A stretch of 35,006 nucleotides of DNA from an uncultured Flavobacteriales bacterium (GTDB lineage Bacteria > Bacteroidota > Bacteroidia > Flavobacteriales_D > Sanyastnellaceae). Made by a program: the position numbers and the translations under genes. Shown here piece after piece: positions 1 to 35,006 of the stretch. Where the stretch lies: contig CALJFZ010000048.1 in the NCBI GenBank assembly GCA_938074325.1, positions 1 through 35,006 on the forward strand, in the 5' to 3' direction. Below the pieces are notes generated by a model. The model was not told the DNA's origin and searched no databases. It was given only the letters and a program-made list of their open reading frames with translations. How positions within the stretch are numbered: the first letter of the stretch is position 1; each line of letters starts with the position of its first letter.

Positions 1-468
1 GAGGTCAACTTGGCCGACGACCAACTCATCGTAGCCATCATTGCCGTTCAATTGCTTTCCATCCCAGGTGCGTTTTTTGTCTCGTGGATTAGCGGTAAGG
101 TGGGCAACATTCGCACCTTGATCGGGTGCGTCTTGGTCTGGGTCGGCGTGTGCATCTACGCCTACAAATTGGTCAACGACGTCAACGGATTTTTCGTTGC
201 CGCCGGCATCATCGGGTTCATGATGGGCGGGACGCAAAGCCTCAACCGAAGCAGCTATTCGAAAATGCTGCCCAACACCGAGGACCACGCTTCGTACTTC
301 AGCTTTTACGAGGTGCTTGAGAAGGGCGGACTCATCATTGGCATGTTCAGTTGGGGATACATCGAGGGGTTCACCGGATCTATGCGGTCCAGCATCTTGG
401 CGTTGATCATCTTTTTCGCGATCAGCGTGGCGTTCCTGAGCTCCATTCCGAAAGCCCAGCGCATCTGA
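1..468 (+). CDS. MFS transporter, UMF1/Atg22-like, C-terminal part
   Basis: The reading frame is open from base 1, so the gene is cut by the window edge and only the last 155 residues are present. They contain about four hydrophobic segments. A Gly-rich stretch (FMMGGTQSLNRSSYSKMLP) resembles the conserved loop of the UMF1/Atg22-like branch of the major facilitator superfamily, where GG-Q--SRS---L-P is typical. Such proteins are inner-membrane carriers of unknown substrate in bacteria. The gene stops 6 bases before the convergent stop of the OmpA-family gene downstream, with no visible terminator. Family assignment is fairly confident; the substrate cannot be inferred. Confidence 0.8.
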   Translation, partial: EVNLADDQLIVAIIAVQLLSIPGAFFVSWISGKVGNIRTLIGCVLVWVGVCIYAYKLVNDVNGFFVAAGIIGFMMGGTQSLNRSSYSKMLPNTEDHASYFSFYEVLEKGGLIIGMFSWGYIEGFTGSMRSSILALIIFFAISVAFLSSIPKAQRI

Positions 469-474
469 CGCTCC

Positions 475-1677
475 TCACTGCTTGGGCAGAAAGGCGTGCT
501 CTAAAAGCTCAAATTCGACCCGGCGGTTCTGCTGCCTCCCTCCTTCTGTAGCATTGTCTGCCGTTGGATTCCGGCTGCCGTGCCACGCCAATTTCAACCG
601 TGCCGGATCGACGCCCCTTGCCTTCAATGCTGCCATGACGGATTGAGCGCGCCGCTCGCTCAACACCAAATTGTAAGCCTCAGCACCGATGAAATCTGTG
701 TGGCCATTGACTTCCACGACGAGGAACCGATTGGCCCGCATCTCTGCCGCAACTTCATCCAGCTGCTGCAGGGCTTCCGCCGTCAATTCACTGGAGTCGA
801 AATCAAACAGCACCGCATCCCACCGCACATGCTCACGCTGATACACTTGCCAAGGCGGGTCCGTCACGCCTGCCGCGATGGTGCTGTTGAGGCAAGAGCA
901 AGAATTGGGATCGGGTACCGGGGTTATGCGGACGTCGTCAAGGTAGACGTAGGCCCACTGACTGGATTCCGAAGGAGCATCGCGCCGCTCCAGTACCTTG
1001 AGGTCACTGGGCGCCCGAAAGTTACCAATGGTCACGTGCGCCTCCCCTCCATGGGCTTGAAAGACATCGCTGAGCTTGGTCCAACTCCACCGGTCGCTCA
1101 ATAGATTGAGTGGCGGATTTTCCACTTGCGCCTCGACGTCCAACCGACCCTCTCCGATTTCACGGGGCGGCGCGGAACTGAAATGAAAACCCATCCCATC
1201 CGTGATGAGACGGCCCATGTCGGCGGCACACACCCACCATTCGACGCACACCCATTCACCCGGATCGAGCGGTCGTTCCAACTCTGTATGGAGGTACTCC
1301 CGGTAATTGGGCTTGGATGACGCGTACAAAACGATGCCCGCATAGGCCTCGCCGTCCAGGGCGGCCTGGCTCCCAAACACATTCTTAGGCACACCAGATG
1401 GAGTGCCCGCTGCGCACGCGTGAAAGTGATCCGGTGTGCCGGCGTTGTTTTGGCCCCACCCCTTCAGTGTTTTGATTTCCGATTGGGTATAATCGTTGGG
1501 ACACCAGTTTATTTCCTCGAAGCTGCCATTCGCCACGAGGTTCTGCGCCTGCACAACTGTAGGGCACAGAACTCCGACCAGTGCAACCCACATCCCAAAC
1601 ATCCATGCAAAAGAAAACCACCCCCGCGCTCGGCGAAGGTGGTCTTTCGAAAGTGTACGTGTACCGTTGCGGTTCAC
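475..1677 (-). CDS. Secreted OmpA-family protein (paralogue 1)
   Basis: A 400-residue protein with a long basic n-region and a signal peptide ending near VVQAQ (about residue 45). An N-terminal module beginning NLVANGSFEE resembles the all-beta, carbohydrate-binding-like domain often fused to OmpA domains in Bacteroidota. After a CSC linker near residue 260 comes a C-terminal OmpA peptidoglycan-binding domain (about 285-395), recognisable from VNGHTDFIG, the SERRAQSV helix and the terminal NRRVEFEL. It probably anchors the outer membrane or a surface structure to the peptidoglycan. It lies 9 bases downstream of a clear paralogue with the same architecture and should be co-transcribed with it. 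The start at 1677 is chosen because it fits that spacing; a shorter start at Met27 is possible. Confidence 0.88.
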   Translation of the reverse strand: MNRNGTRTLSKDHLRRARGWFSFAWMFGMWVALVGVLCPTVVQAQNLVANGSFEEINWCPNDYTQSEIKTLKGWGQNNAGTPDHFHACAAGTPSGVPKNVFGSQAALDGEAYAGIVLYASSKPNYREYLHTELERPLDPGEWVCVEWWVCAADMGRLITDGMGFHFSSAPPREIGEGRLDVEAQVENPPLNLLSDRWSWTKLSDVFQAHGGEAHVTIGNFRAPSDLKVLERRDAPSESSQWAYVYLDDVRITPVPDPNSCSCLNSTIAAGVTDPPWQVYQREHVRWDAVLFDFDSSELTAEALQQLDEVAAEMRANRFLVVEVNGHTDFIGAEAYNLVLSERRAQSVMAALKARGVDPARLKLAWHGSRNPTADNATEGGRQQNRRVEFELLEHAFLPKQ

Positions 1678-1686
1678 CGCCGGGGT

Positions 1687-2871
1687 TTATTTCACCAATT
1701 CAAACACAACGCGGCGGTTCTTCGCACGGCTGATGTCCGAGTCGCGCGTGCTCGCGGGATCGTCTGCCTCCATCGAATCCACGATGAAGCGATCTGCAGC
1801 CAAACCGAATTCAGCGAATTTCTTCACCACCTCTTCAGCGCGTTTGTATCCCAACTCACGGTAACGCGGGTTGATCTTGCCTTCGTTGAATTCGTCGGTG
1901 TCGGTGTGTCCAACTACACGCAACTTCCATGATGGGTTGTCCTTGAGAAGATCGGACAATCGCTTAATCGCCATCTCTCCTGCACCGGTGGGCCGGCGCT
2001 TCAAGAACGCGTAGTAAACAGCAGATCCAGCAACCACCTCTTCAGGAGATGCGTCAGGGGCAGGGGCCGCGGCGCCGAACACGAGGTCGGTGCGGACTTC
2101 GTCGGCCGCAGAGCATGCGCACTGAGACTTCGCCTCAATGGGGGTCACCTTGACGTTGTCGAGGTAGTAGTAGGCATGGCCTACTTGGGTGCCCGGGATG
2201 TTCGACGGCTTTTTGATCTTCTCATCTTCGATGTCCTTGTCCGAGTGGAATCCACCGATGATCATGAACTCTTCTTCGCCTGTGCCGATGTAGGTGCCGC
2301 AGACCGTTTCCCATCCATCAATGAGTGACATCACTTTGTCCGTCTTGTGGGCTACGTCAGGGGTGCGTACCAACAAACCGGTATTGCCTTGCTCCACCTT
2401 GCGGTCGCTCAAGACAGCGCCGATGCCGTTCACCGCGTAACGGGACAGATCGCTCAAGCTGATGTCAAACGAGACGCAGTAAAGTTGGTTCTTCTCCAAT
2501 TCAGTTGTGAGTTCCACTTCGTAGTAGGTGCGCTTGATCTTGGGGTCCTTGCTGTATGCGCGCAATCCCGCATAGCAGACGCCATCGGCTGCTTCCTGCT
2601 CTCCGTAGATGTTGTTGGGAATGTTCACCTTTTCAGACTTCATGCCCTCGGCATACAAGTCGAGCATGACCTCCGTAGCACGGAACCAATCCTCGGTGTA
2701 GGTCTCCAATTCCCCTTGCTTCTTCAATTTGCGCAAGTCGGAATTTTCAAAGCTGCCGTTGGGAACGAGGTTATCTTCTTGAGCGGTTGCCGGGTTCGTC
2801 CCGATCACCAAAAGTGCCACGAGGGGCAACAGTGCAAAACGCTTCATCATCGTTGTACCAGTTGTTTTCAT
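1687..2871 (-). CDS. Secreted OmpA-family protein (paralogue 2)
   Basis: A 394-residue protein with a signal peptide (cleavage near NPATAQ, residue 30), an N-terminal beta-rich module starting NLVPNGSFE, and a C-terminal OmpA domain (about 290-394). The OmpA domain carries VVGHTDTDEFNEG, a GYKRAEEV helix and the final NRRVVFEL. The layout matches the downstream neighbour, including a CAC/CSC cysteine linker before the OmpA domain, so the pair arose by tandem duplication and diverged strongly. The expected role is peptidoglycan-associated envelope structure; ligand and partner are unknown. It is the first gene of the two-gene unit and has a good Bacteroidota promoter just upstream, overlapping the end of holA. 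Confidence 0.88.
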   Translation of the reverse strand: MKTTGTTMMKRFALLPLVALLVIGTNPATAQEDNLVPNGSFENSDLRKLKKQGELETYTEDWFRATEVMLDLYAEGMKSEKVNIPNNIYGEQEAADGVCYAGLRAYSKDPKIKRTYYEVELTTELEKNQLYCVSFDISLSDLSRYAVNGIGAVLSDRKVEQGNTGLLVRTPDVAHKTDKVMSLIDGWETVCGTYIGTGEEEFMIIGGFHSDKDIEDEKIKKPSNIPGTQVGHAYYYLDNVKVTPIEAKSQCACSAADEVRTDLVFGAAAPAPDASPEEVVAGSAVYYAFLKRRPTGAGEMAIKRLSDLLKDNPSWKLRVVGHTDTDEFNEGKINPRYRELGYKRAEEVVKKFAEFGLAADRFIVDSMEADDPASTRDSDISRAKNRRVVFELVK

Positions 2872-2903
2872 TTCTATCGTCAGTCCGAGCAGAGCCGGGA
2901 GTG

Positions 2904-2930
2904 CAAGTTAGCCACTTTCAATCAATGCAA
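2904..2930 (-). promoter_or_regulatory. Promoter of the OmpA gene pair
   Basis: On the minus strand a TTG (2930-2928), a 17-base spacer and TAACTTG (2910-2904) match the Bacteroidota -33/-7 pattern TTG...TAnnTTTG with one base missing or changed. The -33 box lies inside the 3' end of holA, so the OmpA pair can be expressed separately from holA. Confidence 0.55.
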
Positions 2931-3938
2931 AATTTTGAAGACGGCTTCTTTCAGCAAAAAAGCATCCGGCGTCGTGGAGTTGCCTTGGCCTTTTGACTTG
3001 CGGTCGGCTTCTCTGAGGTAGCCAAATATCCTGCCAACTTTGTCCATCGGGTAATTGCGGGCAGCTTCGGCGTATTGCTTCACGGCGAACGGAGCACAGC
3101 GCAATGCCTTGGCGGCGGCGGGACCCGACCGGTCCTTGAGCCCGTGGTAGGCGTACACCTTGCTGAAGTAGCTGTTCAGCACCGGCATGATCATCGCCAC
3201 TGGGTGGTCTTTGGGGTTGGCCGCAAAAAACTCCGTGATGCGGTGTGCGCGAGCGAGGTCCTTTGACCCCAACGCACGCTGGAGTTCGAAGACATTGTAG
3301 TCTTTGCTGATGCCAATGTGCTTTTCAATGTGCTCCGGCTCGATGGTGGTGCCCTCGGGCAAAACGATGCTCAGTTTGGTGAGCTCATTGACCACCTTGC
3401 GCAGATCGTTGCCCAAGTATTCGGCCAAAATTTGGGCCGCTTGAGGTGAGATGCTAAGGCCTGCATCGCGGACATAGTTCGAAATCCACTCGGGCAATTT
3501 GTAATCCCTCACCTTTTCGCTCAGAAAAAGGATCCCGGCTTTGCTGATCGCCTTGACCGCCTTGAGCCGGCCGTCGGCCTTTTTGTTTTTGAAGCAGAAA
3601 ACCAACACGGTTGACGCGACCGGGGCTTCGGCATACGCTTCAAGCTTGGCCATGTCGTCCTTGCGTCGCCACGCCGGCCAATCCTGCGCCTCGCGCATCA
3701 ACACCAACTGCCTTTCAGCCATCATGGGGAACCGCCGTGCAGCTTCCAACACCTGATCGATATTAGAATCCCGCCCGTACACCACCGTCTGGTTGAAATC
3801 GCGCATAGCCTCCTCCACCACGTGGGTTTCGAGGGCTTTAGCAATCTCATCAATGAAGTAGGGTTCTTCGCCGTGGAGCAAGTAAACCGGCTTCAACGAA
3901 CCAGCTTGAATGTCTCGAACAACTTGGCGATGCGGCAT
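2922..3938 (-). CDS. holA: DNA polymerase III subunit delta
   Basis: A 338-residue clamp-loader delta subunit that opens the beta sliding clamp during replication. Seen: an N-terminal LKPVYLLHGEEPYFIDE motif typical of HolA, an AAA+-like fold with degenerate nucleotide-binding features, a central LGNDLRKVVNELTKL helix-turn, and a C-terminal collar helix region ending FLLKEAVFKILH. Length is normal for the family. I place the start at 3938 (MPHRQVVRDI), because the longer frame to 4025 would run through the promoter and start of the divergent gene. HolA next to an HsdR-N-domain gene is an arrangement I recognise from other Bacteroidota. Confidence 0.93.
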   Translation of the reverse strand: MPHRQVVRDIQAGSLKPVYLLHGEEPYFIDEIAKALETHVVEEAMRDFNQTVVYGRDSNIDQVLEAARRFPMMAERQLVLMREAQDWPAWRRKDDMAKLEAYAEAPVASTVLVFCFKNKKADGRLKAVKAISKAGILFLSEKVRDYKLPEWISNYVRDAGLSISPQAAQILAEYLGNDLRKVVNELTKLSIVLPEGTTIEPEHIEKHIGISKDYNVFELQRALGSKDLARAHRITEFFAANPKDHPVAMIMPVLNSYFSKVYAYHGLKDRSGPAAAKALRCAPFAVKQYAEAARNYPMDKVGRIFGYLREADRKSKGQGNSTTPDAFLLKEAVFKILH

Positions 3939-3943
3939 GCCTA

Positions 3944-3951
3944 CGAAGATA
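3944..3951 (-). promoter_or_regulatory. Putative -7 element of holA
   Basis: TATCTTCG on the minus strand ends 5 bases before the holA ATG and differs from TAnnTTTG at one position. No TTG is seen at the usual distance. The same octamer sits upstream of trxB at 32386. Confidence 0.35.
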
Positions 3952-3965
3952 GAATGCGGATGCGG

Positions 3966-3973
3966 TATTTTTG
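3966..3973 (+). promoter_or_regulatory. Putative -7 element of the HsdR-N-domain gene
   Basis: TATTTTTG is a perfect TAnnTTTG match ending 5 bases before the ATG at 3979, which suggests a very short or absent leader. No TTG is present at 17-23 bases upstream. The holA and HsdR-N promoters are packed into 40 bases. Confidence 0.4.
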
Positions 3974-3978
3974 AGGCC

Positions 3979-4482
3979 ATGGCACACGATTTACCGACAG
4001 CGCGCGTCCAATTGGGGCCCTCCACCTATGTGCCACTCAACCTTCCTCCTTTTGCCATCAAATGGACCGTCTCAGCGGATGGCCAACACGTGACCACCCC
4101 CTGCCTCTCTCGCAAAAGAACAGTCACCCTCGAACCCGAGGAATGGGTGCGCCAGCATTGGTTGCATTACCTCTCCGATGCGCTTGGGTACCCCTTGAGC
4201 CTCACCGCAGTGGAATTGCCGCTCACCCTCAACGGCCAAGCCCAGTTCGCGGATATCGTCTGCCACGACCGCAGCGGAACCCCTTTGCTAATGGTGGAAT
4301 TGAAGCGCCCCGATATCCCGCTCAGCAAGGGCGTATTGGGACAAATCCTGCGTTACCACCTCGAAGTGCGCACCCCCCTATTGGTCATTTCGAATGGATT
4401 GGACCACCAAGGGTACCGCTTTGATGGAGACCAATTTCAACCCTTGGAAACACTCCCTCGCTTCGACGAGGCAGTCGCCTAA
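3979..4482 (+). CDS. HsdR N-terminal-domain protein (orphan PD-(D/E)XK nuclease-like)
   Basis: A 167-residue protein matching the N-terminal nuclease domain of type I restriction enzyme R subunits. A PD-(D/E)XK core is visible: D92 (ADIVCHD), E107 and K109 (MVELKRP), then Q122 and Y126 (GQILRY), which fits the QxxxY motif of RecB-like nucleases. There is no helicase domain and no hsdM or hsdS nearby, so this is not a restriction system. Such stand-alone proteins are common beside holA in Bacteroidota, and a DNA-processing or repair role is plausible but unproven. The start at 3979 is chosen over in-frame upstream codons because it follows a TAnnTTTG element and does not overlap holA. Confidence 0.82.
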   Translation: MAHDLPTARVQLGPSTYVPLNLPPFAIKWTVSADGQHVTTPCLSRKRTVTLEPEEWVRQHWLHYLSDALGYPLSLTAVELPLTLNGQAQFADIVCHDRSGTPLLMVELKRPDIPLSKGVLGQILRYHLEVRTPLLVISNGLDHQGYRFDGDQFQPLETLPRFDEAVA

Positions 4483-4506
4483 ACCACCGGGACGGCGGAA
4501 AATTCG

Positions 4507-4534
4507 TTGAGAAAGCCCGGTTGGAGTATTTTCG
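4507..4534 (+). promoter_or_regulatory. Promoter of the DUF5606 gene
   Basis: TTG at 4507-4509, a 17-base spacer and TATTTTCG at 4527-4534 match the Bacteroidota promoter with one change in the -7 box. The ATG follows 4 bases later, so the transcript is probably leaderless or nearly so. This also supports the ATG at 4539 over a TTG codon at 4521. Confidence 0.5.
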
Positions 4535-4538
4535 CGGC

Positions 4539-5093
4539 ATGATCATTCAAGAAATCATCGCGATCGCAGGCAAGCCAGGCTTGTTCCGCATCTTGGTTAC
4601 CAACCGTTCAAACCTTGTTGTGGAGTCCATGTTGGACCGCAAGCGATTGAGCATTCCAGGCACCAGCCGCATCAGTAGCCTGGCCGATATCACCATGTAC
4701 ACCACCGGTGAAGACGTTTTACTTATGGACGTGCTCAACCGCATGAACGACCATGTGGGCTCAAACGATGCCCCCAACGTGAAAGGCGATGCACAGGCCA
4801 CCCGTGATTTCGTGGATGAAGTTATTCCCGAGCTCGACCACGAGCGCGTGTACAACAGCGACCTCAAGAAGTTGGTACAGTGGTTCACTATTTTGAAGGA
4901 AAATGACGCCTTCCCACTGGAGCAAGAAGTACTGGAGGAAGAGGAAGCAGCAGAGGCGCCAGCGAAAGCTGAAAAAGAAGAAAAGCAGGAGGAGGCCCCC
5001 AAGAAGGAGCCAGCGGCAAAGAAGCCAGCAGCGAAGAAGAAGCCAGCGGCGAAGAAGAAGCCAGCAGCCAAGAAAGCTGCAGCTAAGAAATAA
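4539..5093 (+). CDS. DUF5606 protein with Lys/Ala/Pro-rich tail
   Basis: A 184-residue protein. The first 130 residues (from MIIQEIIAIAGKPGLFRIL) match the DUF5606 family, a conserved Bacteroidota protein of unknown function. An acidic linker (EEEEAAEAPAKAEKEE, about 133-150) then leads into a basic tail (158-184) made of PAAKK-type repeats like those of histone H1 C-terminal tails. Such tails usually bind nucleic acid or other polyanions. It sits 4 bases upstream of the hydroxyacyl-CoA dehydrogenase and is probably co-transcribed, though no functional link is evident. The start is set by the promoter just upstream and the family's usual N-terminus. Confidence 0.82.
   Translation: MIIQEIIAIAGKPGLFRILVTNRSNLVVESMLDRKRLSIPGTSRISSLADITMYTTGEDVLLMDVLNRMNDHVGSNDAPNVKGDAQATRDFVDEVIPELDHERVYNSDLKKLVQWFTILKENDAFPLEQEVLEEEEAAEAPAKAEKEEKQEEAPKKEPAAKKPAAKKKPAAKKKPAAKKAAAKK
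5010..5090 (+). repeat. PAAKK-coding tandem repeats
   Basis: Imperfect 12-15 base tandem units encode PAAKK or PAAKKK four times, then AAAKK. The tract forms the basic tail of the DUF5606 protein and is in frame throughout. Such tracts vary in length easily by slippage. Confidence 0.75.
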
Positions 5094-5097
5094 ACGC

Positions 5098-5985
5098 ATG
5101 AAAGAAATTGCAGTGATCGGTGCGGGCACCATGGGCAACGGCATTGCCCACGTGTTTGCACAGTCGGGATTCAATGTTACCCTGATCGATGTGCAAGAAG
5201 CTGCCCTTGAACGGGCCTTGAGCACCATCAGCCGCAACCTGGATCGCCTCATTAAGAAGGAAAAAATCTCCAACGAGGACAAGGAAGCGACCCTAGGCCG
5301 CATCCAAACCAGCACCACGTTGGAATCCGGTGTAGCCCAAGCCGATTTGGTAGTGGAAGCCGCTACCGAACGCACGGACCTGAAGCTCAACATCTTCAAG
5401 GCCATGGACGCTGCAGCACCTGCTGGCTGCATCTTGGCCACCAACACCTCATCGATTTCCATCACGCAAATCGCCGCTGCGACGGACCGACCCGAGCAGG
5501 TCATTGGCATGCACTTCATGAACCCGGTACCGGTCATGAAATTGGTGGAAGTCATTCGCGGATACGCGACCAGCGATGCTACCTGCTCCGCTGTCATGGA
5601 GTTGTCCAAGGCGCTAGGCAAAGTTCCGGTGGAAGTCAACGACTACCCCGGTTTCGTGGCAAACCGCATTTTGATGCCCATGATCAACGAGGCCATCATC
5701 ACCTTGCACGAAGGCGTGGCGGACGTCGAAGCCATCGATACCGTCATGAAGTTGGGCATGGCGCACCCCATGGGGCCCCTGCAACTCGCTGATTTCATCG
5801 GATTGGATGTATGCCTGAGCATCTTGCGTGTCCTGCACGAAGGCCTTGGCAATCCGAAATACGCACCGTGTCCGTTATTGGTCAACATGGTCACGGCAGG
5901 TCACCTCGGCGTCAAGAGCGGCCAAGGTTTCTATGTGCACACTCGGGGAAGTAAAGATCTATTGGTCGCTCCCAACTTCCAGTAA
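5098..5985 (+). CDS. hbd: 3-hydroxybutyryl/3-hydroxyacyl-CoA dehydrogenase
   Basis: A 295-residue NAD-dependent dehydrogenase that interconverts 3-hydroxyacyl-CoA and 3-ketoacyl-CoA in beta-oxidation or butanoate metabolism. Seen: Rossmann motif GAGTMGNG (8-15), the NTSS segment (116-119), the catalytic pair H139 (GMHFMNPVP) and E151, the DYPGFVANRIL motif, and a C-terminal helical dimerisation domain with GMAHPMGPLQLADFIGLD. The length is normal for a single-domain enzyme without an enoyl-CoA hydratase fusion. The ATG at 5098 follows the previous stop by 4 bases; the longer frame upstream only reads the Lys-tail region out of frame. A long-chain acyl-CoA ligase lies nearby, which fits fatty acid metabolism. 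Confidence 0.93.
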   Translation: MKEIAVIGAGTMGNGIAHVFAQSGFNVTLIDVQEAALERALSTISRNLDRLIKKEKISNEDKEATLGRIQTSTTLESGVAQADLVVEAATERTDLKLNIFKAMDAAAPAGCILATNTSSISITQIAAATDRPEQVIGMHFMNPVPVMKLVEVIRGYATSDATCSAVMELSKALGKVPVEVNDYPGFVANRILMPMINEAIITLHEGVADVEAIDTVMKLGMAHPMGPLQLADFIGLDVCLSILRVLHEGLGNPKYAPCPLLVNMVTAGHLGVKSGQGFYVHTRGSKDLLVAPNFQ

Positions 5986-6003
5986 TTCTCCGATATTGGG
6001 GAC

Positions 6004-6810
6004 ATGAAAGGTTCCCGCGCTCGCCTGCACGAAATCATTTTCGAAGCGGATACGCCGGCCGGAAGACGGTTCGACGTCCTCTTGCTCTGGCTGATTGTAG
6101 CGAGTGTTGTCACCGTGATGGCTGAGACCGTGCCGGATTGGCACGACCAATACCGCACAGCATTCGTGGCACTTGAATGGGTCTTCACGGGCCTTTTCAC
6201 CGTGGAATACATCATCCGGTTGCTGGTCGTCAAACAACCCCTTCGGTACGCCACAAGCTTTTTTGGCCTGGTCGATTTGTTGGCCATTTTACCCACGTTC
6301 CTCGGCCTCCTGATTCCGGGCTCAGGCAGCCTGCGCGTCATCCGCATCCTCCGGCTCCTGCGTGCCTTTCGCGTGTTGAAATTGGTTGGGTTCATCGAAG
6401 AGGCTCGGGGGTTGCAAGCCGCCCTGCGCGCCAGCCGGCGTCGCATCATTGTTTTCCTGAGTGTGGTGCTGGCCTTGGTCACCATCTTGGGCACCCTGAT
6501 GTACCTCGTGGAGGACAGCCAATCCGGCTTTTCGAGCATTCCCAAAAGCATTTACTGGGCCATCGTCACCGTGACGACGGTCGGCTACGGGGACATTGCT
6601 CCGCAAACGATTGCCGGCCAAGTCATTGCTTCGTGCATGATGATCATCGGTTATGCCATCATCGCCGTCCCCACGGGCATGATCGGCGTCGAGATGATTC
6701 GAAAAGGCGGTGCCTCCCAACCCGTCAGCACCCAAGCTTGCCCGGCCTGTGGACGCGACGGGCACGACACCGACGCCGACTACTGCAAACACTGCGGACA
6801 CGCCTTGTAA
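6004..6810 (+). CDS. Voltage-gated-type potassium channel with zinc-ribbon tail
   Basis: A 268-residue 6-TM channel subunit of the ion-transport family. Segments S1-S3 run from about residue 23 to 102. S4 is the Arg-repeat helix RVIRILRLLRAFRVLK (111-126). The pore helix and selectivity filter are TTVGYGD (191-197), typical of K+ channels, followed by S6 (about 203-225). An unusual C-terminal extension carries CPAC (246-249) and CKHC (261-264), a four-Cys zinc ribbon on the cytoplasmic side. The gene starts 18 bases after the dehydrogenase stop and may be read from the same transcript. K+ conduction is well supported; gating by voltage is inferred from S4. Confidence 0.9.
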   Translation: MKGSRARLHEIIFEADTPAGRRFDVLLLWLIVASVVTVMAETVPDWHDQYRTAFVALEWVFTGLFTVEYIIRLLVVKQPLRYATSFFGLVDLLAILPTFLGLLIPGSGSLRVIRILRLLRAFRVLKLVGFIEEARGLQAALRASRRRIIVFLSVVLALVTILGTLMYLVEDSQSGFSSIPKSIYWAIVTVTTVGYGDIAPQTIAGQVIASCMMIIGYAIIAVPTGMIGVEMIRKGGASQPVSTQACPACGRDGHDTDADYCKHCGHAL

Positions 6811-6817
6811 TTTCCCC

Positions 6818-6847
6818 TTGCATTCTTTGGCCTGTGTGCTAAATTGC
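6818..6847 (+). promoter_or_regulatory. Promoter of the acyl-CoA ligase gene
   Basis: TTG (6818-6820), a 19-base spacer and TAAATTGC (6840-6847) give a near-consensus Bacteroidota promoter, leaving a leader of about 30 bases before the ATG at 6880. It starts within 8 bases of the K+ channel stop. Confidence 0.55.
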
Positions 6848-6879
6848 CAGACCTGTCCGATGGACACAAATTCACGACC

Positions 6880-8652
6880 ATGAGCCAACCAACTCGCTTA
6901 TTTGACTTCCCTCGTTACCAATTGGCCAATCGCCCATTGGACGTCATGATGACCATGCCAAACAACGGCAACCGCATCACATACACCACTGAACAATTTG
7001 TCGAAGCCGTCGACCGCACCTCCCGGGGCCTCATCGCCATGGGGCTGCAAGTCGGTGACAAGGTCGCGTTGGTTTCGCACAACAACCGCTGCGAATGGAA
7101 CATCATGGACCACGCCATCATGTCCGTCGGCGCCATCAACTGTCCGCTCTACCCCACGATGACAGAGGCCGATTACGAGTACATCCTCAACCACAGCGAG
7201 AGCAAGTACTGCGCGGTCAGCAACCAGGAATTGTACGACAAGGTCATGTCCATCAAGGACAAGATTCCAAGCCTTGAGCACGTCTTCATGTTTGAACACG
7301 GAAACGGCAACCACTGGTCCGCCATCGCCGAAGCAGGAAGCGACGAACAGCAAGCGGAGTTGGAAGCGCGAATGGCAGCCGTGAAGCCAGAGGATTTGGC
7401 TACCATCATCTACACCTCGGGTACCACAGGTACTCCCAAAGGCGTGATGCTCAGCCACAACAACATCACCCAGACGGTGATGAAAAGCATTCCCCGGATC
7501 CCGCCGGTGCTGCTCGACTCAGAATACCGCGTACTGAGTTTCTTGCCCGTTTGCCACATCTTCGAGCGCATGTTGCACTACCTGTACATGTACATAGGTG
7601 CTAACATTTACTTCGCAGAAAGCCTCGAAACCATTAAGGAAGATTTGGCGCACAGCCAACCCACTGTTTTCACAGCCGTTCCGCGATTGCTTGAGAAGTT
7701 CTACGACGGCATCGTCCAGAAGGGACGTGCTGCGGGCGGAGCGAAAGCCGCCATTTTCAATTGGGCCGTGGACCTCGCATTGCAATGGGAACCCGACGGA
7801 CAAAACGGCGGATTCTACGAGTGGAAACTGGGCATCGCCCGCAAATTGGTCTTCAGCAAAGTCAAGACGGCCCTGGGCCTCGACAACATCCGCGCGGTGG
7901 CGTGTGGGTCGGCTGCACTCGCACCGCGGTTGGCACGCTTTTTCAACGCGGCTGACATTCCAATTTATGAAGGCTATGGCCTCACCGAAACCAGCCCTGT
8001 GGTGACAGTGAACTCGACGGTCGAGCCAGGTCTGCTGCGCATTGGTTACGTTGGGAAGCTCATCGATGGCGTGGAAGTCAAATTCGGACCCGATGATGAA
8101 ATCCTCGTACGCGGTTTCAATGTCATGATGGGCTACTACAAAGACGCTGAGAAGACCGCTGAAGTCATGACCGATGATTGGTTCCACACCGGTGACATCG
8201 GACGCATGGACGACGGGTTCCTCAAAATCACGGACCGCAAGAAGGAGATGTTCAAAACCTCCGGCGGTAAGTACGTTGCACCCCAGTTGCTCGAAAACGC
8301 ATTGAAGGCATCGCTCTTCATTGAGCAAGTCATGGTCGTGGGTGAAGGACAGAAGTTCCCTGGAGCCTTGGTGGTTCCAAATGCAGATGCCGTGGAAGAG
8401 TGGTGCAAGCGCAAAAAACATCCATTCCCAGGCATGGAAGGAATTCGCAACGACGCGCGCATTGCAACCCGCATTCAAGAAGACGTGGACCGCTTGATGG
8501 AACCGTTTGCCAAATGGGAGAAGGTCAAGGCCATCCGCATCTTGCCTACGATGTTCGCCATCGAAAACGGTGAACTGACACCCACCTTGAAGTTGAAGCG
8601 CAAGCCCATCAAGGAGCATTACCAGGGTGACATCGACGCGTTGTACGCCTAA
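6880..8652 (+). CDS. Long-chain fatty acid-CoA ligase
   Basis: A 590-residue AMP-forming acyl-CoA synthetase of the FAA1-like group, activating long-chain fatty acids with ATP and CoA. Seen: the P-loop-like motif YTSGTTGTPKG (178-188), FLPVCHIFERM downstream of it, the adenylate motif YGLTETSPVV near residue 367, the WFHTGDIG motif with ITDRKKEMFKTSGGKYVAP (about 430-465), and a C-terminal lid domain ending in the TPTLKLKRK segment typical of this group. The length is normal. The start at 6880 (MSQPTRLFDF) is preferred to a TTG in frame at 6844, which would lie inside the -7 promoter box. Confidence 0.94.
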   Translation: MSQPTRLFDFPRYQLANRPLDVMMTMPNNGNRITYTTEQFVEAVDRTSRGLIAMGLQVGDKVALVSHNNRCEWNIMDHAIMSVGAINCPLYPTMTEADYEYILNHSESKYCAVSNQELYDKVMSIKDKIPSLEHVFMFEHGNGNHWSAIAEAGSDEQQAELEARMAAVKPEDLATIIYTSGTTGTPKGVMLSHNNITQTVMKSIPRIPPVLLDSEYRVLSFLPVCHIFERMLHYLYMYIGANIYFAESLETIKEDLAHSQPTVFTAVPRLLEKFYDGIVQKGRAAGGAKAAIFNWAVDLALQWEPDGQNGGFYEWKLGIARKLVFSKVKTALGLDNIRAVACGSAALAPRLARFFNAADIPIYEGYGLTETSPVVTVNSTVEPGLLRIGYVGKLIDGVEVKFGPDDEILVRGFNVMMGYYKDAEKTAEVMTDDWFHTGDIGRMDDGFLKITDRKKEMFKTSGGKYVAPQLLENALKASLFIEQVMVVGEGQKFPGALVVPNADAVEEWCKRKKHPFPGMEGIRNDARIATRIQEDVDRLMEPFAKWEKVKAIRILPTMFAIENGELTPTLKLKRKPIKEHYQGDIDALYA

Positions 8653-8670
8653 CTGTTTGGCCGTCTGACC

Positions 8671-9264
8671 ATGGTAGAGACTCTGATCAACCTGGATTTC
8701 ATCTTATTCAAGTTGTTCAACACGCCTTGGCCGGGCGGAGACCAAATCATGTGGGCGGTCTCGAGCCTTTGGTGGTGGACCCCTTTGTACCTGCTCTTGC
8801 TATGGGAACTTTGGAAGAAGTCCGATCGCACGTGGGACCGCACCTTGGTCCGCGTTTTTTTTCTCGCCCTCTGCATCACGGGAACCGATGTCATTTCCGC
8901 GCGCATCATCAAGCCGGGAATCCAGCGTTTCCGCCCCTCCCATTCCATCGAATTGCGCGATAGCGTGCACCTTGTAACCCCGCCGGGCAAAGACACGCCT
9001 TACCGCGGAGGTCGATTTGGATTTGTGAGCTCTCATGCTGCCAACTACACGGGCATCGCGATTTACTTCGGGCTGTTATTGGGCGGTGGCACGTGGATTT
9101 GGCTGCTGCTAGGATGGGCACTCCTTATCGGCTACAGCCGCATGTACTTGGGTGTGCATTTTCCGCTGGACATCGCGGGTGGCATGATCCTCGGGGCATT
9201 CATCGGGTACGTCATGTGGCGGATTCAAAATAAACTCGTGGGCGCGCCCATTGCGGTCGAATGA
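8671..9264 (+). CDS. PAP2-family membrane phosphatase
   Basis: A 197-residue integral-membrane acid phosphatase or diacylglycerol-pyrophosphate-type phosphatase with about five membrane segments. The three PAP2 motifs are visible: K81 to RP (88-89) in IIKPGIQRFRP, a SSH variant of the PSGH motif (FVSSHAAN, 120-125), and SR-x5-H-x3-D (S156, R157, H163, D167 in YSRMYLGVHFPLD). It probably dephosphorylates undecaprenyl pyrophosphate, phosphatidylglycerophosphate or another lipid phosphate; the sequence does not say which. It follows the ligase by 18 bases and overlaps crcB by an ATGA, so it is translationally coupled to it. Confidence 0.9.
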   Translation: MVETLINLDFILFKLFNTPWPGGDQIMWAVSSLWWWTPLYLLLLWELWKKSDRTWDRTLVRVFFLALCITGTDVISARIIKPGIQRFRPSHSIELRDSVHLVTPPGKDTPYRGGRFGFVSSHAANYTGIAIYFGLLLGGGTWIWLLLGWALLIGYSRMYLGVHFPLDIAGGMILGAFIGYVMWRIQNKLVGAPIAVE

Positions 9265-9641
9265 ATTTCCTCGCGGTCTTCATAGGAGGCGGACTGGGCA
9301 GCCTTGCCCGGTACAGCATCGGACTCGGAATCAAGAAACTCGGTTGGTTATCCGCAGCCGGGACCTTGGTTTCCAATGTGCTCGCTTCAGCCTTGCTTCT
9401 GGCCCTTCTTGCCCACGCGGCGGCAGGTACGCAAGGTTGGCCGGCCAAAACACAACCGGCCTTTCTCTTGCTCGCAGTTGGATTCTGTGGGGCCTTTTCC
9501 ACCTTCTCCACATTTGCAGCGGATACTTTGAGTTTACACGCCTCCCATGGAGTGATTTGGTCAGCGGCCAACGTGGCAGTGAACCTCATCCTTTGCCTCG
9601 GCGTAGGTTACTTCATTTGGTCCGCATCTTCCGCGGCTTGA
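9261..9641 (+). CDS. crcB: Fluoride channel CrcB/Fluc
   Basis: A 126-residue four-TM protein of the Fluc fluoride-channel family, which exports F- as a dual-topology dimer. Seen: the N-terminal GGGLGSLARY motif, GTLVSNVLAS in TM2 and the family signature GFCGAFSTFSTF in TM3, which holds the Phe residues lining the pore. The length is normal. It overlaps the PAP2 gene by four bases (ATGA). No fluoride riboswitch could be recognised upstream, which is expected for an internal operon position. Confidence 0.93.
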   Translation: MNFLAVFIGGGLGSLARYSIGLGIKKLGWLSAAGTLVSNVLASALLLALLAHAAAGTQGWPAKTQPAFLLLAVGFCGAFSTFSTFAADTLSLHASHGVIWSAANVAVNLILCLGVGYFIWSASSAA

Positions 9642-9695
9642 GCGGAGGAGGACCGCCCCCCTTCCCCTACCTTTATTCCGATTAATCCTTCATCG

Positions 9696-11561
9696 ATGCC
9701 CACCACTTTCACCCTCACCCGGACGCTGGCCTGCACGTTTTGCCTGATTGCCTTGCTGGCTTCGAACGCCTCAGGCCAAATTGGTTTCCCCCCAGAACAA
9801 CAGCCGACCAAAGGCGAAAAGGTGGACGAGCAAACCCAAATGCAAAACCGCATGCGGGAGAAGGATGAAATGAAAAAGCAGATGGCGGAGCGCGGCGAGA
9901 AAACACCGCCCAAAAAACCCGCCCAGCCCGTGCAACGCGCCCCGCGCCCCATTCCTCAGGAACCAGAACCCAAGACAAATTTGGGGGAACGCCCTGCACT
10001 GGTGGTGGGAATCACCGTGGACCAGATGCGCATGGATTACCTATATCGGTTTTGGGATGCATTTGGGGACGGTGGATTTAAGCGCATGATCGAGGACGGA
10101 TTTGTGTGTGGCGACCACCACTTTGGATACGCACCAACTTACACCGGCCCGGGACACGCGTCCATTTACACAGGCACCACCCCGCGCACGCACGGCATCA
10201 TCGGCAACGATTGGTACGACCGGTCCAGCGGTGCTTCGGTCTATTGCGCCAGCGACGCCGACGTGCAAACGGTAGGCATCGACCCGGCCAATACAGCGGG
10301 ACACATGTCACCACACCGCATGGGGGTCACGACCATCGGAGACGAATTGAAACTGGCAACGGGCATGCAGTCCAAAGTCATTGGTGTGAGCATCAAAGAC
10401 CGCGGGGCCATCTTGCCTGCGGGGCATCTGGCAGACGGCGCTTACTGGTTCTATGGCAAGGACGAAGGCAAATTCATCACCAGCACCCGGTACATGGACG
10501 AACTGCCCAAATGGGCTGAAAAGTGGAACAAAGGCGGTTGGGCAAAACGGTACATGAAGCAACCTTGGGCCAACACCCTGTCCGCCGAACAACTTTCCAT
10601 CCAAACCGAGGACAACACTCCCTACGAACGCCCCTTCAAAGGCGATAACAACCCCACCTACCCCTACGATTTGATGGCGCTGAGCGAAGCCAATGGCGGG
10701 TTCGACATCCTCAAAGCAACGCCGGCGGGGAACACCTTGGTCGTCGACTTCGCTTTGGCGGCCGTCGCCGGGGAGCAGTTGGGCAAGGATGAATTCACCG
10801 ACCTCCTAGCAGTGAGCTTCTCTTCCACGGACTACGTGGGCCACCAATTTGGTGTGCACGCGTGGGAAACCATGGACATCTATGTGCGCCTTGACCAGCA
10901 ACTCGAGCGGTTTTTCCGTGCCTTGGACGGTGCCGTTGGTGTAGGCGAGTGGATGTGTTGGCTGACGGCCGACCACGGCGCAGCAACTGTTCCCTCACTG
11001 GCTCAAGACGCAGGCATCCCGGCGGATTACTGGAAGCCCGGCAACCTCATCGACGACGTCAAGGCCGACCTCAATGCCGCTTTCGGAGAAGCGGAGTGGG
11101 TCCTGAACTACTCCAACGACCAATTCTTCCTCAACCGTCCCCTCATCCTGGACCGCGGCCTGGAAATCGAAGCCTTTGAAAACCGAATCCGCAATCGAGC
11201 ACTGACCTACGAAGGCGTGCATACCGTCGTGACCGGTACCGACCTCGTGCGGGGCAACGCCTATGCCGATGATGTTGTGGAACGCGTGCGCAACGGATGG
11301 TCACCGGCCGCGTCCGGCGACGTCATCGTCATCCCGAAGCCGGGCTGGATTCAATACAGCCGCAGCGGAACCACACACGGTTCGCCGTTTGCCTACGACA
11401 CGCACGTTCCGTTGCTGTTTTATGGTTGGCACGTCCCAGCCGGCATCACCTACGAGCGCACCCACATTCGCGACATTGCCCCTACGGTATCGGCGTTGAT
11501 CCACAGCCCTTTGCCCAACGCCTCCACCGGTCGGCCCATCGAAGACTTGTTGGAGGAATGA
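9696..11561 (+). CDS. pafA: PafA-type alkaline phosphatase
   Basis: A 621-residue exported phosphatase of the type I phosphodiesterase/alkaline phosphatase superfamily that hydrolyses phosphate monoesters. A signal peptide ends near residue 27. The nucleophile is probably T150 in TYTGPGH, with N171 (GIIGNDW) and K234/R236 (SIKDRG). The spacing of these four residues agrees with T79, N100, K162 and R164 of Elizabethkingia PafA. Metal-binding segments include STDYVGHQFG, TADHGA and THGSPFAYDTHVP. Between signal peptide and catalytic domain lies an unusual 65-70 residue charged and Pro-rich linker (about 30-97), which largely explains the extra length over the 546-residue relative. It overlaps the M61 peptidase gene by ATGA. 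A weak TACCTTTA box precedes it. Confidence 0.9.
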   Translation: MPTTFTLTRTLACTFCLIALLASNASGQIGFPPEQQPTKGEKVDEQTQMQNRMREKDEMKKQMAERGEKTPPKKPAQPVQRAPRPIPQEPEPKTNLGERPALVVGITVDQMRMDYLYRFWDAFGDGGFKRMIEDGFVCGDHHFGYAPTYTGPGHASIYTGTTPRTHGIIGNDWYDRSSGASVYCASDADVQTVGIDPANTAGHMSPHRMGVTTIGDELKLATGMQSKVIGVSIKDRGAILPAGHLADGAYWFYGKDEGKFITSTRYMDELPKWAEKWNKGGWAKRYMKQPWANTLSAEQLSIQTEDNTPYERPFKGDNNPTYPYDLMALSEANGGFDILKATPAGNTLVVDFALAAVAGEQLGKDEFTDLLAVSFSSTDYVGHQFGVHAWETMDIYVRLDQQLERFFRALDGAVGVGEWMCWLTADHGAATVPSLAQDAGIPADYWKPGNLIDDVKADLNAAFGEAEWVLNYSNDQFFLNRPLILDRGLEIEAFENRIRNRALTYEGVHTVVTGTDLVRGNAYADDVVERVRNGWSPAASGDVIVIPKPGWIQYSRSGTTHGSPFAYDTHVPLLFYGWHVPAGITYERTHIRDIAPTVSALIHSPLPNASTGRPIEDLLEE

Positions 11562-12976
11562 GCAACGCTTCCGCTATCACAGTTCGCATCAAGCGAATTT
11601 TAAACGGCGCGCCGCGCATCGAATTGACGGCGACCTTCCCGACCGATGAAGCCTTCGAGGCCCAACTGCCCATCTGGCGCCCCGGCCGATACGAGGTGCA
11701 GAATTTTGCTCAATTCGTCTACTCGATGGAAGGATGCGTCGCTGGCAAATGGCGACCACTGAGCAAGACGACCTTGCACCGTTGGCAGGTCCCGGCCAAC
11801 ACGGAGTCGGTGCGTTGGGTATTCCACGCGAACACCTTCAATGCTGGATCGACTGGTGTCGGTGAAGACGTGCTGTACATCAACCCCGTGAACTGCTTCT
11901 TGTATCACCCCGGTCATGAAGAATGGGGCTACCGCGTTGTTTTGGACGACGTGCCCACGGATTGGTCCGTCGCGACGGGATTGACCCCCGACGGCGATGC
12001 ATGGCTGGCCCGCGATGTTCAGCACATCATGGACAGTCCCATCCTCGCGGGACCTGAATTGTGGCATGCCAACTACACCTCCAACGGCGTTCCATTCCAC
12101 ATTTGGATCTACGGCAAACACACGCCGGATGCTGAGCGATTCGTGCGCGAACACCAGGACTTCACCGATGCCCAAATCGCGCACTTCGGCAGTTTCCCTG
12201 CCCCTCATTTTCACTTTTTGTACGTCTTGCCGGAATTGGAAGTGCGGCACGGCGTAGAACATGAGGACACCACGGTCATCGCGCAAGGTCCATCCGCGAA
12301 GAGCCAAACCGAGGAAGGCCACATGGAACTCATCGGCATCGCCTCGCACGAACTGTACCATTGCTGGAATGTCAAGCGCATCCGGCCTGCCGAATGGACG
12401 CCTTACGATTTCTCGCGGGCTTGCCCAAGCCGCATGGGGTACATGGCGGAGGGCGTAACGACCTACATGGGCGATCTGTTCCTGTTCGAGAGCGGCGTTT
12501 TGGATTTGGCCGGCTGGTGCCGGGAATTCGAAAAACTCCTGAACCGTCATGTCAACAATTCGGGGCGTTTGAACCTGAGCGTCGCCGATTCCAGCTTTGA
12601 CACCTGGTTGGACGGATATGCAGCGGGCATCCCCGGACGTAAGGGGTCGATTTACGTTGAAGGGGCGGTCTTGGCGTTTTTGTGCGACGTGCGCATCATG
12701 CAACTAACCGGCAGTGAGGCATCGTTGCAGACCGCCATGCGCCTACTCTGGGAGCAGTTTGGTGAGCCGCGAATCGGCTTGACCGAAACGGATTATTGGT
12801 CGGTACTCAACGAAGTAGCCGGCGCGCCCGATGCGTTGGACGACCTCCGGCGGGATTTTGCCGACGGTACTGATGACAGCTGGGATGCGCTCGTGGCTGC
12901 GATGGAGTGGCAGGGATTGAAATTGACCAAAACCCGCGTCGACGGCTTGTGGCGCACGGTGATCGAACCTGCTTAA
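11558..12976 (+). CDS. M61-family peptidase, PDZ-less
   Basis: A 472-residue metallopeptidase of family M61 (glycyl aminopeptidase-like). Seen: an N-terminal beta domain with the family signature PIWRPGRYEVQNF (38-50), the zinc site HELYH (264-268), the third ligand E298 in EGVTTY, and the YVEGAVLAFLCDVRI segment (366-380). The usual C-terminal PDZ domain of about 100 residues is missing; the chain ends soon after the catalytic helical domain. No signal peptide is seen, so it is probably cytoplasmic. The ATG at 11558 overlaps the pafA stop, which implies translational coupling; an in-frame upstream extension is rejected because it lies inside pafA. Confidence 0.9.
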   Translation: MSNASAITVRIKRILNGAPRIELTATFPTDEAFEAQLPIWRPGRYEVQNFAQFVYSMEGCVAGKWRPLSKTTLHRWQVPANTESVRWVFHANTFNAGSTGVGEDVLYINPVNCFLYHPGHEEWGYRVVLDDVPTDWSVATGLTPDGDAWLARDVQHIMDSPILAGPELWHANYTSNGVPFHIWIYGKHTPDAERFVREHQDFTDAQIAHFGSFPAPHFHFLYVLPELEVRHGVEHEDTTVIAQGPSAKSQTEEGHMELIGIASHELYHCWNVKRIRPAEWTPYDFSRACPSRMGYMAEGVTTYMGDLFLFESGVLDLAGWCREFEKLLNRHVNNSGRLNLSVADSSFDTWLDGYAAGIPGRKGSIYVEGAVLAFLCDVRIMQLTGSEASLQTAMRLLWEQFGEPRIGLTETDYWSVLNEVAGAPDALDDLRRDFADGTDDSWDALVAAMEWQGLKLTKTRVDGLWRTVIEPA

Positions 12977-12979
12977 GAC

Positions 12980-13675
12980 CTAGTCCAATCCGACTGCGCC
13001 GTGGAAGGCGTGGGTGACCAGGTTCCCCCCCATTTGCAATGCCCACTGCCGGATCTCCTCCGGATCGCGGTGCACTTGGTAGTCCTCCCATCCATCTCCC
13101 AAGTCCGACTCGTAGTCATAGAAAACCACCAGCCGGCCCTCATAAAACAAGCCCAAACCCTGGGGCGGCAGATCATCGTGCTCATGCACCTTGGGCAACC
13201 CTTTGTCCAAATCGTATGCCGCATGGAACACAGGGTGCGACCACGGCACTTCCAGCCAATCCACTTCGGGGAGCACTTTTTTCATTTCCCTGCGCACAAA
13301 CGGATCCATGCCGTAGTTGTCGGAGATGTGCAAAAAGCCGCCAGCAAGCAAAAAGTCCCTCAGGTTTTGCGCCTCTGACGCGGAAAACACCACGTTTCCG
13401 TGTCCCGTCATGTGAACCCAAGGAAAGTCAAAAAGGTCGGGCGAACCGGCCTCCACGGTGACCACCTCTTCGTTCAAGTCCATGGCCAGTTCCTCGTTGC
13501 AAAAGCGCACCAAATTCGGCACTGCTGTGGGGTTGGCATACCAATCCCCGCCCCCGCGGTACTTCAAGACCGCCAATTGGTAAAACCCATTTTGAGCGTT
13601 AACCAGCTGAGCGACAGCACCCCAGAAACATCCGAACACCAGCGCTTTTATAAATACTTGCCGAAAATGAAACAT
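12980..13675 (-). CDS. Exported DUF4159 protein
   Basis: A 231-residue protein with a signal peptide ending at VNAQ (about residue 28) and a single DUF4159 domain. The family signature is visible as LKYRGGGDWYANPTAVPNLVRF, split here across residues 38-59, together with FVWMTGHG-like FPWVHMTGHG, GGFLHISDNYG and a final GGNLVTHAF segment. DUF4159 is related to glutamine-amidotransferase-like folds and its function is unknown. The gene is convergent with the M61 gene (3 bases apart) and divergent from secDF. It has a perfect TACCTTTG element just before its start. Confidence 0.85.
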   Translation of the reverse strand: MFHFRQVFIKALVFGCFWGAVAQLVNAQNGFYQLAVLKYRGGGDWYANPTAVPNLVRFCNEELAMDLNEEVVTVEAGSPDLFDFPWVHMTGHGNVVFSASEAQNLRDFLLAGGFLHISDNYGMDPFVRREMKKVLPEVDWLEVPWSHPVFHAAYDLDKGLPKVHEHDDLPPQGLGLFYEGRLVVFYDYESDLGDGWEDYQVHRDPEEIRQWALQMGGNLVTHAFHGAVGLD

Positions 13676-13679
13676 AGAA

Positions 13680-13687
13680 CAAAGGTA
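13680..13687 (-). promoter_or_regulatory. Putative -7 element of the DUF4159 gene
   Basis: TACCTTTG on the minus strand is a perfect TAnnTTTG match ending 4 bases before the ATG at 13675. No -33 TTG is seen at the normal distance. The transcript would be almost leaderless. Confidence 0.4.
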
Positions 13688-13729
13688 GTTCGTACCCTTG
13701 CTAACCCACGACCGTAAAGGGTTTTAAGT

Positions 13730-13737
13730 TATATTTG
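13730..13737 (+). promoter_or_regulatory. Putative -7 element of secDF
   Basis: TATATTTG (followed by C) is a perfect TAnnTTTG match 25 bases before the secDF ATG. The nearest TTG (13698-13700) is 29 bases away, too far for a standard spacer, so only the -7 element is claimed. Confidence 0.45.
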
Positions 13738-13762
13738 CGCCCCTGAAAAACACTCTTGCATC

Positions 13763-16693
13763 ATGCAAAACAAGAATGCAATTCTGCTCTTCACCGTACT
13801 GTTGTCCTTTGCGACACTTTACACACTCAGTTTCAACTGGGTAGCTAACAATTACGAGGAAGAAGCAGCCAACTATGGCGCTTTCGTAGCGGACTCGCTC
13901 GAAAGCAATGGAGAAATCACTGAAGAGCAGTGGAATTCAACCCAAGCGCAGGCCGCGCGTGAATTCTTGCGCGACAGTGCCAATGCCGAGATCTATCCCG
14001 TTTTGGGACACACCTACCGCGAGGTCATTGAACAGGAATTGAACCTGGGCTTGGACTTGCAAGGCGGAATGTCTGTGACCTTGGAGGTCAGCATCCCGGA
14101 TTTGATCATCGCGTTGAGCGATTACTCCAGCAACGAAACGTTCCGCCAGGCCATTGGCCAAGCGAAAGCCGCCCAGCGCACCACACAGGGCCTGACCTAC
14201 GTCGAGCTTTTCGAAGCGGCATGGAAGGAATTGAACGGTGCATCCGAAAATCCGGTAGAGTTGTGGCGCATCTTCCACAACATGGAAAGCAAGGACCTGT
14301 TCCCTGCACAGTCCACTGAAGACGAAATCTTCGCCATCCTCAAGAACGAGGCGACAACGGCCATCGACAACACCGAGAGCATCATTCGCAAGCGTATCGA
14401 CCAATTGGGCGTGGCGCAACCGAACGTGCAGAAGGTGAGCGGTGGACGCATCTTGGTCGAGCTTCCGGGCATCGACGACCGTGAGCGCGCTCGCAAGCAA
14501 TTGAAGAGCACGGCCAATCTTGAATTCTGGGAAACCTTCTTCAACGACGAAGTCATCCAGCGATTGGACGCGGCCAACACAGCCATTGCAACGGCCAACA
14601 ACCCTGAATTGTACGGCGCTTCTGCCCCTGCAGACAGCGTTTTGACGGACGAGCAGAAGCTCTCGAAGATTCCGTTGTTCCGTTACCTGCAGCCTGAGTT
14701 GCAGCGTCGTTCTGCCGTGGTGGGCTATGCAGCCATCGCCGACACGAACCGCGTGAACGATTTGTTGCGTCGCCCAGAAGCACGTTTGGCATTGCGCAAC
14801 GACTTGCGTCTCCTTTGGGAAGCCAAGCCTACTCAAACCTTTGCAGCGCTCTACGCCGTGCGCGACGACAGCCGCAAGGGTAAGGCCAAGCTTTCCGGTA
14901 AGAGCATCGTGGACGCGCGCGTCTCGTACGATGAGATCGGCGACGTGGTGGTCTCCATGACCATGGACGCTGAAGGCGCCGGCATATGGGGCCAAATGAC
15001 CACGGAATGCGCTGCAGACAACCAGCGAGCAGTAGCAGTGGTACTCGACGGTTTGGTGTTCAGCGCACCAAGCGTTCAGTCTGCCATCACCAGCGGACGC
15101 TCACAGATCAGCTTCGGTTCGGACCAAAGCATTGAGCAGAAGATGCTGGAAGCAAACGACCTCGCCGGTCTTCTCAAGGCAGGTTCTCTCCCCGCCCCTG
15201 CTCGCATCGTAGACGAAGTGAGTGTGGGACCGCAGTTGGGTGAGGAAAACATCCAATCCGGTTTGAGCTCGTTTGTGATTGCCTTGTTGGTGATCCTCCT
15301 CTACATGATTTTCTACTACAAGGGAGCAGGCATCGTTTCCAACCTCGCGTTGGTTGCCAACCTCTTCTTCTTGATCGGAGCGTTGGCATCACTCGGTGCG
15401 GCATTGACCCTCCCGGGCATCGCAGGTATCGTCTTGACCATCGGTATGGCGGTCGATGCGAACGTACTCATCTACGAACGCATCCGCGAAGAGATGCGCG
15501 GTGGCAAAGGCCTGATGGTCGCATTGAAGGACGGTTACTCGAAAGCGTACAGCGCCATCATCGATGCGAACATTACCACCTTGCTGACGGCATTTGTCTT
15601 GTACAGCTTCGGTAGCGGCGCCATCCGAGGTTTCGCCACCACGTTGATCATCGGTATTTTCACTTCTCTGTTCTCGGCCATCGTGTTGACGCGATTGGTG
15701 TTCTTCAGCCGATTGGAGAACAAGAAGGACATCACGTTCTATTCCAACTTGACCAAGGATTGGTTCACGAAGATCAATGCCAACTTCGTAGGCAACCGCA
15801 TGAAGTTCTACATCCTCAGCGCTGTGCTGGTGGTGGGCGGATTGGGAAGCCTCATGACCAAAGGCTTGCAGTACGGCGTTGAATTCTCCGGCGGTACAAC
15901 GTTCGACATCACGTTTGAGGAGCCCGTGGACGTTCAGCAGATCCGTGAATCATTGGCCACTGCCTTCACCGAAGAAGGCAAGGTGGGCAACCCAATTGTT
16001 CAGACCAAGGACAGCGACGCGAAGTTGCGCATCATGACCAACTACATGATCGACAACCCTGACGCGAACCAGGACGAAATGATCCAGGCAGCGTTGGACC
16101 AAGGATTGGCCGTTGCCGGTGTGGATTACACCATCGACCAATACAACAAAGTCGACAGCACGATTTCGGATGATTTCCGCAACGGTGCGCAAAACGCTAC
16201 GATCTTCTCGTTGATCATCATCTTCTTGTACATCTTCTTCCGATTCCGCAAGTGGCAGTACGGCCTCGGCGCATTGATCGCGATGATACACGATGTGGTG
16301 ATTGTGTTGAGCTGCTTCAGCCTCTTTGCCGGCGTGTTGCCGTTCACCATGGAAATCGACCAGGCGTTCATCGCTGCAATCCTGACGGTCATCGGTTACT
16401 CCATCAACGATACGGTGGTCGTGTTTGACCGCATCCGTGAGTACGTTGGCCTCTATGGTTCGAAGCGCGGCGACGAGGAAGTCATGAACGACGCCCTCAA
16501 CAGCACACTGAGCCGTACCATCAATACATCGCTCTCAACGTTTGTGGTATTGTTGACCATCTTCCTCCTTGGAGGCGATAACATCAAAGGCTTCGTATTC
16601 GCCTTGATGATCGGTGTCATCGTTGGTACCTACAGCTCCATCTTCATTGCGACGCCAAGCGTATTGGACTTGAGCAAGAAGTTGAAAGCTTAA
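13763..16693 (+). CDS. secDF: Fused protein translocase SecDF
   Basis: A 976-residue fusion of SecD and SecF, the proton-driven partner of SecYEG that pulls proteins across the inner membrane. The SecD part has TM1 (about 7-25), the LGLDLQGGMSVTLEV motif, a large periplasmic domain and the GMAVDANVLIYERIREEMR motif. The SecF part has FSGGTTFDITFEEPV and IGYSINDTVVVFDRIREY. About 12 membrane segments are expected. Fused SecDF of about 1000 residues is normal in Bacteroidota. It stands alone, with a TATATTTG promoter element upstream and a strong terminator downstream. Confidence 0.96.
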   Translation: MQNKNAILLFTVLLSFATLYTLSFNWVANNYEEEAANYGAFVADSLESNGEITEEQWNSTQAQAAREFLRDSANAEIYPVLGHTYREVIEQELNLGLDLQGGMSVTLEVSIPDLIIALSDYSSNETFRQAIGQAKAAQRTTQGLTYVELFEAAWKELNGASENPVELWRIFHNMESKDLFPAQSTEDEIFAILKNEATTAIDNTESIIRKRIDQLGVAQPNVQKVSGGRILVELPGIDDRERARKQLKSTANLEFWETFFNDEVIQRLDAANTAIATANNPELYGASAPADSVLTDEQKLSKIPLFRYLQPELQRRSAVVGYAAIADTNRVNDLLRRPEARLALRNDLRLLWEAKPTQTFAALYAVRDDSRKGKAKLSGKSIVDARVSYDEIGDVVVSMTMDAEGAGIWGQMTTECAADNQRAVAVVLDGLVFSAPSVQSAITSGRSQISFGSDQSIEQKMLEANDLAGLLKAGSLPAPARIVDEVSVGPQLGEENIQSGLSSFVIALLVILLYMIFYYKGAGIVSNLALVANLFFLIGALASLGAALTLPGIAGIVLTIGMAVDANVLIYERIREEMRGGKGLMVALKDGYSKAYSAIIDANITTLLTAFVLYSFGSGAIRGFATTLIIGIFTSLFSAIVLTRLVFFSRLENKKDITFYSNLTKDWFTKINANFVGNRMKFYILSAVLVVGGLGSLMTKGLQYGVEFSGGTTFDITFEEPVDVQQIRESLATAFTEEGKVGNPIVQTKDSDAKLRIMTNYMIDNPDANQDEMIQAALDQGLAVAGVDYTIDQYNKVDSTISDDFRNGAQNATIFSLIIIFLYIFFRFRKWQYGLGALIAMIHDVVIVLSCFSLFAGVLPFTMEIDQAFIAAILTVIGYSINDTVVVFDRIREYVGLYGSKRGDEEVMNDALNSTLSRTINTSLSTFVVLLTIFLLGGDNIKGFVFALMIGVIVGTYSSIFIATPSVLDLSKKLKA

Positions 16694-16713
16694 AGCCTAC
16701 AGAACTTGATTAG

Positions 16714-16741
16714 AAAGGGCGGTCTTCGGATCGCCCTTTTT
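16714..16741 (+). terminator. Intrinsic terminator after secDF
   Basis: An 11-bp stem (arms 16714-16724 and 16729-16739, one G-T wobble) closes on a C(TTCG)G tetraloop and runs into a T-rich tract at 16737-16743. It lies 20 bases past the secDF stop. This is the clearest hairpin in the window. Confidence 0.85.
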
Positions 16742-16766
16742 GTTTGGGCCTACCCGCCCACATGCA

Positions 16767-16817
16767 TGTTAAGCTAATGTTACCCGAGTGTTAATGGATT
16801 TAACACAGGCATAACAC
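16767..16817. promoter_or_regulatory. Pho-box-like array of 11-bp-phased TGTTAA/TTAACA repeats
   Basis: Three direct repeats TGTTAA, TGTTAC, TGTTAA start at 16767, 16778 and 16789, exactly 11 bases apart. Two copies in the opposite orientation (TAACAC at 16801 and 16812) are also 11 apart. The middle forms a perfect inverted repeat GTGTTAA-N5-TTAACAC (16788-16806). Read as TTAACA-N5-ATAACA, the downstream pair fits the TT(A/T/C)ACA-N5 direct-repeat box of PhoP in Bacillus, and 11-bp phasing is also the PhoB arrangement. It lies 57 bases before the PiT-like gene. Binding by an OmpR/PhoB-family regulator is inferred. Confidence 0.6.
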
Positions 16818-16873
16818 CTCATCCCGCGTAGAAAATTGATTCTCAAGGGACTTTTGCAGCACTATCGCTTGAC

Positions 16874-17896
16874 ATGACAGAACTCTTTACCATCGTCGGA
16901 TTTACCCTTGCGGGCTTTTCCGTCATCGCCAACGACAGCGTCCAGACCCTCGGGACTTGGATTGCATCGAACCGAGAAAAATTCAAGTGGACCACCCTGT
17001 GGGCTGCGGCTTCCACTGTTTTGATTTTCACCATCGTTTACGGTTGGTATTCCGGTGGCGGGGACATCTCCTACGGTCGTCTCACCAAGATCCCGTACAT
17101 CGAACCGCAGTGGTACCACGCTGTAGCTCCGTTGGCGTTGGTTTTGTTGACGCGACGTGGTATTCCTGTATCGACTTCGTTCCTCGTACTGTCTGCGTTT
17201 GCATCGACGTTCGTCCTGGAAAAAATGCTCATGAAAAGCATCATGGGCTATGGTCTTGCAGCGATGGTGGCCTACGTTCTATGGCTCATTATTTCGCGGT
17301 TCGTAAACGAAAAAGAAGACGTCAGTCCGGGATCGAAGAAATTCTGGCGCGCCTTCCAATGGCTGAGCACCTCCTTCCTCTGGTACACCTGGCTTTCGCA
17401 TGACGTCGCAAACATCGCGGTGTTCTTGCCCCGTCAGCTGACGGTGGTTCAGTTGATCATCGTCATTGCATTCTTCGTGGCTGGATTGGCCTACATCTTC
17501 TACAAGCAAGGCGGGGCCATCCAACAAATAGTGATGGATAAGCAGAGTACGAAGTACGTACGTTCTGCGACCATGATCGACCTGGTGTATGCCTTCCTCC
17601 TCCTGTATTTCAAGGAGCTCAACAACATCCCCATGTCGACAACGTGGGTGTTTGTTGGCCTGCTTTGCGGCCGAGAATTGGCTTTGAATACTGGGCTGAC
17701 CAAAAAGGGCAACCTCAAATCCATCTTCCCGATTGTTGCGAAAGATTTCTTGAAATTGATCGTGGGCCTTTTGGTGAGCGTGAGCATTGTATTGGCCATC
17801 CACTACGGCACCGACCAAGAAGAACTTGCCGCCCCAGCAGCAGCACAAACCGAGTTACCTGCAGCGACCGACGCTGCTGCTACCAACCCTGAGTGA
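16874..17896 (+). CDS. Divergent PiT-like (inorganic phosphate transporter-like) membrane protein
   Basis: A 340-residue protein with about eight to nine membrane segments. It shows an internal two-fold pattern that matches the PiT phosphate-permease family. The first half has VIANDSVQTLGT (N20, D21) and IPVSTSFLVLSAF (98-110); the second half has LSHDVANIAVFLPR (H176, D177) and IPMSTTWVFVGLLCG (252-266). In classical PiT proteins each half has a GANDVANA-like and a PVSTTH-like motif, here degenerate. It is shorter than E. coli PitA (about 500 residues). An Ala/Pro/Thr-rich tail (about 315-340) follows the last helix. Phosphate or a related anion is the inferred substrate. The Pho-box-like repeats upstream and the secreted-protein/TonB genes downstream support that. 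Family membership is a motif-level inference. Confidence 0.68.
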   Translation: MTELFTIVGFTLAGFSVIANDSVQTLGTWIASNREKFKWTTLWAAASTVLIFTIVYGWYSGGGDISYGRLTKIPYIEPQWYHAVAPLALVLLTRRGIPVSTSFLVLSAFASTFVLEKMLMKSIMGYGLAAMVAYVLWLIISRFVNEKEDVSPGSKKFWRAFQWLSTSFLWYTWLSHDVANIAVFLPRQLTVVQLIIVIAFFVAGLAYIFYKQGGAIQQIVMDKQSTKYVRSATMIDLVYAFLLLYFKELNNIPMSTTWVFVGLLCGRELALNTGLTKKGNLKSIFPIVAKDFLKLIVGLLVSVSIVLAIHYGTDQEELAAPAAAQTELPAATDAAATNPE

Positions 17897-17897
17897 G

Positions 17898-17914
17898 GTA
17901 ACATTTCTTTAACG
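17898..17914 (+). promoter_or_regulatory. Second Pho-box-like pair
   Basis: GTAACA (17898-17903), five bases, then TTAACG (17909-17914): half-sites 11 bases apart in the same orientation as TTAACA-N5-ATAACA before the PiT-like gene. It begins one base after the PiT-like stop and lies 70 bases before the next start, a distance similar to that of the first array (57 bases). Weaker than the first array on its own. Confidence 0.45.
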
Positions 17915-17984
17915 GTAAGGCAAAGTTTTGATTCAATCCTGCTCGAATCCACGCTCCAACTTTGCCCCACGAATAACCAAAAAG

Positions 17985-19640
17985 ATGAACATGAAAAACA
18001 TTTTACGCTCAGCGCTTTCCTTGATTGCAGCCACAGGTTTGATGGCGACATTGAATGCGCAAGTCACCATCACCGATGACGGATCTGGAACCGGAACCAC
18101 GACGTGGACCAGCGACAACGTCTACGTCCTCGACGGATTTGTCTTTGTCAATGACGGTGATGTCTTGACCATCGAACCCGGCACAGTGATCAAAGGCAAG
18201 TCAGGCTCAGGCGCAGACGCATCTGCCTTGGTCGTTGCCCGCGGCGGCCAAATCCAAGCGAACGGAACAGCCGACGCTCCCATCGTCTTCACCTTTGAGG
18301 CAGATGCCCTCGACGGTTCTACCCCGTACAACGTGCGCGGCCAATGGGGCGGTGTTATCATTCTCGGTCAGGCAACATTGAACTCGTCACCCGGTGAGAC
18401 CCAAATCGAAGGCATTCCAGACACCGAGTCTCGCGGACTGTACGGTGGTACGAACGACGAAGACAACAGCGGATCCATGACCTACGTCAGCATCCGCCAC
18501 GGTGGAACAGACATCGGCGCGGGCAACGAAATCAACGGCCTCACCCTCGGCGGCGTTGGTGCGGGAACGACGTTGGACTACATCGAAGTCATTTCCAATG
18601 CAGACGACGGCGTCGAATTCTTCGGCGGCACCGCTTCCATCAAGCACGTCGTGACGGCGTTCTGCGGTGACGACTCTTTTGACTACGACGAAGGATGGCG
18701 CGGATACGGCCAGTTCTGGTGCACGGTTCAAGAAGAAGGCGAGGGCGACCGCGGTGGTGAGCACGATGGCGGTACCGACCCAGAGGACGGCATGCCATAC
18801 GCACACCCCATCATCTACAACGCAACCTACATCGGACGTGGTGCATCTGCTGGAAAGCGAGCCTTGACCCTCCGCGACAACGCAGGTGGCGAATACCACA
18901 ACTCCATTTTCTACAACTGGGGCAAGGGCATTGATATCGAGAACCTCGCTTCTGGTGAAGATGCATACGCCCGTTTCGAAAACAACGAAGTTGCTTTTGC
19001 TGGCAATATATTCGACGCGTGCACCAGCTTGGGACTCGACGCTACAGCTAGCGACCTCTTCAAGATCACCATGGGCTCAGGTTGGGCAAGCGAGGCCGAT
19101 TCTACCGAAGCAGCCACTTCATCCGCTGCTGCCTTCCAAGCCTCTTTCGCAGCCAACAACAACTCCGTCGCAGCCACCGGATTGAGCTGGGTCATCGAAG
19201 AAGGTTCGGGTCAATTGAACCTCGTTCCAAACAGCGACGTGCCCGCAGGAGCAAACCCCACCATGGACTGGTTCGAAGATGTCAACTTCGCAGGTGCGTT
19301 TGACCCATCAAACGACTGCACGTGGTTGGAAGGTTGGTCCATGCTCAGCAGCCGCGGATTCATCGGTTGCAGCACAGGCATTGCCCAAGCAGAAGCAAAC
19401 GCATTCAGCGTTTACCCGAACCCCACCAACGGACAGTTTACGCTCGTGAGCGATTGGAATGCGGCACAAGCGACCATCCAAATCACAGACTTGAGCGGCA
19501 AGTTGGTTTTCCAAAGCAACCAAGTACTGGTCGCTGGACAGCCCATCGCATTCGACTTGAACGGAATTCATTCCGGCTTGTACATCGTCTCGGTGACCGA
19601 AGGCATGCGCAGCCAATACACCAAATTGCTCGTTGAGTAA
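17985..19640 (+). CDS. T9SS-secreted surface protein
   Basis: A 551-residue exported protein with a signal peptide (to about residue 26, LNAQ). A repetitive beta-rich middle contains DGFVFVNDGDVLTIEPGT, ALVVARGGQIQANGT and NEINGLTLGGVG, a pattern that suggests a right-handed beta-helix. A C-terminal type A T9SS sorting domain (about 470-551) is marked by FSVYPNPTNGQFTLVS, DLSGKLVF and the end SQYTKLLVE. It should be exported through Sec, then the type IX system, and attached to or released from the cell surface. Its partner is likely the large TonB receptor downstream. I recognise this family as a frequent neighbour of such receptors but know no proven function. Start: 17985 or 17991 (second Met). 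Confidence 0.85.
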   Translation: MNMKNILRSALSLIAATGLMATLNAQVTITDDGSGTGTTTWTSDNVYVLDGFVFVNDGDVLTIEPGTVIKGKSGSGADASALVVARGGQIQANGTADAPIVFTFEADALDGSTPYNVRGQWGGVIILGQATLNSSPGETQIEGIPDTESRGLYGGTNDEDNSGSMTYVSIRHGGTDIGAGNEINGLTLGGVGAGTTLDYIEVISNADDGVEFFGGTASIKHVVTAFCGDDSFDYDEGWRGYGQFWCTVQEEGEGDRGGEHDGGTDPEDGMPYAHPIIYNATYIGRGASAGKRALTLRDNAGGEYHNSIFYNWGKGIDIENLASGEDAYARFENNEVAFAGNIFDACTSLGLDATASDLFKITMGSGWASEADSTEAATSSAAAFQASFAANNNSVAATGLSWVIEEGSGQLNLVPNSDVPAGANPTMDWFEDVNFAGAFDPSNDCTWLEGWSMLSSRGFIGCSTGIAQAEANAFSVYPNPTNGQFTLVSDWNAAQATIQITDLSGKLVFQSNQVLVAGQPIAFDLNGIHSGLYIVSVTEGMRSQYTKLLVE

Positions 19641-19664
19641 TTCGCACACCATCCAAACGGAGAA

Positions 19665-19692
19665 AGGGGCACCCCACCGGTGCCTCTTTTTC
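19665..19692 (+). terminator. Terminator between T9SS protein and TonB receptor genes
   Basis: A 9-bp stem (19665-19673 with 19679-19687, one G-T wobble) with a CCACC loop is followed by six T (19687-19692). It lies 24 bases after the stop and 80 before the receptor ATG, so it could stop or only attenuate read-through. Confidence 0.7.
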
Positions 19693-19749
19693 CAGTTTTG
19701 GAACCCCCCAACCACACCTTAAAACCACCCCTGGGCCTGAACCACCCAA

Positions 19750-19767
19750 AACCTGAACCTAAACCTG
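19750..19767 (+). repeat. Three tandem AACCTn hexamers before the TonB receptor
   Basis: AACCTG, AACCTA and AACCTG follow each other without gaps and end 5 bases before the receptor ATG. A further CCTGAACC occurs about 15 bases upstream. The function is unknown; it may be leader composition only. Confidence 0.35.
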
Positions 19768-19772
19768 CTTTC

Positions 19773-22700
19773 ATGAAAGCTTTCTTTTCTGCACTTTTTG
19801 TCGCCATGGCAATGGGCGTTGGCTTCAGCCAAGGCACCATCACAGGAACCGTGACGGACAAGGCCAACGGAGACATCCTCCTCGGCGCCACCGTCATGGT
19901 CGAACCTGGCGGTACCGGCGTAATGAGTGACTTCGATGGAAACTTCACCATCACAGGACTGGCGCCGGGCACGTACACCCTGACGGGCCGATTCATCGCA
20001 TACAATAGCGCAGAAAAAGTGGTGACCATCACGGGCAGCGAAACTGCGAACGTCAACTTTGAACTCGAATCCACCGTCGTCGCCATCGACGCTGAAGCCG
20101 TGGTCGAGGTGCGCCAAAACAAAGCGAGCGCCGTCTACATGGAAAACGTCAAGAAAAAAGAGACGTCCATGATCGACTACGTATCCTCGCAGGAGATCAA
20201 AAAGAACGGCGACAGCGATGTAAGCAGCGCTATCAAGCGTGTTAGTGGGGTCTACACCATTGGGAATTTCGTGGTAGTCCGCGGCTTGAGCGATCGATAC
20301 GTACGCACAGCCTTGAATGGGGCGGAAATCCCTTCCCTCGATCCGAAGCGCAGTTCCGTCTCCATGGACATCTTCCCGACGAACTTGGTCGACAACTTGG
20401 TCGTCGTCAAAACGCTGAATGCCAATTTGCCTTCGAACTATTCCGGAGCATACATCAACGTCATCACCAAGGATTTCCCGGACAGCTTCACCCTCAACTA
20501 CTCCACCTCCACCGGATTCAACACCAACGCAACCTTCAACGAGAATTTCTTGCAAAGCGAAGTTGGAAGCACGGCCATGTGGGGCTTTGACAACGGCACC
20601 TTGGACATTCCGGGGCTTGTGGACGGATCGGACATTCAAGACCCGCAGTACTCGAATTACTACGATGCGCTGGCGCTCGCTGGATTCGGCGATGAACTTG
20701 CCGGATTGGGCGTGAACTCAGCCGATGACATTGGAGCAGGCAGCGGCCAAACCTCCATCATCAACATCGTCAACGCGATCGACGAAATCGACAACCTCAG
20801 CCAGGTCAACAACGAATTCATGACGGCCATCCGGGAAGAGCAAAACCAATTGCTCTCCAGCCAGACGCAGGCATTTGGCAACACGTGGGAACCCGTCAAA
20901 GGCGCGCCGTCTTTGGACCTGTCGCAGAGCCTTTCGTTCGGTGACGTGGTCAAGGTGGGAGGCCGATCATTGGGCTACAACTTCGGTTTGCAGCACAAAA
21001 TCACCAACCGCATGTACCAGAACGGTTCCACCGGTCGCTTCTTGCTCACGGGCATTGAAACCGAGAAGAACGAACTCGATGTGCAGCGGCAATTCTCTGA
21101 TACCCGCGGCACCCAATCGGTTTACACTTCTGCACTGTTCAATTTGGGCTACAACATCAGCCCTACAAGCAAGCTCGGCTTCACCTACATGCCTACCATC
21201 TCAGGCATCAACGATGCGCGTTACCAAAACGGGATCAACCCCAGTGACGCAGTGGGCCTCGGTCAAGAACAGCGCCAGCAGCGTTACCTCGAGCGCAGCA
21301 TGAACATCTTCCAACTGCGTGGCACGCACGAGTTGAGCGAAAACGTCAACCACAAAATCACGTGGAGCGCGTCGTTCACCCGCGGCAAGCAAACGACGCC
21401 GGATTTGCGATTGTTCATCAACAGCTACGAAAGCCTACCGGGCGGATTGGTCTACAGCGACGCCTCGGGCAACGACATCACAGAGGATGCATTGGCTTTG
21501 ATTGCGGACGGGGAAGATTTGAACGAATACTACCCCGGCTACACGGTTGCGGAAACGAGTTCGGATGAGTTGACCTACAGCATTCAGGACAACCTCTACC
21601 CCTCGCCTACGCGTTTCTACCGCACCATGGACAACACGACGTTGGACCTCAAATTCAACTTCGAAAAGCCCATTGCTGAAGAGCTTGGACCGGAAAATAA
21701 ATTGGCCCTCGGACTTTCGATGGTGCAGCGAACACGCGACTATTCGGAAAACCGATTCAGCTTCGTTTCACAGGGGGTAGACTACATGGGCGATCCCACC
21801 GCTTACTTCAGCGCGGACAACATGCGCATCATCCCGGGCACGTCAAGCGGCGCGACGAACTACGTGTACTTGCGCGACGACACAGACATCCAGAACAGCT
21901 ACGAGGCCAGCCAAACGGTCCTCGGCGGCTACGCCATGGTCAACATCGATCCGCGTGAAAACGTGAAACTCAATGGCGGCTTGCGCGTGGAGGCGACGGA
22001 TATGCTGTTGGAAAGCGACAAGCTGTTGGATGAAGACCTGTTGCCCGAGTTGGAGCAAAACTTCCGCGGAACGTTGAACGTATTGGACGTGCTGCCATCG
22101 TTGAACATGACCGTGAAATTGGCCGAAGAGGACCTGAAGGTGACCCAGTACCGTTTCTCAGCAAGTCAGAGCGTTGCACGCCCCTTGTTCCGTGAGAAAG
22201 CACCCTTCTCTGTGTTTGACTTCGAAATCCAGGAGCAGCAAACGGGAAATACGGATTTGAATCGCACCAAGGTGCTCAACATCGATAACCGTTTTGAGGT
22301 CTTCCCCGGATTGCGTGAATTGGTCTCCTTGAGCTTGTTCTACAAGCATTTCACCGATCCGATTGAACAGGTGATCATCTCCACTGCTGCCAACACGGAG
22401 ATCACATGGAAAAACGTGGAAAGCGCTCAGTTGGGCGGGGTAGAATTTGAATTGAAGAAGAATTTGGGCTCACTCCGTGAATCGCTCGAAGCCTTCAACG
22501 TAGCCTTCAACGCAACATACATTCAGAGTGCCACCGCCATCGCTGAAGACGAACTGCTCGAAATCCGGGCGACGGATCCCGATCACTTGGATACGCGACC
22601 GATGTACGGTCAATCGCCTTACATCGTGAACGGAATCCTCAACTACGCCAATGATTCATTGGGGCTGTCCGTGAATGCGGGCTTCAATGTCAGTGGTCCG

Positions 22701-22943
22701 AAGTTGGTGCTCATTACGCCCGGCGGCACACCGGACGTTTATGACCAGCCGCGCGGTGCGTTGGATCTGAGCGTGACAAAAACCTTGGGTGAACGCTTTA
22801 CCCTCAAGGTGCAAGGCCGCAACTTGCTCGACCCCGAGTACCGTCAGTCCTACGTGTTCAAAGGAGAGGAATACACCTTCCAGAGCTTCACCATGGGACG
22901 AACGATATCGTTCGGGTTGTCGTACAATTTTGCCGAGGAGTAA
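19773..22943 (+). CDS. TonB-dependent outer-membrane receptor
   Basis: A 1056-residue outer-membrane receptor. It has a signal peptide (1-20), a carboxypeptidase-regulatory-like beta domain (about 22-105, GTITGTVTDKANGDILLGA), and a plug domain (about 125-250). The plug carries the motifs KRVSGVYTIGNFVVVRGLSDRY, split here, LNGAEIPSLDPKRSS and PTNLVDNLVV. A 22-strand-type barrel ends in TISFGLSYNF, with a terminal aromatic residue near the end as is usual for BAM substrates. It imports an unknown ligand with energy from TonB-ExbBD. No SusD-like lipoprotein follows; instead the upstream T9SS protein is the likely surface partner. The start at 19773 is set by the signal peptide. Co-regulation with the Pho-box-like genes is inferred, with a terminator in between. 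Confidence 0.93.
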   Translation: MKAFFSALFVAMAMGVGFSQGTITGTVTDKANGDILLGATVMVEPGGTGVMSDFDGNFTITGLAPGTYTLTGRFIAYNSAEKVVTITGSETANVNFELESTVVAIDAEAVVEVRQNKASAVYMENVKKKETSMIDYVSSQEIKKNGDSDVSSAIKRVSGVYTIGNFVVVRGLSDRYVRTALNGAEIPSLDPKRSSVSMDIFPTNLVDNLVVVKTLNANLPSNYSGAYINVITKDFPDSFTLNYSTSTGFNTNATFNENFLQSEVGSTAMWGFDNGTLDIPGLVDGSDIQDPQYSNYYDALALAGFGDELAGLGVNSADDIGAGSGQTSIINIVNAIDEIDNLSQVNNEFMTAIREEQNQLLSSQTQAFGNTWEPVKGAPSLDLSQSLSFGDVVKVGGRSLGYNFGLQHKITNRMYQNGSTGRFLLTGIETEKNELDVQRQFSDTRGTQSVYTSALFNLGYNISPTSKLGFTYMPTISGINDARYQNGINPSDAVGLGQEQRQQRYLERSMNIFQLRGTHELSENVNHKITWSASFTRGKQTTPDLRLFINSYESLPGGLVYSDASGNDITEDALALIADGEDLNEYYPGYTVAETSSDELTYSIQDNLYPSPTRFYRTMDNTTLDLKFNFEKPIAEELGPENKLALGLSMVQRTRDYSENRFSFVSQGVDYMGDPTAYFSADNMRIIPGTSSGATNYVYLRDDTDIQNSYEASQTVLGGYAMVNIDPRENVKLNGGLRVEATDMLLESDKLLDEDLLPELEQNFRGTLNVLDVLPSLNMTVKLAEEDLKVTQYRFSASQSVARPLFREKAPFSVFDFEIQEQQTGNTDLNRTKVLNIDNRFEVFPGLRELVSLSLFYKHFTDPIEQVIISTAANTEITWKNVESAQLGGVEFELKKNLGSLRESLEAFNVAFNATYIQSATAIAEDELLEIRATDPDHLDTRPMYGQSPYIVNGILNYANDSLGLSVNAGFNVSGPKLVLITPGGTPDVYDQPRGALDLSVTKTLGERFTLKVQGRNLLDPEYRQSYVFKGEEYTFQSFTMGRTISFGLSYNFAEE

Positions 22944-22960
22944 TCCCCCTGGTGAGGCAC

Positions 22961-23269
22961 TCAGAGCTTGAGCTCGACCTCGATTTCCCAATTGGGGTCC
23001 TCTTTCTTCGCTTGGATGAGCTTGATGATGTTGACGGCGATGTCGTTGTACTCAGATGAGGTCAACACAAACGTCGCCTCCTGCACCAGCTTGCCATCGT
23101 CCAATGCCACTTCCACGGATGCGAGTGTTGCTGCCAGCTTCCCATTGTAAAACACCGAGGTGTTTTCATAGGTAAGCCCCTCTGTGCTGTAGCTGCTCAA
23201 CAACTTGGCTGGATCCGGCGCGCATCCGATCATCAAAAGGATTGCGCTTGCTGCGAAGAAATTTTTCAT
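22961..23269 (-). CDS. Small predicted lipoprotein
   Basis: A 102-residue protein with a short hydrophobic signal and a candidate lipobox MIGC (Cys16), so it is probably a lipoprotein. The mature part (APDPAKLLSSYSTEG onwards) has mixed beta-strand and charged segments and no motif I recognise. It is convergent with the TonB receptor gene (17 bases apart) and 84 bases downstream of the minus-strand M1 peptidase. The gene is credible because of its clear signal sequence and codon use like its neighbours, but its function is unknown. Confidence 0.7.
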   Translation of the reverse strand: MKNFFAASAILLMIGCAPDPAKLLSSYSTEGLTYENTSVFYNGKLAATLASVEVALDDGKLVQEATFVLTSSEYNDIAVNIIKLIQAKKEDPNWEIEVELKL

Positions 23270-23353
23270 ATTCCAAAGTAGTCCAAGTTGGGGGACTTCA
23301 GATGAAGCCTATGTAAAAATATCACCCGCACATTGGCGACAACCCCCGCCCCT

Positions 23354-26300
23354 TTACGGAGCAAAATTGTCCCCGCGCAGGAGTTGATACGGACTCAGTT
23401 GTTCCAAGTTGAAAACGACCGTCACCGCCGGCGAACCGGAGTTAGCCGGTGTGTACCACACATCCCCTGCCGGGATGTAGGTCACAAGCGGAATCTGCAA
23501 GCGGAAAGCCTTCGCATCCCATTCGAGCCCGGTCACTATCCCTTCTTGGCCCGAGCTGAACACCGCCCCGCCGTAGGCTGAGAATCCCGCGAATAGTGAC
23601 CGAGCCACCTTCACCGTCAACAGCGATTGCACGGGGTGATTGCTGTACATCGTGCCGCCTTGCAATGCGAGCCCGCCCTGCTCATGCGCAACAATGCGAC
23701 CAGGAAACGTGCCAAAATCACGGGAGAAAAGCAGGTGATCGCGCAGCAGATCATGCGTGCCGTTGATGCCCATGGTGCGCAGTGCATACACCCCTTGATC
23801 GCCATGGCTCGTCGCCGCGTAGCACCGCCATTTCCAATTGGCGCCGGAGCGATTGATTTCGTGTTGGCCTTCCCAAACACCCTCCCAAACACTGCCCTTG
23901 AAGGCATGCGATGGGAACAGCCCAGGAGTCGCGTACGAGGCAAAGAGGTACTGGTTGGTTTCATTGAAAGCCAGCCCCGCCCACGTGCCGCGCAACTGCA
24001 ACGACTGCTGGGTGCGCACGTTGGCGCGTTCGGCGGTGTAAGCAATTCGCAAGGCCTGACGGTACTCCGAATTGATCGGGGCAAACAGCGGATCGATGAC
24101 ATCCGGAGAATAGCTCCCACGCGTACGCATGTCGATGGCGCTCAATTCGAGCTGCGCACGGTTGCGGTCGGCCGGGTTGCGGTCAAATTTTCGAATGACC
24201 CGCAGCTCATGCCGGCCGTAGCGCGCATTGAAATAATCGGGCATGAAGGCATCGGAAAACGACCGTCCTGTTGCTTCGAGTCGCCACGCTCGGCGCTTCC
24301 ACGAAATCCGAGCCATCCCGTTTACTTTCTGACTCCCTAGCGCATACATCGGCATCACCATCCACTCAAAATCACGCAAGGGCAAGACCGTATTATGCAG
24401 AGCGGCTCCCATCATCCATCCATCTTGCTCATTCCATCCGCTTACAGGCAGCCAGCCAAGTTGGGTTTTGGTTCCATCGTCAAGCCGGGTGACGGCCCCA
24501 AGTTTCAGCGGCTCGATGGATGGGAAAAGCCCGCGAGATCGGCGCGTGTTATTGTGGGGGTTGTTGTCCAACATGACCCCTTCGTGGTCGATGCGGTACG
24601 CCCCGTGGTTCGGCACGCTCACCGTCCTTTTTTCGCCTGAATTGATCCCTTCAAACCAACCCAATGCCTCCCACTCCCCTTGTTCATTTTGGCCGTGCAA
24701 TGACCACGGGCCTTCCAGCCCGCCCCGGTTTCTTACCGTTACGTCCGTGGCATCACCGTCCGTGGCCGTGCGGCTGATCGCATAATCGGTCTGTTTCGTT
24801 GTGGGCACCAAGCCATCGAAAAACCAACTCAAATCTTCGCCAGTACTCGCTTCGAGGGATGTCCGGAGATCACTCGGCGCAGGGTGCTTGAACTTCCAGG
24901 CATCGAAATACGCCTGCATGCCGGCGTCAAACCGTTCTGTGCCGAGGCTGTTGCGCAGGTAGTCAAACGCTGCGGCGGTCTTTTTGTAGACGACCGTGCC
25001 GTAGTTGGTGGACGTGAAGTCGTTGGAATGGCATTGCATCGGCTGATCAATGGCCATGCGTGCACTGAGGAAATAGGCAAAAACATCCCGGCTTTCGTAG
25101 GATTTACCGACCAAATCAAAGCGCTCCATCAACGGCGTCGCGCGGTCCTGAAAGCCGGCCAGCCCCAGGTTGTCTCCGTACTTTTCTACGAAGTAACGGG
25201 TCTCATTGAACGAGTTGATGCCTTCGTCCATCCACGCGTTGGTGCGCTCGTTGCTTCCGAGGATGCCGTAGAACCAATTGTGCCCTACCTCGTGAACAAT
25301 CACTGTTTCCAAACCTAACGCACTCCCGCTGTTTCCAATGACGGTGACATTCGGGTATTCCATCCCGCCTCCGGCACTGATGGTGCCATCGACGGCGGTC
25401 ACGTGGTTGTACGGATATTCCCCGTTCCACTTCGAGTAGTAATACGTGCCGTCCTCGATGTATTCGAGCGAACGGCGCCACAAGTCGGCCGAAGCCGGCG
25501 TGAACATGGCCCATGACGTGACCTTGCGGCCCGAATTGGGCAAGGCCACCTCGCCTTTCAGCACCCACCACCGCTTATCGGCAAACCAAGCAAAATCATG
25601 CACGTTCGATTGCGTGTAGCGTAGGGTTTTCATTCGGCTTTCGGACGCGGGGAATTCCATGGCCTCGTCCGTATCGAACCGTTCTGCGTCAAACGCGCTC
25701 CCATCCACCCGACGGGCCGTGGCCAGCGCCAGCGAATCAAGGAAGACCAATTCACGGGCATTGTCCGCCTCGGCGGGGTCCATGTCGCCAGTGGAGCCCA
25801 CCACATAATTCGCCGGCAACGTGATGCTCACATCAAACGACCCGTATTCGGAATAAAACTCACCTTGGTTCAAATACGGCATCGGGTGCCATCCATCCCG
25901 ATCATAGACCGCCGGCTTGGGGTACCATTGCGTGAGCTGGTAAGATTCTCCGATGTGGCCCAACCTGCTGATTTTGCCGGAAGGCAGCTTCACCCGAAAA
26001 GGCGTTGAATACGTCAGGCTCATCCCGGGCGCCAAGGGCTGGGGCAATTCCATGCGGGCAATGTCGGTGTGCTCATCGTCGAACGACCAGGCCACTGACT
26101 GACCGTTGATCCGAAAGTCGAGCGAATCGATTCCTCCCAATTCCCGTTGCATCGCCCAGAACATGAATAAGTTCCCTTCCCGAAATTGCTGCTGAGCCAA
26201 CGCAGTATTGCCGTCTTTGTAGGCATTTGGCCACAAGTGAATCCACAGGACGTCCAACGCATCCGGACTGTTGTTGGTGTACGTTGTGGTGATGTCTCCG

Positions 26301-26446
26301 TGCAATTCATGCTGCACATCATCCAACGTCACTTGGATGCGGTGATCGACCGATTGTTGAAAGTACGGACGTTCCGGCGCATCGTTTTGAGCCACCAAAG
26401 CGCAAGGCAGCGCCATCAAAATCCAAGCGAAAAGATTATTCTTCAT
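23354..26446 (-). CDS. M1-family metallopeptidase with long C-terminal beta-rich region
   Basis: A 1030-residue exported zinc aminopeptidase-like protein with a signal peptide ending at LVAQ (residue 20). M1 hallmarks are GGGMEYPN (359-366) and HEVGHN (385-390), with the third zinc ligand E408, giving the HExxH-18-E spacing. The peptidase part ends near residue 560. The remaining 450 residues, with alternating aromatic and polar strands such as WMVMPMYALGSQK, look like a beta-barrel domain, suggesting a peptidase tethered to an outer-membrane barrel. No T9SS sorting signal is seen. The gene overlaps the PspC gene stop by 11 bases, so it belongs to the PadR-PspC operon. Confidence 0.88.
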   Translation of the reverse strand: MKNNLFAWILMALPCALVAQNDAPERPYFQQSVDHRIQVTLDDVQHELHGDITTTYTNNSPDALDVLWIHLWPNAYKDGNTALAQQQFREGNLFMFWAMQRELGGIDSLDFRINGQSVAWSFDDEHTDIARMELPQPLAPGMSLTYSTPFRVKLPSGKISRLGHIGESYQLTQWYPKPAVYDRDGWHPMPYLNQGEFYSEYGSFDVSITLPANYVVGSTGDMDPAEADNARELVFLDSLALATARRVDGSAFDAERFDTDEAMEFPASESRMKTLRYTQSNVHDFAWFADKRWWVLKGEVALPNSGRKVTSWAMFTPASADLWRRSLEYIEDGTYYYSKWNGEYPYNHVTAVDGTISAGGGMEYPNVTVIGNSGSALGLETVIVHEVGHNWFYGILGSNERTNAWMDEGINSFNETRYFVEKYGDNLGLAGFQDRATPLMERFDLVGKSYESRDVFAYFLSARMAIDQPMQCHSNDFTSTNYGTVVYKKTAAAFDYLRNSLGTERFDAGMQAYFDAWKFKHPAPSDLRTSLEASTGEDLSWFFDGLVPTTKQTDYAISRTATDGDATDVTVRNRGGLEGPWSLHGQNEQGEWEALGWFEGINSGEKRTVSVPNHGAYRIDHEGVMLDNNPHNNTRRSRGLFPSIEPLKLGAVTRLDDGTKTQLGWLPVSGWNEQDGWMMGAALHNTVLPLRDFEWMVMPMYALGSQKVNGMARISWKRRAWRLEATGRSFSDAFMPDYFNARYGRHELRVIRKFDRNPADRNRAQLELSAIDMRTRGSYSPDVIDPLFAPINSEYRQALRIAYTAERANVRTQQSLQLRGTWAGLAFNETNQYLFASYATPGLFPSHAFKGSVWEGVWEGQHEINRSGANWKWRCYAATSHGDQGVYALRTMGINGTHDLLRDHLLFSRDFGTFPGRIVAHEQGGLALQGGTMYSNHPVQSLLTVKVARSLFAGFSAYGGAVFSSGQEGIVTGLEWDAKAFRLQIPLVTYIPAGDVWYTPANSGSPAVTVVFNLEQLSPYQLLRGDNFAP

Positions 26447-28022
26447 CTATCTCCAAGTTTAAATCCGCATCCACATCCAACGTGGCTCGCAGCGTATCAC
26501 CGAAAGCGGCAATGGTCAAATCTACGGCTTCACCAGCGGCATCTTCCCGTTCCGAGACCCTTACCTCGTGCAGCAATTGTTCAAGGGAAGCATCTTGCTC
26601 AAAGGCAACCGAATTGGGTACCATGACGGTCACTTCAACGAACTGACCTCGGTACAAATCAGCCGCTGGAAAGGTGATATCCGAGGGCAACGTGATGGTG
26701 CCGTCGGGGGCAATTTCAGGCGTGTACCGAATGCGGTCAGCCCGTTGGAACGAAAGCGGCTTATGGATGCCACGCGCTCGTTTTTCTACCCACATTTCGA
26801 CCTCTTCTCCCTCTGTCCGTAGGACTTCGACCGAAACCAATGGCACGGACACCTGGTCCGCACTGAACACCCAAAAACTCGCCGTTGCAGCATCCGATTG
26901 GCGGTAAGGTGCTGCACGCAACTCAACGCGCTCGATGCCTTCAGGCAGCGCTATGGCCTCCTTCATTTTGGTTTCTTCCCGAAACTCCAAAGCCGTCTTC
27001 CCCGCGATGATGCCTCCACCGATCAATCCGCAAACGGTGATGACGCTGGCGGTAACAAATCCCGCTCGGGTGCCGGTGGCATTCATTGGCGACTTAAAAA
27101 TCAACCGGAGCAACAGCCAGGCAAACAGCACCAGCGGAAGCGCACAAAATGCCAGTCCGGTCAACCACAGGTGGCCCGCCGAAATTCCACGGGGCAGGAC
27201 CATTTCCATCCAACGGGTTACCGTATCGGGCGCAGGCCCCACGTTGATTCCGTCAATCACCACGTCGCCCCAGCCCGTCAACAAAGCGAATACGCCAAAG
27301 GCCAAGGAAAACAGGCTCACCACTAAGCTCAACAAAATCACCCAACCCAGCCCCCGAAAGAACCAACTGACCACCTTCCCCAATGCCAGGAAGAATTCCC
27401 GCACGAAGGTTGTCAACCGATGGCCGGGACGTTGTTGGCGCAAGTGCCCCTCCACGCGTTCGTATTCCGACTGAACCCGGCTTTTGATATTCTCAAACGT
27501 TGCCCGTTCACCTCGCATGGCCATGCGATCGGCAACGGATTCCGCTCGAGGCGTAATGGCCCAGAACACCAAATAAATCGGCAACCCAATTCCAGTAAAC
27601 AGGATGATGATCAAAGCGATGACGCGCGTCCACACTGGGTCGGCATCGAAATAATGGGCAAAGCCCGTCGCGACGCCGCCGACATGGCCATTCTCGGGAT
27701 CTCGGAACAACCTTCTATTTCCAGACGTTTTGACGCGCGGTTCTGCCGGTGCCTCCTCGTCCTCGACAAAATCTGCGGGGCTTCCAATTTGCTCGCAGGC
27801 AGCTGTTACATCATGAGCCGCAACGACCTGGCGTCCTTCGCCAAGTGCATCCCGGAGCAACTCGGCCATGCGGGCTTCCACCTCTTGGATGATTTCATCT
27901 TTTCCTTCGGTGTGTGCGAGAGCAGCAGATATGGAATCGAGGTATGTTTGGAGTTGTGCGTGGGCGCGCTCTTCAACGTGGAAGAGCAAGCCAGCCAACT
28001 CAATGTTTAGGGTTTTATTCAT
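26436..28022 (-). CDS. PspC-domain membrane protein
   Basis: A 528-residue inner-membrane protein. A helical N-terminal region (1-85) has an anti-sigma-like or coiled-coil look. The PspC domain (about 103-160) is recognisable from RRLFRDPENGHVGGVATG and the DPVWTRVIALIIILFTG helix. Further membrane segments lie near residues 215-250, 280-310 and 320-340, followed by a soluble beta-rich domain to the C-terminus. PspC-like proteins sense or respond to envelope stress. The gene overlaps PadR by ATGA and the M1 peptidase by 11 bases. This PadR-PspC pair is common in Bacteroidota. Confidence 0.9.
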   Translation of the reverse strand: MNKTLNIELAGLLFHVEERAHAQLQTYLDSISAALAHTEGKDEIIQEVEARMAELLRDALGEGRQVVAAHDVTAACEQIGSPADFVEDEEAPAEPRVKTSGNRRLFRDPENGHVGGVATGFAHYFDADPVWTRVIALIIILFTGIGLPIYLVFWAITPRAESVADRMAMRGERATFENIKSRVQSEYERVEGHLRQQRPGHRLTTFVREFFLALGKVVSWFFRGLGWVILLSLVVSLFSLAFGVFALLTGWGDVVIDGINVGPAPDTVTRWMEMVLPRGISAGHLWLTGLAFCALPLVLFAWLLLRLIFKSPMNATGTRAGFVTASVITVCGLIGGGIIAGKTALEFREETKMKEAIALPEGIERVELRAAPYRQSDAATASFWVFSADQVSVPLVSVEVLRTEGEEVEMWVEKRARGIHKPLSFQRADRIRYTPEIAPDGTITLPSDITFPAADLYRGQFVEVTVMVPNSVAFEQDASLEQLLHEVRVSEREDAAGEAVDLTIAAFGDTLRATLDVDADLNLEIDEE

Positions 28023-28363
28023 GATTTCTTTGATTCAGCGTTGATGGAATTCACGGAATGCACGAAGGCCTCCCACGTCGATTCGAGTTCAGCCAGCATG
28101 GAATGACCGGCCGAGGTGATGCGGTAATACTTCCGAGGCGGACCCGAACTGGACTCCTCCCATCGGTAATCCAATGCACCGGCGTTTTTCATCCGGGTCA
28201 GCAAGGGGTAGATGGTTCCTTCCACCACCAGCAAGTCCACTTCTTGCAAGGCATCAATGATGTCGGAGGTATAGGCCTCGCCCCCACTCAGAATCCGGAG
28301 AATGCACAGGTCCAGCACCCCTTTCCGCATTTGTGCCGCAGATTTCGCCACTTCTTTTGTCAT
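28019..28363 (-). CDS. PadR-family transcriptional regulator
   Basis: A 114-residue winged-helix repressor. Seen: the MRKGVLDLCILRIL start, SDIIDALQEVDLLVVEGTIYPLLTRM recognition region in three short blocks, and PRKYYRITSAGHSMLAEL, the beta-wing typical of PadR. It probably represses its own operon with PspC and the M1 peptidase, through the palindrome at 28388-28410. The effector is unknown. The ATG at 28363 lies right after a TAGCTTTG promoter box, so the mRNA is almost leaderless. Confidence 0.93.
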   Translation of the reverse strand: MTKEVAKSAAQMRKGVLDLCILRILSGGEAYTSDIIDALQEVDLLVVEGTIYPLLTRMKNAGALDYRWEESSSGPPRKYYRITSAGHSMLAELESTWEAFVHSVNSINAESKKS

Positions 28364-28366
28364 GGT

Positions 28367-28399
28367 GCAAAGCTATGTGCAATTCTAGGTACTATGCAA
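28367..28399 (-). promoter_or_regulatory. Promoter of the PadR-PspC-M1 operon
   Basis: On the minus strand TTG (28399-28397), a 21-base spacer and TAGCTTTGC (28375-28367) form a consensus Bacteroidota promoter. The start codon follows 3 bases later. The -33 TTG is inside the palindromic operator, so bound PadR would block the polymerase. Confidence 0.65.
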
Positions 28400-28410
28400 A
28401 ACAAAGTACC
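28388..28410. promoter_or_regulatory. Probable PadR operator palindrome
   Basis: GGTACTATG (28388-28396) and CAAAGTACC (28402-28410) are inverted 9-base arms with one mismatch around a five-base spacer. The site covers the -33 box and lies 25 bases upstream of the padR start codon, as expected for autoregulation. Confidence 0.6.
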
Positions 28411-28472
28411 AATTTTAACAAATTACCGAGCTAGCTGGAGACACCCTCTCGCAGCGCTAACCACCGGAAATG

Positions 28473-28820
28473 CTAGGCTTTTTTGACGAATTCAGATTTC
28501 AACCCCATGGCCCCGAAGCCGTCGATCTTGCATGCGATGTTGTGATCGCCCTCCACCAATCGGATGTTTTTGACCTTGGTCCCTGCTTTAACGGGTTTAG
28601 GCGCTCCCTTCACGGGCAGGTCCTTTATGACCACCACGCTGTCCCCGTCCTTCAAGACGTTGCCGTTGACATCGCGGACGAGGTCGTCTTCTGTCGATTC
28701 GTCTGTGGCGTTCACTTCGTCTTGATCCCAAGCGTGTCCGCATTCTGGACAATTCATGCGGGTCCCATCGAAGTACCCAAACGGCGACGAGCAATGCGGA
28801 CATGGGATGGATTCTGCCAT
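28473..28820 (-). CDS. yjdM: YjdM (PhnA-type) zinc-ribbon protein
   Basis: A 115-residue protein with an N-terminal zinc ribbon (CPHC at 7-10, CPECG at 25-29) and a C-terminal SH3-like beta domain with [19 protein letters not shown]. It matches E. coli YjdM (formerly PhnA) in length and order. Despite the old name it is not a C-P lyase component; its function is not established. It stands alone, divergent from tatA. TAACTTG (28832-28826) on the minus strand is a possible -7 element, 6 bases before the start. Confidence 0.9.
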
Positions 28821-28867
28821 GGGTACAAGTTAGGCCAATGCACCGCTGCCTCGGTCTTGGATTGCCG

Positions 28868-28875
28868 TAACTTCG
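28868..28875 (+). promoter_or_regulatory. Putative -7 element of tatA
   Basis: TAACTTCG ends 4 bases before the ATG at 28880; it has one change from TAnnTTTG. No TTG is at the usual distance. A near-leaderless transcript is suggested. Confidence 0.35.
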
Positions 28876-28879
28876 CGCC

Positions 28880-29158
28880 ATGGGCATGACGGAAATCGTA
28901 TTCATCTTCCTCATCTACCTCTTGCTTTTCGGGGCGAAGGGCATCCCTTCGTTTGCACGCACCATGGGCAAAGCGGTGCGCGAATTCCGTAGCGCTACCG
29001 ACCAGATTCAACGCGAAATTTTGTCCACCTCGGATGACATCCGAAAGGACATCAACGAGGTGCGCAATTCAGTGGACCCCATGAATTCGGTTCCCAAAAA
29101 GCCCACGTCAGCGCCGAAGCCGGACCAACCCCAAGACGAAGCGTCCAAAGCAACCTGA
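28880..29158 (+). CDS. tatA: Twin-arginine translocase subunit TatA/TatE family
   Basis: A 92-residue protein with one N-terminal membrane helix (about 4-17), the conserved FG hinge (FGAKGIPSFARTMGKAVREFR), and a basic amphipathic helix, followed by a polar tail rich in Lys, Pro and Asp. It is a pore-forming subunit for export of folded proteins. No tatC is in the window. The stop overlaps the antiporter start by one base (TGATG). A second Met at residue 3 could be the start. Confidence 0.88.
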   Translation: MGMTEIVFIFLIYLLLFGAKGIPSFARTMGKAVREFRSATDQIQREILSTSDDIRKDINEVRNSVDPMNSVPKKPTSAPKPDQPQDEASKAT

Positions 29159-30126
29159 TGGAATTTTTGACCTTGATTGCCGGCTTGGTCGTCCTCGTTT
29201 TGAGCGGCGATTACTTGGTCAAATTCGCTTCCGGATTGGCCATCAAAATGCGCATTCCACCGGTCATCGTTGGCCTGACCATCGTGTCCATCGGTACTTC
29301 GGCTCCAGAGATTATGGCATCGGCAAGGGCTGCGCTTGAAGGCAACCCGGGCATCACCGTTGGCAATGTGATCGGATCGAACATCGCCAACCTTGCCCTC
29401 ATCCTTGGGGTGACGGCCTTGATTCATCCTGTGCGGGTCGATCGTTCGCTGATGCGGAGTGATTTCCCCATGCTCTTGCTGGCATCGCTGGCAATTTGGT
29501 GGTTTGCCCGCAACGTAGAGATCGCGCAATGGGAAGGCCTCGCCTTGGTTGCAGGAGCGGTTGTCCTCCTGTCCATGCTCTACTTCCGCAGCCGCCGCGC
29601 TCGCCAGACTGAATCTCCAAGCGTGGACACGCCCGAAGAATTGGAAGACGCTGCCCGGCCCTTGCCCATATTGCTGGGAGGAATTGCGTTGGCCAGTGCA
29701 GGCCTTTTTTACGGCTCTGCGTGGTTTGTCGACGGTGCTCGCTGCATCGCCATCAACAACGGGGTGAGCGACCACATCATCGGCTTGACCGTGGTCGCGT
29801 TTGGCACGAGTGTACCGGAGCTCGTCGCATCGGGAATAGCGGCCTGGAAACGCGAATCGGACCTCGCCTTGGGCAACCTGATCGGCTCCAACATTTTCAA
29901 CATCTTCCTCGCAGCCGGCATCAGTGCGAGCATCATCCCCCTGCCGGTCGACGCTCAAGCACTGGAATTTGATTTCTGGTGGATGACAGGGGTGGCGGCA
30001 TTGGTTGGGCTCATGATGCTGCACAAAGGCCTCATACACCGGTGGAAGGGCGCCGTTTTGCTGCTGATCTACCTCGCTTACGTGGGATACATCGGCGGAG
30101 CCGTGGCGGCCGTTTCTGCGATTTAA
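29158..30126 (+). CDS. Calcium/sodium antiporter, CaCA family (YrbG-like)
   Basis: A 322-residue inner-membrane antiporter with about ten segments and the two alpha repeats of the CaCA superfamily. The first repeat is IGTSAPEIMAS followed by VGNVIGSNIANLALILG; the second is FGTSVPELVAS followed by LGNLIGSNIFNIFLAAG. The paired Glu residues and the GSN motifs bind the ions. It exchanges Ca2+ for Na+ (or H+). Translationally coupled to tatA by a one-base overlap and followed 9 bases later by alkB; no functional link among the three is evident. Confidence 0.93.
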   Translation: MEFLTLIAGLVVLVLSGDYLVKFASGLAIKMRIPPVIVGLTIVSIGTSAPEIMASARAALEGNPGITVGNVIGSNIANLALILGVTALIHPVRVDRSLMRSDFPMLLLASLAIWWFARNVEIAQWEGLALVAGAVVLLSMLYFRSRRARQTESPSVDTPEELEDAARPLPILLGGIALASAGLFYGSAWFVDGARCIAINNGVSDHIIGLTVVAFGTSVPELVASGIAAWKRESDLALGNLIGSNIFNIFLAAGISASIIPLPVDAQALEFDFWWMTGVAALVGLMMLHKGLIHRWKGAVLLLIYLAYVGYIGGAVAAVSAI

Positions 30127-30135
30127 GCACGGGCC

Positions 30136-30702
30136 ATGGAAAGGGAGGACATCATTCGCTATGGCGCATCGGCCTGTTGGATTGCACGGGGGGCCTTCGC
30201 TTCGACCGAGTTTGATGCGTGGATGGATGCCATTCCCTGGAAGCAAAACACCCTGAAGATGTACGGCAAGGAACACCTGGAGCCGAGGCTTACTGCTTGG
30301 ATGGGCCCTGCCTACCGCTACGCCAGCATTGCGTGGCCCGAGCGCGCATTGACTTCAGAGGTCAGCGACCTGCTGGAAGAGATCAATGCACAAGTCGCTC
30401 CGGCACGCCCGTTGAATGCATGCCTGTTCAACCTCTACCGCAACGGCAAGGACTCCATGGGTTGGCACCGCGACAACGAGCCCGAAATTGACCCCGCGTG
30501 CATTGCGAGCGTATCGTTCGGGGCGGCACGCGATTTTGTGATTCGCCACCGGGAGACGAAAGAGAAATGGCCCGTGCACTTGCAGCACGGGGACCTGTTG
30601 GTGATGGAAAACCTCCAACACGATTTTGACCACGCCCTGCCCAAACGTCTGCGGGTCGAAGAGCCGCGTATTAACTGCACATTCCGGACCATCCGCAGCT
30701 GA
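30136..30702 (+). CDS. alkB: AlkB-like Fe(II)/2-oxoglutarate dioxygenase
   Basis: A 188-residue DNA-repair dioxygenase that removes methyl groups from alkylated bases. The iron ligands are H111 and D113 (WHRDNEPE) and H166 (HDFDHALPK). The 2-oxoglutarate site is R178-I-N180-C-T-F-R184, the RxNxTxR motif. The NACLFNLYRNG strand upstream is typical of bacterial AlkB and ALKBH2/3 proteins. It is 9 bases after the antiporter gene and likely in the same operon. Confidence 0.92.
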   Translation: MEREDIIRYGASACWIARGAFASTEFDAWMDAIPWKQNTLKMYGKEHLEPRLTAWMGPAYRYASIAWPERALTSEVSDLLEEINAQVAPARPLNACLFNLYRNGKDSMGWHRDNEPEIDPACIASVSFGAARDFVIRHRETKEKWPVHLQHGDLLVMENLQHDFDHALPKRLRVEEPRINCTFRTIRS

Positions 30703-30705
30703 TGC

Positions 30706-30717
30706 ATTCAATTGAAT
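30706..30717. promoter_or_regulatory. 12-bp perfect palindrome before panB
   Basis: ATTCAATTGAAT is a perfect palindrome 4 bases after the alkB stop and directly upstream of the panB -7 element. It may be a regulator site or chance; AT-rich palindromes of this size are not rare. Confidence 0.25.
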
Positions 30718-30721
30718 TGGA

Positions 30722-30729
30722 TACCTTTG
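30722..30729 (+). promoter_or_regulatory. Putative -7 element of panB
   Basis: TACCTTTG is a perfect TAnnTTTG match, 28 bases before the ATG. The nearby TTG at 30717-30719 is too close to be its -33 partner. Confidence 0.4.
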
Positions 30730-30757
30730 ACTTGCGGCACCTGTAAAACCTGAAATC

Positions 30758-31573
30758 ATGTCCGTTCACAAATCAGCCAAACGCATCACGACCCAAGTGC
30801 TTGCGGAAATGAAGGCCAACGGCGAACCCATCGCCATGCTCACCGCCTACGACTACACCATGGCCACCATCGTGGACCAAGCCGGTGTAGATGTCATCCT
30901 CGTCGGTGACAGCGCATCCAACGTGATGGCCGGCCACGAAACCACCTTGCCCATCACGCTGGACCACATGATCTACCACGCATCGAGTGTGGTGCGTGCG
31001 GCCAAGCGAGCATTGGTGGTTGTTGACTTGCCCTTCGGAACGTACCAAGGCAATTCCAAAGAAGCGCTGAACTCCGCCATCCGCATCATGAAAGAAAGCG
31101 GCGCACACGCGGTGAAATTGGAAGGCGGAAGCGAGGTCCGTGAGAGCATTGAACGCATCCTCACCGCCGGCATCCCAGTCATGGGCCACCTCGGTTTGAC
31201 GCCGCAATCCATTTACAAATTCGGCACCTACACCGTGCGGGCCAAGGAAGAAATGGAAGCAGAGCAACTGCGTTCGGATGCCAAAATGCTGGACGAAATT
31301 GGCTGTTTTTCCGTGGTGTTTGAAAAGATCCCGGCACAGCTCGCCACAGAAGTCAGCAAAAGCATCCACTGCCCCACCATCGGCATCGGCGCGGGAAGCG
31401 GGTGCGACGGGCAAGTCCTCGTCCTCCCCGATATGTTGGGCATCACCCAGGAATTCAGTCCCCGCTTCTTGCGACGTTACCTGAACATGGGCGAACAGAT
31501 GAATTCGGCCATTCAGCAGTACGTCAAGGACGTCCGTTCGCGTGACTTCCCGAACGAGGACGAGCAGTACTGA
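30758..31573 (+). CDS. panB: 3-methyl-2-oxobutanoate hydroxymethyltransferase
   Basis: A 271-residue enzyme of pantothenate (CoA) synthesis, making ketopantoate from 2-oxoisovalerate and methylenetetrahydrofolate. Family signatures: [25 protein letters not shown], a [11 protein letters not shown] segment with the Mg2+-binding Asp, GGSEV followed by [13 protein letters not shown], and [21 protein letters not shown]. The length is normal. No panC is adjacent. The next gene starts 2 bases after its stop. Confidence 0.95.
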
Positions 31574-31575
31574 GC

Positions 31576-32346
31576 ATGGCCGACCGCCCGGACGTCTCAA
31601 ACCCGTCGCACTGGGTACGCCAACCCAAGGCCCCCATCGTGATGAGCACGATCGACAACCTCGATGTGCTCTATGAAGACAACCACATCATCGCTGTCAA
31701 CAAGCGCTCGTCCGATATTGTGCAGAGCGATTCCAGCGGCGACACCACCTTGTGCCGCGTGGTAGGCGAATACATCAAACGGAAGTACAACAAACCCGGC
31801 GACGCCTTCATCGGGACCGTGCACCGCCTCGATCGACCGGTCAGTGGCGTCATCCTATACGCACGCACATCCAAGGCCCTTTCGCGGCTCACCAACATGT
31901 TTCGGTTGCGCGAAATCCAAAAAACGTATTGGGCGGTGACGAAGCCCGCTCCTTCTCCGACTGAAGGGCACGTCGTGAACTACTTGATCAAGAACAAGGA
32001 TTTGAACAAGAGCTTTGCCCATGATACCCCTGGCAATGGGCGCAAAGAATCGGAGCTGACGTACCGCACGGTGGGCCGGTCGGACCACTATCATTTTGTG
32101 GAGGTCAAACCCAAGACGGGACGCCACCACCAGATTCGGGCGACGTTGGCAAGCTTGGGTGCTCCCATCAAAGGCGACATCAAGTACGGATCCCGCCGCA
32201 CCAACGACAACGCGTCCATTCACCTGCACGCGCGGTGCATTGAGTTCATCCACCCGGTACAACGCATACCCATGCGCATCCTCGCTACGCCACCGGACGA
32301 CCCCGTTTGGAACACCTGGCTCCGCCATGAAAATGGCGTGAGTTAA
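31576..32346 (+). CDS. RluA/RluD-family RNA pseudouridine synthase
   Basis: A 256-residue enzyme that isomerises uridine to pseudouridine in rRNA or tRNA. Seen: the VLYEDNHIIAVNK start of the fold, the catalytic motif GTVHRLDRPVSGVILYART (D86), and PKTGRHHQIRATLASLGAPIKGD in two adjoining blocks. No S4 RNA-binding domain precedes it. The first 22 residues are not typical of the family, so the start may be the ATG at 31642 rather than 31576. It lies 2 bases after panB and is presumably co-transcribed. Confidence 0.9.
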   Translation: MADRPDVSNPSHWVRQPKAPIVMSTIDNLDVLYEDNHIIAVNKRSSDIVQSDSSGDTTLCRVVGEYIKRKYNKPGDAFIGTVHRLDRPVSGVILYARTSKALSRLTNMFRLREIQKTYWAVTKPAPSPTEGHVVNYLIKNKDLNKSFAHDTPGNGRKESELTYRTVGRSDHYHFVEVKPKTGRHHQIRATLASLGAPIKGDIKYGSRRTNDNASIHLHARCIEFIHPVQRIPMRILATPPDDPVWNTWLRHENGVS

Positions 32347-32385
32347 ATGGTGATAAATTGAATTTATCCCGGCCAAGAGCAGCCG

Positions 32386-32393
32386 TATCTTCG
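32386..32393 (+). promoter_or_regulatory. Putative -7 element of trxB
   Basis: TATCTTCG lies 5 bases before the ATG at 32399 and equals the holA element. A TTG at 32358-32360 is 25 bases upstream, slightly longer than the usual spacer. Confidence 0.35.
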
Positions 32394-32398
32394 CTGCC

Positions 32399-33361
32399 AT
32401 GAGTGCACAACCTGAACACGTCAAGTGCCTGATCGTAGGATCGGGACCTGCTGGATATACCGCCGCCATTTACGCCGCACGAGCGGACATGAAACCTGTT
32501 TTGTACCAAGGCATGCAGCCGGGGGGACAGCTCACGGAAACCACCGAGGTGGACAATTTCCCAGGCTACCCCGAGGGCATCAACGGTCCCCAGATGATGA
32601 TGGATTTGGAAGCGCAAGCGAAGCGCTTCGATACGGATGTGCGGAACGGTTGGGTGACTGAAGTCGACTTCACCGGCCCCGTCCACAAAATTTGGGTAGG
32701 CGAAGGCGATGACCGCACCGAGATCCACGCGGACTCCGTGATCATTTCAACCGGCGCTTCCGCGAAGTGGTTGGGGCTGGAATCCGAGATTCGCCTGCGA
32801 GATGCAGGTGGCGGCGTCAGCGCGTGTGCCGTGTGCGACGGATTCTTCTACCGCGGACAGGAAGTGGTCATTGTGGGCGCCGGAGACACGGCATGCGAAG
32901 AAGCGAGCTACCTCGCGAAGCTCTGTTCCAAGGTGACCATGTTGGTGCGCCGGGATGAGATGCGGGCTTCACGCGCCATGCAAAACCGCGTCTTGGGAAT
33001 GGAAAACATCGAAGTGCTTTGGAACACCGAAACCGTTGAAGTCATCGGCGAAGACGGTGTCGAAGGCGCACGTGTGAAAAACAACAAAACCGGCGAAGAG
33101 CACGTCATTCCGTGCACCGGCTTCTTTGTAGCCATAGGACACAAACCCAATACGGACGTATTCAAGGGATGGATTGACCTCGACGAGCAAGGCTACATCA
33201 AGTACGGTGAGCCCGGCACGTCAAAGACCAACCGAGAAGGTGTCTTCGTCAGCGGCGATGCAGCGGATAAGGTCTACCGACAGGCTGTAACCGCAGCCGG
33301 TACAGGATGCATGGCCGCGCTGGACGCTGAGCGTTACCTCGCTGCCCGAGGCATCCACTGA
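32399..33361 (+). CDS. trxB: Thioredoxin-disulfide reductase
   Basis: A 320-residue FAD- and NADPH-dependent reductase that keeps thioredoxin reduced. Seen: FAD-binding GSGPAG (14-19), the redox pair CAVC (C143, C146) followed by D147, NADPH-binding GAGDTACEEA (160-169), and the C-terminal FAD motif GVFVSGDAAD. Normal length and active-site order. It ends two bases before the convergent stop of the repeat protein, with no terminator between them. Confidence 0.96.
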   Translation: MSAQPEHVKCLIVGSGPAGYTAAIYAARADMKPVLYQGMQPGGQLTETTEVDNFPGYPEGINGPQMMMDLEAQAKRFDTDVRNGWVTEVDFTGPVHKIWVGEGDDRTEIHADSVIISTGASAKWLGLESEIRLRDAGGGVSACAVCDGFFYRGQEVVIVGAGDTACEEASYLAKLCSKVTMLVRRDEMRASRAMQNRVLGMENIEVLWNTETVEVIGEDGVEGARVKNNKTGEEHVIPCTGFFVAIGHKPNTDVFKGWIDLDEQGYIKYGEPGTSKTNREGVFVSGDAADKVYRQAVTAAGTGCMAALDAERYLAARGIH

Positions 33362-33363
33362 CC

Positions 33364-34941
33364 TCAATCGCAGGAATAGCCGTAGACACCGAGCCACATC
33401 AAGAGGTCGGACGTCCCGCGCTGACCATCGGCGTCGAAGTCTCCAAAGCACGGTCCGCCATAGCCGCCAATGCCGCCATCGCCTGACGCGTCGCTCACGC
33501 ATTGACCAACTTCGGCATCCCAAACGGTACCCTCACCGCAGTACGATGGAGGCAACACAACGCAGGCGCCATTATCCTCTGTGGCACCTGGGTTGAAGTT
33601 TTCCGCGAGCGGATCGGTGCATCCCAATACTTCGAAAGAATCGCACACGCCGTCACCGTCTTCATCGACCAAGCACGCCCCTAGGCAATCGTAACCTGCT
33701 TCAGGGTACGTGCAATCCCCTGCCGTGTCGGCAAGCGCATCGAAGTCACATGCCGCTGGGTCCATGCAGCCCATCGTGAAGCATGAACCGTCGTCGTCAG
33801 TGGCCGCAGGGAAGTAGTTGTCCGCGTTTTCATCCGTGCAACCTGGGAATTCGAGTTCATCGCAGATTCCATCGCCGTCTGCATCGCTGAGGCATTCACC
33901 ATCGCAGTCATAAGCAGCTGCCGCGTAGGTGCAGCTTCCATCCTCATCGGTGGCATCCGCGGCGTAATTGCAGGCTACGACGTCCGTGCACCCCGCAACC
34001 TCGAAAGGATCGCAAACACCGTCGCCATCGGCATCCGAAAGGCACGCGCCATCGCATCCGTAGCCGGTGTCGGGGTAAATGCATTCAACCGGATCGGTTA
34101 CACCCTCCACGTAGTTGCAGCTCGCCGGATCGGCGCAGCCCGCTACCTCAAACGGATCGCAGACACCGTCCCCATCCGCATCAGCTAGGCACTGCATATC
34201 GCATCCGTACCCCTCGGGCGGGAACCAGCAAGAACCGTCGTCTGAATTAGCCGCGGGATCGAAGTTGCACGCCTCAGGCGCGGTGCACCCGGGAGCGCCT
34301 GCTCCAAACTCGAAGGTGGCCAACTGCTCATCGAATGGATTGCCACCGATAAAGCATTGCAAGTTCAATTGCCCAGAAAGCAATCCATCCGTGGTGACCT
34401 GGGCCAGCAGAACACGGAGGCTTTCATCGGGCAAACCGTTTGTGCTGCCGGGCAAAACAAACCAACTGCCTCCAACCTCGGATGCCAAAACAAAATTCTC
34501 ACCAGCCTCAAAGGCCGACTGCTCTGCCGTAATTCCCAAGCTGGAAATCCCCTCTTCGTTGGCCCCGGCAGGAGCCAGATCCAATCCGATGGTCAACCAA
34601 CTGTCATAGTTCAAGTCGGGAAGGATGTTCAGGAAAAAGGCATTGAGGTCCGTTCCGAACGATCCACCCGCCGGGTGCTGGAAAAATTCTGTTGTGGTAG
34701 AAATATCAATGGGCTCTGCAGCACTTCCATAGACCGCGCCCACAAAATCCGTGGAATCCGTGAGTTCAGCGTAGAGTCGATAGGTCGTCATTCCCGTCAA
34801 ATCGGAATTACCGACCGGGCCGGCGTGCACCTGGACTGTTTCCACCGAAATGGAGGTCACTTGAGCAAAAGAAGTAAGAGCAAGGGCCGTGCAGCACAAG
34901 GTCAGTGCCGCCTTGGCCACGGGGGTGGCAATGCGAAGCAT
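33364..34941 (-). CDS. Secreted Cys-rich repeat protein (MopE/TSP3-like) with dockerin-like end
   Basis: A 525-residue exported protein. It has a signal peptide (to about residue 26, SFAQ), a beta-rich domain of about 190 residues, then six Cys-rich units (218-464). Each begins GCTD-like, has N(Y/F)...AT-DDGSC, and most carry the Ca2+-binding DADGDGVCD(P/E)FE stretch typical of TSP3 repeats. The final 28 residues (FGDFDADGQRGTSDLLMWLG) look like a dockerin-type Ca2+ motif. No T9SS sorting domain is seen at the C-terminus. It is likely a calcium-stabilised surface or matrix protein of unknown ligand. A good promoter lies upstream. Confidence 0.85.
   Translation of the reverse strand: MLRIATPVAKAALTLCCTALALTSFAQVTSISVETVQVHAGPVGNSDLTGMTTYRLYAELTDSTDFVGAVYGSAAEPIDISTTTEFFQHPAGGSFGTDLNAFFLNILPDLNYDSWLTIGLDLAPAGANEEGISSLGITAEQSAFEAGENFVLASEVGGSWFVLPGSTNGLPDESLRVLLAQVTTDGLLSGQLNLQCFIGGNPFDEQLATFEFGAGAPGCTAPEACNFDPAANSDDGSCWFPPEGYGCDMQCLADADGDGVCDPFEVAGCADPASCNYVEGVTDPVECIYPDTGYGCDGACLSDADGDGVCDPFEVAGCTDVVACNYAADATDEDGSCTYAAAAYDCDGECLSDADGDGICDELEFPGCTDENADNYFPAATDDDGSCFTMGCMDPAACDFDALADTAGDCTYPEAGYDCLGACLVDEDGDGVCDSFEVLGCTDPLAENFNPGATEDNGACVVLPPSYCGEGTVWDAEVGQCVSDASGDGGIGGYGGPCFGDFDADGQRGTSDLLMWLGVYGYSCD
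33550..34290 (-). repeat. TSP3/MopE-type coding repeats
   Basis: Units of about 147-150 bases encode residues 218-267, 268-316, 317-366, 391-439 and a last partial unit 440-464. A shortened unit (367-390) lacks the Ca2+-binding half. The DNA repeats are recognisable by GGATCGCA(A/G)ACACCGTC on the plus strand. Recombination between units could vary copy number. Confidence 0.8.
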
Positions 34942-34968
34942 CGAAGTAGGTTTTGGTTAGGGCTTTCC

Positions 34969-34998
34969 CAATTTAACCTATTAATCGATTATTATCAA
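34969..34998 (-). promoter_or_regulatory. Promoter of the Cys-rich repeat protein
   Basis: On the minus strand TTG (34998-34996), a 20-base spacer and TAAATTG (34975-34969) give a near-consensus Bacteroidota promoter, about 27 bases before the ATG. A palindrome TAATCGATTA (34982-34991) lies in the spacer and could be an operator. Confidence 0.5.
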
Positions 34999-35006
34999 AG
35001 TTTCGG

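Follow-up and report, generated by a model that had tools for sequence, protein, structure and literature searches.

An array of five half-sites in a single 11-bp phase lies between a SecDF gene and a PiT-like phosphate transporter gene in the window, i.e. the whole 35,006-nt stretch analysed here (contig CALJFZ010000048.1, positions 1 to 35,006, assembly GCA_938074325.1) from an uncultured Flavobacteriales bacterium of the Sanyastnellaceae. Judged from sequence, the array is very probably a Pho box, to be bound by PhoB and to act as a switch for the PiT-like gene under low phosphate; a second box would do the same for a secreted protein and a TonB-dependent receptor. The half-sites, their phase, conservation, genomic association and promoter spacing are computational observations. 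The Pho box itself is of an already known type; what is new is the rule for the spacing, the head-on arrangement of half-sites and the occurrence of PhoBR with neither a detectable PhoU nor a clear PstS. Labels starting with L, G and C are our own handles for loci, genomes and contigs, and statements on papers cited by PMC number refer to the accessible part of their text.

Half-site arrays in the window

The array at 16767-16816 consists of three reversed half-sites (TGTTAA at 16767, TGTTAC at 16778 and TGTTAA at 16789) followed by two forward ones (TTAACA at 16800 and ATAACA at 16811). The sequence-only reading had given the first three exactly as they stand, and the 11-base step that it claimed within each orientation holds, also across the change of orientation. 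The oppositely oriented copies that it placed at 16801 and 16812 do exist, but their 6-mers start one base earlier, the claimed positions being those at which TAACAC starts. Its second pair before the next gene, GTAACA-N5-TTAACG, was found with half-sites at 17898 and 17909 (span 17898-17914), and is present with substitutions in L031, L032 and L038. With steps of 8-15 and one mismatch per half-site allowed, the array is the sole run of at least three half-sites in the window. Same-orientation pairs at steps of 9-13 number five, and the four at step 11 are the described pairs (Table 1).

Table 1. Candidate Pho boxes, putative promoter elements and genes in the window
Feature	Position	Strand	Remarks
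PafA alkaline phosphatase	9696-11561		some 5 kb upstream; NF042991 699.8, cut-off 650
Pho-box pair 1, reversed, GTAACATTAGCTTAACA on - strand	16767..16783	-	matrix rank 2 in window, 16.59
Pho-box pair 2, reversed, overlapping pair 1, TTAACACTCGGGTAACA on - strand	16778..16794	-	matrix rank 1, 20.52
Head-on junction TGTTAA-N5-TTAACA, reversed meets forward array, same 11-bp phase	16789..16805	.
Pho-box pair 3, forward, TTAACACAGGCATAACA	16800..16816	+	end 57 bp before PiT ATG; matrix rank 5, 11.42; placed as in homologues
Putative -7 promoter element GACTTTTG (TAnnTTTG, 5 of 6)	16849..16856	+	32 bp past box
PiT-like inorganic phosphate transporter, 340 aa	16874..17896	+	PF01384 E 4.4e-6, below cut-off
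Pho-box pair GTAACATTTCTTTAACG, directly 3' of PiT stop codon	17898..17914	+	end 70 bp before start of next gene; matrix rank 3, 16.29
Putative -7 element CAACTTTG (5 of 6)	17957..17964	+	42 bp past box
Protein with type IX secretion tail, 551 aa	17985..19640	+	signal peptide by eye; PF18962, TIGR04183
TonB-dependent receptor	19773..22943	+	perhaps same transcript as secreted protein

Conservation upstream of PiT-like genes

The label 'PiT-like' given in the sequence-only reading is plausible, as a profile of ten PiT homologues matches the solved phosphate transporter 6l85 with an E-value of 1.6e-8, although the protein reaches only 26.3 bits against Pfam PHO4 (cut-off 33.7) and has no NCBIfam match. 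Of the 114 family genomes, 65 match PiT; 30 loci were taken and, after dropping the truncated L056 and L057, 28 upstream regions were examined. A pair was counted when the best two-half-site TTNACA score was at least 9 of 10 at a given step. Conservation upstream of orthologues had been set beforehand as a test, and a step-11 pair was indeed found upstream of 23 of the 28 PiT homologues, a count which, like the other conservation counts, is inflated by related sequences. Other steps tried gave 0-5 of 28, a comparison that serves as the control for both the PiT and the phoB sets because TTNACA was settled on after viewing those upstream regions. After dereplication, the step-11 pair is present in 16 of 21 regions (shuffles: mean 0.65, maximum 3). 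When only upstream regions of close homologues with a forward best site of the matrix described below are considered, 21 in number, this site ends 56-73 bp before the start in 18. No pair lies upstream of L058 and L059, which are distant homologues.

With its 6-bp inverted arms and 5-bp spacer, the junction at 16789-16805 could also be read as a palindrome, TGTTAA-N5-TTAACA, that serves a one-component repressor as operator. We consider this highly improbable, since the head-on arrangement <<<>> (three reversed and two forward half-sites) occurs in only three of the 28 PiT upstream regions (G000, G059 and G070), i.e. besides the window in L031 and L032, the other 25 being without it. L051 and L052 have the arrangement >>>< (three forward, one reversed), and a plain direct pair is found in most of the others.

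The genes around PiT were compared as well. A SecDF gene before PiT and a secreted protein after it were observed in the window and in L147, L148, L153 and L154 (by eye unless a family match is named). In G063, phoB-phoR precede PiT and a phosphate-selective porin (Pfam) follows, while in G107 and G111 phoB-phoR precede it and an SBF-family transporter follows (an ACR3 arsenite pump by NCBIfam in G107, by Pfam only in G111). A porin also comes after PiT in G069 (Pfam), G066 and G091 (both by eye), and G054 has none of these neighbours. Since the neighbours differ between relatives, the box goes with PiT and not with one neighbourhood. The phoB-phoR-PiT adjacency occurs together with a pair before PiT in G063, in G107 and, with one base off, in G111. 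In genus g21, where PiT lies beside phoBR, the SBF-family transporter comes next (L149 5171-6289, ACR3 by NCBIfam; L150 5199-6212) and possibly expels arsenic entering via PiT.

phoB and other OmpR-type regulators

Three OmpR-type regulators were identified in the genome. The regulator on contig C15 is paired with a kinase. Among NCBIfam models, those for PhoB fit it best, with scores below their cut-offs (218 of 296 and 208 of 270). This PhoB candidate carries a PF00072 receiver and a PF00486 winged-helix domain, and a phoB orthologue (E 1e-60 or better) is present in 21 of the 22 genus genomes. A step-11 pair with a score of at least 9 was found in 16 of 20 genus upstream regions of phoB (L071 having been dropped, as its phoB starts at a contig end), followed by step 22 with 11 of 20, which represents a third half-site copy in phase, and by 0-6 for the remaining steps. 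Dereplicated, five of seven regions have the step-11 pair (shuffles: mean 0.14, maximum 1); L073, L074 and L075 are weak. Upstream of the organism's own phoB, three tandem half-sites in phase are found, GTCACA-N5-TTTACA-N5-CTAACA.

The presence of three such regulators raises the alternative that these half-sites are bound, and the genes controlled, by another OmpR-family protein, e.g. that of the C9 kinase-regulator pair, acting on its own or jointly with PhoB. A near-consensus pair, TTAACA-N5-GTCACA (L013 1501-1516; G000:C9:73849), is located 18 bp upstream of the C9 kinase ORF; this OmpR-type two-component system is also among the one-mismatch genome matches given below. The duck pathogen Riemerella anatipestifer belongs to the Flavobacteriales. 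The motif TTTAACA of its PhoP has been likened to E. coli ArcA (PMC9603813), making the half-site common to other OmpR-family regulators. Nevertheless, step-11 pairs precede phoB, PiT and pst genes, and in G063 and the two g21 genomes read PiT adjoins phoBR and not the C9 pair, so that we regard the involvement of another regulator as improbable and PhoB as the preferred binder.

pst genes and the Pst-PhoU sensor

The motif had also been expected upstream of pst and phoB homologues, which proved right for phoB and for part of the pst loci at class level, but not for PstS at order level. For the class-level set, 247 genomes were searched and PstC was matched in 110; from these, the 30 loci with the best scores were read, 29 of them from outside the own order and none from the own family. 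This set is the fairest test because the pattern was fixed before the loci were fetched. With upstream regions chosen mechanically, the better of two being counted and some not being true promoters, the step-11 pair (score of at least 9) was present in 14 of 30 loci, compared to 1-5 for other steps and a mean of 2.5 (maximum 7) for shuffles; about half of the loci are therefore without it. In the order-level PstS-family set (PBP_like_2), the step-11 pair was found in 3 of 30 regions and is not enriched (3 of 22 after dereplication; shuffles: mean 1.07, maximum 4). A large share of these order-level matches resemble lipoproteins encoded within other operons.

A canonical Pst-PhoU-controlled Pho system contains PhoU as well as PstS. 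E. coli has PstSCAB-PhoU, whereas none was found here: in the own genome, which is 88% complete, there is no PhoU, PstS or PstC match, so that no pstS or phoU gene was available there on which a box could be sought. PhoU was found in 0 of the 22 genus genomes, 11 of which are at least 90% complete, and the PstS family has no match in the 20 genus genomes listed; G055 has a weak match (E 2.6e-4) and G066 is outside this count. Given the lack of PhoU in the 22 genus genomes and of a clear PstS in the own genome, PhoR would therefore sense phosphate otherwise, and the PhoBR system apparently operates in the absence of the customary Pst-PhoU sensor.

A crude hydropathy scan of the own PhoR indicates two membrane helices, connected by only a few residues of loop, and Pfam recognises kinase domains only, with no PAS match. 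Among the kinases of relatives, that of G063 has one segment over the threshold and that of G111 four overlapping ones. It is conceivable, though in our view rather unlikely, that the genus senses phosphate starvation without PstSCAB-PhoU in the following way: a small PhoR, with two helices, almost no outer loop and no PAS match, would read phosphate through the regulon-controlled PiT, and the head-on <<<>> array would bring two PhoB filaments together at the PiT promoter, thereby sharpening the response. As regards such PiT-coupled sensing by PhoR, some relatives carry the PiT gene next to phoBR.

Genome-wide counts and matrix scan

Across the 2.15-Mb draft genome, exact TGTTA-N6-TGTTA has three matches, all inside the 16767-16816 array. 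With one mismatch, 25 matches were obtained, versus 82 for the pattern read backwards; the looser motif is therefore not enriched across the own genome, which counts against the sequence-only reading. This lack of enrichment would speak for chance repeats in AT-rich intergenic DNA. As an explanation of the array, chance is barely credible, given the conservation at one spacing and the far lower shuffles. In the 22 genus genomes, exact TTNACA-N5-TTNACA gave 101 matches versus 83 for the control, i.e. no genome-wide enrichment, and phoB sites make up 12 of the 101. The strict form TTAACA-N5-TTAACA was rejected as too strict, with 6 matches in 5 of the 22 genomes and 6 for the reversed control. 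The sequence TTCACAACGCATTGACA recurs exactly in 12 of the 22 genus genomes and is perhaps a conserved coding stretch.

Next, a matrix was built from 20 pst sites in 14 class-level loci. Run over the window, it places the described boxes at ranks 1, 2, 3 and 5, a verdict that is not independent because the TTNACA pattern had already served to select the sites. The top score of 20.52 is just above the maximum of 60 Markov windows (mean 12.9, maximum 19.88). Ranks 2 and 3 (16.59 and 16.29) fall inside the Markov range, and the forward pair (11.42) is under the Markov mean maximum of 12.9.

Spacing between box and promoter

The -7 consensus of Bacteroidota is TAnnTTTG. Matches to it (5 of 6 or better) were sought 12-55 bp past the best forward box in 70 dereplicated upstream regions (PiT 21, phoB 13, pst 15, secreted protein 21), leaving out regions with a best forward box under 9 (under 12 for pst). 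Of the 50 matches, 37 lie at 20/21, 31/32 or 42/43 bp and three at 53/54 bp, so that 40 of 50 are in two of 11 phases, a count which overstates independence because some of the regions share ancestry and not all starts of the secreted genes are correct. In 1000 mononucleotide shuffles, the same two phases received a mean of 3.4 and a maximum of 11 matches, and the best two adjacent phases a maximum of 13; the phase was chosen after a first look at the spacings, and many upstream regions are without a -7 match. Where a pst row has a match of at least 5, the best match falls in phase for L209, L212, L215, L217, L221, L222, L231 and L235, as opposed to L214, L216 and L234, where it is out of phase. 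The two putative promoters of the window, at 32 and 42 bp, fit the phases.

Three marks of a Pho box were thus found: direct repeats, about 6-7 bp long, that recur every 11 bp, a position upstream of phosphate-uptake and phoB genes (the order-level PstS set excepted) and a fixed spacing to a promoter element. The Pho-box reading, as put forward from the letters of the window, is supported by the pairs before PiT, phoB and part of the class-level pst genes, and by the phoB-phoR-PiT adjacency in relatives. We infer PhoB as the binder, activation as its effect, phosphate as the signal and co-transcription of the TonB receptor as follows. Phosphorylated PhoB of the C15 PhoBR system would bind TTNACA half-sites 11 bp apart in a head-to-tail manner and, sitting on the helical face of a -7 element (TAnnTTTG) 20/21, 31/32 or 42/43 bp downstream, would activate the promoter. 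Under phosphate limitation, the array would turn on PiT and the second box the secreted protein and the TonB receptor. Via the triple box, PhoB would also regulate its own gene.

Comparison with known Pho systems

The PhoP box of Bacillus subtilis consists of TT(A/T/C)ACA direct repeats 11 bp apart. The boxes described here are alike in the TTNACA half-site, the 11-bp direct repeats and the presence of several copies, but differ in having a Bacteroidota -7 element as partner and, in three clade genomes, a head-on array of five sites. The E. coli PHO box contains two 11-nt direct repeat units on which PhoB is bound head-to-tail, an arrangement shared here, and has CTGTCAT as its most conserved motif (PMC4415409).

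According to a DAP-seq study of R. anatipestifer PhoP, 583 peaks were obtained with TTTAACA as the most conserved nucleotides, a gel shift shows binding of the protein to DNA upstream of its operon, and the authors report induction in phosphate starvation (PMC9603813). It is thus an OmpR-type regulator of a related organism that reads this half-site, and no promoter-spacing rule was found in the accessible part of that paper (PMC9603813). In another study, a Riemerella mutant had pstS up 8-fold (PMC5399024), which makes the evidence for a phosphate role of PhoP mixed. PhoB of Bacteroides fragilis binds the pst promoter region, shifting a 512-bp fragment, and the phosphate/sulphate permease BF3715 is among the changed genes; the words 'consensus' and 'motif' are absent from the main text of this study (PMC3547664). 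The PHO regulon of Flavobacterium johnsoniae features a phoBR operon that comes with OprP, a TonB receptor and an outer-membrane lipoprotein, and PafA is called constitutive; the main text uses none of the terms 'Pho box', 'motif' and 'promoter' (PMC8115612). Pho boxes were predicted bioinformatically in plcP clusters of marine heterotrophs, with a Dokdonia strain included and other Bacteroidetes named, and no box sequence or spacing was found in the accessible text (PMC4796936). Within a literature search whose scope left most subscription papers outside, and for the accessible parts of its sources, no Bacteroidota Pho box with promoter spacing was found defined. The boxes described here provide Bacteroidota with a Pho box open to testing and with a rule for its distance from the type of promoter that the phylum uses, which could allow prediction of Pho regulons across this large group.

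Other genes in the window

No Pho box of PafA is among the 15 top matrix matches in the window; a PafA without a box fits the term 'constitutive' used of PafA in the accessible text of PMC8115612. The TonB receptor likewise has no box of its own among these 15 matches. Upstream of relatives of the secreted protein, a step-11 pair was found in 7 of 29 regions and 0-3 pairs at other steps tried, in a set where five or more of the 29 assigned starts, L170, L174, L176, L177 and L180 among them, fall within the gene. The AlphaFold model of the secreted protein is poor, with a mean pLDDT of 48.6, and a PDB profile search matched the secretion tail region only. Its relatives (L157-L205), at 38-87% identity, come from Bacteroidota and from records titled Zixiibacteriota, Calditrichaeota and Holophagae.
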